Part shown: positions 1 to 64,000 of the stretch, piece by piece
Position numbering within the stretch: position 1 is the first letter of the stretch
Layout of the letters: each line of letters begins with the position of its first letter
Program-made: the position numbers and the translations under genes
The notes under the pieces: model-generated
Databases searched by the model: none
The model's input: the letters and a program-made list of their open reading frames with translations, nothing else
What the model was told of the DNA's origin: nothing
Assembly (NCBI RefSeq): GCF_900110485.1
Contig: NZ_FODY01000015.1
Location: 1-64,000, forward strand
Reading direction: 5' to 3'
Origin: Propionispora vibrioides
GTDB taxonomy: Bacteria > Bacillota > Negativicutes > Propionisporales > Propionisporaceae
Length of the DNA: 64,000 bases

Positions 1-91
1 AACGAAGTGTTTTACCGATACTCTGGCCTATGGAATCAATAACACAAGCTTCATGATGTCGTTTGCCGACATCGATACCAACAAAAAACAT
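1..91 (-). CDS. IS110-family transposase, N-terminal part (cut by window edge)
   Basis: Reading leftwards from an ATG at 91, the first 30 codons give MFFVGIDVGKRHHEACVIDS followed by IGQSIGKTLR. The FVGIDVGK start, with the first catalytic Asp of the RuvC-like DEDD domain, is typical of IS110-family recombinases. A good ribosome site (GGAGGT, 99-104) lies seven bases upstream, so the start is secure. The rest of the gene is outside the window, so integrity cannot be judged. IS110 enzymes move a circular intermediate and leave no classical terminal inverted repeats; this is family knowledge, not something seen here. Confidence 0.85.
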   Translation of the reverse strand, partial: MFFVGIDVGKRHHEACVIDSIGQSIGKTLR

Positions 92-104
92 ATCACATAC
101 CTCC

Positions 105-300
105 AAGTGGTCGGTTCCCGCATACCTTTGCGATATACAACCTAGTTTGACATACGAAGATCGGGCGATGCCCTTCAACATCCAGCTCATTCGTAAACTC
201 TCGCAAAGTCGGGGCTACACTCTTTATACCGAGAACAAAGTCTCAAGGAGGATTTCGTAGCACTCCGACTCACACGAGAATATTATCTCAAAACTTGGAG
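105..300 (-). ncRNA. IS110 non-coding end, possible bridge-RNA region
   Basis: The roughly 200 bases upstream of the transposase start contain no convincing gene. They can fold locally: GGGC/GCCC with an outer GAA/TTC (156-176) forms a small hairpin. In the IS110 group the non-coding end upstream of the recombinase encodes the bridge RNA that recognises target and donor DNA. The position and length fit, but the outer element boundary, the core dinucleotide and the guide loops are not identified. The limits given are approximate. Confidence 0.4.
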
Positions 301-356
301 GATACGTGAACAGTTTATATTGGATTGTCTAATATCAATATACTAGGAGGATACTG

Positions 357-1517
357 ATGAATCTGCCAGTCGTAAATAAACAACGTGTGTATTTTCTTGA
401 TAACCTAAAAGCTTTTATTATTCTTTTAATGGTTGTGTTTCATGTTGCTATGGGATATACCACGTGGGATCTTAAATGGTGGACTGTAAACGATGTCCAA
501 AAGCACTCGTTCTTTGATTTATTTATATTAGAAACAGATGTATATATTATGCCTATCATGTTCCTGGTTGCGGGCTATTTCGCCCCTATGGTTTTGTTGA
601 AAAGAGGAGTATCGGGATTTTGGCAGGGTAAACTTAAACGTATTGTTATTCCCTGGGTTGGCGGAGTGCTATTCATTGCTCCCTTTGTTGCCTATAGTAC
701 TTTTTACAGCCGAATGGATACACCGCCCAACTATTTTTCCTTCTGGGCAACCGGCTTCTGGGGACCCTATTACCAACAGGCACAATACTGGTTTCTCGGC
801 GTGTTAGCCCTGTTCTTTTTATTACTAACAATTGCCTATCAAATCAATCCTGCCTATTTTAAAAAGTCGAATCAACTAGCTACTCCTTCGTTCTGGTTTT
901 TCCCGGCTTTTGCTTTGTTTACTGCGGCATCCTTTTTTATTGCTAATCTGTTCTTTTGGAATGATGCCTGGGTGAATGTCCAATTTTTATTCATGCTTCA
1001 GCCAGTACGCTTTATATTGCATTTATGTTATTTTGGGTTAGGCGTATATGCGTGGAAGCATTCCTGGTTTACCCCCGGTGGTTATAACCCCCGTTTACTC
1101 CCCTGGTGCATGTCCGCACTTATTATGTTGTTTGTTTTTCTGGCATACCGCGTTACCTTTACACTTATGCCTGATGTCCCGGTAGTCGCTAAAGTTGGTC
1201 ATGCCCTTACCCATGCTACCTTTTCTCTAACAGCCACATTTGCTTTAATTGCCTTATTCCAACGTTTTTTTGATAGTAATGCCTACTTATGGCGCAGGCT
1301 TGCCGCTAATTCTTATATTATCTTTTTTATTCACCAATGTGTAATTATCCCCATCGGCTGCGCCGTGCAAAAAATGCAAATCAATGTCTGGGTAAAATAC
1401 CTCGGTGTATCGCTTGTCACAGTGCTCCTATGTTTCTTAATTGCCGAATATGTAATTACCTATCTGCTATCTTTCGGAAAACAAAACCCAAACACCAACA
1501 CACAACTTCCCAAGTAA
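357..1517 (+). CDS. Acyltransferase-3 family membrane protein
   Basis: The 386-residue protein is rich in hydrophobic segments (about ten membrane spans). It begins with the acyltransferase-3 signature RVYFLDNLKAFIILLMVVFH, whose His lies near residue 31. Members of this family (OafA, OpgC, WecH type) transfer acetyl, succinyl or similar groups to surface glycans in the cytoplasmic membrane; the acceptor here cannot be predicted. Start ATG 357 has AGGAGG six bases upstream. The gene stands alone between the IS110 element and the convergent glpF, and its stop lies only 46 bases from the glpF stop. Confidence 0.8.
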   Translation: MNLPVVNKQRVYFLDNLKAFIILLMVVFHVAMGYTTWDLKWWTVNDVQKHSFFDLFILETDVYIMPIMFLVAGYFAPMVLLKRGVSGFWQGKLKRIVIPWVGGVLFIAPFVAYSTFYSRMDTPPNYFSFWATGFWGPYYQQAQYWFLGVLALFFLLLTIAYQINPAYFKKSNQLATPSFWFFPAFALFTAASFFIANLFFWNDAWVNVQFLFMLQPVRFILHLCYFGLGVYAWKHSWFTPGGYNPRLLPWCMSALIMLFVFLAYRVTFTLMPDVPVVAKVGHALTHATFSLTATFALIALFQRFFDSNAYLWRRLAANSYIIFFIHQCVIIPIGCAVQKMQINVWVKYLGVSLVTVLLCFLIAEYVITYLLSFGKQNPNTNTQLPK

Positions 1518-1563
1518 AGATGCGGAGGCCGTTAAATCACCGCAACATTGCCGCCTATCTATA

Positions 1564-2286
1564 TTAAATGATGCCAACAGCCCGGGCAATCCCGTAGGAC
1601 AACAGTGCGCCGATGAACGGACCTACTACGGGAATCCAGGCATAGCTCCAATCTGAATCACCTTTGCCCGGAATAGGCAAAATAGCATGGGCCAGCCGCG
1701 GCCCCAAATCGCGGGCTGGATTAATAGCATAACCAGTCGTACCACCTAAACTTAGCCCAATAGACCATACTAAAATTCCGGCTAAATAAGCGCCTATTCC
1801 CGGCGGAAAGCTCCCCACATTTCTTGAGAACATGGCAAACACCGGTACAATCAACATAATCGTGCCCATAATTTCCGAAAATAGGTTGGCTGCCGTTTGG
1901 CGAATGGCCGGCCCCGTTGAAAATACCACCAAAATCAAACTATCTTCTGTTTCTGCCCAATGAGGCCAGAAATGAAGCCAAATCAAGCAGGCTCCGACAA
2001 ACCCTCCGGCAATTTGGCAAAGCATAATTACCATAGCCTGAGCAGGCTGATAAATACCCATCAGCAGTTTCGCCAGCGTTACGGCCGGATTGATATCCGC
2101 CTGGGAAGAACCGGTGGCAATTGCGCAAAATATACCGATCATTACGGCAAAAGCCCAGCCGGCAGTAATCACCATCCAACCGCTGCCTTCCGCTTTCGTC
2201 CGGCGCAAAACGACATTAGCTATAACACCATTTCCTAATATAATCATGATCATCGTACCAAAAAACTCACCAAAATATTCCGTCAT
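1564..2286 (-). CDS. glpF: Glycerol uptake facilitator (aquaglyceroporin)
   Basis: This MIP-family channel has 240 residues and six predicted membrane spans. Both half-helix motifs are present: NPA at residues 66-68 and NPARD at 189-193. The Asp after the second NPA-R is characteristic of glycerol-conducting GlpF proteins rather than strict water channels. It would let glycerol and other small polyols cross the cytoplasmic membrane passively. It lies 43 bases downstream of the sigma-54 activator gene on the same strand, so the two may be co-transcribed. No glycerol kinase or dehydratase genes are in the window. Confidence 0.9.
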   Translation of the reverse strand: MTEYFGEFFGTMIMIILGNGVIANVVLRRTKAEGSGWMVITAGWAFAVMIGIFCAIATGSSQADINPAVTLAKLLMGIYQPAQAMVIMLCQIAGGFVGACLIWLHFWPHWAETEDSLILVVFSTGPAIRQTAANLFSEIMGTIMLIVPVFAMFSRNVGSFPPGIGAYLAGILVWSIGLSLGGTTGYAINPARDLGPRLAHAILPIPGKGDSDWSYAWIPVVGPFIGALLSYGIARAVGII

Positions 2287-2329
2287 ATTTTAAAATTCCC
2301 CTTTCAAGTAGCCCTCTTAGCAGCTATTG

Positions 2330-3790
2330 TCATTTATCAACTCCATATTTTTGGACCTTAGCCGCCACTGTTTTACGGGTAATTCCCAAGGCTTTTCCGA
2401 CCGCGGTATAGCTTCCATATCGTTCCAAAGCAGCTTTAATGATATGTTTTTCGTAGTCGGCCAAGGAAAATAATTCTCCCTGCATGATTGCCCCATAGAG
2501 ATCGTCGGCCTCAACATTCATGCTGGACATTTCCTTGCAATAACAGCACTCTGGTATGTCATCCAGCTCAATATAGAGACTGTCGGTCAACGCTACCATT
2601 CTTTCCATAATATTTTGCAGTTCCCGAACATTTCCCGGCCAATCATAACAGATAAGAGCATCCATGGCAGCTTTCTTAATGCCAATAACCTGCTTGCCAA
2701 ATTCCCGATTAAATTTTTTCAGAAAATGATCCACTAAAAGGGGGATATCCTCTTTTCTTTCGTTAAGCGACGGTAAGTGTATGGGAATGACATTCAACCG
2801 GTAATACAAATCCTCCCTAAACAATCCCTCTTTGACGATTTGTCCCAGATCTCGATTGGTAGCGGCAATAATCCTTGCATCAACGCGAATTGTTTCCTCG
2901 CCGCCTACCCTTTCAAAGCAGCCGTTTTGCAGTACCCTTAACAGCTTTGTTTGCATACTTAATTCCATCTCACCGATTTCATCCAAAAATATCGTTCCGT
3001 TGTGTGCCTGCTCAAACTTGCCAAGCTTCCGTTTTACGGCACCGGTAAAGGCTCCCTTTTCATGTCCAAACATTTCACTTTCTATTAAGGTTTCCGGAAT
3101 AGCGGCACAGTTTATCCGCACAAAGGCTCCCTGCGCCCGGGAACTGGCCTGATGAATACCTTCGGCGACCAGTTCCTTGCCGGTACCGCTTTTGCCACAG
3201 ATAAGTACTGTCGATTGAACATTAGCCGCCTTGGCAGCTACTTCCAGTGAGTCCAGCACTTTGGGACTCATCCCAATAAACCTTTCAAAAGCTTTGCCAT
3301 GCTTTATGGATCGAATCTTCTTCTGTTCAATTGATTCACTCCGCATCCGCTCCGAGTACCAGCCAGACTCTTTTTTCTCGCTTAACCGTTGTTCCAAATA
3401 CTTGACCTTATCCATGGCCCACTGCAACTGTTCTTTTACCGTGCTTATATCCTGCTCATCTCTCACCAGCAGAACAGCGCCGCCCACTCCCTTTTCCGGG
3501 TGCAAAGGTATAATGTCAATTACCGTACAGCCGCCATTCGTTCTGGGATTGTTGCTATAACTAAATGACAGCCTGGTAGAAAGGATTGCCGTGAAATTGA
3601 CACCCCGTGGTAAAAACTTGTCAATATTTTGTCCGATCATATGGCTGAGGTTCATCGTCTCCAACTGACACGAATTTACATACACAATATAGCCGTTTTC
3701 ATCTATAATACCAATTCCGTAAGGTAAAGCCTCCAAAATTAAACTCTCTTTTTCAGATAAAACATTTCTTGCAACGAAATCCCCCGTCAT
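2330..3790 (-). CDS. Sigma-54-dependent activator with PAS sensor domain
   Basis: In its 486 residues the protein has an N-terminal PAS-like domain (about 15-115), a short coiled linker, and an AAA+ sigma-54 interaction domain. The AAA+ motifs are Walker A GKSGTGKE (199-206), GAFTGA (246-251) and Walker B TIFLDE (266-271). A Fis-type helix-turn-helix is at the C-terminus (about 445-483). It should hydrolyse ATP to open promoters bound by RNA polymerase with sigma-54. The ligand sensed is unknown. ATG 3790 is preceded by GGAGGG. Its position directly upstream of glpF suggests control of glycerol or polyol use, which is inference; no -24/-12 promoter was located with certainty. Confidence 0.9.
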   Translation of the reverse strand: MTGDFVARNVLSEKESLILEALPYGIGIIDENGYIVYVNSCQLETMNLSHMIGQNIDKFLPRGVNFTAILSTRLSFSYSNNPRTNGGCTVIDIIPLHPEKGVGGAVLLVRDEQDISTVKEQLQWAMDKVKYLEQRLSEKKESGWYSERMRSESIEQKKIRSIKHGKAFERFIGMSPKVLDSLEVAAKAANVQSTVLICGKSGTGKELVAEGIHQASSRAQGAFVRINCAAIPETLIESEMFGHEKGAFTGAVKRKLGKFEQAHNGTIFLDEIGEMELSMQTKLLRVLQNGCFERVGGEETIRVDARIIAATNRDLGQIVKEGLFREDLYYRLNVIPIHLPSLNERKEDIPLLVDHFLKKFNREFGKQVIGIKKAAMDALICYDWPGNVRELQNIMERMVALTDSLYIELDDIPECCYCKEMSSMNVEADDLYGAIMQGELFSLADYEKHIIKAALERYGSYTAVGKALGITRKTVAAKVQKYGVDK

Positions 3791-4040
3791 GATTTCAATC
3801 CCTCCGGTACTGCAATAAAGCGAACAACCTTCGCCGCAGTTTATCCTGCTCCCGTAACTTAGCTACATACACCGTAGTACATCTTTTAATCTAATTTCAA
3901 AGCCAAATTGCCGTAATCCTTCCTTACCATGTATTTTTATGTAATTTTCTGCTTTCCTTGCTCCTTTTAAAGGAGTCGAAATATCAGGCTGATATTGCCG
4001 GTTATAGCAAATAATCCGTCTCATTAAACCAATTATAACA

Positions 4041-4079
4041 ATTGATCCTACCCATGAGTAAGACTAGGGTAGGATCAAT
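4041..4079. terminator. Strong hairpin between the DeoR and sigma-54 regulator genes
   Basis: A 13-base perfect stem (4041-4053 with 4067-4079) and 13-base loop lie about 55 bases beyond the DeoR-family stop codon, followed by AT-rich sequence. It probably ends the DeoR-family transcript. The rest of the 340-base gap between 3791 and 4132 shows nothing I recognise. Confidence 0.6.
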
Positions 4080-4132
4080 TTTATAGTGGTATGTGAACAA
4101 ACAACATATTAGTATCCAATCTATTGCACCTT

Positions 4133-4939
4133 TTAAACTAAAAATACCTCCACGCCCATCCGGCGTATTTTTTCAATCATATGTAAATCAGCCTGCTTAT
4201 CCGTAACCAGCATGTCTACATCACTAATATCACAGGCCTTGACAAAATATTCCTTGCCAATCTTCGTGTGATCTACAGCGATTACTTTCTTTTTGGCCTT
4301 TTTTATCAATACTTTTTTAATTTGGGCATCATCGATATCAGGTCCGGTTAATCCACTTTCCAAATTTAATCCGCCTACCCCCAAAAAGGCGATATCCAAT
4401 TGGAAATTACTGATAAATTCTAAGGCCAGTTGGCCATAAAATCCTTTTTTAGCGGCGATATATACGCCGGGTACAGAAATCAATTGAATGTCTTTCGCAT
4501 TGGCCAGCACATTCATGACTGCCAGTGAATGGGACAATACCACAATATTCTTCTTATCCATCACCGCTTCAGCGATGCTCTTGGGAGTTGAGCCGCAATC
4601 GATATAAACCGAATTGCCTTCTTTGATAAGTTCGGCACAAAAAGCCGCAATGTGGCTTTTCTCCGTTAGCAATCTTTTTTCCCGCACCATGACAGAAGTT
4701 ATGGCGGCTGTTCCTTCGTTGAGAACCGCACCGCCGTGCAGCAAGGTTACGATGCCTTGCTCTGCCAGCCGATTCAAATCCCGTCTTATCGTGACCGAAG
4801 AAACATCCAATTGCGCGGCTAATTTAGAAATACTTACGGATTTATTCTTTTGAAGCTCTTCTAACACACTTTTCCGCCTGTTTTTCGTTTGCATGACGGG
4901 CACCATCCAGTTTGAATATTCTGATAAATGTTGTTTCAC
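4133..4939 (-). CDS. DeoR-family transcriptional regulator
   Basis: A DeoR-type winged helix-turn-helix (KLAAQLDVSSVTIRRDLNRL, followed by the typical HGGA segment) is joined to a sugar-phosphate-sensing domain of the ribose-5-phosphate isomerase-like fold (the IDCGSTPKSIAEAV stretch). Such proteins usually repress sugar or polyol operons and are released by a phosphorylated intermediate. The longest frame starts with a GTG at 4939 without a visible ribosome site. An internal ATG at 4894 (MQTKNRRKSV) fits the family length better, with a weak GGATGG upstream, so the start is uncertain. It is divergent from the EIIA-like gene, its most likely target besides itself. Confidence 0.85.
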   Translation of the reverse strand: MKQHLSEYSNWMVPVMQTKNRRKSVLEELQKNKSVSISKLAAQLDVSSVTIRRDLNRLAEQGIVTLLHGGAVLNEGTAAITSVMVREKRLLTEKSHIAAFCAELIKEGNSVYIDCGSTPKSIAEAVMDKKNIVVLSHSLAVMNVLANAKDIQLISVPGVYIAAKKGFYGQLALEFISNFQLDIAFLGVGGLNLESGLTGPDIDDAQIKKVLIKKAKKKVIAVDHTKIGKEYFVKACDISDVDMLVTDKQADLHMIEKIRRMGVEVFLV

Positions 4940-5124
4940 CTGATAACTTGACTACTTTATTATATACAAATATCAAAAAGCAGGAAATACCTATCTTTTG
5001 CCTACTGAATTTACGCTTATGGAATTGATCTCGATTTTTCTCTTTTATAAAATGAAAGTGTAAAAGAAATTTCTTTTAACATCATTATGAATGGTGCGCA
5101 TCATTCATCTGGGGAGTAAGGAAA

Positions 5125-5562
5125 ATGAATATGCTGTTAGTTTCTAATGGGACATTAGCTGAATCACTCATAGAATCTATGCATAACTTCTTTTCGAAAC
5201 CGGACATCCGCTCGATATGTTTCCAATATGGCAATACCGGTGCTGCCAGGACTGAGCTGAAGCAGTATTTTTCAGAACGCTTGACCACCAAAGACAAGTC
5301 GTTCATTATTCTCTGTGACATGTTTGGCAATACGGCTTTCAACGAAACGATTCTACTATTGCACGAACTGGGCATACAGAAACAGGCCTTAATTATTTGC
5401 GGTATGAATCTGCCTATGGTTTTTAAATTGTACGGCTTAAAAGACTATTCCAATATCGAGCTATGCCGTTCCATTTATGAACAATCGGAGGATCGGGGAA
5501 TCATCCTTTGCAATCCTGCCGAATTTTTAGAACAGGTACATGGAGAAATGGATTGTGGTTAG
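5125..5562 (+). CDS. Orphan mannose-family PTS EIIA-like protein lacking the phosphorylated His
   Basis: The 145 residues follow the fold of EIIA-Man: an LLVSNGTLAES start, a central CDMFGNTAFNE segment (compare DTWGGSPFNA) and GMNLPMV (compare GVNIPM). Where EIIA-Man carries its phospho-acceptor His10 in GTHG, this protein appears to have Asn8. Phosphotransfer is therefore unlikely and a regulatory role more plausible. No EIIB, EIIC or EIID of the mannose family is nearby. GGGGAG stands upstream of ATG 5125. The gene is divergent from the DeoR-family gene and followed by its own terminator. Confidence 0.7.
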   Translation: MNMLLVSNGTLAESLIESMHNFFSKPDIRSICFQYGNTGAARTELKQYFSERLTTKDKSFIILCDMFGNTAFNETILLLHELGIQKQALIICGMNLPMVFKLYGLKDYSNIELCRSIYEQSEDRGIILCNPAEFLEQVHGEMDCG

Positions 5563-5604
5563 TCATTCAGGAATAAGAATTGACTTACACAGAAAATAAA
5601 AAAC

Positions 5605-5631
5605 CGGAGCGTCTTCTGCTCCGATTTTTTT
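5605..5631. terminator. Bidirectional rho-independent terminator
   Basis: CGGAGC (5605-5610) pairs with GCTCCG (5618-5623). T-runs follow on the plus strand, and a run of A precedes, giving T on the minus strand. It serves the EIIA-like gene and the convergent tautomerase gene. Confidence 0.85.
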
Positions 5632-5652
5632 ATGCAATTTTATTCTTAAACG

Positions 5653-5862
5653 CTAGTCTTTTAGGTACTTTTGCCTAAAAAGCATGATGGATTCTCCACC
5701 AATGCCCCAATTATCCACATCCACTTCGTCAATGACAACAACTGTAGTCATTGGATGCTTGCCCAATACATCCTGTAAAAGCTGCGTTGTTCCTTTTATC
5801 AGCTGTTCCTTTTGTTCTTTCGTCGCCCCTTCCCGGGTTATCCTGATATTTACATAAGGCAT
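5653..5862 (-). CDS. 4-oxalocrotonate tautomerase family protein
   Basis: The 69-residue protein starts MPYVNIRITREGATKEQKEQ, so the catalytic amino-terminal proline is exposed once Met is removed, as in 4-OT/DmpI-type tautomerases. Length and the LIKGTTQLLQDVLGK helix fit the family. Such enzymes form hexamers and use Pro1 as a general base on enol/keto substrates. The physiological substrate is not evident here. It is preceded by AGAGGGG and lies 44 bases downstream of the FMN oxidase gene on the same strand, so the two are likely co-transcribed. Confidence 0.85.
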   Translation of the reverse strand: MPYVNIRITREGATKEQKEQLIKGTTQLLQDVLGKHPMTTVVVIDEVDVDNWGIGGESIMLFRQKYLKD

Positions 5863-5906
5863 TTATATCCCCTCTTTCTGTTAGAGTACACTTACTACGA
5901 ATCTTC

Positions 5907-6863
5907 CTATAAATGCCAAATTAATTCGGAGTTGATCTTATCCAGCTTAGCACAATTCGTCAGACTCATCACCCGGCGCAATTCCTCGTTAGTACCGGCG
6001 ATAAGCTTTCGGACCCCCTCGGAACCATTTGCCGCTAATCCGGCCATCACCGATCTCCCGATCAGAACGCCATTCGCCCCTAAAGCAAGGGCCTTAAAGA
6101 CGTCTACGCCCCTTTCAATGCCGCCGTCTACGAAAATTGGAATCTTTCCGTCAACTACTTTGGCAATGAGCGGAAGTATCTTAAGTGGCGGAACAGCGTA
6201 ATCAATGATATTTCCTCCGTGGTGGGAAACTACAATGGCTGACGCTCCAGCCTCCAGTGCTTTATAGGCATCTTGCTCACTCAGTATTCCCTTGAGTATA
6301 AACGGAAGCTTGGTCGCTTTCACAAAACTTTGAATGTCCGCCAATGTTTTGGGACTCATAAGATCGGGACGAATCAGGCTGTCTTTTGATTTACCGCCAA
6401 ACCCAAAGATCGTATCCATTCCGACGGCAAAGGCTCCGTATTTTTCAGCCTCGGCAAGTTTGGCAAAGATTAAGTCTTTATCCCGATACGGTTTGACTAT
6501 CTTGACTGTCCTGGCACCTGTCTCAATGATCGCCTTAAGTTCTTCCCCTTCCCCGATACCGACCCACATCACCGCGCCGGCCGCTTTCGCTCCTTTTGCT
6601 ACTTCCACCATGGGATTGGGACAGATCGCCCCCAGTCCTGAAAGAGCCGCCGTCATGACAGGGGTATCAAAGACATCACCAAACAAGCTCATTTGAGTAG
6701 CAGCTTCCACTGAGTCAATCGCCCGTATCTCTATTGTCAGTGAATCTATGTATTGATGGGTTATCCGGGAAGAACTGCCGGTTTCGGCCCCATTTTCTTT
6801 TAAATTGCCAAGGCCCAATTCCTTCAATTTACCTGCACCTTCAGCCAGTAATTTGCCAATCAC
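5907..6863 (-). CDS. FMN-dependent alpha-hydroxy-acid oxidase/dehydrogenase family protein
   Basis: The TIM-barrel has the signatures of this family: VVSHHGG with the catalytic His, and VDGGIERGVDVFKALALGANGVLIGR, which binds FMN phosphate. The product oxidises a 2-hydroxy acid (lactate, glycolate or similar), but the substrate cannot be read from sequence. The open frame extends to 6878. AGGAGA at 6870-6875 stands six bases before GTG 6863, and the upstream GTG has no ribosome site, so 6863 is preferred (318 residues). That is shorter than classical lactate oxidases and matches the short clostridial branch. It precedes the tautomerase gene. Confidence 0.8.
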   Translation of the reverse strand: MIGKLLAEGAGKLKELGLGNLKENGAETGSSSRITHQYIDSLTIEIRAIDSVEAATQMSLFGDVFDTPVMTAALSGLGAICPNPMVEVAKGAKAAGAVMWVGIGEGEELKAIIETGARTVKIVKPYRDKDLIFAKLAEAEKYGAFAVGMDTIFGFGGKSKDSLIRPDLMSPKTLADIQSFVKATKLPFILKGILSEQDAYKALEAGASAIVVSHHGGNIIDYAVPPLKILPLIAKVVDGKIPIFVDGGIERGVDVFKALALGANGVLIGRSVMAGLAANGSEGVRKLIAGTNEELRRVMSLTNCAKLDKINSELIWHL

Positions 6864-7010
6864 AGAAATTCTCCTCACAGTACATATTGAATATCTTACT
6901 TGATCCTGCGTCCTTCTATAATTTGAGAATCAACTTACCTATCTTCAGGTTGTTTTTTTGAATGTTAGTAAAAACAAAGGATACAGAAGCATATGGATAC
7001 GTCCTATTGC

Positions 7011-7406
7011 CTAAACTGTCAATATTTTCTTTTCCCCTGACATGGTTTGACATACTGCCTGAACCTCGTTCAAGCAAAATAGTTCAAACTTACCATCGCC
7101 TACAGCGTACATCTTACCAAGAGCAGGCATTACCTCAAGAGCCTTCCGCTGTGTTCCTTCCGTAGTGCATAGCACCGCTTTGCCACAGATGCGCAGAGTG
7201 TCGTAGTTGGCACCAACGCAACAGATTTCCACTTTAGAGTTATCAACAAGCTGCTTGTACATGTCTTTTTGATTGGAAGTACAAAAAGTCAGTTTCCCGT
7301 CATATTCCATGACAAAACCCATGGGCCGGACATGAGGCTGGTCTTTACTTGTTGTTGACAAATAAAACACCTTGTTTTCCTTTAAGAATTCCAGAACCTC
7401 TTTCAT
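7011..7406 (-). CDS. Pyridoxamine-phosphate-oxidase-like flavin-binding protein
   Basis: This 131-residue split-barrel protein begins MKEVLEFLKENKVFYLSTTS and contains QPHVRPMGFVMEYDGKLTFCTSNQK, typical of small FMN- or F420-binding stress proteins of the PNPOx/NimA group. The role may be reduction or binding of a small redox molecule; no substrate is evident. AAGGAG lies upstream of ATG 7406. It is divergent from the HxlR-type regulator with a 137-base shared promoter region, so regulation by that protein is likely. Confidence 0.8.
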   Translation of the reverse strand: MKEVLEFLKENKVFYLSTTSKDQPHVRPMGFVMEYDGKLTFCTSNQKDMYKQLVDNSKVEICCVGANYDTLRICGKAVLCTTEGTQRKALEVMPALGKMYAVGDGKFELFCLNEVQAVCQTMSGEKKILTV

Positions 7407-7543
7407 TGTGAATCACTCCTTTATATTTTCTTTTGTTTCTTGCTTGGTCCTATGGTATTATTTTATTATGAAATCAGTTTAATACAAGTACGCAGATTAT
7501 AATGACTAAGTATGAAAATCATACCAAAAAAAGGAGACCAGGC

Positions 7544-7933
7544 ATGAGCAAGAAAGTCATCGATGAAACCCATAACGAAGAGAATCTACTTTGCCCGATT
7601 CGCTATACTATAGATATTGTAGGCGGTAAGTGGAAGCTGCCGATCATCTGTATGCTCGCGAGCGGACTGCCGATAAGATACAGTACTATCAAACGTAAAC
7701 TGACGGGGGTTACAAATATGATGCTGGCTCAATCACTAAAAGAATTAGAAGCCTCCGGTATTGTTCACCGTGAACAGTATAATGAAGTTCCCCCCAGAGT
7801 CGAGTACACCTTGACCGAGAAGGGAAAAAGCATTCTTCCCCCCTTGGTAAAGCTGGCCGAATGGGGTACAGACCATATGCAAGAGGATAAGACCGGTGCA
7901 ACCTTCTGTGCCACATGCAAATCGATGAAATAG
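7544..7933 (+). CDS. HxlR-family transcriptional regulator
   Basis: The winged-helix protein has the HxlR pattern: CPIRYTIDIVGGKWKLPIIC, then YSTIKRKLTGVTNMMLAQSLKELE, and EVPPRVEYTLTEKGK in the wing. The frame is open from 7502, but AAAGGAG stands before ATG 7544, giving 129 residues. Family members respond to electrophiles or redox signals through cysteines; Cys residues occur in CPIRY and in the C-terminal CATC. It probably controls the divergent flavoprotein gene. A second HxlR protein occurs at 31.5 kb. Confidence 0.9.
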   Translation: MSKKVIDETHNEENLLCPIRYTIDIVGGKWKLPIICMLASGLPIRYSTIKRKLTGVTNMMLAQSLKELEASGIVHREQYNEVPPRVEYTLTEKGKSILPPLVKLAEWGTDHMQEDKTGATFCATCKSMK

Positions 7934-8006
7934 TTTTTATAGGTAATGTGAAATCCAATTGTAACAAATGATTGGCAGCCCCATTTTCTTAATCAAAATA
8001 AAAAAA

Positions 8007-8039
8007 ACGGAGCACTCATGCTGCTCCGTTTTTTTTTTA
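8007..8039. terminator. Bidirectional rho-independent terminator
   Basis: ACGGAGCA (8007-8014) pairs with TGCTCCGT (8022-8029). There is an A-run on the left and a run of about ten T on the right. It ends the HxlR-type gene and the convergent SDR gene. Confidence 0.9.
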
Positions 8040-8056
8040 CGTCTTAGGTCTGCAAT

Positions 8057-8797
8057 TCAGATAAAACCACCGTTGACCCGCAATGTTTGACCAGTTACCC
8101 ATTGCGCTTCATCACTTACTAAAAACTCAATAACATTGGCAATATCCTCCGGCTCACCCAATCGGCCAAAAGCATTCATTTGTTTCAGGGTTTCAATTTG
8201 CTGCGTGGTTTTTCCCACAGTAAAGAGTTCTGTATTAACCGGACCGGGCGCAACTGCGTTAATGGTAATTTTTTTAGGCCCAAATTCCTTGGCCAACTGC
8301 CGTGTGATTTGTTCAACGGCTCCTTTCGTCGCCGCATAAACACTATAGGTAGGGAACATGACTCCAGCCACCGAAGTTGAGAAATTTACGATTCTCCCCT
8401 TGTCTTCCATGAATTTCATGGCTTGCTGGCATGCAAAATAGGTACCTTTTACATTGATTGCAAAAAGCCTGTCAAACTCTTCTTCTGTCACCTCTGACAG
8501 TAATTTATATAAAATGACTCCTGCATTATTAATCAGTATATCCACTTTGCCAAATTGAGTAATGGTTTCGGAAAACAACCGTTCAACATCTTTGACATGA
8601 CTCACATCCGCTTGTATAGCAACAGCAGTCCCGCCTGCTTGGTTAATTTCTTCAACCACCTTGGCCGCTTTTTCGGGACTGTTAGCATAATTCACGGTCA
8701 CCTTGGCTCCCAGACCGGCTAATTGCTTAGCAATTTCACTGCCTATTCCTCTGGACGCACCTGTTACGATGGCTACTTTGCCGGCTAAACTTTTCAT
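8057..8797 (-). CDS. Short-chain dehydrogenase/reductase (3-oxoacyl-ACP reductase-like)
   Basis: The classical SDR has 246 residues with cofactor motif TGASRGIG (12-19), NNAG (90-93), a Ser-containing stretch NFSTS and the catalytic YAATK (Tyr154, Lys158). The Arg in the first motif favours NADPH. It resembles FabG, but its isolated position with an AraC-type regulator suggests a catabolic or detoxifying reductase rather than fatty-acid synthesis. The frame starts at 8806, but GGAAAGGG abuts that ATG and is well spaced for ATG 8797, which is chosen here. Confidence 0.85.
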   Translation of the reverse strand: MKSLAGKVAIVTGASRGIGSEIAKQLAGLGAKVTVNYANSPEKAAKVVEEINQAGGTAVAIQADVSHVKDVERLFSETITQFGKVDILINNAGVILYKLLSEVTEEEFDRLFAINVKGTYFACQQAMKFMEDKGRIVNFSTSVAGVMFPTYSVYAATKGAVEQITRQLAKEFGPKKITINAVAPGPVNTELFTVGKTTQQIETLKQMNAFGRLGEPEDIANVIEFLVSDEAQWVTGQTLRVNGGFI

Positions 8798-8954
8798 TTC
8801 GATCATCCCTTTCCAAATGTATACTATAGGGCATTAATTAACTTTTTGATGATTTGATTATATGATAAACATCATTCAAACAGGTAGCCTAGTCATAGCA
8901 AATCATTGCCTAATCCTGCAATGCAACTTATAATTTATTTATCAACCCAAGGAG

Positions 8955-9887
8955 ATGGTTACCATTTGCAATTTTAAAAATGATATCTTAGCCAGTCAAC
9001 AAAAACAATTAGCCGCATTGGTTGAGCGCTTTACCGATCGGGATGGATTTCAGACAACAGCCATCCCCTCATTGGATTTTATACGGGCTTCCAATCCATC
9101 AGAGCCTTTGCACACGCTGTATACGCCCTCTTTATGTGTCATAGTGCAAGGGGCAAAAATGGTGATCCTCGGGAAAGAAAGTTATAAATATGACGCGAAC
9201 TCCTATTTAGTGGCTTCGGTCCATTTGCCTATTATCGGTCACATCATGGAAGCCACGCCTGAATCTCCCTATTTGGGCATAAGACTTGGCTTTGGTTCCG
9301 ACCAAATTCTTGATATTATCAAAGCTTCCCAGCAAGAGCTCCGCTCAAAGCCCGGATTGGGCAGAGGCTTGACCGTTACCAGGGCCAATACGACATTACT
9401 TGATGCGTTGTTAAGACTTGCCCGGCTTTTAGAAACCCCCAATGAGATTCCCATCCTTGCCCCTTTAATTATTAAAGAAATTCTCTACCGGGTTTTGCAG
9501 GACGAGCCTGGCTATATCATCAAGCCCTTCGCCGTAATCGGCAGCCATGCACAATCCATCGCCAAAGTCATTACTCTCATTAACAACGATTTTGCAAAGC
9601 CGCTGCGAATTGACGTCTTAGCAAAGGAAATCAATCTGAGTCCGTCCTCCTTGCACCATCACTTCAAAAAAGTAACTGCCATGAGCCCCCTGCAATATCA
9701 AAAGCAAATCCGCTTGCAGGAAGCAAGGCGGCTTTTACTTGCCGAAACCTTGTCTGCCGCAGATGCAGGCTATAGAGTAGGATATGAAAGTCCGTCTCAA
9801 TTTAGTCGTGAATATGCCCGCATGTTCGGCTTACCTCCTCTGCTCGATATAAAACGTCTTAAGGATTCCATATATATTCACTTTTAA
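8955..9887 (+). CDS. AraC-family transcriptional regulator
   Basis: About 310 residues: an N-terminal AraC_N-type ligand domain (LDFIRASNPSEPLHTLYTPS, VIVQGAK) and a C-terminal pair of helix-turn-helix motifs (LRIDVLAKEINLSPSSLHHH and AGYRVGYESPSQFSREYARM). It is divergent from the SDR gene, a common pairing in which the AraC protein activates the reductase. The start is odd: AAGGAG (8949-8954) directly abuts ATG 8955. Initiation may occur inefficiently there or at a downstream codon such as ATT 8964. Confidence 0.85.
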   Translation: MVTICNFKNDILASQQKQLAALVERFTDRDGFQTTAIPSLDFIRASNPSEPLHTLYTPSLCVIVQGAKMVILGKESYKYDANSYLVASVHLPIIGHIMEATPESPYLGIRLGFGSDQILDIIKASQQELRSKPGLGRGLTVTRANTTLLDALLRLARLLETPNEIPILAPLIIKEILYRVLQDEPGYIIKPFAVIGSHAQSIAKVITLINNDFAKPLRIDVLAKEINLSPSSLHHHFKKVTAMSPLQYQKQIRLQEARRLLLAETLSAADAGYRVGYESPSQFSREYARMFGLPPLLDIKRLKDSIYIHF

Positions 9888-9925
9888 ATTGCCAGCGTCA
9901 CGGCAAATGTACCGGACTCCGCCAG

Positions 9926-11035
9926 TTACAGAATAATCTTTTGCACCGGCATGCGCAGGCTTACCGGACGGGGATATTGATCAACATACCCGACACGCAG
10001 CAATACTTGTACCGCGCCGTTAATGCCTAATGTCGTCGGCAGTTCTTTCGCGGTAGCTGCCTCCTCTAACGCCTGGGTCATGGGATGAAGTGCCACGTTC
10101 CTTTCCCTCGTGGTAAGCCAGATTCGTTGCAGCTCCCGTCCGGTCTGAATCAACTCAGGAATGGTGGTATCTTTACTTGTAAGGACCAACCATCCACTGC
10201 CGGTTGCCACTTGTTCTTTTATTTTTCTGACGGTTGCTTCGCGGAACTCCTTTTCCAGTACCGATTGGCGCGTATAAAAATTTTTCACATACCAGCGTGA
10301 CACCCCTTCAATTTCCATCGTCTCCGGAGTCAGCCCATTTCTATAGCGCCGGCTGTCTTGGCTGGACCAGCGAATCCATTCTGCCAATTCCTGTTGAGCG
10401 GGATCACGGTAGGCCTGCAGTTCATTCGCCAGGGCAGTCCCCTCCGCCAGCGCCTTACCTTCCTTTGTGTTTCTTGGATAATAAATTGCCTTACCTTGAT
10501 ACGCTCCGGTCATTAACTTAATATCCTCACTACTTAGCTCTTTTGTTAAAAAATGACTTCGCATCGTCCTGCGTGATTCAATCTGTGAAAGACGAGACTC
10601 ACCAAAATAGCCGGCCTTATGCAAGGTTACAGCAGCAATCTCCGGGTCCTTTGTGGTTTTGGCGATCATTTCAATTTCTGTTTCATAGCCTTTGCAGCTT
10701 GCCGCCGTTACCAGGTTTTCCAGAAAGGCCCCGATGGAGATCATCATTTCCCGGTTTTCCGGATCAACAACAGGCAGCCAGCAGGAAGCAGCGGTACCGA
10801 TTATCCAGTGATAGCTGCTAATTACCCTTACTGTCCAGGGTTGTGTATTATGCCCGCTGGGCGCCAATGCAGCGTAATATAACAAATCAGCCAGCTCCGG
10901 TTCCAGTCCCTCTGGATAATTAACAGGTTTCTCCCGTTCAATTGGCTGCAACTGTTCCAGTGAATTATATAGGGAAAGCCCTCCTGCTATGGCAAGGGCA
11001 CTCCCGCTGTAGGCAATAAACTGCCTTCTGTTCAT
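9926..11035 (-). CDS. Secreted or lipoprotein-like nitroreductase-family protein
   Basis: The 369-residue protein starts MNRRQFIAYSGSALAIAGG, a twin-arginine-like signal (RRQF) followed by a hydrophobic stretch. The body has nitroreductase-type segments (ADLLYYAALAPSGHNTQPWT; a C-terminal GSGWLVLTS and LRVGYVDQYP), resembling the Acg-like FMN-binding nitroreductases. The reaction and electron donor are unknown. The frame extends to 11152, but GGAGG at 11042-11046 positions ATG 11035. Upstream lies a palindrome matching one before the adjacent MarR-type gene, so MarR control is likely. Confidence 0.75.
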   Translation of the reverse strand: MNRRQFIAYSGSALAIAGGLSLYNSLEQLQPIEREKPVNYPEGLEPELADLLYYAALAPSGHNTQPWTVRVISSYHWIIGTAASCWLPVVDPENREMMISIGAFLENLVTAASCKGYETEIEMIAKTTKDPEIAAVTLHKAGYFGESRLSQIESRRTMRSHFLTKELSSEDIKLMTGAYQGKAIYYPRNTKEGKALAEGTALANELQAYRDPAQQELAEWIRWSSQDSRRYRNGLTPETMEIEGVSRWYVKNFYTRQSVLEKEFREATVRKIKEQVATGSGWLVLTSKDTTIPELIQTGRELQRIWLTTRERNVALHPMTQALEEAATAKELPTTLGINGAVQVLLRVGYVDQYPRPVSLRMPVQKIIL

Positions 11036-11162
11036 AAGTCTGCCTCCTAACCGGGGAATGCCTATGCAGTGTCCTCGTCCCCGCTTTGATTGCTTTTTTA
11101 CTGCTTTGTTCATCCTGATCGTTAGCCGGACCGCAGCATAAGTTTTATACACTTTTATATAA

Positions 11163-11180
11163 TTAGTTTCAATAAACTAA
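11163..11180. promoter_or_regulatory. MarR-type operator upstream of the nitroreductase-like gene
   Basis: TTAGTT-N6-AACTAA, an 18-base palindrome, recurs with identical arms and spacing at 11670-11687 in front of the MarR-family gene. Confidence 0.7.
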
Positions 11181-11203
11181 CTATTTATTTTATATAAACC
11201 CGC

Positions 11204-11650
11204 TTAGCCGCGGGTCATCTGATTTATCACTTTATTTAAAAGAAAAGTAAAGGTGCTTTGTTCTCTCTCATCCAGCATGGCTAAAATAGAAGCGGCAAAC
11301 TGACGATAGCCCTTGTCTTCCAGTTCAATCACTGCCTTACCCTTTTCCGTCAGACTGACATACACAACACGTAAATCGTCCTTGGATATGACTTTTTCAA
11401 TATAGCCACACTGTAAAAGCTTATTAACCGTTACGGTAACTGTAGATTTTTGTACACCAAACAGCTCGGCCAGCTCCGTAATTGTGACATTAGCCCGTTC
11501 GCTGATTACATGCAGATAATGCAATTGGGTTATTGACAAATTGAACAGCTCTTTCGAGTCCGGCGTATCTTCCTTATAGCGGCGCATGCTCTCCCGCATT
11601 GATTCCGATATGATGTTGATTGCTTTAACAATGACTTCCTCTTGCTGCAT
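11204..11650 (-). CDS. MarR-family transcriptional regulator
   Basis: The 148-residue winged-helix protein has NVTITELAELFGVQKSTVTVTVNKLLQCGYIEK as recognition region and DLRVVYVSLTEKGK as wing, typical of MarR repressors. They are usually dimers that bind palindromes and leave DNA when a phenolic or oxidant ligand binds. GAGG stands eight bases before ATG 11650. The matching palindromes upstream of this gene and of the nitroreductase-like gene point to autorepression and co-regulation. Confidence 0.9.
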   Translation of the reverse strand: MQQEEVIVKAINIISESMRESMRRYKEDTPDSKELFNLSITQLHYLHVISERANVTITELAELFGVQKSTVTVTVNKLLQCGYIEKVISKDDLRVVYVSLTEKGKAVIELEDKGYRQFAASILAMLDEREQSTFTFLLNKVINQMTRG

Positions 11651-11669
11651 AGGGATACCTCTTGATTAG

Positions 11670-11687
11670 TTAGTTTTATACAACTAA
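11670..11687. promoter_or_regulatory. MarR-type operator upstream of its own gene
   Basis: TTAGTT-N6-AACTAA, 20 bases above the MarR-family start codon, is the same palindrome as at 11163-11180. The remaining gap to 11965 shows no convincing gene. Confidence 0.7.
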
Positions 11688-11965
11688 TATAATTCTGTCC
11701 TTACTTATTGTCAAGCTTGCATTCTTCACACATAAAAAAATCAAAACAACTTTTTTACTACAATTTCGTACTACACCGGCGAACCGGCTTCTCATTCCCA
11801 TTAGCTCGGCATATTTTCAAAAGTAACATATCCACCACCCAAAACAGCAATATTGTTGAACTAAATTTTCCATCGGCAGGAAGACTAAACGGTGTAGCGG
11901 GAATATATAAATGATACTCATCATGTGGAGTCATAAATTGTTCATAACAGAAAGAGCTGATTATT

Positions 11966-13324
11966 GTGGACCTAGCCATCGTATTTATCCTCTTCTTTAC
12001 TTCCCTGCTCTTTAGCGTTTACCAGGGAATCGCTATACTTTATCCGCTTCTCCTGGGACTCATCTGCTTCCTGCTACTCTCCCGCCGCCGGGGATATCCC
12101 ATTTCCCATTTGCTGGCCATGATGCTGGACGGCTCGAAGAAGTCCTTACTTGTAATCAAAATCTTTGTACTGATTGGTGCCCTGACTGCTGTCTGGAGAG
12201 CTTGCGGAACCATTTCATTCATCGTCTATTATGGAATAGCTTTTATCAGCGCAAAGTACTTTCTATTATCTGCTTTTCTGTTGTGCTGCCTGGTTTCATT
12301 CCTGTTGGGAACCTCCTTCGGTACAGTGGGAACGATCGGTATTGTGCTTATGGTTTTAGCTAAAAGCGGCCAGGTGGATGTCAACATGACGGCAGGAGCT
12401 ATCATTGCCGGCGCTTATTTTGGTGATCGTTGTTCTCCCATGTCCTCAAGCGCCAATCTGATAGCCCTATTAACCAATACCGACCTGTACATAAACGTAA
12501 AAAACATGCTAAAAACCTCGTGGCTGCCCTTTGCGCTATCCGTCATTGGCTATCTGTATTTAGCTAGTTTTAACCCCCTCACTGTTTACGATAATACAAT
12601 GGCCCAGGAGATATTCACATCTTTTAATTTGAACATGATTGTACTGTTTCCCGCCATCATTATCCTTCTCCTGGCCCTTTGGCGGGTTGATGTGAAACGG
12701 TCCATGGCCATCAGCATTATAGCCGGTATCTTAATTGGCTACTTTGTTCAGGGTATTTCTTTTTTCCCTATGCTGAAATATATAATCTGGGGTTACAGTA
12801 TGGAGAAAAACGGCTTCTTTGCTGATATCATACAAGGCGGCGGCCTAGTTTCCATGCTGAAAGTTTCTCTCATTGTGCTGATTTCTTCCGCTTACTCAGG
12901 CATTTTTAAGGGGACTGGCCTCTTGAATGACCTGGAAGAGCTTTTTGAGAAACTTAGCAAAAAATTACAGGTATACCCGTCGCTTATTCTGTCCAGCCTG
13001 GCAGCGGCCGCTTTCAGTTGCAATCAAACCTTGGCAGTTATGCTTACCCATCAGTTTTCCAGTAAAAGCTATGAAGTCAGGCGCTTGAGCAGATATCGAC
13101 TGGCGGTTGACCTGGAGAATACAGTTATTTTAATCTCTGTTTTAATTCCGTGGAATATTGCCGGAGCCTTTCCTGCGGCAGCATTATCGGCGGATGCCGG
13201 CTTCATACTCTATGCGTTCTACCTGTATCTCGTTCCCCTGACTAATTTATTTGTATCCAAGCCTTCGGCCGCTAAAGCAACTGACAGTCTCACCCGAAAT
13301 GCCGGAAATAGCGAAGAGACCTAA
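11966..13324 (+). CDS. NhaC-family Na+/H+ antiporter
   Basis: The 452-residue polytopic membrane protein has the NhaC-type core: LLGTSFGTVGTIGIVL, then GAIIAGAYFGDRCSPMSSSANL, and near the C-terminus AAAFSCNQTLAVMLTHQFS and WNIAGAFPAAAL. Such proteins exchange Na+ (or, in relatives, amino acids such as malate/lactate or tyrosine/tyramine pairs) for H+. The exact substrate is uncertain. The start is a GTG at 11966 with only a weak purine-rich ribosome site. The gene is monocistronic and convergent with the hypothetical gene at 13369. Confidence 0.8.
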   Translation: MDLAIVFILFFTSLLFSVYQGIAILYPLLLGLICFLLLSRRRGYPISHLLAMMLDGSKKSLLVIKIFVLIGALTAVWRACGTISFIVYYGIAFISAKYFLLSAFLLCCLVSFLLGTSFGTVGTIGIVLMVLAKSGQVDVNMTAGAIIAGAYFGDRCSPMSSSANLIALLTNTDLYINVKNMLKTSWLPFALSVIGYLYLASFNPLTVYDNTMAQEIFTSFNLNMIVLFPAIIILLLALWRVDVKRSMAISIIAGILIGYFVQGISFFPMLKYIIWGYSMEKNGFFADIIQGGGLVSMLKVSLIVLISSAYSGIFKGTGLLNDLEELFEKLSKKLQVYPSLILSSLAAAAFSCNQTLAVMLTHQFSSKSYEVRRLSRYRLAVDLENTVILISVLIPWNIAGAFPAAALSADAGFILYAFYLYLVPLTNLFVSKPSAAKATDSLTRNAGNSEET

Positions 13325-13368
13325 ACCATACTGCAATTGGTTCAGGTCTCCCTTTGCGTTAACCCGGA

Positions 13369-13857
13369 TTAGCGATGATCGGACGAGTGAGGCTGTCCGT
13401 TCTCAACCGTTTCAACCTTGTCTGAAGAATTGCCAACAGAGTCCGCAAATTTCTTGATCGTTCGCCGCATCTGTTCCTGGTAATACCCTGTCAAGGCCAG
13501 CATCTCGGTATTCATAAGGAAATCCACTTGTTTCTCCTTTTGTCCGTTTGTCGCCTTTCCCACACCACCGGTAGAACCATCACTTGCCGTTGTTCCAACC
13601 TGGCCGGTCTCCTGATTGGATTCCTTGGTGCCATCCGCTGCTTGCTTGTCTTTCTTATCTGTTTTTTCTTCCGAACTCTCACCAATTAAAATTTTCATAT
13701 TTTTCCCGATTACTAAATAAGTGTATACCCGGCCGCCCTCTTTAACGGTAAGATACTTCCAGCCGCCGGAAGAACTGCTGTCTGTCGCCGACGACTGGCT
13801 TTGGTTCCCATAATTAGCCTGATTTTGGGTTAATGCCGAAATACCCTGTATGTCCAT
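13369..13857 (-). CDS. Hypothetical hydrophilic protein
   Basis: I do not recognise this 162-residue protein. It begins MDIQGISALTQNQANYGNQS and has a small ordered-looking segment (WKYLTVKEGGRVYTYLVIGKN, about residues 33-53). A long low-complexity stretch rich in Lys, Thr, Gly, Ser and Asp follows, and then a C-terminal helix (NTEMLALTGYYQEQMRRTIK). No signal peptide or membrane span is visible. GGGAG lies somewhat far upstream of ATG 13857. It may be a structural or secreted-apparatus protein, but nothing proves it. Confidence 0.6.
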   Translation of the reverse strand: MDIQGISALTQNQANYGNQSQSSATDSSSSGGWKYLTVKEGGRVYTYLVIGKNMKILIGESSEEKTDKKDKQAADGTKESNQETGQVGTTASDGSTGGVGKATNGQKEKQVDFLMNTEMLALTGYYQEQMRRTIKKFADSVGNSSDKVETVENGQPHSSDHR

Positions 13858-14001
13858 ATCGCTCTCACACTTCTCCCTGATTTTTACATTCTAATTTATT
13901 TATCGTAGTTTCTAAAGAATTCTTAAATATTCTTTCATCTGTACCAATTTTCAGGTAACCCGGATTAGATTAAAATTAATTTTTATCTCTTTTATATTTT
14001 T

Positions 14002-14076
14002 AGAATAATATTCTTTATTTATAGTAATATAAAGAATATTATTCTCATTTTATATCAATACATAGAATTTCATTCT
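14002..14076. promoter_or_regulatory. Array of three phased operator sites upstream of the Lrp-family gene
   Basis: Three copies of AGAAT-N3-ATTCT lie at 14002-14014, 14033-14045 and 14064-14076. Their centres are exactly 31 bases apart (three helical turns). The first two also form a 16-base inverted repeat (14002-14017 with 14030-14045). Lrp/AsnC proteins bind such short phased palindromes as oligomers, so autoregulation is likely. Confidence 0.75.
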
Positions 14077-14126
14077 TTACTTTCTTTTAACATCAGAATT
14101 ATAATTAATCCAAGGCGGTGATATTC

Positions 14127-14558
14127 TTGGATACGATAGACAAAAAAATTCTTTCCTTACTACAGTCCAATGCCAGAATGTCGAATGCGGACATTGCCCG
14201 AGAAATTAAACTGGCGCCTTCGGCAACGCTGTCCCGCATACGCAAGCTGGAAGAAGAAGGTGTCATCCTCGGCTATGAGGCGCGGCTCAATCCTCATGTA
14301 CTGGGAGCCGACATGCTTGCTTTTGTTTTGGTCAAAGTAACCGGCGACAAAGATATCGAAGCTGACCTGGCAGCTATCCCCGGCGCGCAGGAAATACATA
14401 ATATTGCCGGCGACGATTGCTATTTGCTTAAAATCCGGACGAAAAATACCGAGGCCCTGAGTAAATTATTAAAAGAAAAGGTACGGGGCGAGTCCATATC
14501 CACCAAGACAATTATTGTACTTGCTACCTTAAAGGAAACCGGTCAGCTTGTCTTATAA
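14127..14558 (+). CDS. Lrp/AsnC-family transcriptional regulator
   Basis: About 143 residues: an N-terminal helix-turn-helix (DTIDKKILSLLQSNARMSNA, KLAPSATLSRIRKLEEEGVI) and a RAM/ligand-binding domain (AFVLVKVTGDKD, NIAGDDCYLLKIRTK). AAGGCGG at 14112-14118 abuts a GTG at 14118 but is properly spaced for TTG 14127, which is chosen. It lies 23 bases upstream of the DMT exporter gene on the same strand. The arrangement is typical of an Lrp protein that senses an amino acid and controls its exporter. Confidence 0.9.
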   Translation: MDTIDKKILSLLQSNARMSNADIAREIKLAPSATLSRIRKLEEEGVILGYEARLNPHVLGADMLAFVLVKVTGDKDIEADLAAIPGAQEIHNIAGDDCYLLKIRTKNTEALSKLLKEKVRGESISTKTIIVLATLKETGQLVL

Positions 14559-14581
14559 ATGATAGTTAGGAGATTACAACC

Positions 14582-15547
14582 ATGAATGTTTTTAGATCAC
14601 TTTCCTATCCCATTCTATTGGCTTTACTGGCAGTTTACTTTGCCTGGGGCGGAACCTATCTGGCCATGCGTATTGCGGTGGAAACCATGCCTCCCTTTCT
14701 GTTGGCAGGCATCCGCTTCATCACAGCCGGGCTGTTGCTATATCTATGGGAAATGCTCAAAGGCACCAAAACGCCAACAAAATACCACTGGCGCAACGCT
14801 GCGATCAGTGGCGGCATGATGCTGCTAGGCGGCAATGCCTTGGTCGCCTGGGCTGAACAAACGGTTTCCTCCGGCATTGCCGCGCTCATCGTGGCCACCG
14901 TACCTTTATGGATGACCTTATTCGCCTGGTTGCGGTACGGAGAGTCCAAGCCGACTCTGCATATTCTTGCCGGCTTGGGACTGGGTTTTCTGGGACAAAT
15001 CCTGCTGATAAGCAACTCGTGGAATAGTGCCGGCTATCACACTGCGCCGCTTACCGGCTATCTTGTTTTGACTTTGGCCGCACTGTTCTGGGCGGCAGGC
15101 TCCGTCTATTCCCGCAAGGCCCAGTTGCCGGCTTCTTCCTTTATGTCGATAGCACTTCAGAATATTGCCGGCGGCGGCTTATGCCTGCTGGTTGGCCTGT
15201 TGGCCGGTGAACCGGCAAAATTGCAGTTGGCCAGTCTTTCAGTTTCTTCTCTGCTGGCTTTAGCCTATTTAATTTTCATCGGTTCACTGATCGGCTTTAG
15301 CGCCTATATCTGGGTACTGAAAAAGGCCGAACCTTCCCTCGTTTCCACCTATGCCTACGTCAATCCCTTAGTGGCTGTATTTCTGGGCTATGTTTTTGCC
15401 GACGAGCCACTCACGGCACATATCGCCCTGGCCGCCGGCATAATCGTACTGGCCGTCATCTTAATTACCAAAACACCCAAACCCGCACACCGGCCCTCCC
15501 CCAGCACTGGCTGCCCGTTTTCCGGCCTGGACGGTGAGGGAATATAA
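14582..15547 (+). CDS. EamA/DMT-family exporter
   Basis: The 321-residue protein has ten predicted membrane spans made of two EamA repeats. The first starts LLALLAVYFAWGGTYLAMRI; the second contains ALFWAAGSVYSRKAQ and ends with YAYVNPLVAVFLGYVFADEP. These are standard features of drug/metabolite transporters such as YdcZ, RhaT-like or amino-acid exporters. TTAGGAG precedes ATG 14582. It is the second gene of an operon with the Lrp-family regulator, suggesting export of an amino acid or related metabolite. Confidence 0.85.
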   Translation: MNVFRSLSYPILLALLAVYFAWGGTYLAMRIAVETMPPFLLAGIRFITAGLLLYLWEMLKGTKTPTKYHWRNAAISGGMMLLGGNALVAWAEQTVSSGIAALIVATVPLWMTLFAWLRYGESKPTLHILAGLGLGFLGQILLISNSWNSAGYHTAPLTGYLVLTLAALFWAAGSVYSRKAQLPASSFMSIALQNIAGGGLCLLVGLLAGEPAKLQLASLSVSSLLALAYLIFIGSLIGFSAYIWVLKKAEPSLVSTYAYVNPLVAVFLGYVFADEPLTAHIALAAGIIVLAVILITKTPKPAHRPSPSTGCPFSGLDGEGI

Positions 15548-15688
15548 TCCACGCAGGAAAATATTCCTAATTGCCGAATATATGATAGATAATAAGTTCT
15601 TTAAGGTCTTGATACCAATAGCAAGGGAAGTTATGGGGAAAACCTATACTATCGAAAACTTTGACCGTGTTTTGATGGAGATGATATC

Positions 15689-16633
15689 GTGCTAACCTGG
15701 AATGAAAAAAGGCAATTGACTAAGCTTGCCGCCTGGTATTATATAGACGGATGGACCCATGAACAAATTGCCGCCAAACTGGGTGTTTCCCGTCCGGTTG
15801 TCTCGAAGCAGCTACAGAAAGCAAGAGACCTCGGAATTATTGACTTTTATATCGAAAGTGAAACGGAAACAACACTGAGTTTGGAAAATAAGCTAAAAAA
15901 GAAATTTGAGCTAACTTATATTAAGGTTATTCCCAATAATACAAACCTGAGTTCCTTAAAAGCCCATATTATGAAGGCCGCCGTACAATACCTTACTACA
16001 CGGCTACCCCACATTGCCTCGCTGGGAATCGGCTGGGGAAATACTATGTTTGATTTGGTTGCTGAGTTTCCCTACCGTCCTTTTGCCAGCTTACATATCG
16101 TCCCCTTGATTGGCGGAATTAGTGCCTCAACTAAAAAAATTCACTCGAATGACCTGGTAACACAACTAGCCAAAAAGCTAATGTGCAGTTATTCCTATCT
16201 CTATTCCCCTTTCCTGGCCACGACTTTGGAAATGAAAGAACAACTCCTGCAGATTCCCGAGATTGCGCAAACCTTGTCGGAAGCCAGACAGGTCGATCTT
16301 GCTGTAGTCGGAATCGGCGTTGCCAGTAAGTCGGCAACCCTTAGCAAGGTAGGCTACTTGTCAGAAGAGGACGTGCTTGCCTTAGAAAAATCAAATGTTG
16401 CCGGTGATATTACTTCCTGTTTTTTTGACAAAACGGGAAATGAAATCTCCTGTTCCTTTAATTTGCGAACCATTGGAATTGGCCTGAAAGAATTGCGGGC
16501 CATTCCGGAAGTGGTTGGCATTGCTTATGAAAAAGAAAAGGTGGCAAGTGCCTATATTTCATTAAAACATAAGTACCTGAATAGCTTTATCACCAACGAG
16601 GACACTGCGCTTTCCCTGTTAAATATGCCTTAA
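15689..16633 (+). CDS. SorC-family sugar-binding regulator (first of two)
   Basis: The 314-residue protein has an N-terminal helix-turn-helix (WTHEQIAAKLGVSRPVVSKQ) followed by a SorC/CggR effector domain (IASLGIGWGNTMFDLVAEFP, IVPLIGGISAS, DLAVVGIGVASKSATLSKVG). Such proteins bind a phosphorylated sugar or polyol and control the matching operon. The start is GTG 15689 with GGAG upstream. It faces the PTS/dehydrogenase locus that ends at 16710, and a paralogue lies on the other side at 22400. It is a candidate regulator of that locus. Confidence 0.85.
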   Translation: MLTWNEKRQLTKLAAWYYIDGWTHEQIAAKLGVSRPVVSKQLQKARDLGIIDFYIESETETTLSLENKLKKKFELTYIKVIPNNTNLSSLKAHIMKAAVQYLTTRLPHIASLGIGWGNTMFDLVAEFPYRPFASLHIVPLIGGISASTKKIHSNDLVTQLAKKLMCSYSYLYSPFLATTLEMKEQLLQIPEIAQTLSEARQVDLAVVGIGVASKSATLSKVGYLSEEDVLALEKSNVAGDITSCFFDKTGNEISCSFNLRTIGIGLKELRAIPEVVGIAYEKEKVASAYISLKHKYLNSFITNEDTALSLLNMP

Positions 16634-16648
16634 GTAAGTTCATAAATA

Positions 16649-16691
16649 AAACGGGCTGTCAAACTTCACCGGGAAGTTCGGCAGCCCGTTT
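16649..16691. terminator. Bidirectional terminator
   Basis: AAACGGGCTG (16649-16658) pairs with CAGCCCGTTT (16682-16691), between the convergent SorC-type and SAF-oxidoreductase genes. Confidence 0.8.
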
Positions 16692-16709
16692 TGGCTTTCT
16701 TACGCAGCA

Positions 16710-18005
16710 TTACTTATTATACATAGCATCTTGTTCCTTACGCAGTTTGTAAATCAGAGTATCCTGGTCCAGTTCCACCATATCCCTGGTCAGAAGCTGG
16801 CCTTTTTTAGCAGGTTTCAACATACGGGTTTTCTTGGTCACCAGGCCATAAGGTACATAGCCTTTTGCCTTCGCTTCCACCGCCGTCGCGATGGAACCAT
16901 AGGTTGTGAAACCGCCAATGCCATCAATCGTTTGTCCTGCCTGCAAGTCGGTTTTGGCCACCGTGATGCATTCGCTGACAAGACCGTCAATCGGCACAAT
17001 GGTGGATTCTCCGTCAATCACGGTCTTGGCAACAGTCAGCGGTGTTTCCAGATTGCACAGATGGTAAGGACGGTATAAAATCCATAAAGGACCATTGCCC
17101 ATGCTATGATAACGCATCTGGTAAGCAATTTCTTCATTCTCGGTGGAAACAGCCACAAATACGCCGGGGGCAATGCCATTTACATATTCGACGACCCCAT
17201 ATTGATGTAAAATGCCGCCATCTTTTTTCAGTCTGTATAAATCCGGCAGTTCTTTAAGTCCCGCCGCAATACCATGCCCGCCGATTATATCGGGAATCAG
17301 GCCGGTTGCGTTAGACATAGCCGTCATTTCCACCATGGTCTTCGTACCGTCTTTAAATGCGCAAAGCATTTTGGGGCTCATTTTCCGGCGGGTAGCCTCT
17401 TCGAGGACGGTATCGGGGTTGCAATCATAGTCCAATTTATTGTTTTTGCCTTTCCCCATCACTTTTACATCCATACCCATGGCTTTGGCAAAACAATACA
17501 GCTCCATGACGGCCCCCGGTTCGTCACCGGCAGATCCGGTGTAGATAACCCCGTGTTGATCAGCCAGTTTTTTCAGGTATGGTCCAATCACTACGTCTGT
17601 TTCCACATTCAGCATGACCACATGTTTGCCGTTTCTGATGGCATCTGTTGCAATTTTAGCCCCTACATCCGGTACCCCGGTCGCATCAATGGCACACTCT
17701 ACCAAATTAGCCTGCGAAATAAAGTCCGCCTGCGTGGTAGCCACATATTTCCCTGCCTCCATTTGTTTATTGGCCTCGGCAAGGTTATCCACCACAGCAA
17801 TTTGGTCGTCGGTAATTCCGGCGTAATGAAAGGCGTTAACCACATTTTCCACATTGATATCGGATACAATGGCCGGCATGATTCCCTGCATCAGGACCAT
17901 TTGGGTTACCATACCGCGTCCCATTTGACCTGCTCCAACAATGCCTGTCCGAATGATCTTACCATCCTGCTGGCGTTTCATTAGTTTTTGATTCATATTT
18001 AACAT
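16710..18005 (-). CDS. Homoserine-dehydrogenase-like NAD(P) oxidoreductase with C-terminal SAF domain
   Basis: About 431 residues. An N-terminal Rossmann fold (RTGIVGAGQMGRGMVTQMVL) is followed by a homoserine-dehydrogenase-like middle (NLVECAIDATGVPDVGAKIA, YTGSAGDEPGAVMELY) and a C-terminal SAF-like region (VAKTDLQAGQTIDGIGGFTT). Proteins of this type are found in sugar and polyol gene clusters; the reaction is not firmly known to me. The frame extends to 18035, but AGGGG stands nine bases before ATG 18005. It is the most distal gene of the PTS-linked dehydrogenase group. Confidence 0.75.
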   Translation of the reverse strand: MLNMNQKLMKRQQDGKIIRTGIVGAGQMGRGMVTQMVLMQGIMPAIVSDINVENVVNAFHYAGITDDQIAVVDNLAEANKQMEAGKYVATTQADFISQANLVECAIDATGVPDVGAKIATDAIRNGKHVVMLNVETDVVIGPYLKKLADQHGVIYTGSAGDEPGAVMELYCFAKAMGMDVKVMGKGKNNKLDYDCNPDTVLEEATRRKMSPKMLCAFKDGTKTMVEMTAMSNATGLIPDIIGGHGIAAGLKELPDLYRLKKDGGILHQYGVVEYVNGIAPGVFVAVSTENEEIAYQMRYHSMGNGPLWILYRPYHLCNLETPLTVAKTVIDGESTIVPIDGLVSECITVAKTDLQAGQTIDGIGGFTTYGSIATAVEAKAKGYVPYGLVTKKTRMLKPAKKGQLLTRDMVELDQDTLIYKLRKEQDAMYNK

Positions 18006-18076
18006 ATTCTGATCCCCTTCGTTTTTTTTACACACCTATTGTTGTCTGCCTTGCACGCAAACAGCCTTGATTAGAA

Positions 18077-18118
18077 TGTAATCGTTAGCAGCACCGTAAA
18101 GGGCCGCTAACGATTACA
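18077..18118. promoter_or_regulatory. 13-base inverted repeat with cre-like arms
   Basis: Arms at 18077-18089 and 18106-18118 are perfect complements. The left one extends to TGTAATCGTTAGCA, matching 13 of 14 positions of the CcpA cre consensus TGWAANCGNTNWCA. It sits between the hydroxyacid dehydrogenase stop and the SAF oxidoreductase start. It could be a carbon-catabolite operator, another repressor site, or an intercistronic hairpin; no T-run supports a terminator. Confidence 0.45.
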
Positions 18119-18128
18119 AGCTTTTTAT

Positions 18129-19130
18129 CTATTTTGAAAGATATTCGTTAATTATACGTTTCCCCAGGATACTGGGGGAATTTCCGAAATTGCCAACGGT
18201 TGACCCCGCAATATGGGGGGTTATCGTAACGTTTTCCAGTGTCAGGTATGGATGATCCTCAGGCAGCGGTTCTTTCTCAAAGACATCGACTGCCGCCCCG
18301 GCAATGAGTTTTTGCTGCAGGGCTTCAATTAAATCCTGCTCATTGATTAAGCCGGACCGGGCGCTATTAATAACCACGGCGTTCTTTTTCATTTTGCTAA
18401 AATGTTCTTTATTGAGCATATTCTTAGTCTCCGGCGTTAAACGGTAATGCATGGAAATAATATCGGCCTGTCTTACCAATTCATCCAGTGATACCTTGGT
18501 ATCCGGTGACGCACCTGTATAATAGTCGTCGAAAAAAATGATGGTTCCGCCAAATGGCCGGATTAAGCTGGCTACCCGCTGGCCAATAGCCCCATAGCCG
18601 ATTAAGCCTACGATGGATTCCTTAAGCTCCGGAGCAAGCACTCCATTGGGATACTGTTTTTCCCATTTTCCTTCTTTCAGCTTTTGGTTGGCACGGGCAA
18701 TATTTCTGATCTCGCTGAGGATGAGTCCTACGGTAAACTCGGAAACACTGGTATTGCTTCTTCCCGGTGTATTGAGTACGGTTATTCCTTTTTCCCGGGC
18801 ATAAGCACTATTCACATTCTCAATACCCGCCCTCAGCACACCAATACATTTCAATTTTTTTGCTTTATCGATAACTTGTTTTCCAACCGGAGCAAATTGA
18901 GTAATAATCAAATCGTATTCTTCAAGGCCGGCCAACAATTCTTCCGGCAACAAAACGGCTTCGCTGCCCTGCTTCTCCAGCCGGATATTATCCTGTTGCA
19001 AAGCTTCTAAATCCTTATGCTTCCACTGTCTAACCGTAATATCAATATTTTTTTGTGTTAGCTCTTGAAGGCCTTTTTCCATCATGGTTTCGTCAATAAA
19101 TAAATCAGCAATTGCCAAGCATTTCAGCAT
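18129..19130 (-). CDS. D-isomer-specific 2-hydroxyacid dehydrogenase family protein
   Basis: The 333-residue protein has the family's NAD-binding motif SIVGLIGYGAIGQRVASLIR and the catalytic triad in context: Arg in VINSARSGLI, Glu in DVFEKEPLPEDHP, and His in TPHIAGSTVG. It reduces a 2-keto acid or oxidises a D-2-hydroxy acid with NAD(H); the substrate is open. GAGGAG stands nine bases before ATG 19130. It is 26 bases downstream of the zinc alcohol dehydrogenase gene, so the two are probably one transcript serving the PTS substrate. Confidence 0.85.
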   Translation of the reverse strand: MLKCLAIADLFIDETMMEKGLQELTQKNIDITVRQWKHKDLEALQQDNIRLEKQGSEAVLLPEELLAGLEEYDLIITQFAPVGKQVIDKAKKLKCIGVLRAGIENVNSAYAREKGITVLNTPGRSNTSVSEFTVGLILSEIRNIARANQKLKEGKWEKQYPNGVLAPELKESIVGLIGYGAIGQRVASLIRPFGGTIIFFDDYYTGASPDTKVSLDELVRQADIISMHYRLTPETKNMLNKEHFSKMKKNAVVINSARSGLINEQDLIEALQQKLIAGAAVDVFEKEPLPEDHPYLTLENVTITPHIAGSTVGNFGNSPSILGKRIINEYLSK

Positions 19131-19156
19131 CGGGTTTTCTCCTCTCTATTTAACAG

Positions 19157-20215
19157 TCAGTCCGCGTTCAGTATAACCGAAACCCTGTAATTACCGGGAT
19201 TGGCCTTTTCAAATGCTTCCTGTATTCTAGCCAGAGGAATTTTCTCTTCCACAAGTTTAGAAACATCGACCCGCTTTTCATTTAACATGCGGGCCGCATT
19301 GTTGTAGTCGTCAAGATCCGAACCGAAGGTTCCAATCAACTCAATTTTTTTATAATGAATCATATTCGGATCAATTGTCATTTGCGGCGCAGGATAGCCT
19401 GCAGCAAACAGGGAAATTTTTGCATCCCGCTTTTTAATCATTTCCAGTGCCTGGTTATTAGCGGCGGTCGCGCCTACCGCCAAAATGACAATGTCGGCTC
19501 CCTGCCCGTTGGTAAACTCCATAACTCTTTGCACGGGATTTTCCGTTTTCGCATCGATGACTTCAAAGCCCATACTCTTTGAAATGTCTATTTTTTTATC
19601 CATCATCTCGGAAACAATGACCCGCCCTCCCATGGCTCTGGCGACCTCGGCATTTAGCAGGCCCATGGTCCCGGCACCGATAACCACCACAGTATCTTTT
19701 CCCGGACGAATACGAAGTTTTTTCATATTGTGCAAAACAGACCCCAAAGGTTCAACGAAAGCCGCTTCTTCCGGTGGCAGATCAGGACTCATTTTTACAA
19801 AGCTTTTGGCTTTACGGATAAAATAGTTAGCAAAACCAAACAAGCCGTAATACTCATCTGAATAATTCTTGCCGAACATTTCGATGTTTTGGCAATTGGT
19901 TATTTCTCCGGCTTTGCAGTTATCACATATACCGCAGTAATCGTACAGAATACTGACGCGATCGCCGGTCTCAAAAGCGTTTCCTACCTCCTGTCCTTTG
20001 GCAATGACAACTCCGGAGCATTCATGACCGCCGGCCATCGGATAACCCTGATGCTCTCTAAGGCCCTGCCATTGCTGGTAATCAGTCGTACAAATATTAC
20101 ATGCCTCTTGTTTTACCAATAACTCGTCGGCTTTCAGTTCCGGCAGTTCTCTTTCCCGGACTTCGGCGGCTCCTTTCTTCGTTAAACATCCAAATGTAAT
20201 TTTGTTTGGTATCAT
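19157..20215 (-). CDS. Zinc-dependent medium-chain alcohol/polyol dehydrogenase
   Basis: The 352-residue MDR protein has catalytic zinc ligands in CNICTTDYQQW and GGHECSGVV, and structural zinc cysteines in DYCGICDNCKAGEITNCQN. The Rossmann motif is VVVIGAGTMGLLNAEVARAM. It resembles sorbitol/threonine dehydrogenases. Next to a glucitol-family PTS it probably oxidises the phosphorylated or free polyol with NAD(P). GGGGGAG precedes ATG 20215. It leads the dehydrogenase group and is separated from the PTS genes by 365 bases with a hairpin. Confidence 0.85.
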   Translation of the reverse strand: MIPNKITFGCLTKKGAAEVRERELPELKADELLVKQEACNICTTDYQQWQGLREHQGYPMAGGHECSGVVIAKGQEVGNAFETGDRVSILYDYCGICDNCKAGEITNCQNIEMFGKNYSDEYYGLFGFANYFIRKAKSFVKMSPDLPPEEAAFVEPLGSVLHNMKKLRIRPGKDTVVVIGAGTMGLLNAEVARAMGGRVIVSEMMDKKIDISKSMGFEVIDAKTENPVQRVMEFTNGQGADIVILAVGATAANNQALEMIKKRDAKISLFAAGYPAPQMTIDPNMIHYKKIELIGTFGSDLDDYNNAARMLNEKRVDVSKLVEEKIPLARIQEAFEKANPGNYRVSVILNAD

Positions 20216-20580
20216 CGAATTCTCCCCCTCATATAAATTTGGCTACGGCGGCACATCCCGGCACAGAAACCACACGTCAGTCCGGTTCGTCTTAGGGATA
20301 GGCTTTAAAATTATCGCTGCCCCATGCAACCGGTGCCATTATAACTGCAGAATCAAACTAGTTCTCCAACCGGCAAGCAGCCTGCTTAATCTTATGGAAA
20401 CAGTAAAATATCGTACTGTCGCTGGAAAGAAAAGAAGAAGAAAATTCTTTTAAGTGTCTCATATGGTCACAGAAAAAGCGCTCTATAACCATATGAGACT
20501 GTTTGCCCTACTCTTTTTCCAGTTTTGTCAGCTTACTTATCCGTATCAATCCATATGGTGATCAGATAGCAAGAATATTT
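20216..20580. other. Intergenic region between PTS and dehydrogenase genes
   Basis: This 365-base gap holds a terminator-like hairpin at 20456-20499 and otherwise no gene I can support. In particular I find no recognisable EIIA (SrlB) coding sequence in any frame. Confidence 0.6.
20456..20499 (-). terminator. Terminator-like hairpin after the EIIB gene
   Basis: A perfect 12-base stem (20456-20467 with 20488-20499) is followed on the minus strand by a T-rich stretch. It probably ends or attenuates the PTS transcript before the dehydrogenase genes. Confidence 0.6.
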
Positions 20581-21600
20581 CTATAGTCCGAAGGAACACA
20601 GATAGGCAACGATTACGGCAATCGGACCGGTTATAACCCGGGAAAACAAGATCGCCGGGACACCGTTAGAGATTGTTTTGGGTTTAGCCTCGCCCAAAGT
20701 CATTCCCACCGGTGCAAAATCGCATCCAACCTGAGAGTTGATGGCGAATAGCGCAGGCAGGGCATAATGGGCCGGAATGGTCCCTTTTGCTATTTCAGAA
20801 CCAATCAGGATGCCGATAACCGCCGCAATGACTGCCCCAGGCGCAAGCAATGGCGATAAAAAAGGCAGGCTGGTAATCACACCGAGAATAACCAGGCCGA
20901 TCAAACTACCGGCCAGGGGCGATAACCCTGTGGCAATGATATTGCCTAAACCCGTGTAGTTGATGATACCAATTAAAGTAGCCACGAAAGCCATAAAGGG
21001 CAGGATATTGGTCATAACGGTATCAATCGTCTCCCGGCCGGCTTGATACATAATGTTAATAAACGAACCGGCTGCTCTTCCGATCTTATCGATAAAACCG
21101 ATAATCCCTGATTTTTTTTCCTCGGCGGAATAAGCTTGACTGGCTATTGCCGAAGCAGCAGCTTCTTTTCTATTGTCCGCTTCGTGGGACACTGTTTTTC
21201 TTTCGGCCAATTCGACGCTTGTAGCGGCATCTAATAATTCAATATCATCCACCGTTGTGCCGGAAATAAAAATATCTTCTGTCATGAATTTAGCCAAAGG
21301 GCCTGACGGTGCCTGAAGTTTTACATTGATTGTCGGAATCCGCAGCCGGGGATAAGTCCCGCATCTTGCCGTTCCACCGCAATCAATAACAGCACATAAG
21401 GTTTCTTCCTTTTCAACAGGATTCTTAAAAGCGTCTACGGCTGTCGTTCCGGTTAATTCTGCAATTTTTTGAGCAACCGGATGAATCCCGCCGCCGGTAA
21501 CGCAAATAACATATTTCTTCTGATCGTCGGGAGTAAGGATAAAAGGCCCTCCCCAGCCACCTTTTCCCTGGTATACTTTAACGCTTTGATATTTACTCAT
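20581..21600 (-). CDS. srlE: PTS glucitol/sorbitol-family EIIB component
   Basis: About 339 residues. The N-terminal EIIB domain holds the phospho-accepting Cys74 in VIDCGGTARCGTYP. A linker follows, then a membrane domain (DTVMTNILPFMAFVATLIGI; PALFAINSQVGCDFAPVGMT) typical of SrlE/GutE. It transfers phosphate from EIIA to the incoming polyol together with the EIIC protein encoded just upstream. GGGGGG is well spaced for ATG 21600 rather than ATG 21606. The EIIA partner (SrlB) is not in this window. Confidence 0.85.
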   Translation of the reverse strand: MSKYQSVKVYQGKGGWGGPFILTPDDQKKYVICVTGGGIHPVAQKIAELTGTTAVDAFKNPVEKEETLCAVIDCGGTARCGTYPRLRIPTINVKLQAPSGPLAKFMTEDIFISGTTVDDIELLDAATSVELAERKTVSHEADNRKEAAASAIASQAYSAEEKKSGIIGFIDKIGRAAGSFINIMYQAGRETIDTVMTNILPFMAFVATLIGIINYTGLGNIIATGLSPLAGSLIGLVILGVITSLPFLSPLLAPGAVIAAVIGILIGSEIAKGTIPAHYALPALFAINSQVGCDFAPVGMTLGEAKPKTISNGVPAILFSRVITGPIAVIVAYLCSFGL

Positions 21601-21630
21601 GATCATTGCCCCCCTTTATCAGTTTAGGTG

Positions 21631-22167
21631 TTACGCAGCTACCGTTTGTTTGGCCTCATTTCTTTTGGAGAGGAAATAGTTTATTTTTTCCGTAACAACG
21701 CCACGAATCAAAATGATGATAAATCCGGCCAAAAGATACCGTACAGCCAGTTCACTTTGATTTCCCACCTGGGCAAAGCCTTGGGCAACCCCCAGATAAA
21801 CAAATAATTCAGCCGAGTTTGCATGAGGGAATAGCCCTAAAATTGGATGGACCATGGAAACTGTTGAATCATAATACGATGCTTTATGTTCTTCCTTTAA
21901 AAATCTCCCGAAGGTATAACACATAGGGTTTGTGAGAAAAAATACGGCAAGAAAAGGGATCAAGGTGTAGCGCAAAACAAAAAATCTTGTGCACTTTTGC
22001 ATAAACCGGAAGACCCGTTCCTCATTGATTAGTTTGATGAGAGCATTTACCGTTAAAATCAATGAAATCAACAAGGGAACAATACCTGTTGCCAACCCGA
22101 CGAAGGTATTGGCACCTGCCTGAAACATTCCAATAAACCCGGCAGACAACATGACCAGAAAATCCAT
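21631..22167 (-). CDS. srlA: PTS glucitol/sorbitol-family EIIC component
   Basis: The 178-residue protein is highly hydrophobic. It contains FQAGANTFVGLATGIVPLLI and FLTNPMCYTFGRFLKEEHKA, which match the SrlA/GutA membrane component of the glucitol PTS. It forms the substrate channel with the EIIB protein. GAGGGGG precedes ATG 22167. It is the first gene of the PTS transcript, and the large palindrome at 22247-22279, shared with the divergent SorC-type regulator, is the likely control site. Confidence 0.85.
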   Translation of the reverse strand: MDFLVMLSAGFIGMFQAGANTFVGLATGIVPLLISLILTVNALIKLINEERVFRFMQKCTRFFVLRYTLIPFLAVFFLTNPMCYTFGRFLKEEHKASYYDSTVSMVHPILGLFPHANSAELFVYLGVAQGFAQVGNQSELAVRYLLAGFIIILIRGVVTEKINYFLSKRNEAKQTVAA

Positions 22168-22246
22168 TCTTTTTCCCCCTCACAATAGTTTTTTAGCATC
22201 CCGTTCGGTACAAATTAACCAAGTAAGAATTCAATCCGGCCGGATT

Positions 22247-22279
22247 GTTTAAATTGTTCTTATATCGAACAATTTAAAC
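22247..22279. promoter_or_regulatory. Palindromic operator between PTS operon and SorC-type regulator
   Basis: GTTTAAATTGTTC (22247-22259) and its exact complement (22267-22279) flank a 7-base spacer in the divergent promoter region. The size and symmetry suit a dimer or tetramer of the SorC-type protein. Confidence 0.75.
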
Positions 22280-22399
22280 CAAAAGAATAGCATGTTATAA
22301 TTTCAATGTCAATAACTTGAAATGAAAAAATTTTTAGAAAAATCAAATCTATGTTATGATAGCTTTAATAGCTAAATTTGGAATAAAGGAGTAAGAACA

Positions 22400-23341
22400 T
22401 TGCTAGAGGCTGAAGAAAAGGCAGAGCTTATTAAAATATTAAATATGCATTTTATCGAGGGGTTGACTCAATCTCAGATTGCCAAAGCTTTTCAGGTCTC
22501 AAACACCATCATTTCCCGTAAAATAAATAAAGCCCGGGATAATAACTTAATTGATTATTTTTTCAAGGATGAAACTTCATTCACCGTAAATTTGGAACGC
22601 TTACTGGAAAAACAATATAAACTAAACGAAGTGATCATTGTTCCAACGGTAGGCAAAGATTTCGATATGATTGAATATGAAATTTCCAAAGCCGCCGTTT
22701 ATTATCTCTTGAACAATATAAAAGCGATTCATTCAATCGGTTTAACCTGGGGAAAAGCGTTATGGCGCTTCACGAAAGAACTGCCTTTCCAAATGCACAG
22801 CCATTTGTCGATTGTGCCGCTTTGTGGCGGAATCGGCTCCTCCAGTCTCGAAATCCACTCCAATGCAGTGGTTTTTGAAATGGCCCAACACTTTTCCTGC
22901 GAATATTTGCAATTGTACGCTCCGGCAATCACCCGTAGTTTTGAGCTAAAACAACAATTGTCAAAGATGAGTGTTATTTCCACAATTTTGGACAAAGGTT
23001 CAAAAGTCGATTTAGCGGTTGTCGGCGTAGGTGACATGACTCCTTCCGGCACCTTACGCAAGTTAGGGTACCTAAAAGAAACGGAACTATTATATTTAAA
23101 AAAAGTGGGAGCCGTAGGTGATATAGGCTGCATGTATTATGATAAAGACGGAAATGAAATTGATTCCGATTTTAATAAAAAAGTGGTAGGCATCAGCCTG
23201 AATAAATTAAGGCAAATTCCCAATGTAGTGGGTATTGCTTATGGTATTCAAAAAAAGGAAGCCCTTTTAGGCGCACTACGGGGAAATTACATCAATACCT
23301 TGGTCATTGATAGCGATCTGGCCTTATTATTAAAAGAGTAA
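22400..23341 (+). CDS. SorC-family sugar-binding regulator (second of two)
   Basis: The 313-residue protein is built like the regulator at 15689: HTH region GLTQSQIAKAFQVSNTIISR, then effector domain SIGLTWGKALWRF, IVPLCGGIGSSSLE and DLAVVGVGDMTPSGTLRKLG. It initiates at TTG 22400 with AAGGAG seven bases upstream. It is divergent from srlA and most probably controls the PTS operon in response to the phosphorylated substrate. Two paralogues flanking one locus suggest either two effectors or one former duplication. Confidence 0.85.
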   Translation: MLEAEEKAELIKILNMHFIEGLTQSQIAKAFQVSNTIISRKINKARDNNLIDYFFKDETSFTVNLERLLEKQYKLNEVIIVPTVGKDFDMIEYEISKAAVYYLLNNIKAIHSIGLTWGKALWRFTKELPFQMHSHLSIVPLCGGIGSSSLEIHSNAVVFEMAQHFSCEYLQLYAPAITRSFELKQQLSKMSVISTILDKGSKVDLAVVGVGDMTPSGTLRKLGYLKETELLYLKKVGAVGDIGCMYYDKDGNEIDSDFNKKVVGISLNKLRQIPNVVGIAYGIQKKEALLGALRGNYINTLVIDSDLALLLKE

Positions 23342-23500
23342 CTTGAGCGACACTTCGGACAAAAAAGCTGCATTTGCTTGAAAGTTTGGTCCCATCCAAG
23401 AAATTTAGACAAAAAGCGATTGCAATACTTACTCTTGAAATTGCGACTTGAAAGTTTCTTTTTTATCTTTTTCTATCTATATTTTTGCCTACCGCTACAA

Positions 23501-23560
23501 AAGAAGAGGGATCGCAGACACTTTTTTCAAAAAGTCTCTTGCGATCCCTCTTCTTTTCTT
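23501..23560 (+). terminator. Terminator of the SorC-type regulator gene
   Basis: A 16-base perfect stem (23501-23516 with 23540-23555) with an additional inner stem is followed by a T-rich tract. It is unusually long for a terminator. Confidence 0.8.
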
Positions 23561-23580
23561 TTTATCGCTAATCCAATTTT

Positions 23581-23754
23581 CTATTTCACTCTGTGTGCAT
23601 CCCCGCCGGTCAGGTGCGTTTCGGTATATTTAGCAGGGAGTTCAACTTGTCCGGAACGCTTCAATTCTTGGTACAGAGTTTCCCGTTGCTCCTCCGTTAA
23701 CTTCAAGACATCGGGATTAACCTCTGTCCATTCTTCCATATGGCTCTTAGGCAT
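23581..23754 (-). CDS. Small hypothetical protein (57 residues)
   Basis: A short open frame on the minus strand starts ATG 23754 with AGGAGGT seven bases before it, one of the best ribosome sites in the window. It encodes MPKSHMEEWTEVNPDVLKLT, continues with EEQRETLYQELKRSGQ and ends GGDAHRVK. The product is acidic at the N-terminus, helical, and has no membrane span. I do not recognise the family. It is monocistronic and shares the hairpin region with the convergent regulator. Confidence 0.7.
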   Translation of the reverse strand: MPKSHMEEWTEVNPDVLKLTEEQRETLYQELKRSGQVELPAKYTETHLTGGDAHRVK

Positions 23755-24194
23755 ATCGCACCTCCTCTTTAAATACTACATTTATTATGCCCAAAAGGCA
23801 TATGAAAAATCTTCACAAAAATCAAATGTTTTATTACAAAAAAACGCCCTGTCAGTCTAAGCCAACAGGGCAACTAAACGATTCTCTTATTATCATAGCC
23901 ATCGCTTCCACCGTCAGGAAAGCACGGGGAATTGACCTTTCCCTTAAAAAACGCACTTACTGGCACGTTCAAGCATCACGAAAATTCTACAAAAACTGAC
24001 ACAATACCCCTTCAAGGACTGTATAGCGGCCGTGGGACTATCTATTGCTCCAAATAGCGGCATTTGCATATTTGCTGAAATAATGCAATTCCTGTATTAT
24101 ATGTTATTGTGATTATCAATCTCATTTGAAAAATGAAACTGAAATAGCTACCGATATTAACCAATTACAACATAGAACATCACTGTAATTATTT

Positions 24195-24240
24195 CAATTC
24201 CCAGGCGAGCAGCAATTTCTCGCCAGTTTTTGTTATCCTT
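24195..24240. repeat. Repeat fragment left of the repressor module
   Basis: This segment beside the XRE-type gene is similar to 42844-42890. Its right-hand partner is near 25172-25232, and in the second locus the two parts are adjacent. Confidence 0.5.
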
Positions 24241-24247
24241 GGGGCGG

Positions 24248-24658
24248 CTACGCATTAATTTTTTTTTCATCATACGCGGCGCAATGCTGCTTAAAAGCTT
24301 CTTTAAATTGGATTTTAGTCCAGCCACGCAAGTCCGGATCATTACTTTCCAGCAAATTCTTTAATACATCAATCATCATTTTTAAGTCGGGGTCGAAAAT
24401 AGCCTCGACTTTTTGTGTTGTCAGATCCTGTTCATTCCCAGCTAGTATCCAGTCAACCGAATAATCAAATTTTTGATTGATAGCTTTTAAAGCAAGTGCC
24501 CCAGGCAATGATTTTCCTGTTTCCCAAGTACCAACATTTCCCTGAGAAACACCAAGTTCTTTAGCAAAATCAGCCTGTGAAAGGCCCGCCTCTTTTCTTA
24601 TGGCTTTTAGTCTTTCTACAATTGCTTGTATCTCGCGGGATTCTTGCGACGCTTGCAC
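24248..24658 (-). CDS. XRE-family (phage-repressor-like) regulator
   Basis: The 136-residue protein has a Cro/CI-type helix-turn-helix near the N-terminus (LKAIRKEAGLSQADFAKELG, VSQGNVGTWETGKSLPG) and a helical C-terminal part (DLKMMIDVLKNLLESNDPDL) without a peptidase domain. It starts at GTG 24658 with AAGGTGAT upstream. Two inverted 14-base palindromes lie directly upstream, and a Ner-like gene is divergent. This is the layout of a small phage immunity switch. No other phage genes are close by. Confidence 0.85.
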   Translation of the reverse strand: MQASQESREIQAIVERLKAIRKEAGLSQADFAKELGVSQGNVGTWETGKSLPGALALKAINQKFDYSVDWILAGNEQDLTTQKVEAIFDPDLKMMIDVLKNLLESNDPDLRGWTKIQFKEAFKQHCAAYDEKKINA

Positions 24659-24679
24659 CGTATCATCACCTTAAAATTA

Positions 24680-24724
24680 ATCTAAAATTAGATCAATACC
24701 CTTGAGAATAATCTAATTTTAGAT
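24680..24724. promoter_or_regulatory. Twin operator of the XRE-type repressor
   Basis: ATCTAAAATTAGAT (24680-24693) and its exact reverse complement (24711-24724) have centres 31 bases apart. Both lie between the repressor start and the divergent Ner-like gene. The remaining sequence to 24971 shows no gene with a ribosome site. Confidence 0.75.
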
Positions 24725-24971
24725 TATAATAGTCTATAAAGAAAAACTTGTTAATTTACTGTATTCAAAAAATACCACGTTTAATGAACGCAGCAAAAAG
24801 GTAAGACGAAAGTCAATTTAGCTCCGACAGATGATCGCTACCATTGTAGCAACTGGCATTAAAAAGATTCTCTCCAAGAAGGATTCCCCAAGAAAACCAG
24901 CTCCATGCATAATAAGAAAATCGGTCTTTTAACTTAAATTTAAAGTAATGATTTAAGGAGGTATAACATTT

Positions 24972-25169
24972 ATGCAACCTAATGAAATCCGGGCTGAACT
25001 ACTCCTAAAAGGCATCCGCCCCGCTATGATTGCCAACCAACTGCAGGTTAGCCGCGCCGCAGTCAGCAATGTGATCAGCGGCAAATTCAAAAGCATACGG
25101 ATACAAAAAGAAATTGCCCAGCGCATCGACCGCACAGTTAAAGAAATCTGGCCGCAATGGACGATATGA
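24972..25169 (+). CDS. Ner/Nlp-like small DNA-binding protein
   Basis: The 65-residue protein has a single helix-turn-helix (MIANQLQVSRAAVSNVISGK) followed by an IAQRIDRTVKEIWPQW tail, the pattern of phage Mu Ner and related small regulators. AAGGAGGT is eight bases before ATG 24972. It is transcribed away from the XRE-type repressor gene, with the twin operator between. It probably acts as the opposing regulator, like Cro or Ner; its targets are unknown. Confidence 0.85.
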   Translation: MQPNEIRAELLLKGIRPAMIANQLQVSRAAVSNVISGKFKSIRIQKEIAQRIDRTVKEIWPQWTI

Positions 25170-25171
25170 AA

Positions 25172-25232
25172 GGCAACTACCTTATTTTATTTTTATTCTC
25201 TACTTAACAAATTAATCCTTCAAAAGCAACTT
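25172..25232. repeat. Repeat fragment right of the Ner-like gene
   Basis: About 60 bases (GCAACTAC... to ...CCTTCAAAAGCAA) are nearly identical to 42891-42953. The gap from here to 25452 holds no other feature I recognise. Confidence 0.65.
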
Positions 25233-25452
25233 TTTAAAAGGCTTTACAGTGTCGTACGAGTCCTGCCTGGAGATTATGCAATGGTAAAAGGAAGAGAAAG
25301 GCAAACGCTGTCATCCGATTTCGCCCGGCCTCTGTTTTTATCTACTATCCATTATGTAAGTCAAAAAACTAAACATCCCGGGTAGAAGGCACCCGCTCCC
25401 AGAACTATCAGAAACAATCGCCTTTCCTTAGTCAATGCAAAGGAGAGATAGT

Positions 25453-26331
25453 ATGGATAATAAGAAACAAAATAAAGAAAATATTCTGGGATATGTAACT
25501 CATAATGTATTCGATAAATCCGGAAGGCTGCTACTGACGGAAGGTACCCCTCTCACCCTAAAAGTTGTTCAAAAACTGGAAGAAAGAAAACTTAGCTTCC
25601 GGATCTCAGCAGTACCTCTGGGGCATAATCCCGCTAAGTCAAAGCCCGTTTCGCTGCAAGCCAAAACGACAAAACCGTTTAGAGTACCCCAAAGACTGGA
25701 TAAGAAGTTTGAAAGACTGAATGGAGAAAGTATCAGTCATGCAGCGAAGTATATGAACTGGATTCTACGTCAAATACATGAGGACGTATTTTTAAACAAT
25801 AATATAAAAATACTGGCTCAGGGCCATAAAGCCAATTATTCACACTCGATTAATGTGGCCTTAATCTCCGTTGCCATCGCGCGTAAACTAAAATACAATA
25901 AAATATCACTGCATGAGCTTGCTCTAGGTTCCCTCTATCATGATATCGGAAAAATATTATTGCCTAAATCGGTATTGGATGATATTGCCGGCGTGTGTGA
26001 CGGACAAACATTAATTTATCAGCAGCACACGGTACTGGGCAGCGATTTATTGGCTGCCAATAAGCTTCCGGAAGGTGTCTATTTAATCGCACGGCAGCAT
26101 CATGAAAAACATTCCGGAAATGGATATCCTAACGGCATTAAGGGAAATGACATTCATCTTAATGCAGCTATTGTAGCTGTTGCAGACACATTCGACCGAT
26201 TAACCTCGGCTATTTTCCACCGGAATGTTCTCTCGCCTGATGAAGCAATCAAACAAATCGTGCTTGCCCAAGGAATTGACTATCCGCCTCAGGTGATAGA
26301 CATGTTTGTCGAATTATTTAATACCGATTAA
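25453..26331 (+). CDS. HD-GYP domain phosphohydrolase
   Basis: This 292-residue protein has the HD motif (His163-Asp164 in YHDIGK), a second His pair (HHE, 216-218) and SGNGYPNG at 221-228, defining the HD-GYP class of c-di-GMP phosphodiesterases. The N-terminal 90 residues hold a short domain (ILGYVTHNVFDKSGRLLLTE) also seen in this class. No membrane segment is predicted, so it is cytoplasmic. AAGGAGAG precedes ATG 25453; an in-frame upstream ATG at 25435 lacks a site. It likely lowers c-di-GMP or a related dinucleotide. Confidence 0.9.
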   Translation: MDNKKQNKENILGYVTHNVFDKSGRLLLTEGTPLTLKVVQKLEERKLSFRISAVPLGHNPAKSKPVSLQAKTTKPFRVPQRLDKKFERLNGESISHAAKYMNWILRQIHEDVFLNNNIKILAQGHKANYSHSINVALISVAIARKLKYNKISLHELALGSLYHDIGKILLPKSVLDDIAGVCDGQTLIYQQHTVLGSDLLAANKLPEGVYLIARQHHEKHSGNGYPNGIKGNDIHLNAAIVAVADTFDRLTSAIFHRNVLSPDEAIKQIVLAQGIDYPPQVIDMFVELFNTD

Positions 26332-26441
26332 GATAATATTTTAATGATTGCAAAGAATAGTCTTTTTTTAATTGTTTTAGTTTACTTAACATATTGTCAA
26401 GCTATATACTTATATTAAAGTAATGCCTAGAACTGAGGACG

Positions 26442-26657
26442 ATGATTATAGTGAGAAAAGCACTTTCCGCGTTATGTTCCGTATGCGATATAGAAATGAT
26501 CAATATGGGCAATAACCAAACACATCTTTTCGTTTGCCCCAAGTGTCAAAAAAATCTGGGTCCATTCACCGATATATACATTAATCAGGAACAATTAGAC
26601 ATGCGGTATAAACTGGAAAAGGCTGTCATGTATCTTCGGAAGATGAATAATAAATAG
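26442..26657 (+). CDS. Small zinc-ribbon-like protein
   Basis: The 71-residue protein has two cysteine pairs, CSVC (12-15) and CPKC (32-35), spaced as in zinc ribbons, and a helical C-terminus (LDMRYKLEKAVMYLRKMNNK). ATG 26442 has only a weak purine stretch upstream; the GTG nine bases later is an alternative start. The function is unknown. A second small CxxC/CxxC protein with a different sequence lies at 41.5 kb. Confidence 0.6.
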   Translation: MIIVRKALSALCSVCDIEMINMGNNQTHLFVCPKCQKNLGPFTDIYINQEQLDMRYKLEKAVMYLRKMNNK

Positions 26658-26722
26658 CATATACTAATTAGGCAATAATTACCTTTGGGAGCAGCCATAT
26701 ATTTGGCTCCCAGAGGTAAGAC

Positions 26723-26761
26723 AAACCCGGTTTCCAGCCTCGAAGGCTGGAAACCGGGTTT
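26723..26761. terminator. 18-base perfect hairpin between convergent genes
   Basis: AAACCCGGTTTCCAGCCT (26723-26740) pairs without a mismatch with 26744-26761, leaving a CGA loop. No T-run follows on either strand. It probably terminates or protects both convergent transcripts. Confidence 0.6.
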
Positions 26762-26814
26762 CATATTACATAACACTGATTTCTCTTTTCATTCATAAGA
26801 ACCGCTCTTTTTTT

Positions 26815-27774
26815 CTATTGCTCCATATAGGAAAGCGCTTTGGTGCGCACTTGAGACAATTCGCAATATAAGTTTTTGCCGGGACATAAAGTTGCGTTCA
26901 AGTCCCGGTGGCCACGCACACTGCGATTATCCGGGGAAAGCTGATAGATGTGGCTTAAAGCTGCTATCAGCCTGGCCGCCCGGTCAAGCTGAACATCGGT
27001 AGGTACAATTTCTTCAAAGTTGCCGTCCAGCACGATGCCAATAGAGGATTGGTTAAAGCCATAGGTATGGGCCCCTACGGTATCTCTGGGCCGCCCCCGC
27101 TCTATCGTGCCGTCTTGGTGGACGACGTAATGGTAACCAATCCCCGACCAGCCGTTGCGCAAGTGAAAGCGGTGGATTTCTGCCGCCGACTCGGCGGCGG
27201 TGCCCATGCCAACATGGTGAATCACAATCAAATCAGTGACTTCCCGGGTCGCCAGAGGACCAAAGGCCAGATTAGCTTCCTGAATGTCTAAATCTCTTTC
27301 TTTAATAGCCGTCGGACCACTGAAGTTTCCCGCGTCAATCCGCAGCCGGCTCCTGCCGGCGCGAAGCACCGACGGAATCAGGGAATACCGCAGTTCCGGC
27401 AAAACAGCTTGGTTCCTGGCAATCAACCGGACAGAGCAATCCTGCGAATTGACTGCTTTTACTTCCACCTGCTTAATGTATGGATTGTCATACTTCATTG
27501 CCCCGGCTAAATCACCGGGCCGGCAGTTTTTTATCAAAAACAGGAAGCCAACGGAAGCCTGCTGCGGAATAATTTCGGGAATACTCGAGATCAACAGCTC
27601 AAACCGGAAATAATTCTGGTTGCTGCCCGCCGGGTTCTCCAGCTCAGCCTGGACACTTAACAGCTTAGCCGGCTGTTCTTTAGCCAGAACCGAGTATATA
27701 TCCAACAAATTTTGTCCGAACCAAAGGGCCGAACATGCACCAAAAGTACTTTGCAGAAAACTTCTCCGATTCAT
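26815..27774 (-). CDS. Exported N-acetylmuramoyl-L-alanine amidase (PGRP/amidase-2 type)
   Basis: The 319-residue protein starts MNRRSFLQSTFGACSALWFG, a twin-arginine-like export signal. A middle region of unknown fold (about 40-165) precedes an amidase-2 domain with zinc ligands in VIHHVG and in the RGHRDLNATLCPGK segment, plus GYHYVVHQDGTIERGRP. It should cleave the amide bond between muramic acid and the stem peptide outside the membrane. GGTGG precedes ATG 27774. It stands alone and is separated from the small zinc-ribbon gene by the perfect hairpin. Confidence 0.85.
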   Translation of the reverse strand: MNRRSFLQSTFGACSALWFGQNLLDIYSVLAKEQPAKLLSVQAELENPAGSNQNYFRFELLISSIPEIIPQQASVGFLFLIKNCRPGDLAGAMKYDNPYIKQVEVKAVNSQDCSVRLIARNQAVLPELRYSLIPSVLRAGRSRLRIDAGNFSGPTAIKERDLDIQEANLAFGPLATREVTDLIVIHHVGMGTAAESAAEIHRFHLRNGWSGIGYHYVVHQDGTIERGRPRDTVGAHTYGFNQSSIGIVLDGNFEEIVPTDVQLDRAARLIAALSHIYQLSPDNRSVRGHRDLNATLCPGKNLYCELSQVRTKALSYMEQ

Positions 27775-27880
27775 CTAATAAACCACCAATTCTATGTTAC
27801 TTTATTCCATTCTATTTCGCTCTGATTTCCCATATCCCTGTCAGCGCACAGGTGGTAAAGAATGGTAATACAACACAAAA

Positions 27881-27914
27881 AATAACCGCTGATACAGCAT
27901 GATCAACGGTTATT
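27881..27914 (-). terminator. Terminator of the methyltransferase gene
   Basis: AATAACCG (27881-27888) pairs with CGGTTATT (27907-27914), eight bases beyond the stop codon, with a T-rich run following on the minus strand. Confidence 0.7.
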
Positions 27915-27922
27915 GGTCACTG

Positions 27923-28573
27923 CTAACAGGGTAGACGACGAATCACGGCAAACCACATTTTGGGTCCCCCTGCCGGAAAGGCTTCGGAATGTTCAGCCAG
28001 AAATGCCGGATTGATTTCGCCAACGACTTGCCGTATCGACTCAACCTCCCAGCCATCCGCAAAAACATCGGACAACGCCTGCCTGGAAATGCCCCCTTCC
28101 GGAGCCTCTTCCGTAAAGCTCAATAAGAAAAGTCTTCCGCCCGGCTTTAACACATGGGCCAATCCCTGCACATACAGTTTTTGCTCCTGCTTCTGTTCTG
28201 CTCCCGTATATACATGAAACAGGCCACTGTCAATCACGCTGGAAAAACGTTCGTCCCAACTGACCAGAGTCATTGCGTCTTTCACCAGAAAGCGTACGGA
28301 CAAATCCTTGCCGGCAGCCTTTGCCTGAGCCAGTTGAATCGCTTTTTCCACAAAATCAATCCCGGTAACATCATGTCCCTTAGCTGCAAAGAAGATTGAC
28401 GTACTGCCAGTACCGCAGCCAACATCAAGCACCGGGCTTTCGATTTGGTCGCTCACCGTTAAAAAAGGCGTCTGGGGTCTGCCAATGTCCCAGGGAGGAG
28501 CCGCCTGATAGTGTTCCACAAAGCCTTCATGGGCTGAACTATAGTTTTTCATTGACGCCGGATCGTATTTCAT
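27923..28573 (-). CDS. Class I SAM-dependent methyltransferase
   Basis: In 216 residues the Rossmann-like methyltransferase motif I is VLDVGCGTGSTSIFFAAKGH and motif II is VTGIDFVEKAIQLAQ. HVLKPGGRLFLLSF follows later. The pattern resembles thiopurine S-methyltransferase-like and UbiE-like small-molecule methyltransferases; the substrate is unknown. It is 53 bases downstream of the MarR-family gene and likely in one operon with it, which would place it under that regulator's control. Confidence 0.85.
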   Translation of the reverse strand: MKYDPASMKNYSSAHEGFVEHYQAAPPWDIGRPQTPFLTVSDQIESPVLDVGCGTGSTSIFFAAKGHDVTGIDFVEKAIQLAQAKAAGKDLSVRFLVKDAMTLVSWDERFSSVIDSGLFHVYTGAEQKQEQKLYVQGLAHVLKPGGRLFLLSFTEEAPEGGISRQALSDVFADGWEVESIRQVVGEINPAFLAEHSEAFPAGGPKMWFAVIRRLPC

Positions 28574-28626
28574 ACTTTCTTCACTCCTTCACAAAGTAAT
28601 TGCTGAAAGAAAAATAAATCAGTCTG

Positions 28627-29166
28627 TTAAAACCGTTCTCCCGGCCATTCACCGGGCCTTCTATGGCGGCTATCCCACTCATGAGGGTGTGGCCGATGCC
28701 CAAAGAAGTCCCCTGGCTCACCGGCAACTGTTTTTTGCAGCGCAGCAATGACACGCTCCAGATAACCGGCCAGTACTTCCTGTTCCTCCTGGTTTAAGCA
28801 CTGAAACATATCGTCGGCAGCAAGCTCTCTGGCCCGTCGTTCCTCGCTCGCCGCAGCGGCTGCCGCTCCTTCGGCGGTTAACTGAATTTCCATGGCCCGC
28901 CGGTCTTCAGCGGAAGGTGTCCGTCTAATATAACCATTCGACTCCAACTTAGCCAGCAGCTCTCCCATCGATTGCGGTCTTATACCAAGCAAATAAGAAA
29001 GTTTCTTTTGACTCATTTCCGGCTGCAGCTTAAGCAACGCCAAAATTCTGCCCTGGCCACGAAACGGGTCATGCTGCTGACTGGCTCCCATTTGATGATG
29101 CTTCTGCATAAACAGGCGGCTAAGCAGGATAAACTTTTCCGTCAAATTATAGCTTGTTTCTTCCAT
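28627..29166 (-). CDS. MarR-family transcriptional regulator
   Basis: About 179 residues with the MarR winged helix (MSQKKLSYLLGIRPQSMGEL, ESNGYIRRTPSAEDRRAMEI). The C-terminal tail is unusually rich in His, Pro and Arg (DFFGHRPHPHEWDSRHRRPG), which could bind metal. The frame is open to 29184, but AAAGG is best spaced for ATG 29166. Two TAAGGTACCTTA-type palindromes just upstream are its probable operators. It likely represses itself and the methyltransferase gene. Confidence 0.85.
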   Translation of the reverse strand: MEETSYNLTEKFILLSRLFMQKHHQMGASQQHDPFRGQGRILALLKLQPEMSQKKLSYLLGIRPQSMGELLAKLESNGYIRRTPSAEDRRAMEIQLTAEGAAAAAASEERRARELAADDMFQCLNQEEQEVLAGYLERVIAALQKTVAGEPGDFFGHRPHPHEWDSRHRRPGEWPGERF

Positions 29167-29191
29167 TGTACTCATCCTTTTCAAATTTTAT

Positions 29192-29225
29192 TAAGGTACC
29201 TTATCTATATAGTACAGGTACCTTA
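29192..29225. promoter_or_regulatory. Tandem operator of the MarR-family gene
   Basis: TAAGGTACCTTA (29192-29203, perfect palindrome) and AGGTACCTTA (29216-29225) have centres 23 bases apart, immediately upstream of the regulator. Confidence 0.7.
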
Positions 29226-29279
29226 ATAAAATGTCAAGATGTTATTTAGCTGACAAGTATCCCTCTTCTTTCCAGCAAG

Positions 29280-29318
29280 AATGCCGTCACCTGAGCTCAG
29301 GGCAGCGGTGACGGCATT
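29280..29318. terminator. Hairpin between oleate hydratase and MarR-family regions
   Basis: A 12-base perfect stem (29280-29291 with 29307-29318) lies about 80 bases beyond the oleate hydratase stop codon. There is no clear T-run. Confidence 0.45.
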
Positions 29319-29399
29319 GGTTGTACCATTATTCCTGTGTTTTTGCTTTCTTACCCGACGAAGAAATCCCATGTTATACCGGCAGGGTTGAACCACCAG

Positions 29400-31169
29400 C
29401 TAGATCAAACGGTATTTTCTAAGCAGTTCTTCCAGCACCGTACCCGAGATTTTTCGCAGCATTTTTTTCTCCATTACGTGCAATAAGAAAGGCAGCTTTA
29501 TGTCAGTCAGCTTTTTGCCGTCCATCATCTTAGACATCGCGTCCAGCAAGACCCGGATATCGTAGCAGGAACCAAAAACCTCCGGTACACCCCTATCCAC
29601 ATCCAGCAGCGTATACACTGCCTCCATGGCCGTCCGTACAGAATACTCGGTGGTAAACACGGTATCGCGCACCGTATCGGCAAACTGTCCGATAAAGGCA
29701 AAATTCACACTGCCCTCCGGTACCACCTTCGGCCGGTCCCCCGCCTTCCGGGGCATGAAAAAGGCAGTAATGTACGGCATCATACAGGGAATACAATGGG
29801 CCGAACGGGCTGCCAAATCGGCAATCTGCTGTTCCGGTACTCCCAGGTGGTACAGCCATTCCTCTACAATCTCCCTGCCGGTACATTCGCTCATCGGTTT
29901 TTTGATGTAATTGCCGGGAACATCGGTAAATAAGCCATAAAGCCAGATAACCAGTTGTTCTTTAGGCTGCTCCTTAAAGTGGGGCTGGCGGTTTAAGGTA
30001 TAGCTCATCAGCCAGTTTGAGTCCTTTACGGTAATAATCCCGCCGGTAACAACCCTGCCGCTAAAAGGATCACGCTTAGCGATTTTCTGAATATACGGAG
30101 GAATCCGGTCATCGAGAGTGGTAATGGTGGCCGATTCCCAGTTGGTGGCTTTTATATCGGTGCAAAAGGTATCGGGGTTTCCAAACGCCGGGTCTTGCCG
30201 GGCAATACGGCGCCAAAGTTCCCAACAGCCGCCGGTGTCTGTATTCAACCTGGGCGCATAGTGATCATCACCATAGGTGGAGTTTTCCGTACAGCTCCCG
30301 TTAGTAATAAAGACCAGATCATTTTCCGTCAATTCGATGACTTCTTCCCGGTCATCACGCTGGTAGAGAATTTTACCGGCCGTCTTTTTGCTGCCGCGAA
30401 TATCAAAAATTACATTGATGACTCTGCTGTTATAGTGAAACTGCACCCCATGAGCGGTAAGATAGGAAACCAACGGGCGGATTAACGATTCATACTGGTT
30501 GTATTTCGTGAACTTCAAGGCCGAGAAGTCGGGAAGGCCACCGATATGATGAATAAAACGCTGGAGGTATAGCTTCATTTCCAAGGCACTGTGCCACTCT
30601 TCAAAAGCAAACATGGTCCGCCAATAGAGCCAGAAATGAGAGCTAAAGAATTCGTCCGTAAAAACGTCGCATATCTTCAAATCGTACAAATCCTCGTCGC
30701 TGGTCATAAAGACTTTCATAATTTCCAGAGCAGCCTTTTCACTTAAGCCGAATTTCCCGTCCGTATGAGCATCCTGTCCGCGTTTTTCCGTCACTCGCAT
30801 GAGCGAATAATTAGGGTCTCGCTTATTCAGCCAATAAAACTCATCCAACACCGATATGCCTTCCGTCTCCAGCGAGGGGACCGACCGGAACAGGTCCCAC
30901 AGGCATTCAAAATGATTCTCCATCTCACGGCCGCCGCGGATGATAAACCCTTTCTGGCTGTCATGAATTCCGTCACAGGCACCGCCGGCAATCGGAAGCT
31001 CTTCCAGAATATGAATACGATCCCCCTGCATCTGTCCGTCCCGAATCAAAAAGCAGGCGGCCGCCAAAGAAGCCAACCCGGAACCGACAAGATAGGCCGA
31101 CTTATTGTCCACACCCACCGGTTTCTGCGGCCGGGCAAAAGCCTCATAATTTCCACTGCTATAGTACAA
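29400..31169 (-). CDS. ohyA: Oleate hydratase (myosin-cross-reactive antigen family)
   Basis: The 589-residue protein has an N-terminal FAD-binding [17 protein letters not shown] motif, then [17 protein letters not shown] and [20 protein letters not shown], hallmark segments of FAD-dependent fatty-acid hydratases. The length is typical. It adds water to the cis-9 double bond of oleate and similar fatty acids, a detoxification step in Gram-positive bacteria. It starts with TTG 31169, preceded by AAGGATG. A palindrome at 31191-31209 may be an operator. The gene appears monocistronic. Confidence 0.9.
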
Positions 31170-31190
31170 GCTTCATCCTTCCCTTCTTCG

Positions 31191-31209
31191 TTCACTCAAA
31201 GTGAGTCAA
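31191..31209. promoter_or_regulatory. Operator-like palindrome upstream of oleate hydratase
   Basis: Two 9-base arms related as TTsACTCAm around a central A lie 22 bases above the TTG start. A fatty-acid-responsive repressor of the TetR or GntR type is possible but none is adjacent. The rest of 31210-31445 shows nothing recognisable. Confidence 0.4.
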
Positions 31210-31445
31210 CAGTTTTAGCACGGCCAAACAAAAAACTCCTGCGTAACACGGTCTGGGAATAAACCGGAAATCCATTACTATTGCGCCGGACTATCTTTTT
31301 TTGCGCAAGACAGCCTTTGCTACTGGTCATTATGTGCAGTTTAAGGAAAAATATTTAACCCTATTACAGGAACCCCCGCACCGTACTATTTTTAGCCGCT
31401 CCGCCCCTAAGGACAAGGATCTGATTCCTGCCCACCAATAAAATC

Positions 31446-31489
31446 AAATAACTCCCGCCGGATTTTTTAAAGTCCAGCAGGAGTTATTT
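31446..31489 (-). terminator. Terminator of the second HxlR-family gene
   Basis: AAATAACTCC (31446-31455) pairs with GGAGTTATTT (31480-31489), ten bases beyond the stop codon. Confidence 0.65.
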
Positions 31490-31498
31490 CCCCGATAC

Positions 31499-31852
31499 CT
31501 ATTCTGCCTGTACAAACCGCTCCGGATAGGTCCAGCCGCATTGTTTGCCCCAGGTTTCCAAAACGTCAAACACCGGCAGCAGTCCCTTGCCCAGCTCGGT
31601 CAACGAGTATTCAACCCTTGGCGGTATTTCGTTGTACTGATGCCTGTTAATAACACCGGCTTCCTCCAGTTCCTGCAAGGTCTGAGCCAGCATAACATTG
31701 GAGATACCGTTTAGCTGACGCCGCAGCTCATTGAACCGGACCACCTCCTGTTTGGCTACTTGCCAGATGACATGCATCTTCCATTTTCCACTTAATAATT
31801 CGATGGTATATTCAATGGGACAGGGTATCGACGAGAGTTCACGTCTTTTCAT
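31499..31852 (-). CDS. HxlR-family transcriptional regulator (second)
   Basis: The 117-residue winged-helix protein has CPIEYTIELLSGKWKMHVIW, FNELRRQLNGISNVMLAQTL and EIPPRVEYSLTELGKGLLPV, clearly related to the HxlR protein at 7.5 kb. The cysteine in CPIEY is conserved and could sense reactive electrophiles. GGAGG precedes ATG 31852. It is divergent from the NmrA-like gene, and an inverted repeat in the shared promoter region is its probable binding site. Confidence 0.9.
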   Translation of the reverse strand: MKRRELSSIPCPIEYTIELLSGKWKMHVIWQVAKQEVVRFNELRRQLNGISNVMLAQTLQELEEAGVINRHQYNEIPPRVEYSLTELGKGLLPVFDVLETWGKQCGWTYPERFVQAE

Positions 31853-31879
31853 AATAACCTCCGCTCAATAATCTACAGT

Positions 31880-31909
31880 AAGTTTTTATTAAGTATGTAA
31901 TAAAAACTT
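31880..31909. promoter_or_regulatory. HxlR-type operator between divergent genes
   Basis: AAGTTTTTATTA (31880-31891) and its exact complement (31898-31909) are separated by six bases, inside the 137-base divergent promoter region. Confidence 0.7.
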
Positions 31910-31989
31910 TAGTACTTGTTTATTTCTTAGTGCCATGCTAGTATTATAGCCAATTAGACATATATTGTAAATAGGAGGAGTTGGTTATT

Positions 31990-32631
31990 ATGAAAATTGC
32001 GTTAATCGGAGCCACAGGCTTTGTCGGTTCTAAACTGGTCGGTGAAGCGCTCGCCCGAGGCCATCAGGTGACGGCCATCAGCCGGGACACCAGCAAATTG
32101 ACCCGCCAGGACGAAAAACTGATCCCCGTCTCGCTGGATATCAACGATACCGGCGCGCTGACCGCTTTATTCAAGCAGCAGGATGCTGTCATCAGCGCGT
32201 TTAACTCGGGCTGGAAAAACCCCCATCTGTATGAGGATTATAAGAAAGGCTACGCGTCCATTCTGGCGGCGGCCAAAAGCTCCGGAGTAAAGCGCATTCT
32301 GATTGTGGGCGGCGCGGCAAGCTTGATCCTTCCCTCCGGCGAGAAGGTATATGACGTACATATCCCGGAAGACTTTAAAACAGCGGTCCGGGGCCCAATG
32401 GAACTGCTGGAAGAACTGCGTCAGGAAAAGGAACTGAACTGGACCTTTATCAGCCCGGCGCCCAATTTGACCGCCGGCGACAAGACCGGACACTTCCGGC
32501 TTGGTAAAGACAATCCGGTCACCGATGAAAAAGGGGAAAGCCATATTTCGGTAGGTGATTTGGCTGTCGCCATCCTGGATGAAATAGAAACGCCGCAATT
32601 TATCCGTCAGCGCTTTACCGCCGGCTATTAA
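31990..32631 (+). CDS. NAD(P)H-binding NmrA-like oxidoreductase family protein
   Basis: The 213-residue Rossmann protein starts MKIALIGATGFVGSKLVGEA, with the GATGFVG dinucleotide-binding motif, and contains VKRILIVGGAASL and WTFISPAPNL. This is the atypical SDR group related to NmrA and YwnB/YhfK. It may be a sensor or a quinone or flavin reductase; no reaction can be assigned. AGGAGG is well spaced for ATG 31990. It is controlled most likely by the divergent HxlR-family protein, a pairing common in Firmicutes. Confidence 0.85.
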   Translation: MKIALIGATGFVGSKLVGEALARGHQVTAISRDTSKLTRQDEKLIPVSLDINDTGALTALFKQQDAVISAFNSGWKNPHLYEDYKKGYASILAAAKSSGVKRILIVGGAASLILPSGEKVYDVHIPEDFKTAVRGPMELLEELRQEKELNWTFISPAPNLTAGDKTGHFRLGKDNPVTDEKGESHISVGDLAVAILDEIETPQFIRQRFTAGY

Positions 32632-32653
32632 AAGACGCGGCAGGTCTGTAACA

Positions 32654-32694
32654 ACGAATCCCTCAGTCATAGCAGCTATGGCTGGGGGATTCGT
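32654..32694. terminator. Long hairpin between convergent genes
   Basis: A 19-base stem with a few G-U pairs (32654-32672 with 32676-32694) and a three-base loop lies between the NmrA-like gene and the convergent phosphatase gene. Confidence 0.6.
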
Positions 32695-32701
32695 CCTGTA
32701 C

Positions 32702-33988
32702 TTAGTTAGATACTTCTGCCAGTTGGCCTTTGGTGATACGCCACGTATCAATCAGGCTGCCGCTTTGCTTAAACGCTTTGACTGTCAGGGAATTGCTCTC
32801 TTCTTCCACGGTTAAATAGTTAGGCTCGTCCTGGGGGTTGTAGAAAAAATCGTTCCACTCGCGGGCGATGGAATCAGCATAGGTTTTACTGCCGCTGCGG
32901 CCGGTGGCAACATAGATGGTGCCCTGGGACGGACTGTCCGCCGGTGTACCGCCAAACAGCGGCGGCGTATGAGCATACACATGATCATGGGCGGTAAAAA
33001 CCAGATCGGCATGGTATTGCTCGATAATCGGGGCAAAGGCTGCTTTTATGGCCTCATTGCCTGCTGCTTTATTGTTATAAGGCGCCCGGTGCAAAAAGAC
33101 CAGTTTCCATTTTTGCTGTGCAGCAGCCAGATCCTGTTCCAGCCATCGCTTCTGCTGCTCCAGCATGTCCGGCACAAAACGTCCTTCCTCGCCAATCTGG
33201 GTATCCAGCATCACAAAATGGATATCACCGTAGTCAAAGGAATACACCTGTCCCTTCAGTCCCGCCGGTCCATTTAACGGCAGCTTGAACTGGGCGGTAA
33301 ACAAAGCCGGCATGGCAAGCTTTCCCCCCGGTCCATAGGTTTCGTGATTGCCCACCAGCGGCATGCAGGGTATATTCTCTAACACTCCCTGGCTCGCGTT
33401 GAACCAGGCATCCCACTGGCCATAATCTTGCCCCACATCAACCAGATCGCCCATATTGATAAAAAAGGCAGCGTCCTGATTCGCCTGATAGGCCTGCTGC
33501 AGGGTGGTGCGCCAGGTATTGTAGTTAATGCTTTGGGAGTCGCCGAAGATCATAAACTTCAGCCGCTGAGGCCTGTCCGGTGCCGTAGTAAACTGATACG
33601 GTTCACTCCAGGCTCCTTCACGGCCTACGCGATAGGCATAACTGCTGCCCGGGTCCAGTCCGGTAAGCGTGACCGTATGGATGGTAAGCGTTCCCCAATT
33701 ACTGTCCACCCGCTCCACCTGGGCCGGCAGTGTCTGCCGTTCTTCCGTTTTTCCCGGCAGGACGGCCCAGTACTGCACCTGCCCGTCCTGTGTCAGGGCA
33801 TCGGTTTTCCAGGCAATCGTCTGGGTTGTGCGTGGATCACCGGCCCAGGTAAGCGTAATATGGCTTGGCAAGTCTGCCGCCGCTGCCATTTGGCTGGGAA
33901 ATGCAACGCTGGCGACCAAGGCTGCCAGCAGCCCTGCCAAAAAAGCAAAAATGGTTAATCCGTTCCACAGGCTCTTTACTCTTCTCAC
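32702..33988 (-). CDS. Secreted purple-acid-phosphatase-like metallophosphoesterase
   Basis: The 428-residue protein starts with a signal peptide (LTIFAFLAGLLAALVASVAF, cleavage after about AAA at 37). A fibronectin-like N-domain follows (LTWAGDPRTTQTIAWKTDAL), and then the metallophosphatase core. The core motifs are FGDSQ, NMGDLVDVGQDY, VGNHE and FTAHDHVYAH, which hold the dinuclear metal ligands. It should hydrolyse phosphate esters outside the cell. AGGGAGG precedes GTG 33988. It stands alone between the convergent NmrA-like gene and the MATE gene. Confidence 0.88.
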   Translation of the reverse strand: MRRVKSLWNGLTIFAFLAGLLAALVASVAFPSQMAAAADLPSHITLTWAGDPRTTQTIAWKTDALTQDGQVQYWAVLPGKTEERQTLPAQVERVDSNWGTLTIHTVTLTGLDPGSSYAYRVGREGAWSEPYQFTTAPDRPQRLKFMIFGDSQSINYNTWRTTLQQAYQANQDAAFFINMGDLVDVGQDYGQWDAWFNASQGVLENIPCMPLVGNHETYGPGGKLAMPALFTAQFKLPLNGPAGLKGQVYSFDYGDIHFVMLDTQIGEEGRFVPDMLEQQKRWLEQDLAAAQQKWKLVFLHRAPYNNKAAGNEAIKAAFAPIIEQYHADLVFTAHDHVYAHTPPLFGGTPADSPSQGTIYVATGRSGSKTYADSIAREWNDFFYNPQDEPNYLTVEEESNSLTVKAFKQSGSLIDTWRITKGQLAEVSN

Positions 33989-34073
33989 AATAAACCTCCC
34001 TAAGATATGTCTTCAAAATATCGGATAATCGGATAATTTGAAGACACGCCCCAAACTCCCCTAAACACGAATA

Positions 34074-35417
34074 CTAGCGCAGGTCCCGCTGAAGGTGCTC
34101 CTTGCCATGATTATAGATAAACAGCGCGGATAGGAACAAAGTACCCAACTCCGCCACAGGCACCGTCAGCCATATACCTGCCGTGCCCCAGATAAGCGGC
34201 AGCAGCAGCAGGCACACACCGATTCCCGCCATTCCCTTACTGACCGCAATGACAATGGCGTTCCGGGGCTGACAGATTGCTGTAAAATAGCCGGAAGCAA
34301 CAATGTTCAAACCGTTCACCAGGAAAGCGAAAGCGTATAGCTCAGCGCCATACACGGCAAAGGAAAACACCTGCTCATGCTTCGCATCAAGAAAAAGCAC
34401 GATAATATCTCCGGCAAAAGTGGAAATAACCGCAAACATTCCGACGCCAATCAGAAATGCCGCCAGGGCGGCCAGCTTTAACGCTTGTTTCACCCGCTCC
34501 ATACTGCCCCGGCCGTAGTTATAGCTAAATATCGCGCCAACTCCGTCCGCCAAGCCCAGCAAAATATTATTGGCCATAAACGATAAGTAGCTGATGGCCG
34601 TAAAGGCGGCAATGCCCATTTCCCCCACATAACGCAGCAGCGTAAGGTTGAACAGAAAGGTGGTTACGCCTGTACCGATTTCCGTCAAGCCCTCCGGTGA
34701 ACCGGTGGCAAGAATCTGATAAGCCAGGGCTTTACTGACCCTGCCCTGACGGAAATTCACCGCGGTCTTCCCCAGTACAAAGGGCAGTAACGCCAGCAGC
34801 AGAGCCACACTATAGCCCACTCCCATAGCCAGGGCGGCGCCCCGAATGCCCCAACCGGCCTGTACAATGAACAGGTAATTACAGGTCATATGGCTAAGCA
34901 CCGCCGTAGTCAACACCTGCATCGAATAAAGCGGTTTGCCCATGACCTTCAATACATAGTCCAAAACAAACATAACGCCCAGACAGGGCAAAAACCAGCC
35001 GGTGTAGTGGATGTAGGTGGCTGCCGGCATCAGCAGGGATTCGCTGGCTCCCAACAAGGCCGCTATGGGCTTGGTAAAACCGACGGCACCGGCGGCCAGC
35101 AGCCCCATGACGCCCAGCATCAAGCAGACAGCCGTCTTAAAGGTATCCGCCACCGCCCGGCTGTTTCCCTCGCCCAATTGCCGGCCGATCAGACTTTGCG
35201 CGCCAATACCGATAACCACCCCAACCGCAATGCTTATACTCAAAAAGGGCATAGCCAGCGTTACAGCGGCTAACCCCTCCACGCCGATATAGTGGCCGAC
35301 AAAAAAGCCGTCAATGATCGTATTGATTCCCAGAAATACCATGCCGGCCACCGAAGGAATCGTGTATTTTAAAAATAAAGTTGTTATTTTTTCCTGTTCC
35401 AGCCTGTTTTGCTGCAT
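34074..35417 (-). CDS. MATE-family multidrug efflux transporter
   Basis: About 447 residues with twelve predicted membrane spans and typical MATE segments in both halves (LFLKYTIPSVAGMVFLGINT, IDGFFVGHYIGVEGLAAVTL, GIGAQSLIGRQLGEGN; later GLADGVGAIFSYNYGRG). It exports cationic or other drugs in exchange for Na+ or H+. GAGGTGAT positions ATG 35417 rather than the GTG at 35426. It lies downstream of a MerR-family regulator on the same strand, a common arrangement for inducible drug exporters. Confidence 0.88.
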   Translation of the reverse strand: MQQNRLEQEKITTLFLKYTIPSVAGMVFLGINTIIDGFFVGHYIGVEGLAAVTLAMPFLSISIAVGVVIGIGAQSLIGRQLGEGNSRAVADTFKTAVCLMLGVMGLLAAGAVGFTKPIAALLGASESLLMPAATYIHYTGWFLPCLGVMFVLDYVLKVMGKPLYSMQVLTTAVLSHMTCNYLFIVQAGWGIRGAALAMGVGYSVALLLALLPFVLGKTAVNFRQGRVSKALAYQILATGSPEGLTEIGTGVTTFLFNLTLLRYVGEMGIAAFTAISYLSFMANNILLGLADGVGAIFSYNYGRGSMERVKQALKLAALAAFLIGVGMFAVISTFAGDIIVLFLDAKHEQVFSFAVYGAELYAFAFLVNGLNIVASGYFTAICQPRNAIVIAVSKGMAGIGVCLLLLPLIWGTAGIWLTVPVAELGTLFLSALFIYNHGKEHLQRDLR

Positions 35418-35463
35418 GGTTATCACCTCATCTACGATGATAAACCTTGGAGCAGCTCAAAGG

Positions 35464-36279
35464 TCAAGTTTTATCTGTCGGCAGCCACACTTCATAATAA
35501 TCAAGACCATCCCGGTGTACGCTGGCTATATACCGGCCGATCAAAGGTCCGCCGGCCTTTCTTCCCGTCGCCTGCAGATGCCGGAGTGTCTGCTCCAGCC
35601 CTGCATGCCTGGGTTCCTCATAATTCGTACCCAGCACGGTATACAGATATTCCCCGGCGGGAAAAGCGGCAAGCTCCTGTTGCTCCGCCGCCGTCAAAAC
35701 ATCCAGGTTCGCCGCCTCCACGCTGATCCCGATTTGGGCCGAGCAGAAAGCAGGCTGTCTGAGCAGCGCTTCCTGTGAAACGAAAAGAGTGTACTGCACC
35801 CGGTCGGCCAGCCAGTCTTCCTTCCTGTATTTGCGAAGCATGTCCACCAAATCCTCCGTCTGACCGCTGACCAGCTTATAGCTAAAGCCCGGCGCGGCAA
35901 CAAAAGCATACTTGCCCAGCCAGGCTTCGCACAGCTTGTACTGGTTGGCCGCCTGATTAATCGACTGCTTCAGTTTCAATAATTCCTGTATCCGGCTCTC
36001 GACAACGCTTTGGTTCCGGTTCAGAATATGTTTGATATCGCCAATATCCATTTGGGTTATCATCTGCTTAATTTCTTTGACCGGTATCTCCATGTTCCGG
36101 AAAAACAAAATATCCATCAGCAAAACGATTTCCTCATAGGAATAATAGCGGTATCCGTTATGGTGTTGCTTATGCACCGGCAACAGATCTGCTTTTTCAT
36201 AATACCGCAGGGTATCGGTCGATACATCGAACAGCTTGGCCACTTCACCGATAGACCATTTTTCATTCACCTTATTCAC
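35464..36279 (-). CDS. MerR-family multidrug-sensing regulator (BmrR-like)
   Basis: About 271 residues with a MerR helix-turn-helix (WSIGEVAKLFDVSTDTLRYY, EKADLLPVHKQHHNGYRYYS), a coiled dimerisation helix (about 80-120) and a C-terminal GyrI-like ligand domain ending DGLDYYEVWLP. Proteins of this kind bind hydrophobic cations and activate an exporter, here probably the MATE gene 46 bases downstream. The open frame begins at 36306 inside a repeat arm. A GTG near 36279 or 36270 with purine-rich sequence upstream is more plausible, so the start is uncertain. Confidence 0.82.
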   Translation of the reverse strand: MNKVNEKWSIGEVAKLFDVSTDTLRYYEKADLLPVHKQHHNGYRYYSYEEIVLLMDILFFRNMEIPVKEIKQMITQMDIGDIKHILNRNQSVVESRIQELLKLKQSINQAANQYKLCEAWLGKYAFVAAPGFSYKLVSGQTEDLVDMLRKYRKEDWLADRVQYTLFVSQEALLRQPAFCSAQIGISVEAANLDVLTAAEQQELAAFPAGEYLYTVLGTNYEEPRHAGLEQTLRHLQATGRKAGGPLIGRYIASVHRDGLDYYEVWLPTDKT

Positions 36280-36298
36280 CTGCTCTTTCCGGGCTTTA

Positions 36299-36459
36299 GT
36301 AACCACTGATTAAATGAGCCTGTCGGCCTGGCGAGAGATTTTTTCGTCTAACAAGGAAGTAAAACCGCAGGAATAGTGCCGCTATTTCAAGGTTTTGCTG
36401 ACGCAGTCAGACGGAAAAAGATCCGTCTGGTCGCGCAGTGTGAATTAATCAGTGGTTAC
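36299..36459. repeat. Inverted-ended non-coding repeat, family B, copy 1
   Basis: A 161-base segment bounded by a perfect 15-base inverted repeat (36299-36313 with 36445-36459). Its outer parts are similar to 56239-56320, including GTCGGCCTG near the left and AATTAATCAG near the right end. It fills most of the gap between the MerR and membrane-fusion genes. Confidence 0.65.
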
Positions 36460-36547
36460 TTAGCTGCCACATTGCCATGGTATGCAACAAAAAGTCCGCT
36501 ACCTGCCTTCTATTTATACAACCGTATGCCTTCAACCAAACGACAAA

Positions 36548-37492
36548 CTATACGCCGGAAGGCGCAACAGCAAGCTGGGCCGTCATATTCCAGCGTACCC
36601 GTTCGTCCCAGTAATCCGGTGCTACCGTAACGGTGTAGGTAATATCGCCGCGCTTTTTCTCACCGTAAGGTCTGATACTTTTGACTGTCCCGGCAAGAGT
36701 AAGGTCCGGGATGCCATCAAAGGTTACGGTAACCGGATCGCCCAGTTTTATTCTGGCAACCGTCAGTTCCGTCAGATCATCACTGCGAATTTCCCAGGCA
36801 CTCTCATCGGCAACCCGTACCAGTACAGTACCGGCAGCGGCATACTCGCCGACCTTGCTATCCAAAAATGCCACCTTGCCGTCGATGGCTGCTTTAATCT
36901 CGGTTTTATCAAGCAGTCCCTGGGCTTCCACAAGCCGGGCTTGCTGCGTTTCCAGTTCAGCCTGAGCCTGCGTCAAAGCCGCCCTGTTGCGGTCCACAGC
37001 CGAAACTGCCTGATCAAGCTGCTGCCGTGATGTTGCCCCAGCCGCTTCCAGCCGCTGCTGTCTGGCAAGCTCCCGTTCGGCATCAGCCAGGTTTACCCGG
37101 GCTTGCTCCACCGCCGCCGCGGCCCGGCTGATATCGGCCCGGGTACTGCCAACCCGGGCCTGATAATCCTGCCGGACCAGGCGGAGGATCGGCTGTCCGG
37201 CTTTTACCAGATCGCCTTCCTGCACCAGTATTTCACCGATAGTGCCCTCCACCGGCATGACCATTTGCGCGTACCGGACAGGAAAGACAATGCCTTCTGC
37301 CAGCACCCGGTTGTCCGCCTTTACCGGCGCCAGTTCGTTCTTATCCGTCTGCCGCCCGGCTGTAAACCACCAGCCACCGCCAGCAAGGACAAGAAATATG
37401 AGCAGGATTAGCAGCCAATGCCGTTTAAACCAGTTCACGCCTGTCCGGCTCCCGCTGTTTTTCACACCATCCAGTTCATTTCCCTTATTCAT
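36548..37492 (-). CDS. Membrane-fusion (HlyD/MacA-type) adaptor protein
   Basis: The 314-residue protein has one N-terminal membrane span (LLILLIFLVLAGGGWWFTAG). A biotinyl-lipoyl half (MVMPVEGTIGEILVQEGDLV) follows, then a long coiled-coil hairpin (about 115-195, SRAAAAVEQARVNLADAERE), and the second lipoyl and barrel parts. It links the FtsX-type permease to the cell exterior. Its ATG overlaps the permease stop by eight bases (ATGAATAA), so translation is coupled. It is the last gene of the exporter operon. Confidence 0.85.
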   Translation of the reverse strand: MNKGNELDGVKNSGSRTGVNWFKRHWLLILLIFLVLAGGGWWFTAGRQTDKNELAPVKADNRVLAEGIVFPVRYAQMVMPVEGTIGEILVQEGDLVKAGQPILRLVRQDYQARVGSTRADISRAAAAVEQARVNLADAERELARQQRLEAAGATSRQQLDQAVSAVDRNRAALTQAQAELETQQARLVEAQGLLDKTEIKAAIDGKVAFLDSKVGEYAAAGTVLVRVADESAWEIRSDDLTELTVARIKLGDPVTVTFDGIPDLTLAGTVKSIRPYGEKKRGDITYTVTVAPDYWDERVRWNMTAQLAVAPSGV

Positions 37493-39917
37493 AACCTAAT
37501 ACCTCCCGCACACTAAGTCTGGCTGCATTACGGGCCGGAATCAGACTGGCCGCTACCGAAAGCAGCACCGAAACTACCAGCCAGATTCCCACGCCCCAAA
37601 AGCTAAATGAAAATGTCAGCGGACTTTGCATAAACATAACTCCCACCTCATAGCTGAGCAATGCGGCTACCGGCAGGGCCAATACCAGGCTGAACAGCCA
37701 GCTTAAGACGCCGATGCACAGGGCTTCTACGACAAAGATTCTGCCAATGGTACTGCTGGAAGCGCCAATCGCCCGCATAATGCCAATCTCCCTGGTTCGT
37801 TCCAATACGTTAATTCCCATAGTGCCCATCAGGCCCAAGGCGCCTACAATCGCCAACAGAATAGCCATCAGCAGCAAAAATACAATCAGTATGTCAAACT
37901 GAGAACGGATGCGTTGTTTCTGTTCCCAGGTAATATCAACATTTTGTACCCGCAAATTATTTTTCTTCAGATGCTCCTCCAGCCTTCTCCCCAGTTCGGT
38001 CTGCTCTTGCGGATTGGCCGCTGCGGCTGTAATCTGAACGGATCTGGCGCCACCCGCCTCCTGGATGGCACCGCTAAACCATGAATAGGGAGCATAGGCC
38101 AGCGGCCCGGTCATCGTACTTTTGGCAATACCGACTACGGTAAAGGTAAGCTTGCGGGTGCCAATCTTGATGATTGCCGGGCTGCCGACAGTAAGCCGGG
38201 GACTGTCTTTTAGCGTTTCCGTATTCACCACAAGAGCGCTCTCATCCTCAGGCACCAGCCAGCGACCTGCAATCAGTTGGGGCTGAATCATTTTACTGCC
38301 CACCGGTGGCGCTAAAATAATGACATTCTTACTGGCATCGTCTTCCGCTTCCTTACGCTCGCTCTGCAAGATCCGCCCGGAAGTAAACCCCCAGGCCTCC
38401 GCCGCTTTTACACCGGGTACACGCAGCACCTCATGCTCTATCCGGGCTGCCCGGTAGTTCTCGGTAAATCCCACTGAAATATCATACCGGAAATAGTCAA
38501 GCGCTTCATCCAAAGTAGAATACAGTGAGGAACGAACGGTAAACACCGCCATGAATACCGTTCCGGCTATCGTCAGTGTCAATAAGGTAAGTGCCAGACG
38601 CCCTTTTTTACGAAAAGTATTCCTTAACGAAAGCAGCGCGGGCCGGGATACGTTCTTCAACCGTTCCAGCAGCCGGTCAATCCAGCGGTCCAGGCGACCT
38701 TGAGTGTCTGCACTGCCAATACCATAATCGCTGATAGCTTCCCGGACTGTAATTCCCGTCCCCCGCCACACCGGCCAAACAGCGGCTAACGCCGGTACTC
38801 CCAGCGCTGCCACCGCTTCCAGCAGCAGTACTTTGCCGGGCAGTTCCAGCCCCCCGGAGTCAAAATTAAAGACCTGGGCCATAAAACCGGTTACCATACT
38901 GGCGGCCAGCGCTCCTAACGGTGCGGCAATCACCAACGCCAATACGCCATAGACGCCAACCATGGTCAAATACATTCTTAGAATTTGATCCCGCCTGGCA
39001 CCGATGGCCTTCATAATTCCGACTTGCCTGATTTGTTGTGTCAAAATAGCCGCTATCGTATTTACCAGCAAAAAAGTCCCTAACAGTAACGACAAGATGC
39101 CCAGCACGGTCAGCAGCAGGATTAACGCATTCATAATGCTTTGCAACTGATGTTCACCCGGTTTGTTTACCTGTAGCCAGAACACCGTGGTATCGCCTTG
39201 CTCCAGCTTGCTCCAGGCCCGCCGCCCCACCGCTTCAATCGGCGCCGTATCCTTCCCCTTAAGCACCCAGGGCTCCACAACAAAGTTCACCTGGTCCAAC
39301 CGGCGTTCTTCGTCCAGTTTTTCCAGTGTATCCATACTGATATAGCCATAGGAACGGCCGCTGAACATGCTGGGAATCTGACTGGGATCATAGACCGTAC
39401 CGGTAATTTTTAACGTACGCTTGTGTCCGTCCGAGGTTTCCACCTGAATGTTGCCGCCTTGCGCTACTCCCAGTTCGGCCAGAGAAGAACGTTCCAGCAA
39501 AACATCCCCGTCCCCCGGCGGCCAGGCGCCTGTCTGACTCTTAATCCGGTTCACCTTCTGCCTGCTGTAGTCGGGGATAGCGGTCAAAAACATCTGCCGC
39601 CACTCGCCGCCGGCCGTCCTCACCCGCAGATCAACATTACGCCGTCCTTCAGCCTCCTTTACGCCGCGCAGGCTGCGCACGCTGTCAACCAGTTCCTGGT
39701 CAAAGGGATCGGCATACAGACTGGCGCTGGCCGGCACCGCCGACCTCCAGCTTGCATCCAGGTCCCGTTCAAACATTAAATACGCACTATAGACCATGCC
39801 GACGGCAAATACGCCAACTGTGATAGACAGTACCACCAGCAAGGTCCGCAGCTTGTTTCCCCACAAATCGGCCAGCACTTTACGCCACCGTGGCCCCCAC
39901 AAGGTATAGCTAATCAC
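37485..39917 (-). CDS. FtsX/MacB-type ABC transporter permease (duplicated)
   Basis: About 810 residues with two tandem FtsX-type permease units. Each has a membrane segment, an extracytoplasmic domain and three further spans; the first contains [17 protein letters not shown] and the second [17 protein letters not shown]. It forms the membrane part of a MacB/LolCDE-like mechanotransmission ABC system. The frame opens at 39962, but AGGGAG is ten bases before GTG 39917, which overlaps the ATPase stop (GTGATTAG). Substrates may be lipids, peptides or antibiotics. Confidence 0.85.
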
Positions 39918-40671
39918 GGCTGGCACACTCCCTATCCCCGTCCGGCAGTATCTGGCCATCATAAACCGTCACAATCCGGCCGCTGCGACGGGCCAAGTCA
40001 TTGTCGTGAGTGACCATAAGAATGGTTTTGCCCCCGGCAGCCAGCTCCTGGAAAAAGTCAATCACACTGGTAGCCGTGCGGCTGTCCAGATTGCCTGTCG
40101 GTTCATCGGCCACCAACAGCGGCGGATCATTGGCCAAAGACCGGGCAATAGCCACCCTCTGCTGCTGACCGCCGGACAAGTTGGCCGGCAGTTTATGAGC
40201 CTGTTCCCGCACACCTACCAGTTCCAGCAATGCTAAAGCCCTTGCCGGTCTTTCCGTCCGGCTGTACATGCCGCAAAAATCCATGGGCAGCATAACGTTT
40301 TCCATTACCGTCAGGGTGGGTAGAAGCTGAAAAAATTGAAAGACCACACCTACCGTCCGCCCCCGCCAAACAGCAATCTGATTTTCATTCAGTGTATGCA
40401 CAGGCATGCCGCTAATCCAGACTTCACCGCCGGTGGGCCGGTCAATACCGGTAATCATATTAATTAAGGTCGATTTGCCGCTGCCCGATTTTCCCACCAC
40501 GGCGACAAACTCCCCCGCCTTTACCGACAATTGGATGCCTTTTAGCGCTTCAAACTCACCGGCTCCGGTAAAATACGTCTTGCTCACTTTTGTCATTTCC
40601 ACTGCCGCCATCCCGGCCCGGGGTTGCGGCAATTTAGCTTCCATTAATCCTGACAGCCATTTTGCAATCAT
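39910..40671 (-). CDS. ABC transporter ATP-binding protein (MacB/LolD type)
   Basis: The 253-residue ATPase has Walker [11 protein letters not shown]-loop [17 protein letters not shown], signature [15 protein letters not shown], Walker [13 protein letters not shown] and the H-loop MVTHD. The DEPTGNLDS form is diagnostic of the MacB/LolD group. An extra N-terminal stretch of about 25 residues precedes the usual start. GGAGG lies before ATG 40671. It is the first gene of the exporter operon downstream of the TetR-family gene. Confidence 0.9.
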
Positions 40672-40717
40672 AACTTCCTCCGTCTTTTCCTAGGCTCGTA
40701 AATTCTCAGGCGCGCCG

Positions 40718-40786
40718 CCACCTTGCCTTGCGAAAAAATTCCCGCAAATTCAATTTACACTTTTAAAGCTGGTGAAGCACTAGCAA
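40718..40786. repeat. Half copy of repeat family A
   Basis: About 65 bases resemble the right half of 58191-58370 (CCTTGC, AAAAAATTCCCGC, TTTACRCTTT, CACTAGCA). The segment supplies the last codons and the stop of the TetR-family gene. Confidence 0.5.
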
Positions 40787-41362
40787 TGGCGTGACCAAGG
40801 CCGCCTCCAGATTCTCAGCCACCCGTTCAGCCGTCAGTTGCCGGCTGATCAGCAGGTAAGGTGTGGCTCCGTCCAAAGCGGCAAACAGGGCAGTAGCCTG
40901 ACTACGCGGCGAATGGTCGCGAAACTTTCCCTGCTCCAGACCTTTGGTAAACAGCCGCTCATAAAAAGCAATCATATCGCCGCTATAAGCATTAATAAGC
41001 GACCACATAGCGGAGCAGGCCAAAATCTTGGACAAGGACAATAAAATAAACGTCATTTCCCGGGGATGCTGCGCCCAATATTGCAAATAGACCACTATGA
41101 AAAAGCGTAATCCTTCCACCGGACAGGAAAGGTTCTCCGCTTGATAGATCAGTTCCCGGACCGGCTCAAAATACTTCCCGTTAGCCGCCAGTAAAATCTC
41201 GTCTTTGCTTTTGTAATGGTAATATAAGCCGCCCTTGGTCAGACCCGCCCGGGCGGCAATCACCTCCATGGAAGCCCCTTCGTATCCTTTTGCCAGAAAC
41301 TCCGTGACTGCCGCTTCCAAAATATCTTCCCTGCGTTGTTCCTTCGGAGCTTTTTTAGTCAC
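40763..41362 (-). CDS. TetR-family transcriptional regulator
   Basis: The 199-residue protein has an N-terminal TetR helix-turn-helix (ILEAAVTEFLAKGYEGASME, RAGLTKGGLYYHYKSKDEIL) and a divergent ligand-binding helical domain. It probably represses the exporter operon downstream (ATPase, permease, adaptor) and itself. A palindromic site is at 41396-41420. It starts at GTG 41362 with AAGGGAAG upstream. Its last six or seven codons (ending LLVLHQL) overlap a repeat fragment, so the original C-terminus may have been replaced. Confidence 0.88.
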   Translation of the reverse strand: MTKKAPKEQRREDILEAAVTEFLAKGYEGASMEVIAARAGLTKGGLYYHYKSKDEILLAANGKYFEPVRELIYQAENLSCPVEGLRFFIVVYLQYWAQHPREMTFILLSLSKILACSAMWSLINAYSGDMIAFYERLFTKGLEQGKFRDHSPRSQATALFAALDGATPYLLISRQLTAERVAENLEAALVTPLLVLHQL

Positions 41363-41395
41363 TATGATCGCTTCCCTTCTTGCCTACCGGAATAA

Positions 41396-41420
41396 AAATA
41401 CCTACCGCCGGTATTTTTTA
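41396..41420. promoter_or_regulatory. TetR-type operator
   Basis: AAAAATACC (41396-41404) and GGTATTTTT (41412-41420) form outer arms, and TACCGCCGGTA (41405-41415) is a nested palindrome, 34 bases upstream of the TetR-family start. Confidence 0.6.
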
Positions 41421-41517
41421 TAAAAACATTGCCCTTTCTCCGGTCTGCTTTGCTATAAAAATTTATGCCGGCAAACTCTATGCCATGACAAGCCAGGCTT
41501 CCTTCACCCCGGCTTGC

Positions 41518-41751
41518 TCAAAACATGGCCATTTGCTCATGGATTTCATCATCCCGCAGCTCGGGCTTGGCTATCTCCTCAAACTTCGGGTTCTTTATAT
41601 CCTGAAAGCCTGTCCATCTCCGGCAGTCAGGGCAGTATACGCTGCTGGCGCTGAGCACCCAGGCCAGTTCCCGCTTGCATTTTATACAAACAAATTGATA
41701 AAGCTTATCGTCCACTATACTCACTCTCTTCCGGACAAGAGGACGGTGCAC
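41518..41751 (-). CDS. Small zinc-ribbon-like protein
   Basis: Up to 77 residues with CIKC and CPDC pairs 17 residues apart (YQFVCIKCKRELAWVLSASS, VYCPDCRRWTGFQ), a likely zinc ribbon. An acidic C-terminus follows (KFEEIAKPELRDDEIHEQMA). The frame opens with GTG 41751, but internal GTG codons near 41727 or 41718 with a purine-rich stretch upstream could be the true start. The function is unknown, and no neighbour points to one. The 260-base gap to 42012 holds only the peptidase terminator. Confidence 0.6.
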   Translation of the reverse strand: MHRPLVRKRVSIVDDKLYQFVCIKCKRELAWVLSASSVYCPDCRRWTGFQDIKNPKFEEIAKPELRDDEIHEQMAMF

Positions 41752-41960
41752 TAAGCCCAGCCTCCCGTATATCAGGCAGAACCTGGAAATTCATCCTGTT
41801 ACTATAATCGAGAAAATCCCCGTCATTCCTTACTGGATAAGCATTTCTCCATATATCTCCGTTATCCCTGCCTGGAAAAAGAAAGAATGATTTCGCTGGA
41901 GAAAGCCACCAGCCCTTTTATACGATGTACGCTGTAAAGGACTTTCATCGTCCTAAAATA

Positions 41961-42002
41961 TTTAAAGGGTAAATAGAATACCGCTCCTATTTACCCTTTA
42001 AA
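41961..42002 (-). terminator. Terminator of the C39-like peptidase gene
   Basis: A 16-base perfect stem (41961-41976 with 41987-42002) starts ten bases beyond the stop codon. Confidence 0.7.
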
Positions 42003-42012
42003 ACATATTTTT

Positions 42013-42807
42013 TTAAATTGAAGGTGGTTTTGCTACCAGCCATTGTTGATTTTGCTGCCCTTTGGGGAGCATATGAGCATCAAACCACATGTAATAAAAC
42101 CTTTCGACCGAATTCACATTGTAACCATCCTGTAAATGATCCGACGTATCGTAAGAATCTGCTAAAATCAAAACATCATCAGCCGTCGTATCTGTTCCCA
42201 TGGTATCATACCCGATAATAGCCCGCCAATGTCCGCCCCAGTCAATATTCTCTACCAGTACAGGAGTATTATCTTTTAAATTGGCTATGACAAAATTTTT
42301 AAAATCATTTACGTTTGCAAAGGTAGAGCCATTTTTATCAGCCTTGTCTAAGCTGGACGTAACATCCCAGCCAATGCCTTTAAAAAAGTTCACCATCCCT
42401 TTTGTATCCGTTCCTACAATCGGTTTGGTATTCATAATATTAGCAATTGCCTTTTCCGTCCATTTTGTATTGCCAAAGTGCACAAGAACGGTTAACGCAG
42501 CCGCAGGACCACAGGTGATTTCGGTGGTTTGCTGATAGGTCTTATAATGAGGCAGAATCGTTAAGGTATTTGTTGATTGTAGATTATAAAAATCCGGAGC
42601 GGCAAAATAAGGCGATTGTTTAACATTGCCTATACCATGATAGGAAGAGGCACCTTCCGAAGAGGTAATATAGCTGGAAGGATAAGGAATTACGTGACTG
42701 TCCTCGCCATTAGCCAAAACATCCGGACTATTGGCAAAAGCTATACTTGTCATACTAAAAATTAACCCTATGACCAGATAAAAAGATAATAAGTGTAACT
42801 TTTTCAC
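42013..42807 (-). CDS. Secreted C39-like cysteine peptidase
   Basis: The 264-residue protein has a clear signal peptide (FYLVIGLIFSMTSIAFANS). A papain-fold domain follows with Cys in EITCGPAAALTVL, His in WGGHWRAIIGYD and Asp in LILADSYD, the peptidase_C39_2 pattern. It would act outside the cell on peptides or proteins, or perhaps as a bacteriocin-like or self-processing enzyme; no partner substrate is adjacent. The ribosome site before ATG 42807 (AAGAAGGAAT region) is acceptable. The gene is monocistronic. Confidence 0.82.
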   Translation of the reverse strand: MKKLHLLSFYLVIGLIFSMTSIAFANSPDVLANGEDSHVIPYPSSYITSSEGASSYHGIGNVKQSPYFAAPDFYNLQSTNTLTILPHYKTYQQTTEITCGPAAALTVLVHFGNTKWTEKAIANIMNTKPIVGTDTKGMVNFFKGIGWDVTSSLDKADKNGSTFANVNDFKNFVIANLKDNTPVLVENIDWGGHWRAIIGYDTMGTDTTADDVLILADSYDTSDHLQDGYNVNSVERFYYMWFDAHMLPKGQQNQQWLVAKPPSI

Positions 42808-42843
42808 AGTATTCCTTCTTTCTTTTTCTTAATGTTATTATCT

Positions 42844-42955
42844 CAGTTCCCAGGCAAACAGAAATTCCCGCCCAATTTGTACCCTTTGAGCAACTACATA
42901 CTAAGTTTATTTTTCTAATTCTCTACCTAACAAATTAATCCTTCAAAAGCAATTT
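42844..42955. repeat. Joined copy of the two fragments flanking the repressor module
   Basis: 42844-42890 resembles 24195-24240, and 42891-42953 resembles 25172-25232, but here they are adjacent without the XRE/Ner genes between. The rest of 42808-43221 contains a weak hairpin (43056-43064 with 43094-43102) and nothing else recognisable. Confidence 0.55.
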
Positions 42956-43221
42956 GGAAAAAGATTTACATTCTTTTAGTTACCGGCTGTGCCCGATCGC
43001 TTTTCGTACGGTGTCAGGTTACTTTTTCTCTATCGCCTGCATCGAGCCTAAATAGAAAGTACCCAGCCCCTGCAGCTTATTACTGTAAGGACCGGGTACT
43101 TTTGTTATTGAACCATATACTTATTCTCTGCCCATCACGTACTAGACAGGGTTCTTATTTTACCTGCCGATAGTACACTTGTTTATATCTGCCAGGGCAT
43201 TCAAAAGAAGAGTCAGCCGAT

Positions 43222-44220
43222 TTATTTACTCGCTTCCTCAATCGCAACGGCAACGGCGACGGTAGCACCAACCATTGGATTGTTGCCCATGCCTATGAGG
43301 CCCATCATTTCCACATGAGCCGGCACTGACGACGAACCGGCGAACTGGGCATCGGAATGCATCCGTCCCATGGTATCGGTCATACCGTAAGAAGCCGGAC
43401 CGGCCGCCATGTTGTCCGGGTGCAGCGTACGTCCCGTACCGCCGCCGGAGGCAACGGAAAAATAACGCCGTCCTTTTTCGGTGCATTCTTTTTTATACGT
43501 GCCGGCTACCGGGTGCTGGAACCGCGTGGGATTGGTGGAGTTGCCGGTAATCGAGATATCGACCCCTTCCAGCGTCATGATCGCCACACCTTCCATTACA
43601 TCGTCAGCCCCGTAGCAGCGCACATTAGCCCGTTCCGATTGGGAATAGGCCTTCTCCCTGACAATCGACAGCTTACTGCTGTAATAGTCAAAAACAGTCT
43701 GCACATAAGTGAAACCGTTGACCCTTGAAATGATCTGTGCCGCATCTTTACCCAGACCATTTAAAATGACCCGCAATGGCTCCTTACGTACTTTATTGGC
43801 CGATTTAGCAATGCCGATCGCCCCTTCAGCAGCGGCAAACGATTCATGACCGGCCAGAAAGGCAAAGCATTTCGTTTCTTCCCGCAGCAGCATAGCGGCC
43901 AGATTGCCATGCCCCAGTCCAACCTTGCGGCCGTCGGCTACCGAGCCGGGAATACAAAACGCCTGAAGCCCTTCACCGATTGCCTCTGCCGCATCGGCAG
44001 CCTTGGTACAGCCCCGTTTCAGCGCGACCGCAGCCCCCAAGGTATAGGCCCAACAGGCATTTTCAAAGCAAATTGGCTGAATTCCCCTGACCATACCGGG
44101 CACATCCATCCCTTTTTGCTCACACATTTCTTTCGCCGCTTCCAACGACTCAATTCCCTGTTCTTGTAAGAAAGCTTCTATTTTGGCGATTCGCCGTTCA
44201 TATCCTTCAAATTTTGCCAT
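43222..44220 (-). CDS. GGGtGRT-family protein of unknown function
   Basis: The 332-residue protein contains the name-giving motif SVASGGGTGRTLHPDNMAAG near its centre-right. Conserved-looking segments include GIQPICFENACWAYTLGAAV, GHGNLAAMLLREETKCFAFL and GNNPMVGATVAVAVAIEEAS. Members of this family are encoded next to a NifU-like scaffold, as here (18-base gap). No enzymatic function is known to me. Two Cys (CFENAC) and a repeated Gly-rich pattern could bind a cofactor. It is cytoplasmic, the second gene of a transcript headed by a fluoride riboswitch. Confidence 0.85.
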   Translation of the reverse strand: MAKFEGYERRIAKIEAFLQEQGIESLEAAKEMCEQKGMDVPGMVRGIQPICFENACWAYTLGAAVALKRGCTKAADAAEAIGEGLQAFCIPGSVADGRKVGLGHGNLAAMLLREETKCFAFLAGHESFAAAEGAIGIAKSANKVRKEPLRVILNGLGKDAAQIISRVNGFTYVQTVFDYYSSKLSIVREKAYSQSERANVRCYGADDVMEGVAIMTLEGVDISITGNSTNPTRFQHPVAGTYKKECTEKGRRYFSVASGGGTGRTLHPDNMAAGPASYGMTDTMGRMHSDAQFAGSSSVPAHVEMMGLIGMGNNPMVGATVAVAVAIEEASK

Positions 44221-44238
44221 CCTTGTCTACCCCCTCGC

Positions 44239-44931
44239 TTATTCATGCCGGGGGTCGATGTGTTTGACCCCTTCGTCGTAGCGTCCATATTGACCGGTTG
44301 CCTTTTTCAACGCTTCGTTTGCGTCGGTGCCTTTCTTGATCATTTCCATCATTTTTCCTAAATGGACAAAACGATAGCCAATAATTTCGTTGTCAGCATC
44401 CAGCGCCAGCGAAGTAACATACCCCTCCGCCAACTCCATATAACGCGGGCCTTTGGCCAACGTGCCATACATGGTACCCGTCTGACTGCGCAGCCCTTTA
44501 CCAAGGTCCTCCAGTCCGGCGCCAATCGGCAAACCGCCTTCGGAAAATGCAGTCTGACTGCGGCCATAAACAATTTGCAGGAAAAGTTCACGCATAGCAG
44601 TATTGATTGCGTCGCAAACAAGGTCGGTATTAAGCGCCTCCAGGATGGTTTTGCCTGGCAGGATTTCCGAAGCCATTGCTGCCGAATGAGTCATGCCGGA
44701 ACAGCCAATCGTTTCGACCAGCGCTTCCTCAATGACACCTTCTTTCACGTTAAGCGTCAGCTTACAGGCACCCTGCTGCGGCGCACACCAACCTACACCA
44801 TGAGTCAGACCGCAAATATCCTTGACCTCCCGGGCCTTTACCCATTTACCCTCTTGCGGGATCGGCGCCGCCCCATGATTGACGCCTTTGGCTACACAGG
44901 TCATTTCTTCGACTTCTGTTGAATACTTCAT
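44239..44931 (-). CDS. NifU-like iron-sulfur scaffold partner of the GGGtGRT protein
   Basis: The 230-residue protein has an IscU/NifU-like N-terminal part with cysteines in DICGLTHGVGWCAPQQGACK and ETIGCSGMTHSAAMA. The C-terminal half is not found in IscU (YMELAEGYVTSLALDADNEI, FVHLGKMMEMIKKGTDANEA). The cysteine spacing suggests cluster binding, but classical NifS/IscS partners are absent. AGGAG precedes ATG 44931. It is the first gene after the riboswitch and probably works with the GGGtGRT protein. Confidence 0.82.
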   Translation of the reverse strand: MKYSTEVEEMTCVAKGVNHGAAPIPQEGKWVKAREVKDICGLTHGVGWCAPQQGACKLTLNVKEGVIEEALVETIGCSGMTHSAAMASEILPGKTILEALNTDLVCDAINTAMRELFLQIVYGRSQTAFSEGGLPIGAGLEDLGKGLRSQTGTMYGTLAKGPRYMELAEGYVTSLALDADNEIIGYRFVHLGKMMEMIKKGTDANEALKKATGQYGRYDEGVKHIDPRHE

Positions 44932-44962
44932 CTCTCTTCTCCTTTCATGCTAAGCCTCGGCC

Positions 44963-45041
44963 ATAAAAATAGACTCCTACCGTAGAGGTAGGAGTCATCG
45001 GCGCACTCGAAACTGCGCAGTTCATGGCGAACTCCATCGCC
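44963..45041 (-). ncRNA. Fluoride (crcB-type) riboswitch with overlapping terminator
   Basis: Read on the minus strand from 45041: P1 is GGCGA/UCGCC closing loop UGGAGU, a second helix is GCGC/GCGC, and then comes GAUGACUCCUACC. The loop GGAGU is complementary to ACUCC of that 3' segment, the pseudoknot of crcB RNAs. The same 3' segment (44987-44996) also pairs with 44972-44981 to form a terminator ending in T5. A strong promoter is at 45066-45095. Ligand-stabilised pseudoknot should block the terminator and turn on the NifU-like/GGGtGRT genes. Confidence 0.88.
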
Positions 45042-45065
45042 AAACTATGTATTAGTTACGTAAAA

Positions 45066-45095
45066 ATTATACTGTTAATCTAGCAGAAACGTCAA
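45066..45095 (-). promoter_or_regulatory. Sigma-A promoter of the first riboswitch transcript
   Basis: TTGACG (45095-45090) and TATAAT (45071-45066) with an 18-base spacer place the transcript start about 15-20 bases before the riboswitch. The sequence from 45096 to 45324 shows no gene I can support. Confidence 0.8.
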
Positions 45096-45324
45096 TTCCA
45101 ATCTTTTCTTTCGCACAAGTTATTTTTGTACAAGCGATTATCTAAAGATAGACTTCAACCGAAATAAAAGGCATTATAGCCTGGAAGGGCACCTCCGACC
45201 GCTATGGCGCCACAGTCTTTTGCTGCAAGAAAAATCCTTTTAGTTGCCGCGACTCCAGGTTCATAAAACCGTCTTCAAGCCGTTTTTTCAAATAGGAGAC
45301 TTTATCCGGACTTAACCATAACGG

Positions 45325-46488
45325 TTAGCGCATTTTCCCTACGATAATAAACAAGGGTACAGACACTAGCTGAACGGCAACAGAAAAAACAATCAACATC
45401 CCCACCGACAGGTCGTACAAATACCCCATGCCCGCACTGCCTAAAAACCAGGCAAAGCCATAAATGCTATTGAAAAGGCCGTAAGCAAAGCCGCGGTGAT
45501 CCATCGGTACCATTTCCGCTATGGCGGCACGCATGATGGACTCATGGGCTCCCATACCAATTCCCCAGAAAATCATGCCGGCAAAGGCCAAATAAATATT
45601 GACACCAAATACGCAAGGAGCAAAGAAAGCCGACAATACTGTTGCAAAAGCAAGAACGCTCAACCCATTCCGGTCGAAATAGCGTCCGAAAATCAGAGCC
45701 GACAGAGCGGCTACCCCCATTGACACCGAATAAAAAATAGGAATGCCCACAGCCGGCACAGAAGAGGTCACCCCGAAATGATATGCAACCAAAGGAAAAT
45801 CAGTATAACCAACAGCAACCAGCGAAGTGGCGGCGAGATAGAGCCAAAACTTAGCGGATAGCTTTTGCGAAGATTCATCCCTTTGTTCGAAAACTACATA
45901 GGGCTTGGGATAGGTAAGCCGGGCATAGGCCAACGTCAGCAAGCAAAGTAGCATCGGAAACGCCAGCCAGGCAAAGCTCAGCCGGTAATCACCCCGTAAG
46001 TACATAATGCCTGCAACGAGCAGCGGACCGGTCATCGCACCAACTTGATCCAGCGCTTCGTGCATGCCAAAAGCCCAACCACGGCCAATATGCTTTGCTA
46101 CGTTGGATAGCATGACATCACGCGCTGGATTGCGAATGGCCCGGCCCATCCGTTCCAAAACCATTAATACGGCTGCAGCCATCCAGTTATCAGCCAAAGC
46201 AAGCAGTGGTACTGCCACCAGATTGATGATATAGCCCCATATGGTAATCAGCCAGTATTGCCCTGTCTTATCACTCAATTTACCAGAAAAAAGCCGAACG
46301 CCATACCCGACAAATTCTCCTAAACCGGCAATGATGCCAACATTTGCTGCGCTGGCTCCCAGGCTGCTCAGGAAAGGCCCCGTAATGCTGCGGGCACCTT
46401 CGTGAGTCATGTCGGCAAACAAGCTAACAATTCCCATCAGCAAAACAAACTTTAGCGCTTTGGATTTATCCAACTCTTGTTCGAACAC
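45325..46488 (-). CDS. MFS transporter behind a probable fluoride riboswitch
   Basis: About 387 residues with twelve membrane spans. MFS signatures include GYGVRLFSGKLSDKTGQYWL between helices 2 and 3 and MERMGRAIRNPARDVMLSN-like sequence (LERMGRAIRNPARDVM). The substrate is unknown. The frame is open to 46599. AGAGGAG is eight bases before GTG 46488 (product starting MFEQELDKSK), while upstream ATGs lack a site. Its leader holds a riboswitch-like element at 46706-46793. It precedes the second riboswitch unit (NifU-like/GGGtGRT) on the same strand. Confidence 0.82.
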   Translation of the reverse strand: MFEQELDKSKALKFVLLMGIVSLFADMTHEGARSITGPFLSSLGASAANVGIIAGLGEFVGYGVRLFSGKLSDKTGQYWLITIWGYIINLVAVPLLALADNWMAAAVLMVLERMGRAIRNPARDVMLSNVAKHIGRGWAFGMHEALDQVGAMTGPLLVAGIMYLRGDYRLSFAWLAFPMLLCLLTLAYARLTYPKPYVVFEQRDESSQKLSAKFWLYLAATSLVAVGYTDFPLVAYHFGVTSSVPAVGIPIFYSVSMGVAALSALIFGRYFDRNGLSVLAFATVLSAFFAPCVFGVNIYLAFAGMIFWGIGMGAHESIMRAAIAEMVPMDHRGFAYGLFNSIYGFAWFLGSAGMGYLYDLSVGMLIVFSVAVQLVSVPLFIIVGKMR

Positions 46489-46705
46489 ATTCACCACTCC
46501 TCTCGTCATTCTGTTGTCACTGATTTGCCGGCTTAGCTGTCGGGAACAACAATTCTCACCATGCTGGGGGACAAATTCAAATCCCGAAAAGCACTCCATT
46601 TTTCAGCTCCTTTTTATCCCTAACACATCTGCTTATTGAAAAAAGCGCTACGCTGCAGAAACTCATGACAAGCATCTTTTCAATTAGACACTTAAAAAGG
46701 AAAAT

Positions 46706-46793
46706 AAAAAAAACAACCGACAATTCCTACAACAGTAGAAGTCATCAGCTGATTTCAGCATTCCGGATTATTCCGCAGGGGAACTTCATCCCT
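46706..46793 (-). ncRNA. Second, divergent fluoride-type riboswitch with terminator
   Basis: On the minus strand from 46793: AGGGA/UCCCCU closes loop UGAAGU. An extra mini-hairpin CGGA/UCCG follows, then helix GCUGA/UCAGC and UGAUGACUUCUAC. Loop GAAGU is complementary to ACUUC, as required for the pseudoknot. GAC-UUCUAC (46735-46743) re-pairs with GUAGGAA-GUC ahead of eight T (46706-46713). The extra hairpin between P1 and the next helix departs from the consensus I know. It controls the MFS gene if functional. Confidence 0.68.
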
Positions 46794-46802
46794 TTTATGA
46801 TT

Positions 46803-46831
46803 AGTATAGCAGTTGTATCAGCTCAGCACAA
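46803..46831 (-). promoter_or_regulatory. Sigma-A promoter of the MFS transcript
   Basis: TTGTGC (46831-46826) and TATACT (46808-46803) are separated by 17 bases. The predicted transcript start falls a few bases before the riboswitch P1. Confidence 0.7.
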
Positions 46832-46923
46832 CTGGGGAGATTCCCTATGCGTATGCCTGCTGAACACATCCGGTGCCTATTCCTGCACAAACTCTAGCAA
46901 CAGCTTAACGCGTTAACCACAAA

Positions 46924-46960
46924 AAAATAGTCGCGACCATGATTGGATCGCGACTATTTT
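46924..46960. terminator. Bidirectional terminator
   Basis: AAAATAGTCGCGA (46924-46936) pairs with TCGCGACTATTTT (46948-46960), with A-run and T-run on either side. It lies between the papain-like peptidase gene and the MFS promoter. Confidence 0.8.
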
Positions 46961-47047
46961 TATTTGTATGGTATGACTTTGCTTAAAGTAGGCAAAGCAT
47001 AGGTTACGTTACAAAATAGTCTGATCAAAACCGACTCCCAGTAAAAA

Positions 47048-47090
47048 GTAAATCCCTCCCCTGACGCTTAACCAGAACGGAGGAATTTAC
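47048..47090 (-). terminator. Hairpin after the papain-like peptidase gene
   Basis: GTAAATCCCTCC (47048-47059) pairs with GGAGGAATTTAC (47079-47090). The loop sequence resembles that of the hairpins at 49001 and 50377. Confidence 0.6.
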
Positions 47091-47113
47091 ATTGCTATAG
47101 GATTGTGCCGTTA

Positions 47114-47860
47114 TTAACCTTTGCTTGTCCAGCAATCACTGATATATCCTTGCGTATAATATTGATAAGGCAAATAACAGTACCCTTTATCTCCCCAGGA
47201 TGTGCCCCAGCTATTGCGGACGATAAACACTTTACTACTATCATCGTATCCCACAATAAGTACAGCATGACCACCCAGATATTGTTCTTTGCCCGGATTC
47301 GGCATAGGAACCAACCCAGTCTGAGCTACCTCATCACTTTCAAAGGAATCATATACCTTAATCCCTATCACTACCGGCAATTCTTCGGCAAGCGCTGCTT
47401 TTATCTGGGAGAATAAAATAATACGGTGATATTCATTGACTTTGTATATAGCGGCATCGGTTGTTTGTTTATCTGTCGGCGCATTCTTAAAGGTTGCTAT
47501 ATCATAAGGCCAGTCGGTCTCAGGACATACACCGATTTGGCTTAAAACTTTCATACCATCCCTGATTTCGGCACCTGAGTCCTCATTAACCTGGCCTTCT
47601 AACTCTCGTTCTTTATAATATAGGAACAACCTTGACAGTGTGATTAAAGACTGGGTACTTTTCAATTCCCAATATTCCCGCAAACCGGAAGCAATGGCAT
47701 TCGCCGTACAGGAGCCCAATTCTCCCTGATCAACAACAGGACTGCAATTAGACCGCAAATCAATTTTAGCAGGTAAATGCTCAATGAGTTTATATTTTGA
47801 TGAATAAAAAATATAATCCCGTAAATCCGGAGAATCTTTCTTTAATAAATACTTAGGCAT
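47114..47860 (-). CDS. Papain-like (C1-family) cysteine peptidase
   Basis: The 248-residue protein carries the full C1 set: oxyanion Gln and catalytic Cys in VDQGELGSCTANAIA, His in YLGGHAVLIVGYDD and Asn in VRNSWGTSWGDKGYCYLP. No signal peptide is present and only a short N-terminal extension (MPKYLLKKDSPDLRDYIFYS), so it may be cytoplasmic or exported by an unusual route. Substrates are unknown. It is monocistronic, within an accessory stretch that also holds a C39-like peptidase and a LamG/FnIII protein. Confidence 0.88.
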   Translation of the reverse strand: MPKYLLKKDSPDLRDYIFYSSKYKLIEHLPAKIDLRSNCSPVVDQGELGSCTANAIASGLREYWELKSTQSLITLSRLFLYYKERELEGQVNEDSGAEIRDGMKVLSQIGVCPETDWPYDIATFKNAPTDKQTTDAAIYKVNEYHRIILFSQIKAALAEELPVVIGIKVYDSFESDEVAQTGLVPMPNPGKEQYLGGHAVLIVGYDDSSKVFIVRNSWGTSWGDKGYCYLPYQYYTQGYISDCWTSKG

Positions 47861-48097
47861 TGGTTTCGACCGCCTTTCCCTTTTGATTTATCATTTGACA
47901 AGCTTCTCTTTCGGTCTATTACAGTATATGCGACCTTAATTCTCTACGGTTTTCCTTTTGTTGCGGGTTCTATCTACAATAGTTCAACAGCTAATCCCAC
48001 CAGGCAAAGTTAAAATCTCCTTACTCTGGCTATCACCAAAATAGAAGAATTCTAACCTATTCTCCCTTGAAGATAAACTATCAAATGCTGATTACCA

Positions 48098-48220
48098 TCA
48101 TCCATTGCTAAGGAGTATCTGACGGCTTGTTGGCCATAAGAAGAAACAGATACTAATAATAACCCCAAGTATAGACCCTAGGATTAATCCTATTGTGAAA
48201 ACCTCAATCTTTCTTCCCAT
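48098..48220 (-). CDS. Small single-span membrane protein (40 residues)
   Basis: ATG 48220 is preceded by GGAGG seven bases upstream. The product starts MGRKIEVFTI, runs through a membrane span (GLILGSILGVIISICFFLW) and ends PTSRQILLSNG. It lies 30 bases downstream of the 48251-48547 gene on the same strand. I do not recognise it; the strong ribosome site and the single clean span argue for a real gene. Confidence 0.6.
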   Translation of the reverse strand: MGRKIEVFTIGLILGSILGVIISICFFLWPTSRQILLSNG

Positions 48221-48250
48221 AAAACTTCCTCCGGTCTAAGAAGTCTGCAC

Positions 48251-48547
48251 TTACTGCATCTCCCTTAACGTCTGTTCATGACGTTGGTTTTCCCGTTCCT
48301 GTCTTTCGTGCCATTCTTTTTCGCCTTCATTGGGACGTCTCTTCATTTCGTTTTCATGCCGTTGCTTCTCTTCACGCAATCGCTTATCATGGTCCCCCTG
48401 CTGATTCTGCGGTTGGTCCATCCGAATGGTCTGCTGCTGCCAATTGCCGGCAGGCACCGGCGATGCCTCGGTTACCGCAATACCTAAGCCGATTTGCATG
48501 ATACCGGCCAACGAATAAATAATAGTCTTTCTTACAATGTCATTCAT
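48251..48547 (-). CDS. Small exported charged protein
   Basis: About 98 residues. The N-terminus is a signal peptide (TIIYSLAGIMQIGLGIAVTE, then ASPVPA). The mature part is almost entirely Glu, Arg, Gln, Lys and His (DKRLREEKQRHENEMKRRPN), probably one long helix. The frame opens at 48562, but GGGAG is correctly placed for ATG 48547. Function unknown; it may be co-transcribed with the 40-residue membrane protein downstream. Confidence 0.7.
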   Translation of the reverse strand: MNDIVRKTIIYSLAGIMQIGLGIAVTEASPVPAGNWQQQTIRMDQPQNQQGDHDKRLREEKQRHENEMKRRPNEGEKEWHERQERENQRHEQTLREMQ

Positions 48548-48562
48548 TTCAATCACTCCCAT

Positions 48563-49043
48563 ATTTTTCTTAAGAAAATAATACCAGTTAAATATTACAA
48601 TTTTGTTACAAAAAACTCATTTTAAAAAATCAGACAGACGAAAATTAACCACAAAATAATCAAAACCACCCGTCAAATTGGTGGTTTACACTGAAGTTAT
48701 AAGCCTCTGTTACTAGGCGGCAGCTTAAGACGCTGGCTTTATATAACTTTTATTTGCACCTGACCGGATGGTTTTTGTTTCGCTCACTCAACCGACTAAA
48801 GTCTATAATAAAACACCTCTAACCGAAGTTAGAGGTGTTTTCACGGCAACTTAAAAAACTTATAGGATAATATCCCTATCGTCATAACGCCGCAAAATAT
48901 CATAAAATAAATTAAGGTAAGCACCCGCCGCACCGCCTTCGTAATAATGTTATGATAAGTTAGTTTATGCAGCAGTCAGAATTATAGCCACAAAACAAAG
49001 AATCCCTTCACCCTGGCGATCAACCAGAATGAAGGGATTAATG
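48563..49043. other. Intergenic region with hairpins
   Basis: It contains a 14-base perfect hairpin AAAACACCTCTAAC (48810-48823 with 48828-48841), a smaller AACCACC/GGTGGTT hairpin (48665-48688), and the LamG-gene terminator (49001-49010 with 49030-49039). No gene with a ribosome site was found. Confidence 0.55.
49001..49039 (-). terminator. Terminator of the LamG/FnIII gene
   Basis: AATCCCTTCA pairs with TGAAGGGATT around an inner CTGG/CCAG, five bases beyond the stop codon, followed by T-rich sequence on the minus strand. Confidence 0.75.
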
Positions 49044-50189
49044 TTATTCTGCCGGCAGTGAAATCACTTCAAAGCTGATGATTTTGTCAAACAATAAATA
49101 TTCCTTACTGCCAAATGCCGTTGTAAGCTGATAACTAAAAGTATCACTGTTACTATGCGAGTTCAGCCACTCTATAAACCCGTTAATCTCTCTCATAGGC
49201 AACTTATACTCCCGTTCACTGGAATCAATCATCGTAACCCTGAGCAGGCCCTGGCCCTCTTCTACAGGTGCCGCCTGGGGGGTAGCCGAAGCCTCATTAG
49301 AAATTACACCTTCGCCATCCCCATTTACAGCGGCAACCACATAATAATAGGTCGTGCCATTTGTTACGTTGGTATCCACATATGAGGTCCCCGATATGGT
49401 AGTTGCAATCGTTTCATAGGGACCGCCTGCTGTCGTTGAGCGTTTTACATTGTAGCTAGTAACGTCGGTAACTGCATCCCAGTTGAGAGTTACTTGAGAA
49501 TCACCTGGGTTGGCGGTAAGATTGGCTGGTGCATTAGGCACTGCAACGGTTCCTGGCGGTGTAAAATCAGATGTCCATCGGGCTACATTAGAAATACGAA
49601 ATTCGTCAACATAGCCGTTGAAGTAATACATATTCCGAATATCCTGTTTTCCTAACACATATACCCCGTCAGAAATAAACTGCATAGTTGCAGCAATAGT
49701 CTTACTTGCTACTAGTTTTCCATTAACAAATGCTAATAGATTTGTTCCATTTCTAGCAAAAGCAACATGCTGCATTACATTCTGAGTAATGGAAAATTCC
49801 AATAAGAGTATAGGGGTTTGATTTAGTGTGCTTGTATACACTAAACGCATGTGAGTGCTATTGGGACAATTTATCTGAAAAGTGTAGAGAGTAGATGTCC
49901 AGTTAGGAGAACTTTTCCCTCCCGAACAAAATAATCCATTTGAGCTACTATTTGTTATAGGGTACACCCAGAAATCAATGGTCCAGTCATCAGTTCCAAA
50001 ACCTGTTAAAGACGGTGTAGTTAAATATTGCCCTGAACCACTTAAATATAATGAGCTGTTTCCAAATTCACTTTTCAAGTTGCTAATTGCAGCGCCGCCA
50101 TACGCGGTCCATGTATTTCCGCATGCATCATTAATTCCATCATCAAAATGAAGCAGGGAAACTGTATTCTGATCCACTTCATAAGCCAT
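49044..50189 (-). CDS. LamG-like and fibronectin type III domain protein
   Basis: The 381-residue protein starts with a concanavalin/LamG-like domain (SLLHFDDGINDACGNTWTAY; WTIDFWVYPITNSSSNGLFC; YVDEFRISNVARW) covering about 1-210. One FnIII domain follows (PANLTANPGDSQVTLNWDAV ... YYYVVAAVNGDGEG, about 215-300), and then a C-terminal segment of about 70 residues. There is no signal peptide. Such combinations occur in phage tail/receptor or surface-adhesion proteins. GGAGG is well placed before ATG 50189. No phage structural genes are next to it. Confidence 0.8.
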   Translation of the reverse strand: MAYEVDQNTVSLLHFDDGINDACGNTWTAYGGAAISNLKSEFGNSSLYLSGSGQYLTTPSLTGFGTDDWTIDFWVYPITNSSSNGLFCSGGKSSPNWTSTLYTFQINCPNSTHMRLVYTSTLNQTPILLLEFSITQNVMQHVAFARNGTNLLAFVNGKLVASKTIAATMQFISDGVYVLGKQDIRNMYYFNGYVDEFRISNVARWTSDFTPPGTVAVPNAPANLTANPGDSQVTLNWDAVTDVTSYNVKRSTTAGGPYETIATTISGTSYVDTNVTNGTTYYYVVAAVNGDGEGVISNEASATPQAAPVEEGQGLLRVTMIDSSEREYKLPMREINGFIEWLNSHSNSDTFSYQLTTAFGSKEYLLFDKIISFEVISLPAE

Positions 50190-50376
50190 TTCACAATTCC
50201 TCCAATTAATTTATATTTTGAAAGTCAACATAGCCAAGGAACTCTTGTGCCCTACTCTGTGTTTCCTGTACGTCGGCTTTCATGGGGATACATTCACGCA
50301 GCGCGTAATATTAAACGGGCTTCCTTTTCACCATTCTTATATTATGTAAACTAAAAACATATTGTTACAAGAAAAA

Positions 50377-50408
50377 GCTCCTACCCGGCTATTAACCGAG
50401 ATAGGAGC
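50377..50408. terminator. Hairpin in the LamG-glmS gap
   Basis: GCTCCTA (50377-50383) pairs with TAGGAGC (50402-50408) around an inner CGG/CCG. The rest of the 545-base gap 50190-50735 shows no gene I can support. Confidence 0.55.
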
Positions 50409-50673
50409 AAAACTAAGGAGATATGTCCCGTTGCAATTTTAGACTATTAACTGTTTTACTTCTTTCTTGTTGATATTATCCCGGATTTTCCACGCTGTCA
50501 CTAAGCTCTGTTTTGATGCAGTAAAGTACGTCAACGCTGCTGATTGTTGATATCCAACTGCAGAAAAATCTAATTAAACAAAATAGCAGTATCAGGTATT
50601 TACCTATATTCCATTCTTATCCGCCGGAATCAGGCAGGCCAGAAGATATTGAGTTGGCTGATACTTTAGCAAA

Positions 50674-50721
50674 AAAAGCACACAACCCCGCAGCATAAAG
50701 CTGCAGTGATTGTGTGCTTTT
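50674..50721 (-). terminator. Terminator of glmS
   Basis: AAAAGCACACAA pairs with TTGTGTGCTTTT, with an inner GCAGC/GCTGC stem and a T-run on the minus strand, 15 bases beyond the glmS stop. Confidence 0.85.
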
Positions 50722-50735
50722 ATTTCATTACTGAA

Positions 50736-52565
50736 TTATTCTACCGTTACGCTCTTGGCCAGATTTCTCGGTTTATCTACATCGCAGCCACGGGTAATGG
50801 CGGCATAGTAGGCGAGAAGCTGCAGCGGGATAACGGCCAGCAGCGGTGCCAGGTACTTGTGGGCATCCGGGATATAGATGGCATGATCCACATAATTTCT
50901 GATATGGTCGTCGCCTTTCATGGCAATCCCGATAACCACCGCATCGCGTGCCTTAACTTCCTTGATGTTACTGAGCATCTTTTCATACACATCCGGCTGT
51001 GTCGCCAGCGCAATGACCGGTACGCCTTCAATAATCAGCGCCAGGGTGCCGTGTTTCAGTTCACCGGCCGCATAAGCTTCAGCGTGAATGTATGATATTT
51101 CCTTAAGTTTCAGGGAACCTTCCAGCGCCACACAATAGTCCAGGGCGCGGCCAATAAAGAATACATCTTCGTTAAAGCCGTACTGCTGGGCAAAGGTTTT
51201 GATTGGTTCCACATCCTCGAGAATTTCATGGGCCTGTGCCGGCAGATCGCGCAAACCTTGAATCAGTTCCTTCACCTTTGCCGCCGCCAAGGTTTCGCGT
51301 AAAGCAGCAACATAAATGGACAGCATGCATAAGGTTACCAACTGGGTGGTATAGGCTTTCGTGGAGGCCACAGCGATTTCCGGACCGGCCCAGGTGTAGA
51401 TCACATGATCGGCTTCACGGGCAATAGAAGAACCGACAACGTTGGTAATAGCCAGTGTTCTGGCACCCAGCCGTTTAGCTTCTTTCAAGCCGGCCAGCGT
51501 ATCCAGCGTTTCGCCGGACTGACTGATGACAATAACCAGGGTTTTATCATCCACCAGTGGCGAACGGTAGCGAAACTCAGAGGCCACATCCACCTCGACC
51601 GGAATACGCGCCAGGTTTTCCAGATAATATTTACCGACAATGCCGGCATGATAGGCCGTACCGCAGGCAACAATAGCAATCTTGTTAATACCGGCCACTT
51701 CTTCCGGTGTCCATTTCAGCTCGTCAAAGATAATGTGGCTATCGTCTTTTGCCAGACGTCCCGACATGGTTTCGCGTACAGCTTTCGGCTGTTCATATAT
51801 TTCCTTGATCATGAAATGTTCGTAGCCGCCCTTTTCGGCTGCTTCGGCATCCCAGTTAACTTCAAATACTTTCTTGGTAATCGGTACGCCCTGACGGTTC
51901 ATGACCCAGACCGAATCCTTGGTCACAATGGCCATTTCACCATCGCTCAGGATATAGGTCTTGCGGGTACGGCTAATGATGGCCGGAATATCGGAGGCCA
52001 CAAAATTCTCCCCGTTGCCGAGACCAATAACCAGCGGATTATCCTGCTTGGTGCAGATAATTTTGTCCGGTTCATGTTCCGTCATGAATACCAGCGCATA
52101 GGAGCCTTCAATCTCGGTCAGAACTTTCCGTACGGCAGCTTCAAAATCGCCCTCATAGTACTCTTCTACCAGATGAGCCACGACTTCGGTGTCGGTTTCC
52201 GAGCTAAACACATGGCCTTTGGTGATCAGCTTCTCTTTGAGATGCAGGTAGTTCTCAATAATCCCGTTGTGAACCACCACGAATTTCCCCGAGCAATCGG
52301 TGTGGGGATGGGAATTTACATCGGAAGGACGCCCATGTGTCGCCCAACGGGTATGCCCAATGCCGATGCAACCGATAGGAGAATCACTTTCTACCTTCTT
52401 CTTGAGGACGCCTAACCGGCCAACACTTTTTTCCACATTGATTTCCTTACCGTCAAATACCGCAATGCCGGCCGAATCGTAACCGCGATACTCCAGTTTG
52501 GTCAGCCCTTCAATCAAAAAAGGTGCCGCCTGTTTAGGGCCTATATATCCAACAATACCACACAT
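50736..52565 (-). CDS. glmS: Glutamine-fructose-6-phosphate aminotransferase
   Basis: The 609-residue enzyme starts MCGIVGYIG, so the catalytic Cys becomes residue 1 after Met removal. The glutaminase half (HTRWATHGRPSDVNSHPHTD) is followed by two SIS domains (VDVASEFRYR, VISQSGETLDTLAGLKEAKR) and ends KPRNLAKSVTVE as usual. It makes glucosamine-6-phosphate from fructose-6-phosphate and glutamine, the first step towards UDP-GlcNAc. It is preceded by a glmS ribozyme in its leader and by glmM, the next enzyme of the pathway. Confidence 0.97.
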   Translation of the reverse strand: MCGIVGYIGPKQAAPFLIEGLTKLEYRGYDSAGIAVFDGKEINVEKSVGRLGVLKKKVESDSPIGCIGIGHTRWATHGRPSDVNSHPHTDCSGKFVVVHNGIIENYLHLKEKLITKGHVFSSETDTEVVAHLVEEYYEGDFEAAVRKVLTEIEGSYALVFMTEHEPDKIICTKQDNPLVIGLGNGENFVASDIPAIISRTRKTYILSDGEMAIVTKDSVWVMNRQGVPITKKVFEVNWDAEAAEKGGYEHFMIKEIYEQPKAVRETMSGRLAKDDSHIIFDELKWTPEEVAGINKIAIVACGTAYHAGIVGKYYLENLARIPVEVDVASEFRYRSPLVDDKTLVIVISQSGETLDTLAGLKEAKRLGARTLAITNVVGSSIAREADHVIYTWAGPEIAVASTKAYTTQLVTLCMLSIYVAALRETLAAAKVKELIQGLRDLPAQAHEILEDVEPIKTFAQQYGFNEDVFFIGRALDYCVALEGSLKLKEISYIHAEAYAAGELKHGTLALIIEGVPVIALATQPDVYEKMLSNIKEVKARDAVVIGIAMKGDDHIRNYVDHAIYIPDAHKYLAPLLAVIPLQLLAYYAAITRGCDVDKPRNLAKSVTVE

Positions 52566-52611
52566 GTATATTTATCCTCCTACATACGCAAATAGACATA
52601 ATAATTGTATT

Positions 52612-52773
52612 CAGTTGTCCCTGCACGAATCTTTTTGTCCCACAAGTTGCCTTATGGTTTTGTAGATTACATAACGACCTGCAGTGGCCGAGAGGCATCC
52701 GCTGACAATATCGATAAACCTCTACCTCGTCTGCTTGCCTGATCATTCCGCATCTTCGGCAAGCACCAGCGCT
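52612..52773 (-). ncRNA. glmS ribozyme (glucosamine-6-phosphate-activated)
   Basis: On the minus strand the leader reads A|GCGC at the cleavage site (between 52773 and 52772). P1 follows (GGUGCUUGCC with GGCAAGC), then GACGAGG, GAGGUUUAUCGA, CAGCGGAUGCCUC and GUGGGACAAAAAGA, in the order of the glmS ribozyme core. It self-cleaves when GlcN6P binds, lowering glmS mRNA. It starts 363 bases after glmM and ends about 46 bases before glmS. Confidence 0.9.
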
Positions 52774-52829
52774 CTTGTTTAGTTTTAACCAAATGATTTT
52801 ACACTATCCATATCTCACCTCCCCTTATC

Positions 52830-52876
52830 AATGTATATGCAAAGGAGCACCGCAGTGCTCCTTTTGCATATACATT
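52830..52876. terminator. Long hairpin between glmM and the glmS ribozyme
   Basis: About 21 paired bases (52830-52850 with 52855-52876, one bulged A) and a four-base loop. It lies 50 bases beyond the glmM stop and may separate glmM and glmS expression. Confidence 0.6.
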
Positions 52877-52928
52877 GTAATATAATTTTTCTCAGCGGTC
52901 AACCAATACTACCGATCATTCCGGGATA

Positions 52929-54269
52929 TCAACCCTGTTCTTTCTTCACTACATCAGCAATTTGCTTTACAATACGTTCCAGTTCAGGCAAGACCGGTCC
53001 TTCCGCCATAACCCGGATCAAAGGCTCCGTACCGGAGGGGCGAACCAGAATCCGGCCGTCTTCCCCCAGTTCCTGCTCACCGTCAGCAATGGCACCGGCA
53101 ATCCTGGCATTGTCCTGCCAGCCGTCTTTGGTCGCTACCCGGATATTGACCAGCATCTGCGGGAACCGGGTCATCACCTTAGCCAGTTCAGACATCTTCT
53201 TGCCGCTTTCCGTCAGGGCACTGATCAGTTGCAGCGCCGTCAGCACACCGTCACCGGTGGTACTGTGATCACCAAAAATAATGTGGCCCGACTGTTCGCC
53301 GCCTAACGCATAGCACTGTTCGCGCATAGCTTCCAGCACATAGCGGTCGCCCACTTGGGTGATCAGTACTTTGCCGCCGGCCTTTTTAATGGCCTGGTGC
53401 AGGCCGATGTTGCTCATGACCGTAGCCACCAGCGTATTATCTTTCAGCCTGCCTTGCCTCATCAGTTTCAATGCACAGATAACCATCATCTGGTCACCGT
53501 CCACTAGGGTACCGGTCTCATCCACAGCCAGGCAGCGGTCGGCATCACCGTCATGGGCGATGCCCAGATCGGCCTGGTGCTCCCTGACTGCCTGCTGCAG
53601 TCCTTCCATGTGGGTCGAACCGCAGTTGGCGTTAATATTGGTTCCGTTCGGTTTATTGTGCAGCACGACAACCTGTGCCCCCAGGCGCTTCAAGGCAACC
53701 GGCGCCACTTCATAGGCAGCTCCCTCAGCACAGTCAAGTACGATTTTCAGACCTTCAAAACGGCAATCGACCGTGCTCACCACATAATCAATATATTCTT
53801 TAATCAAGTCGTGATGGTGCAGAATGGTACCAATCGCCTCACCCGTCGGGCGCGGCATGGTATCGGTTTCAGCCAACACCAGCTCTTCCAGCTTTTCCTC
53901 AACAGCATCAGGCAGTTTATAGCCGGTGCCGGCAAAAAATTTGATGCCGTTATCGGGATAGGGATTGTGCGAGGCAGAAATAACGACTCCCGCCTGACCG
54001 CTGTATTTGCTGGTCAGATAGGCTACCGCCGGTGTCGGTACAACACCCAGCAGGACCGCTTTGCCGCCGGCCGAACAAATTCCCGCCGCCAAGGCCGCTT
54101 CCAGCATCTGACCGGAAATACGGGTATCCCGGCCGATATAGAAGACAGGCTCGGCATGTTCCTGCCCGAAAAGAGTCGTGGCCGCCCGCCCCAGTTTAAA
54201 TGCCAGCTCTGCCGTAAGCTGCGTATTGGCAACCCCGCGCACACCGTCTGTTCCAAAAAGTTTCCCCAT
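52929..54269 (-). CDS. glmM: Phosphoglucosamine mutase
   Basis: The 446-residue enzyme has the active-site phosphoserine Ser100 in VVISASHNPYPDNGIKFF, the metal-binding DGDADRCL loop, the substrate loop GGEQSGHIIFGDHSTTGDG and the phosphate-binding RPSGTEPLIRVMAE. It converts glucosamine-6-phosphate to the 1-phosphate. The cdaA-cdaR-glmM order is conserved in Firmicutes, and GlmM is known to inhibit CdaA in some species. Here one extra gene (FAD-dependent dehydrogenase) lies between cdaR and glmM. Confidence 0.97.
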   Translation of the reverse strand: MGKLFGTDGVRGVANTQLTAELAFKLGRAATTLFGQEHAEPVFYIGRDTRISGQMLEAALAAGICSAGGKAVLLGVVPTPAVAYLTSKYSGQAGVVISASHNPYPDNGIKFFAGTGYKLPDAVEEKLEELVLAETDTMPRPTGEAIGTILHHHDLIKEYIDYVVSTVDCRFEGLKIVLDCAEGAAYEVAPVALKRLGAQVVVLHNKPNGTNINANCGSTHMEGLQQAVREHQADLGIAHDGDADRCLAVDETGTLVDGDQMMVICALKLMRQGRLKDNTLVATVMSNIGLHQAIKKAGGKVLITQVGDRYVLEAMREQCYALGGEQSGHIIFGDHSTTGDGVLTALQLISALTESGKKMSELAKVMTRFPQMLVNIRVATKDGWQDNARIAGAIADGEQELGEDGRILVRPSGTEPLIRVMAEGPVLPELERIVKQIADVVKKEQG

Positions 54270-54295
54270 AAATGATGATTCTCCCTTCCTGCACT

Positions 54296-55891
54296 TTACC
54301 GTGATGTATATTTTCTGATGACCGCGGCTGCCGCATGCAGTCCGTCCAAAGCAGCGCTCATAATCCCGCCCGCATAGCCGGCACCTTCCCCGATAGGGTA
54401 TAAACCGCCCACATTGGCAGACAGGTAATTCTCGTCCCGTTTAAGCCGCACCGGCGCCGACGTTCTGGTCTCCACACCGGTCATAACCGCGCCGGGCTGG
54501 CCAAAGCCCCTGATCTTCCGGTCAAAATCCGGCAGGGCCTGAGCTAGCGTAGCGGTAACAAAATCGGGCAGGCATTTCTTAAGCTCGGCGTCCCTGACCC
54601 CAGGCCGGTAGCTGGGAACGGTCAGATAGGCCGCCGGCGCCATACCGGTCAGGAAATGTCCCACCGTTTGAACAGGAGCCTGGTAATTAGCCCCGCCACA
54701 CTGAAAAGCCAATTGCTCATAGTGGCGCTGAAACGCAATCCCGCTCAATACTTCACTGCCGCAATCCTCGGGATTGACATTGACCACCAAAGCGCTGTTT
54801 GCAATCCCCGAAGCACGGCTGTAATGGCTCATGCCGTTAGTAACCACACCGCCCTCTTCCGAGGCGGCAGCCACCACCAATCCGCCGGGGCACATGCAAA
54901 ACGAATAGGCCGTACGTCCAATAGCCTTATGGTGGTACACCAAGGCATAGTCGGCCGCCCCCAGGGCCGGATGCCCGGCCATAGGCCCATATTGGGCCTG
55001 ATCGATCAGCAACTGGGGGTGTTCAATACGCACGCCGATGGCAAACGGTTTCGCCTCCATAGCCACGCCCTTACCATACAGCATATGATAGGTGTCGCGA
55101 GCACTATGACCAATGCCAAACAACGCTACCGAACAGGGAATCAAGCGGGTTTCATTTACCATCAGTCCATCCAGACGGCCGTCTTTGATCACCATGTCGG
55201 TGACGCAGGCGCCGAACTCCACCTCGCCGCCCAGCGCGATAATGCGTTGGCGGATATGCTTCACAATTTGCCGCAGCTTGTCTGTCCCGATATGGGGCTT
55301 ATGAAGATAGCGGATCTCCGGGTCCGCTCCGGCTTCAACAAAAATATCGAGTACTTCCCGCATATACGGGTCCTGTACCCGGGTCGTCAATTTTCCGTCG
55401 GAAAATGTACCGGCCCCGCCTTCGCCAAACTGTACATTGGATAGCCCGTTAAACTGACCGGTTTGCCAGAAATGAGCCACATCGCGGCTACGGGTTTCCA
55501 CATCCTGCCCCCGTTCCAGAACCAGCGGGCGGTAACCGTATTCGGCTAAGGTCAGCGCCGCCAGCATACCGGCCGGCCCCAGTCCCACAACGACAGGACG
55601 TGCGGCCAGCACTTCCGGTCCCGACACAAGCGGCATTTTAGCCTCTTCCTGCAGCAGAGCAACGTCCTTGTCCCCCCGCAGCCGGGACAGCACCTGTCCT
55701 TCGGGCAAACGGGTTTTCACTTCCAGTGAATAGACAAAGGTAATATTATTTTTTCTTCTGGCATCCAGCGCCCGGCGGCTAATGACCGTTTCGCTCACGG
55801 CCTCCACCGGGATTCGCAGCTTTTTTGCCGCCAGCTCGGCTAATGACCTGGTACTGTCAATGGACACCCTGAGATTGGTTATACGTAACAA
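54296..55891 (-). CDS. Uncharacterised FAD-dependent dehydrogenase (COG2509 type)
   Basis: The 531-residue protein has an N-terminal region seen in this group (VYSLEVKTRLPEGQVLSRLR) and the FAD motif PVVVGLGPAGMLAALTLAEY. SNVQFGEGGAGTFSDGKLTT follows, with YPIGEGAGYAGGIMSAALDG at the C-terminus. It is assigned to the conserved but uncharacterised FAD-dependent dehydrogenase family; the reaction is unknown. It starts with TTG 55891 and AAGGTGG ten bases upstream. Its place between cdaR and glmM is shared with other Negativicutes only as an inference. Confidence 0.85.
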   Translation of the reverse strand: MLRITNLRVSIDSTRSLAELAAKKLRIPVEAVSETVISRRALDARRKNNITFVYSLEVKTRLPEGQVLSRLRGDKDVALLQEEAKMPLVSGPEVLAARPVVVGLGPAGMLAALTLAEYGYRPLVLERGQDVETRSRDVAHFWQTGQFNGLSNVQFGEGGAGTFSDGKLTTRVQDPYMREVLDIFVEAGADPEIRYLHKPHIGTDKLRQIVKHIRQRIIALGGEVEFGACVTDMVIKDGRLDGLMVNETRLIPCSVALFGIGHSARDTYHMLYGKGVAMEAKPFAIGVRIEHPQLLIDQAQYGPMAGHPALGAADYALVYHHKAIGRTAYSFCMCPGGLVVAAASEEGGVVTNGMSHYSRASGIANSALVVNVNPEDCGSEVLSGIAFQRHYEQLAFQCGGANYQAPVQTVGHFLTGMAPAAYLTVPSYRPGVRDAELKKCLPDFVTATLAQALPDFDRKIRGFGQPGAVMTGVETRTSAPVRLKRDENYLSANVGGLYPIGEGAGYAGGIMSAALDGLHAAAAVIRKYTSR

Positions 55892-55914
55892 ATGGTTTCA
55901 ACCACCTTATACTA

Positions 55915-55992
55915 TTATTCCATGAAAATCACGACCATCTTTGCGGTCTTTTTGCTCACCACTTCGTTGTCGTCAATCGGTGCAGGAACCAC
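55915..55992 (-). CDS. Possible 25-residue small protein
   Basis: GTG 55992 follows GGAGG (11 bases) or GAGG (4 bases) upstream. The frame encodes VVPAPIDDNEVVSKKTAKMV followed by VIFME. It ends 23 bases before the FAD-dehydrogenase start. Composition and codon use look protein-like, but the length gives little statistical support. Confidence 0.3.
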   Translation of the reverse strand: MVPAPIDDNEVVSKKTAKMVVIFME

Positions 55993-56317
55993 TACACCTC
56001 ATTCCTCCGCCTTGTGGCGAACAAAAAAGCCTCGCAAAGCTCATCACGTTTTTCAGGGGATAATAGTATTGTATTACTGTTGTGCCGGCCCCGTGAACCG
56101 GGTACCGGCGATTTGGCAAAACACATGAAAAAAACCGGCTGTATAGCATGTATAGCATGACTGCACCTCATCTATTATATACTATCGCCGGTTATAGGAA
56201 AAGTATGTTATTTAGTTGTGGTCAATCCGTATTTAGGGAACCGCTGACACAATAAGCTTGTCGGCCTGACGACAAAAGTTCATTCAGGCCGCGTAATGCA
56301 AATTAATCAGCAGTTTC
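55993..56317. other. Gap between cdaR and the FAD-dehydrogenase gene
   Basis: Besides the repeat at 56239-56320 it holds several GC-rich hairpins (for example around 56090-56115) but no recognised RNA family. Confidence 0.4.
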
Positions 56318-56320
56318 TTA
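56239..56320. repeat. Non-coding repeat, family B, copy 2 (short form)
   Basis: About 82 bases match both outer parts of 36299-36459 and lack its middle. Ends are imperfect inverted repeats, and GGCCTG/CAGGCC form an inner stem. The right end coincides with the cdaR stop codon. Confidence 0.6.
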
Positions 56321-57262
56321 GGGAAGCTTCGGCTTGGCCGGCTCAACGCTGCGTCCTACCTCAATATGAAGGAGGATGCTGCTGCGGGCGGCAGTGATAT
56401 TTTCACCCAACTGCAGCTTGACTTCACGATCGACATTTTTATCAATGCCGGACAAATTGACCGGCTCGGTATAAACCGCATCAATTTTACCGACTTCTTT
56501 CGGATCACCGGAAATTTCCACTTTATCCGGTTCGCTCGTAATGCTCTTTAAGACAATGCCTGGCCCCAGTTCTCCGGACAGAATGGTTTTTATATCCACC
56601 ATCTTTTTCGTTACATTTTGCACCAGATTCATATTGACCGTCACATTGGAGGGGTTTAACAGCACCCCTTCCTGCTTTTTGCTTTCCTTATTAAGCGGCG
56701 TTACCGGAACGCTGGCAGTAAAATCGGTCGTTTGCCCGTCCACATCCACTGTAGCCACCAGCCGGTCCACCGCGTTAATCAGGCTGCGCGGCCCCTGAAT
56801 GGTGATCAGATCGGTATCGGCCGTCACCTTCCCGACGACCATACCAGGCGGCAGCGAGCCGGTAAAGCGGATTTCCACAGGCATCTTTTTGCTGGAAATC
56901 GGGTCCAGCGTGATGGTCACCGTATCCGGTGTAATCTCCAGAAGCTCCAGCCCGTTAGGCAGCGTAGCGCTGACCTGGGCGGTATATTTACCTTCGGTGG
57001 CGTTTTTCAGATCCAGATAGGCTTTCACATCCTGGGGCCGCAAACCATAAATCAGGCTCCGTGACCCTCGGACCTTAACCTTGACCTCATCGGGAACATC
57101 CATCGCCGCCAGTGTAGTACTCAGGCTGCGAATTTCCAACGGCACTTGCAAGCTGGTTTCAATCGGGGGGTTTTGCTCGTTCATTACATAAATCCAAAGA
57201 ACAGCGGCCATAATCAGGGCCAGTATTTTGGGGATAATGTGCTTACCTGGCATTCTATCCAT
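56318..57262 (-). CDS. cdaR: YbbR-domain regulator of diadenylate cyclase
   Basis: The 314-residue protein has one N-terminal membrane span (IIPKILALIMAAVLWIYVMN, ending in the typical NEQNPP) and then repeated YbbR domains outside the membrane (for example LPNGLELLEITPDTVTITLD, LPPGMVVGKVTADTDLITIQ, PGIVLKSITSEPDKVEISGD). CdaR interacts with CdaA and modulates c-di-AMP synthesis. Its ATG shares one base with the cdaA stop (TAATG), so translation is coupled. Confidence 0.92.
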   Translation of the reverse strand: MDRMPGKHIIPKILALIMAAVLWIYVMNEQNPPIETSLQVPLEIRSLSTTLAAMDVPDEVKVKVRGSRSLIYGLRPQDVKAYLDLKNATEGKYTAQVSATLPNGLELLEITPDTVTITLDPISSKKMPVEIRFTGSLPPGMVVGKVTADTDLITIQGPRSLINAVDRLVATVDVDGQTTDFTASVPVTPLNKESKKQEGVLLNPSNVTVNMNLVQNVTKKMVDIKTILSGELGPGIVLKSITSEPDKVEISGDPKEVGKIDAVYTEPVNLSGIDKNVDREVKLQLGENITAARSSILLHIEVGRSVEPAKPKLP

Positions 57263-58083
57263 TATGACGACTGCCTCCAGTTTAAATAATCGGTGATCTT
57301 AACATGTTTCTTGATGGTAAATAGCGGGCGCAAATGCTCCCGCAGGCTCTCCATATCCAGATGGCGCAGCAGCCGGCCGCCTCTGGCCAGTGAAATAATG
57401 CCCGTTTCCTCGCTGACTACGATGACTACCGCGTCGGTTTGCTCCGATATGCCGATAGCCGCCCGGTGCCGTGTCCCCAGTTCCTTGTTGAGGCTGCGGT
57501 CTTCCGTAAGCGGCAAAAGACAGCCGACAGCAATGATGCGGTCGCCGCGCAAGATAGCGGCGCCATCATGCATCGGGGTATTGGGAATAAAAATATTGAT
57601 CAGAAATTCATTGGATACCAGGCCATCCACTTTGATACCCGATTCGATATAATCGCTTAAACCGGTTTCCTGCTCCAGCACCAATAACGCACCGATTTTA
57701 TTTTTGGACAATACGGCGATGCCCTTGGCCATTTCGTCGACCAACAGCTCCGCTTCCTCTTCATTTAAAAAGACCCGCTTGCGAAACACATTGCCCCGCC
57801 CCAATTGCTCCAGCGCCCGCCTAAGCTCAGGCTGAAACACCACCGGCAAGGCCACCAGAAAAGCCGTCATCGTCTTTTGCATCAGCCAGTTGATAACATT
57901 GAGATCAAGCCATTTACTGACTAATGTAGCCATTAATAATACCATAAGTCCTTTAACCAGTGCCAGCGCCCGTGTGTCCTTAATCATCACGTACAGCTTA
58001 TAGAGCACGACGGCTACCAACACAATATCAACAATGTCCAACAGACCGATTGTCGATAATATCCCCCGAATTTGCAGCAGCAT
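57262..58083 (-). CDS. cdaA: Diadenylate cyclase
   Basis: The 273-residue protein has three N-terminal membrane spans and a DAC domain with the catalytic motifs MHDGAAILRG (Asp173-Ala175) and GTRHRAA (205-207). It joins two ATP into c-di-AMP, which governs potassium and osmolyte transport and cell-wall balance. AAGGGG is eight bases before ATG 58083. The 308 bases upstream are mostly a family A repeat, so the promoter probably lies between 58084 and 58190 or the gene is read from upstream. Confidence 0.95.
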   Translation of the reverse strand: MLLQIRGILSTIGLLDIVDIVLVAVVLYKLYVMIKDTRALALVKGLMVLLMATLVSKWLDLNVINWLMQKTMTAFLVALPVVFQPELRRALEQLGRGNVFRKRVFLNEEEAELLVDEMAKGIAVLSKNKIGALLVLEQETGLSDYIESGIKVDGLVSNEFLINIFIPNTPMHDGAAILRGDRIIAVGCLLPLTEDRSLNKELGTRHRAAIGISEQTDAVVIVVSEETGIISLARGGRLLRHLDMESLREHLRPLFTIKKHVKITDYLNWRQSS

Positions 58084-58190
58084 ACCATAAACCCCTTATT
58101 AATTATATATAAAATAAATAGTTCACTACATTATTCTACCCAGTATCAGGAAAAACCTTTAGCCAATTTTGCGAGTTTATAAAAAAATAT

Positions 58191-58370
58191 CTCCGGTCCA
58201 GTGGTTTGCCCACTCTGAAAGCATAATTGCTTCACAGTTTTTTTTCCGCAATGCTTTGTTGTCGTCGGTTTACATATATATGATATGCGCACCTTCTCCG
58301 CCAAAACCTTGCAAAAAATTCCCGCGAATTATTTTACGCTTTCAGAACGGACAGACCACTAGCACCGGAG
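58191..58370. repeat. Inverted-ended non-coding repeat, family A, copy 1
   Basis: It is bounded by CTCCGGT/ACCGGAG and longer imperfect arms (58200-58221 with 58339-58360). Read on the minus strand it aligns over its whole length with 63252-63403, sharing for example AATTCGCGGGAATTTTT and GCATTGCGGAAAAA. It has no coding capacity and fills the gap between ilvE and cdaA. Confidence 0.75.
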
Positions 58371-58391
58371 ATATTGCTGCTAAAGAGCAAC

Positions 58392-59462
58392 TTATCCTTT
58401 TGTTACCGTTTCGACCCAGCCAAATTTGTCCGACTCCCCACCTTGCTGCAGCCCTGTGATATAGTCAAATAACCGCTGCGCCAATTTTCCTGTCTGGTTA
58501 TTATTTATCGTTATCTTATGTCCCTTCCAGGAAAGCTCGCCAACCGGCGAAATGACGGCTGCCGTACCGGAGCCGAAGACTTCTTCCAGCGTCCCCTTGG
58601 CGTGGGCTTCGTACACTTCTTCAATGGAAATCTGACGTTCCACCGCGTTGATGCCCCAGTCCCTGAGCACCTCCAGCACCGTCCGGCGGGTAATGCCGCT
58701 TAGGATGCTGCCGTTTAAAGCCGGCGTAATCACTTCGCCGTTGATTTTGAACAGAATGTTCATGGTGCCCACTTCTTCTATGTACTTACGATGAATGGCA
58801 TCAAGCCACAGCACCTGGGTAAAGCCTTCCTTCTTGGCTTCCACCTGAGCTCTCAGGCTCATGGCATAATTGGCCGGCGTTTTGGCTTCGCCCAGGCCGC
58901 CCGGCGTAGCCCGTACGTATTTATCCTCCACCTTGATGCTGACCGGATTAAAGCCCGCCGCGTAGTAGGCGCCGACTGGCGACAAAATGATAAACAGGCG
59001 GTAGGTGTCGGATACCTTAACACCTACATACGGATCGGTGGCAATAATGAACGGCCGGATATAGAGCGAGGTGCCGCGCTTATGGGGAACCCAGTCCTTC
59101 TCGGTTTCCAGCAACTGAAACAGTCCGGCTTTCACTTCTTCCACATTAATCCGCGGAATACACAGATGATCGGCGGAACGGTTGAAGCGGTTCAGATAGT
59201 CATTCACCCGGAAGACAACAATCCGGTTGTCCTCGGTCCGGAAGGCCTTGATCCCTTCAAAAATGGCCTGCCCGTAGTGCAAGGTCATGTTGGAGGGAGA
59301 AGCCTCAAACTCCTCATACGGCACAATTCTGGCCGAATGCCAGCCCTTTCCCGTCTCATAATCCATAACAAACATGTGATTGGTAAAAATCGTGCCAAAC
59401 CCCAACTGTTCTTCCGACGGTATGGTGCGCAAAATCTCTGTCATGGTTACTGGAACTGCCAT
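58392..59462 (-). CDS. ilvE: Branched-chain amino acid aminotransferase
   Basis: The 356-residue fold-IV PLP enzyme has the BCAT signatures LHYGQAIFEGIKAFRTEDN, RFNRSADHLCIPRI, the pyridoxal lysine region EAKTPANYAMSLRAQVEAKK and IEEVGTMNILFKINGEVITP ... EVFGSGTAAVISPVG. It interconverts Leu, Ile and Val with their 2-keto acids using glutamate. GGGGG precedes ATG 59462. It follows argH on the same strand after a 138-base gap with a large hairpin. Confidence 0.95.
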   Translation of the reverse strand: MAVPVTMTEILRTIPSEEQLGFGTIFTNHMFVMDYETGKGWHSARIVPYEEFEASPSNMTLHYGQAIFEGIKAFRTEDNRIVVFRVNDYLNRFNRSADHLCIPRINVEEVKAGLFQLLETEKDWVPHKRGTSLYIRPFIIATDPYVGVKVSDTYRLFIILSPVGAYYAAGFNPVSIKVEDKYVRATPGGLGEAKTPANYAMSLRAQVEAKKEGFTQVLWLDAIHRKYIEEVGTMNILFKINGEVITPALNGSILSGITRRTVLEVLRDWGINAVERQISIEEVYEAHAKGTLEEVFGSGTAAVISPVGELSWKGHKITINNNQTGKLAQRLFDYITGLQQGGESDKFGWVETVTKG

Positions 59463-59497
59463 TATTAAAGCCCCCTACTTATTTTTAGTTTGAGCCA

Positions 59498-59551
59498 GAG
59501 GCTGGTTAAAGATCCGGGGCGTACCGCCCGCTTTGGTCTTTAACCAGCCTC
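59498..59551. terminator. Intercistronic hairpin between argH and ilvE
   Basis: A 15-base perfect stem (59498-59512 with 59537-59551) holds an inner GGGCG/CGCCC pairing. There is no T-run, so it may stabilise or attenuate rather than fully terminate. Confidence 0.55.
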
Positions 59552-59600
59552 AATATCTTTCAGAATATGAAATTACCGCGAAGCTACTCGTTTTTATTCA

Positions 59601-61016
59601 TTATATGTTGCCTTTTGTATACATGTCAAGTGTTGTTCGTTCTTTATTCATCATATTTTGGGCAACTGTAAGCTCTTGTCTCACTTGCGTGGACGATGTA
59701 CCGCCATAGGAGTTACGGGCATCAACACAGGTTTCAATCTTGATGGCTTCCAGAATATCCGCTTCAAACAGCTCGGAAAAGGCTTTGAATTCGTCTAACG
59801 TCACATCCATCAGCCATTTGTTATGCTCAATACAATAGGCGACAGCCTTGCCGACCACTTCGTGAGCCTGGCGGAAAGGAAGTCCTTTTTTCACCAGATA
59901 ATCGGCCATATCGGTGGCATTGGAGAAATCGTTGCGCAGCACCTGGCGCATCCGGTTCTCATTGACCCTCATGTCGCGCAGCATGGAAGCATAGGTGGTC
60001 AGACTGAATTTCAGCGTGTCAATGGCGTCAAACAGTCCTTCCTTATCCTCCTGCAGATCCTTATTGTAGGCCAGCGGCAGTCCCTTGGACACCGTCAGAA
60101 TTCCCATCAGGTGACCAAATACCCGGCCGGTCTTGCCGCGCACCAATTCCGCCACATCGGGATTCTTCTTCTGTGGCATAATGCTCGAGCCGGTACAATG
60201 GGCATCGTCCAGTTCAATGAATGAAAACTCACTGGAAGACCAGAGAATGATTTCTTCGCTGATCCGGCTCAAATGCATCATCAAAATGGAAGCGAAAGAA
60301 AGGAACTCCATAATGTAATCCCGGTCGCTTACCGCGTCCATGCTATTTTCGTACACCTGGCTGAATTTGAGCTGCTCGGCCACATAGTGCCGGTCAATCG
60401 GGAAGGTAGTCCCGGCCAGGGCGCCGGCTCCCAGCGGCATGATATCGGTATGTTCCCACACGCCTTGCAGGCGGTTAAAGTCCCGGCCCAGCATAAAGAA
60501 GTAGGCCAGCAGGTGATGGGAGAACAATATGGGCTGGGCCCGCTGCAAATGAGTATAACCGGGCATAACCGTGTGGGGATATTTAGCGGCCACGTCCAGG
60601 ATAGCCTGCTGCATATCCATGATCAGTCCGGCAATATGCCGGATTTCCTTTTTCAGGTACATATGGGTATCCAGCGCCACCTGGTCATTGCGGCTGCGGG
60701 CAGTATGCAGCTTGCCGCCTACCGCCCCGATCCGTTCGGTCAGCCGTTTTTCAATATTCATATGGATATCTTCCAGGGAAATTTCAAAGGAAAAATGTCC
60801 GGCCTCAATCTCAGCAAGAATCGCGGTAAGCCCTTCAATGATCGTGTCCGCCTCTCCGGCGCTGATAATGCCGCACTTAGCCAGCATGCGGGCATGGGCG
60901 ATGCTGCCGGCAATATCTTCCCGGTACATCCGCTGATCAAAAGAAATGGAGGAGGTAAACTCCTCCACCATCACGTCGGTACTTTTGGCGAAACGTCCGC
61001 CCCAAAGCTTTGACAT
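59601..61016 (-). CDS. argH: Argininosuccinate lyase
   Basis: The 471-residue enzyme of the fumarase/aspartase superfamily has [20 protein letters not shown] and the catalytic flexible loop [20 protein letters not shown]. It cleaves argininosuccinate into arginine and fumarate. The frame is open from 61025, but ATG 61016 follows the argG stop by one base (TAGTATG) and is properly spaced from AGGAGA. It is the last gene of the arg group; the length is normal. Confidence 0.96.
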
Positions 61017-61017
61017 A

Positions 61018-62226
61018 CTATCCATTCTCCTTCTGCATCAGCGCCCGGACTTTTAACGGCAGACCGAAGAGGTTGATGAAGCCTTCTGCGTCTTTCTGGT
61101 TGTATACTTCGTCGCGGCCGAAAGTGACAAAGCCTTCATGATATAAGGAGTACGGCGATTTGGCACCGGCACTGATGATATTGCCTTTATACAGTTTCAG
61201 CCGGACCACACCGCTGACCGTCTGCTGGGTGGTATTGACAAACGCGTCCAGCGCTTCCCGGAGCGGTGAGAACCACATGCCGTCATAAACCAGCTCGGCG
61301 TAGCGGACAGCCACTTGTTCCTTGTAATGCAGCGTAGCGCGATCCAGGGTCAAATATTCCAATTCCCGGTGGGCATAGTACAAAATCGATCCACCCGGAT
61401 TTTCATATACACCGCGGGATTTCATGCCTACCAAACGGTTCTCCACTATATCGGTGATGCCGATGCCGTTGGCGGCGCCCAGGGCGTTGAGTTTTTCCAA
61501 TAAAGCCACGGCGTCCATTTTTTCACCGTCAACCGCTACCGGAATACCTTTTTCAAAAGTAACTTCCACATAGGTCGGTTTATCAGGCGCTTTTTCCGGC
61601 GTTGTGGTAACCATATAAACATCGTCCTGCGGTTCGTTCCAGGGATCTTCCAGGTCGGCGCCTTCATGGCTTAAGTGCCAGATATTGCGGTCCATGCTGT
61701 AGGGTCTTTTCTTGGTGACAGGTACCGGAATGCCGTGTTTTTCAGCATAATCAATGGCGTCTTCCCGGGAACGGATGTCCCAGAGCCGCCAGGGAGCGAT
61801 AATCTGCAAATGCGGAGCCAGTGCTTTTACGGTCAATTCAAAGCGTACCTGATCGTTGCCTTTGCCGGTAGCACCGTGACAGATGGCGTCAGCGCCTTCC
61901 TTCTCGGCAATTTCCACCATCGCCTTGGCAATGATCGGCCGGGCAAAGGAAGTGCCCAACAGGTATTTGCCTTCGTAAATGGCGCCTGCCTTCAGTGTCT
62001 GCCATACGTATTCTTCCACAAAAGGTTTGGTCAAATCTTCAATGTATACCTTGCTGGCGCCCGATTTAATCGCTTTTTCCCGGACCGGTGCCAGCTCGTC
62101 ACCTTGTCCGACATCGGCGCACATAGCAATAACTTCACACTGATAGTTTTCTTTCAGCCACGGAATAATAACCGACGTATCCAGGCCACCTGAATAGGCC
62201 AAAACCACTTTTTTAATACTGCTCAT
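61018..62226 (-). CDS. argG: Argininosuccinate synthase
   Basis: The 402-residue enzyme has the N-type ATP pyrophosphatase motif [17 protein letters not shown] at the N-terminus and the substrate-binding [20 protein letters not shown]. It joins citrulline and aspartate at the cost of ATP. Translation is virtually coupled to argH downstream. It follows argF after a 48-base gap, giving a compact argF-argG-argH order. Confidence 0.97.
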
Positions 62227-62274
62227 TTTTCAAAATCCCCCTATTTACTTATGTATCCGACTATGGATTTTTCT

Positions 62275-63210
62275 TTATTTTTTCCCCATTAATAACGCCA
62301 TAATCGCCTTCTGCACATGCAAACGATTTTCCGCTTCGTCAAATACGGCCGACTGCGGTCCTTCCAGAACTTCCTCGGTGATTTCCTCACCCCGGTGAGC
62401 CGGCAGGCAATGCAGTACAATGGCGTCCGGTTTGGCTTCCTGCATCAGACGGCTGTTCACCTGAAAACTGGCAAAGGCTTTCATTCTGGCCTGTTGCTCA
62501 GCCTCCTGTCCCATGCTGGCCCAGACATCGGTATATACCACATCGGCGTCCTTGGCCGCGAGCAGCGGGTCGGTCACCACTTCCACCTGAGTACCGTACA
62601 GGGCGGCGTCTTGCTTGGCCTGTGCGATCATGTCAGCCTGCGGCTCATAGCCAGGCGGCGTCGCTACGGCGAAATGCATGCCGACCTTGGCACAGGCGTG
62701 CATCAAGGCATGGACCATGTTGTTGCCGTCACCGATAAAGGCCATTTTGCGGCCTTTCAGCTCGCTCTTGTATTCCTGCACGGTAAAGATATCGGTCAAC
62801 GCCTGGCAGGGATGCAATAAATCGGTCAACCCGTTAATAATCGGAATAGTGGCATAGCGGGCCAGTTCTTCCACCTTGTCATGGGCAAAGGTCCGGATCA
62901 TAATGCCGTCAACATAGCGCGACAGGACGCGAGCCGTATCCTTGATCGGTTCCCCGCGGCCGATTTGCAGGTCTCTGTCGCTTAGAAACAAAGCCGTACC
63001 GCCAAGCTGCCACATGCCCACCTCAAAGGAAACGCGGGTCCGGGTGGACGACTTCTCAAAAATCATCCCCAGGGTTTTGCCCTTCAGCAGGTGATGCTGC
63101 TCACCGCGCCGCTGTTTTTCCTTCAAATCTTTGGCCAGCTCGAGAATCTCAAAAACCTCGGCAACCGACAAATCGTGAATCGACAATAAATCCTTATTCT
63201 TTATGCCCAT
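62275..63210 (-). CDS. argF: Ornithine carbamoyltransferase
   Basis: The 311-residue enzyme has the carbamoyl-phosphate motif SSTRTRVSFEVG (STRTR 55-59), the DRDLQIGRGEPIKDTARVLS segment, DVWASMGQE and the ornithine-site HCLPAHRGEE. It forms citrulline. The frame opens at 63252, but GGGGG (63220-63224) with nine bases spacing marks ATG 63210 as the start. The promoter (TAGACA-18-TATAAT, 63235-63264) reaches into a family A repeat just upstream. Confidence 0.96.
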   Translation of the reverse strand: MGIKNKDLLSIHDLSVAEVFEILELAKDLKEKQRRGEQHHLLKGKTLGMIFEKSSTRTRVSFEVGMWQLGGTALFLSDRDLQIGRGEPIKDTARVLSRYVDGIMIRTFAHDKVEELARYATIPIINGLTDLLHPCQALTDIFTVQEYKSELKGRKMAFIGDGNNMVHALMHACAKVGMHFAVATPPGYEPQADMIAQAKQDAALYGTQVEVVTDPLLAAKDADVVYTDVWASMGQEAEQQARMKAFASFQVNSRLMQEAKPDAIVLHCLPAHRGEEITEEVLEGPQSAVFDEAENRLHVQKAIMALLMGKK

Positions 63211-63234
63211 GGCACATAACCCCCACTTTATCTC

Positions 63235-63264
63235 ATTATACAAATATATCAAGTGATCTGTCTA
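63235..63264 (-). promoter_or_regulatory. Probable promoter of argF-argG-argH
   Basis: TATAAT (63240-63235) and TAGACA (63264-63259) with an 18-base spacer. The -35 box lies inside the repeat that starts at 63252. Confidence 0.6.
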
Positions 63265-63403
63265 CTTTGAAGGCGTAAAAGAATTCGCGGGAATTTTTCC
63301 GCAAGGCAAAGCGAAGAAGGCACACACATCGGACATATGTAAGCCGACGCATTGCGGAAAAAGACCCGTAAAGTCATTATGATTTCAGAGTGGACAGACC
63401 ACT
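63252..63403. repeat. Inverted-ended non-coding repeat, family A, copy 2
   Basis: 152 bases aligning with the reverse of 58191-58370. The ends AGTGATCTGTC and GACAGACCACT are imperfect inverted repeats. It separates argD from argF. Confidence 0.75.
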
Positions 63404-63648
63404 AACAGCTTGGCAACTCTAAACCAAGGAAAGGCTGTTATCCTTCATTAGATTAGGGTTATCAAACTACTCCCTGGCAAAACGCTTTCCCGTTTTGCTC
63501 CTTATAAATCCGCGAAGGTTGCCGCTAAGAATACTTCCTTCGCAGCAACCTTCCGTCAGCTTTGTTAGAGCGTGTTGACATCAGTGTTCATAGCCATCTT
63601 CCGGCGGATGTTCCGCCATACTGCATTAAATTTCCCTGAAGACATGCC
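63404..63648. other. Remaining argD-argF gap
   Basis: It contains a GAAGGTTGC/GCAACCTTC hairpin (63514-63522 with 63545-63553), possibly the argD terminator, and no gene. Confidence 0.45.
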
Positions 63649-64000
63649 CTACTCTGCTGCCAGTACTTTATCCAATGTGGTCATAACCTCATCAATATGG
63701 CCGCGATTGATATTCAATGGCGGTACGAAACGCAGTACGTCGCCAGCGGTGCAATTGATGATGGCGCCTTGGGCCAGGCATTTATTGACGATGTCCCGGC
63801 CCGGACAGGTCAGCTTGGCGCCCAGGATCAAGCCCTTGCCACGCACTTCGGTAATCAGCGCCGGATACTTTTCTTTCAATTTAACAAGCTCACCCAACAG
63901 GTATTCACCCATGGCAACGGTATTCGCCAACAATTGTTCCTCCTCAATGCAGTCCAGTACGGCGTTGGCCGCGGCGCAGGCCAGCGGATTGCCGCCGAAG
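63649..64000 (-). CDS. argD: Acetylornithine aminotransferase, C-terminal part (cut by window edge)
   Basis: The open frame runs from the right window edge to 63649 and encodes the end of a class-III aminotransferase: FGGNPLACAAANAVLDCIEE, then TEVRGKGLILGAKL and NCTAGDVLRFVPPLNINRGH. These are characteristic of ArgD, which makes N-acetylornithine from the semialdehyde using PLP and glutamate. An internal ATG at 63933 is not the start. Its place upstream of argF fits the arginine cluster. Confidence 0.93.
   Translation of the reverse strand, partial: FGGNPLACAAANAVLDCIEEEQLLANTVAMGEYLLGELVKLKEKYPALITEVRGKGLILGAKLTCPGRDIVNKCLAQGAIINCTAGDVLRFVPPLNINRGHIDEVMTTLDKVLAAE

Follow-up and report, generated by a model that had tools for sequence, protein, structure and literature searches.

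In the 64-kb stretch of Propionispora vibrioides DNA analyzed here (contig NZ_FODY01000015.1; hereafter, the window), a gene for an Lrp/AsnC-type regulator (14127..14558, forward strand) is followed, after 23 nt, by a gene for an EamA/DMT exporter (14582..15547, forward strand), and the two genes presumably form one operon. A TTG start codon was assigned to the regulator gene by comparison with its orthologs, because several of these show ATG or GTG at the same codon. The regulator matches the Pfam families PF13412, PF13404 and PF01037 above their cut-offs (N-terminal AsnC-type HTH and C-terminal RAM/AsnC ligand domain), and the exporter matches the EamA domain (PF00892), in agreement with an earlier note on this DNA which had taken the two genes for an Lrp-family regulator and a DMT exporter. 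The score of the regulator against the NCBIfam Lrp equivalog model is 94 bits, below the cut-off of 233, so that by this measure the protein is a member of the Lrp/AsnC family rather than an ortholog of Escherichia coli Lrp. The exporter scores 254 bits against the YedA equivalog model, just below the 270-bit cut-off, and accordingly is denoted only YedA-like. The surrounding genes include an NhaC/ArcD-like antiporter gene (11966-13324, forward strand; below the equivalog cut-offs) and a 162-aa frame without a Pfam or NCBIfam match (13369-13857, reverse strand; also present at the same-genus locus L005) on the upstream side, and a SorC-type regulator (Sugar-bind, PF04198) beside an opposite-strand DRL_cat oxidoreductase gene (15689-18035) on the downstream side.

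Upstream of the regulator gene, the palindrome AGAAT-N3-ATTCT (AGAATNNNATTCT) occurs in three exact copies starting at 14002, 14033 and 14064, with no other copy in the window; the centers (14008, 14039 and 14070) are separated by two exact 31-bp steps, precisely as the earlier note had it. Dinucleotide shuffles of the window contain on average 0.09 exact copies each, and three copies were found in none of 100. When the pair pattern was searched at 31 bp with at most 3 mismatches, there were 3 matches in the window and 0 in 100 shuffles, and the third of these pairs (14064-14107) reveals a fourth AGAAT-N3-ATTCT copy, 31 bp beyond the third, that was missing from the earlier note. The locus thus contains four candidate operator sites in register, all on the forward strand and spanning 106 bp in total: two that fit AGAATwwwATTCT perfectly (site 1, 14002..14014, AGAATAATATTCT; site 2, 14033..14045, AGAATATTATTCT), one near-perfect site with a central C (site 3, 14064..14076, AGAATTTCATTCT) and one degenerate site with 3 mismatches that retains 6 of the 8 core motif bases (site 4, 14095..14107, center 14101, AGAATTATAATTA). 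The pattern AGAATwwwATTCT is quoted as an E. coli Lrp consensus (PMC5554404), and Lrp-type sites are described as spaced by two or three helical turns (PMC2995911). The sequence of the array supports its assignment to Lrp-type operators, that is, repeated palindromes of 13-17 bp at such spacing.

A consensus scan, on which the promoter assignment is based, predicts a -35 element TTTACT (14076..14081, forward strand) and a -10 element TATAAT (14100..14105, forward strand) separated by 18 bp. This is the best promoter-like match in the region 13850-15750 (10 of 12 positions), where 9 such matches were found compared with 3.5 in shuffles. The last base of site 3 is the first base of the predicted -35 element, and the predicted -10 element lies inside site 4. 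Transcription would then start near 14112, with the sites centered near -104, -73, -42 and -11 and a leader of about 15 nt.

Within the class Negativicutes, a regulator ortholog (E up to 1e-32) was identified in 14 of 380 genomes. A search of the same 380 genomes for exact motif pairs, with the center distance left free between 16 and 46 bp, yielded 9 pairs in 7 genomes, all of them 31 bp apart, all at the lrp-exporter locus, and all in genomes that belong to the 14 with the ortholog; the motif read backward, used as a control over the same distances and genomes, gave zero exact pairs. With the distance fixed at 31 bp and up to 3 mismatches allowed, matches were found in 15 of 16 chosen genomes (27 forward matches), 25 of the 27 at the locus and one each elsewhere in genomes G037 and G003 (3 mismatches each). 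Such loose pairs do arise by chance, given that the backward control produced 8 forward matches in 4 of the 16 genomes. A genome of the same genus (G001) that lacks the ortholog at the cut-off showed no 31-bp pair. We also considered a wider regulon, and single exact motifs in genome G000 number 9 forward versus 4 backward, with 3 of the 9 belonging to the array; we claim no regulon. Pelosinus propionicus (L006/L034) carries two strong sites upstream of lrp and a decayed third position. A 3.75-kb contig from a metagenome-assembled genome (MAG) labelled Neobacillus (JAQSXG010000524.1; L036) encodes a regulator, 79% identical to the window protein, and an exporter that are both Pelosinus-like, so the label is possibly a binning error; by eye, the spacers around the middle site of this locus form 22-nt perfect reverse-complement arms, making the whole array one long dyad.

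Beyond the class, an Olivibacter protein (48% identical) led to one family of Bacteroidota, with matches in 146 of the 301 genomes sampled. We compiled 85 lrp-exporter loci, of which 10 come from Negativicutes, 5 from the family f26 and 70 from Bacteroidota; related loci in this set are not independent events. The Bacteroidota set covers 70 of the 146 matching genomes and consists of L038, the 29 next-best matches and 40 forward-strand loci picked by hand from the other matches; left out were L034, L035 and L081 (upstream copies of L006, L080 and L037, respectively) and L120 (the same locus as L038), and two loci from Rhodobacteraceae (L159 and L160) were scored as a separate group. For each upstream region (200 bp for the first 30 Bacteroidota loci, 220 bp for the other 40, and only 115 bp for L036), the best-scoring GAAT-N3-ATTC pair at a distance of 12 to 70 bp was recorded. 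The best pair lies at 31 bp, alone or tied, in 74 of the 85 loci, at 30 bp in 8 and at 32 bp in 3. The 31-bp distance is found in 9/10 Negativicutes, 5/5 f26 and, for the two Bacteroidota sets, 24/30 and 36/40 loci. In shuffles of 47 regions (45 plus the two from Rhodobacteraceae), 31 bp was among the best distances in 93 of 940 cases and alone in 8 of 940, and the mean best pair score was 11.6, compared to 15.3 observed for these regions. Among 69 other Lrp loci, paralogs included, there was no strong pair at 30 or 31 bp, and a single pair scored at least 14, at 66 bp.

Spacers were compared in those 78 of the 85 regions whose strong pair is spaced by exactly 31 bp; site identities are inflated by the motif selection, whereas spacer identities are not. 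For the spacers, the identity amounts to 0.46 among Negativicutes, 0.45 among Bacteroidota and 0.44 for comparisons across these two groups, where base composition alone would give 0.41; for f26, the value is 0.52 against 0.28 expected, which marks the five f26 loci as close relatives. Across the groups, the distance is kept while the spacers are close to random. The earlier note had named loss of the spacing in relatives, along with a failure to bind, as grounds for giving up its reading; the spacing is in fact kept, every one of the 85 loci having it at 30-32 bp. Taken together, the comparisons support the conclusion that the array is real and that its phasing is under selection. Sites 1 and 2 with their flanks could alternatively be read as a 26-nt inverted repeat that forms an RNA or DNA hairpin (arms 13993-14018 and 14029-14054, 85% complementary), but the repeat is situated 5' of the predicted promoter, a search of 13000-16000 returned no Rfam family, spacer sequences are close to random from one group to another, and palindromic sites will trivially pair among themselves. 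On the strength of the promoter position, the Rfam result and the random spacers we rejected this reading, which we consider extremely improbable.

In all 85 loci, lrp is followed directly by the exporter gene, as determined by tblastn for the 70 Bacteroidota and by a shared start of the next frame for the other 15. An exporter-linked MAG locus outside this set (L042/L043) showed no array. No exporter was found beside the Rhodobacteraceae loci (L039-L041, L045, L046, L159 and L160); an apparent TTTCG...ATTCG repeat, 31 bp apart, noticed by eye in two of them (L039 and L040) was dropped, and the best pairs of the related L159 and L160 (scores 11 and 10) are at the shuffle level of 11.6. A plasmid search with the regulator returned 120 records, all below 60% identity. 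The regulator appears to act locally, with one such array per genome. The array might, in principle, be used by another Lrp paralog or by an unrelated factor, considering that the P. vibrioides genome encodes three further Lrp homologs (E up to 0.001) and that its motif agrees with the consensus for E. coli Lrp. This seems highly unlikely, however, in view of the co-occurrence of the array with the adjacent regulator gene across two phyla, the lack of a strong 30-31-bp pair at the 69 other Lrp loci, and the lack of a pair in the same-genus genome G001, from which the ortholog is absent at the cut-off.

The five f26 loci, in which the Lrp protein is 49-57% identical to the window protein, are arranged differently. 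In the available sequence upstream of lrp, no motif copy with at most 1 mismatch was detected in any of the five; in every one of these loci, the site pair instead occupies the gap that immediately precedes the exporter gene. After the first site comes TTTACT (three loci), TTTACC (one) or TTTACA (one), and the second site contains TATAAT in all five. Because the pair is placed before the exporter gene and not before lrp, the array appears to go with the exporter, which marks the exporter as the target. The earlier note's proposal that the exporter is controlled through the array is well supported by this placement and by the link to the next gene in all 85 loci.

The direction of this control is less obvious, given that sites near -42, -73 and -104 would suit an activator too. 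The adjacent Lrp might thus activate the operon or play a dual role, with dimers at these three positions helping RNA polymerase and site 4 occupied only at a high protein level. The positions of the sites relative to the predicted promoter and the weakness of site 4 fit such a scheme, and autoregulation by Ss-LrpB is reported to go from positive to negative with concentration (PMC2995911). Nevertheless, the AGAAT half of site 4 stays in register in both the window and f26 although the -10 element is shifted by one base, and the nearest tested Lrp-EamA pair acts by repression (PMC8707732); we therefore regard activation or dual control as unlikely.

The number of sites per array was estimated by walking in steps of 30-32 bp and accepting slots with at least 6 of the 8 motif bases, a rule that a random slot passes in 5.6% of cases, true sites included. 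By this rule, four sites are present in 8 of 10 Negativicutes loci and two in the remaining 2, the fourth site being an upstream neighbor in some loci and the -10 site in others; f26 loci have two sites in 4 of 5 cases and three in 1 of 5, and among the 70 Bacteroidota loci one has a single site, 45 have two, 22 have three and 2 have four. The two-site Bacteroidota loci count against an octamer, for they offer fewer sites than an octamer could hold. Moreover, octamer wrapping is not compelled by the phasing because separate dimers that bind cooperatively would also satisfy the same-face arrangement. Such binding of separate dimers on one face, with no wrapping, is in our judgment somewhat unlikely: the same-face phasing and the many loci with only two strong sites are accounted for, but relatives form octamers and wrap DNA (PMC2995911, PMC10201364) and most Negativicutes loci contain four in-register sites, even if by a loose rule. 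Wrapping around an octamer, the earlier note's reading, is plausible by analogy with these relatives.

The predicted fold of the regulator monomer (mean pLDDT 80.8, pTM 0.58, with the last ten residues poor) matches full-length structures of the Lrp family with Z scores of 12.1-13.9, and identity over the fold alignment is 42% to FL11, 37% to E. coli Lrp (PDB 2gqq) and 36% to ST1022. The ligand loop reads GDFD in E. coli Lrp, GDYD in FL11 and GDDC in the window protein. The cysteine at the last position of this GD-x-D loop occurs in each of the first 20 exporter-linked alignment rows and was considered as a signature of the clade, yet across the 85 loci this position is C in only 58 and G in 27, so that it amounts to a trend only. 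In 81 of the 85 loci (79 by pattern and 2 read from the exceptions), the protein retains a T-x-T pair that is described as a glutamine contact in Grp (PMC8707732). These features of the pocket suit a small-molecule effector and do not name it.

Several known systems resemble parts of this arrangement. E. coli Lrp belongs to the same family and shares the site sequence with the array, but it is a global regulator, compared with one array found per genome here, and its sites are separated by spacers of 27-29 bp (PMC10201364), as opposed to the 16 bp that we calculate between 15-bp sites. The geometry is matched by BarR of Sulfolobales, with 15-bp sites and 15-17-bp spacers (PMC10201364), which corresponds to 30-32 bp center-to-center by our calculation; the Ah-BarR octamer wraps DNA (PMC10201364), and octamers of FL11 (PH1519) supercoil it (PMC2995911). 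AsnC is counted with these two among the nearest known systems. BarR differs in its DNA motif, its archaeal promoter and its target, which is an aminotransferase gene rather than an exporter. Ss-LrpB from Sulfolobus solfataricus binds its own control region at three sites as cooperative dimers and condenses about 100 bp (PMC2995911); it is archaeal and recognizes another motif. In Pseudomonas aeruginosa PA2577-PA2576, a local Lrp/AsnC protein represses the neighboring EamA-like transporter gene (PMC8707732); there, the gene order is divergent, and the available part of that paper gives no phased operator. A literature search found no title about the present lrp-exporter operon, which is not proof of its absence in print.

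On the whole, we consider it fairly probable that the array serves the adjacent Lrp/AsnC protein as its operator, and that this protein forms a phased oligomer over the promoter and keeps the exporter operon repressed as long as no effector is bound; the binding, the wrapping, the regulatory sign and the effector are features that we infer from relatives. Each site would bind one dimer, and dimers on one face of the helix would join via their RAM domains, with the DNA bending or wrapping around an oligomer of up to octamer size. The strong sites 1 and 2 would nucleate the complex and the weaker sites 3 and 4 would fill cooperatively, so that, once filled, the array would cover the promoter and keep the lrp-exporter operon repressed. 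The complex would be loosened by a small effector, possibly an amino acid removed by the exporter, and the exporter would be made when its substrate builds up. More tentatively, it is possible that this Lrp clade uses the 31-bp step as a fixed ruler, set by the geometry of the DNA-wrapped oligomer and preserved in two phyla, in which case an octamer-sized, nucleosome-like particle would incorporate the promoter in its last repeat, the value of about 10.3 bp per turn (three turns in 31 bp) would report wrapped or over-wound DNA, and the unit would travel with the exporter and not with the regulator gene.

The system seems to belong to an established class of Lrp-type switches, of which it is an unusually clear-cut representative. 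Three features may be new: how exactly the spacing is kept across phyla, the merging of the promoter into the last repeats and, in one family, the placement of the array with the exporter. As a rule, Lrp operators in nature are rather degenerate (PMC2995911), which makes their geometry hard to read, whereas the 85 related loci provide the tolerance of the spacing, 30-32 bp. With its clean, exact 31-bp steps and known tolerance, the array would be a good substrate for the structure of a wrapped Lrp-DNA complex and for spacing mutants that distinguish wrapping from simple cooperativity, and the effector may reveal the cargo of the DMT exporter.

Follow-up and report, generated by a model that had tools for sequence, protein, structure and literature searches.

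The crcB motif RNAs are the fluoride riboswitches collected in Rfam family RF01734. Their reported partners are CrcB, CLC-type transporters and mutS (PMC7266159; PMC2864571), and in transcriptional fluoride riboswitches a terminator overlaps the crcB RNA (PMC2864571; PMC13273304). The 2011 R2R paper, which redraws the crcB motif of 2010, states in a legend that 31% of crcB RNAs have a hairpin (PMC3023696). As the wording of that legend does not give the position of the hairpin, its position was tested here on homologues.

The window, meaning the whole stretch of 64 000 nucleotides from Propionispora vibrioides that was analysed, includes an RF01734 aptamer on the minus strand at 46802-46729. 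It was detected using Rfam with a score of 35.9 bits (E 3e-6), which passes the curated cut-off of 34 bits only narrowly, and in the Rfam alignment the sequence between P1 and P3 contains an extra hairpin, P2, as an insertion. The original prediction of a fluoride riboswitch aptamer with an additional hairpin in the P1-P3 linker, which did not specify a strand, was borne out, as all of the elements it named were found. From 5' to 3', the aptamer consists of P1, a G, CGGA-AUAA-UCCG, GAAU, P3 and UGAUG-ACUUC-U. In P1 (AGGG[AUGAAGUUC]CCCU, 46793-46777), which is recovered in both the Rfam alignment and that of the subtype model described below, strands AGGG (46793-46790) and CCCU (46780-46777) enclose the loop AUGAAGUUC (46789-46781), and the 5' pseudoknot strand GAAGU (46787-46783) lies inside this loop. 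The P2 hairpin (46775-46764) is made up of CGGA (46775-46772) and UCCG (46767-46764) with an AUAA loop. The original prediction had placed this hairpin where an A-rich linker is usually found, but GAAU is still present 3' of the hairpin, in the place of AAACC in relatives. P3 (46759-46748) had been drawn as a five-pair helix, GCUGA/UCAGC. The helix itself is correct, but five pairs would leave a loop of only 2 nt, so P3 has four pairs, between GCUG (46759-46756) and CAGC (46751-46748), with an AAAU loop. The UGAUG segment (46747-46743) separates P3 from the 3' pseudoknot strand ACUUC (46742-46738). The GAAGU/ACUUC pseudoknot is complete, with five pairs, all of which are kept and invariant in 31 aligned hairpin-bearing relatives. 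In canonical copies the pseudoknot sequences differ and remain complementary.

When a covariance model derived from these 31 relatives, with the window sequence excluded, was used to search the window, it matched the same RNA at 46795-46734 with 52.4 bits (E 2.3e-15). The window copy therefore belongs to a subtype that has a P1-P3 hairpin with an A-rich strand on its 3' side, and it was the only one of the ten fluoride riboswitches in the window genome to be matched by this model. With the RF01734 form that includes an optional linker hairpin it shares P1, the pseudoknot, P3, the ligand-site bases, the hairpin between P1 and P3 and the overlap with a terminator. It differs from most members of the hairpin subtype in P1, which is usually GGGA/UCCC and here is AGGG/CCCU, and in its downstream gene, which encodes a major facilitator superfamily (MFS) transporter. 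Two further loci (L321 and L322) have the AGGG/CCCU form of P1, with an 8 nt loop and a linker hairpin, and also have the GCUGA...CAGC P3 in common with the window copy.

Linker hairpins in the same place but with differing sequences were found in copies from several families of the window's class. When genome contigs were scanned with a pattern for one P1/pseudoknot subtype, at least 118 loci were identified, mostly in Bacillota and with some Actinomycetota and Treponema records, though the pattern accepted only gaps of 20 nt or more and was thus biased towards copies with extra sequence. A hairpin is present at the position seen in the window copy in 78 of the 79 subtype loci that were dissected, and the sequences of its stem differ. 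In the alignment of 31 sequences, all four modelled P2 pairs change on both sides and 90.5% of cells are paired, and the signal of the complete structure is lost when the partners are slid. Among 398 sampled genomes of the phylum, RF01734 matches were found in 156 and matches to the subtype model (E ≤0.001) in 44, some of the weaker of which are probably copies without the hairpin. Forty copies were fetched, 39 because their RF01734 match spanned at least 68 nt and one from the subtype-model matches. Linker hairpins of at least three pairs, a few of them weak, were present in 24 of the 26 copies that were parsed by script. Together with the 31% of crcB RNAs given a hairpin in the legend cited above (PMC3023696), these homologues rule out the proposal that the window copy is a new structural variant, and the extra hairpin is an ordinary, already known module of fluoride riboswitches.

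An intrinsic terminator follows at 46751-46706 on the minus strand, with a stem (46751-46714) of -18.8 kcal/mol and then U8. Its fold has a z-score of -3.8, none of the shuffled sequences being equally stable, and it is conserved in the sister genome. In the stem, CAGC-UGAUGACUUCUAC can pair with GUAGGAAUUGUCGGUUG, such that the terminator takes up the 3' strands of both P3 and the pseudoknot, which resembles the known transcriptional fluoride riboswitches cited above. A putative promoter, TTGTGC-17-TATACT (46831-46803, minus strand), was recognized by eye directly upstream of the aptamer and is also conserved in the sister genome; a scan for consensus promoters did not report it, as it fell below the threshold. 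The window RNA is very probably an ordinary turn-on fluoride riboswitch of a long-known subtype in which a hairpin, P2, is optional between P1 and P3. With fluoride bound, P1, the pseudoknot and P3 would keep the 3' strand CAGC-UGAUG-ACUUC within the aptamer, allowing RNA polymerase to transcribe through to the MFS transporter gene. In the fluoride-free state, this strand would instead pair with the downstream segment, forming the terminator with its U8, and transcription would end. P2, which is variable in sequence and lies away from the ligand site, may be a peripheral spacer that probably aids the folding or stacking of P1 and P3. On the other side of the riboswitch, a gene for a papain-family (C1) cysteine peptidase (47114-47860) lies upstream, and a strong inverted repeat resembling a terminator occurs at 46961-46923.

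Viewed in isolation, the P2 hairpin could be a palindrome that arose in the linker by chance and has no structural meaning. A 4 bp Watson-Crick hairpin was obtained in 7.6% of shuffles of the 17 nt linker, and the folding z-score of P2 is only -1.4. Such statistics on the hairpin alone are weak evidence, and among the sequences compared it is the homologues that settle whether it is real. As records from throughout Bacillota, along with some from Actinomycetota and Treponema, have a hairpin with covarying pairs at the same site, we rule out a chance origin, which would be extremely improbable. A degenerate, non-functional remnant of an aptamer that still clears the Rfam cut-off is also very unlikely. 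The score barely above that cut-off would fit decay, as would the exact P1 stem and loop, which, when searched for in the 398 phylum genomes, were found only in the window genome. However, every helix pairs, the subtype-model score is high, and 73 of 74 aptamer positions, including the entire P2 hairpin, are the same in the sister genome. Across the terminator, 64 of 66 aligned positions (46755-46690) are identical, compared with an alignment of only 57% in the intergenic region upstream. Conservation of the aptamer and terminator against this background disfavours a decayed copy, though the sister copy is so similar to that in the window that it contributes no covariation.

The original prediction also allowed that the RNA may respond to another small anion, and a scaffold with an inserted hairpin might in principle have switched ligand to match an MFS exporter. 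The target gene is neither crcB nor a CLC gene, and the general Rfam model gives the RNA a low score. On the other hand, the hairpin is peripheral and is widespread in front of fluoride-resistance genes. The 85 scanned proteins that are encoded just downstream of hairpin-bearing copies are mostly of fluoride-resistance families, and include 67 that are Na/H exchanger-like, eight CrcB, two CLC, one pyrophosphatase and one with a MutS domain. Moreover, the window copy has all of the bases that hold the fluoride/Mg cluster and the two long-range A-U pairs (numbering of the T. petrophila structure), namely the AUG in the P1 loop, UGAUG and the U after the pseudoknot strand, and these are invariant in the 31 aligned relatives. 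The MFS relatives found near fluoride riboswitches in two other genera (G315 and G277) are accompanied by riboswitches that lack P2. A ligand-switched variant is thus a highly improbable explanation, and we give next to no credence to the idea that the ligand preference of the hairpin-bearing copy has moved to another small anion along with its unusual MFS target gene. Because fluoride-resistance families predominate downstream and the ligand-site bases are kept, the window copy is far more likely to bind fluoride than any other ligand.

The original prediction of a second, canonical copy nearby was confirmed. This riboswitch (45050-44982, minus strand), which is without P2, scored 51 bits with the Rfam model and 16 bits with the P2-subtype model. 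Like the hairpin-less riboswitches of the B. cereus and T. petrophila type, it shares P1, the pseudoknot, P3 and the conserved GAUGAC with the hairpin-bearing copy, but differs in that it has an 8 nt P1 loop and a 6 nt linker with no hairpin. It lies upstream of genes for a NifU-like and a GGGtGRT protein (Pfam; 44931-43222). To our knowledge, no function has been established for GGGtGRT proteins, and this arrangement is a hint that the GGGtGRT gene may be under fluoride control. Elsewhere in the window, a glmS ribozyme (52617-52784, 95 bits) is found directly upstream of a glmS-like gene (50736-52565) and is ordinary.

Eight of the ten fluoride riboswitches in the window genome are located within 15 kb of one another (L042, G000:C8:117000-136999; riboswitches at C8 121908-136509). 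The genes in this cluster include crcB, two DUF190-like genes and genes for a universal stress protein, an Na/H exchanger, enolase, a dynamin-like GTPase and an aquaporin-like channel, as well as a MutS-domain gene. The cluster is a large fluoride-stress island.

The gene downstream of the hairpin-bearing riboswitch (46599-45325, minus strand; Pfam MFS_1, E 4e-29) has an ATG start preceded by AGGAG. MFS genes are not classical fluoride genes. Close relatives of this one were found in 12 of 379 genomes of the class, including that of the window; they share 43-47% identity with it, or 95% in the case of the sister genome. Eight of the 12 had no fluoride riboswitch within approximately 7 kb or as far as the sequence examined extended, which rules out a constant link between this MFS family and fluoride. 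A fluoride riboswitch is nearby in the remaining four (the window and sister genomes, G315 and G277; loci L281 and L286). In G315 the MFS relative is behind the riboswitch with one or more open reading frames between them, and in G277 it follows a MutS-domain gene, approximately 3 kb behind the riboswitch. As only four of the 12 are in such a position, a role for the MFS gene in fluoride tolerance is plausible, but not established. The extra hairpin is a normal fluoride riboswitch module and does not define a new class. The gain from this locus is a modest one, namely a candidate fluoride-induced MFS transporter with relatives in two further genera that are also found near fluoride riboswitches.
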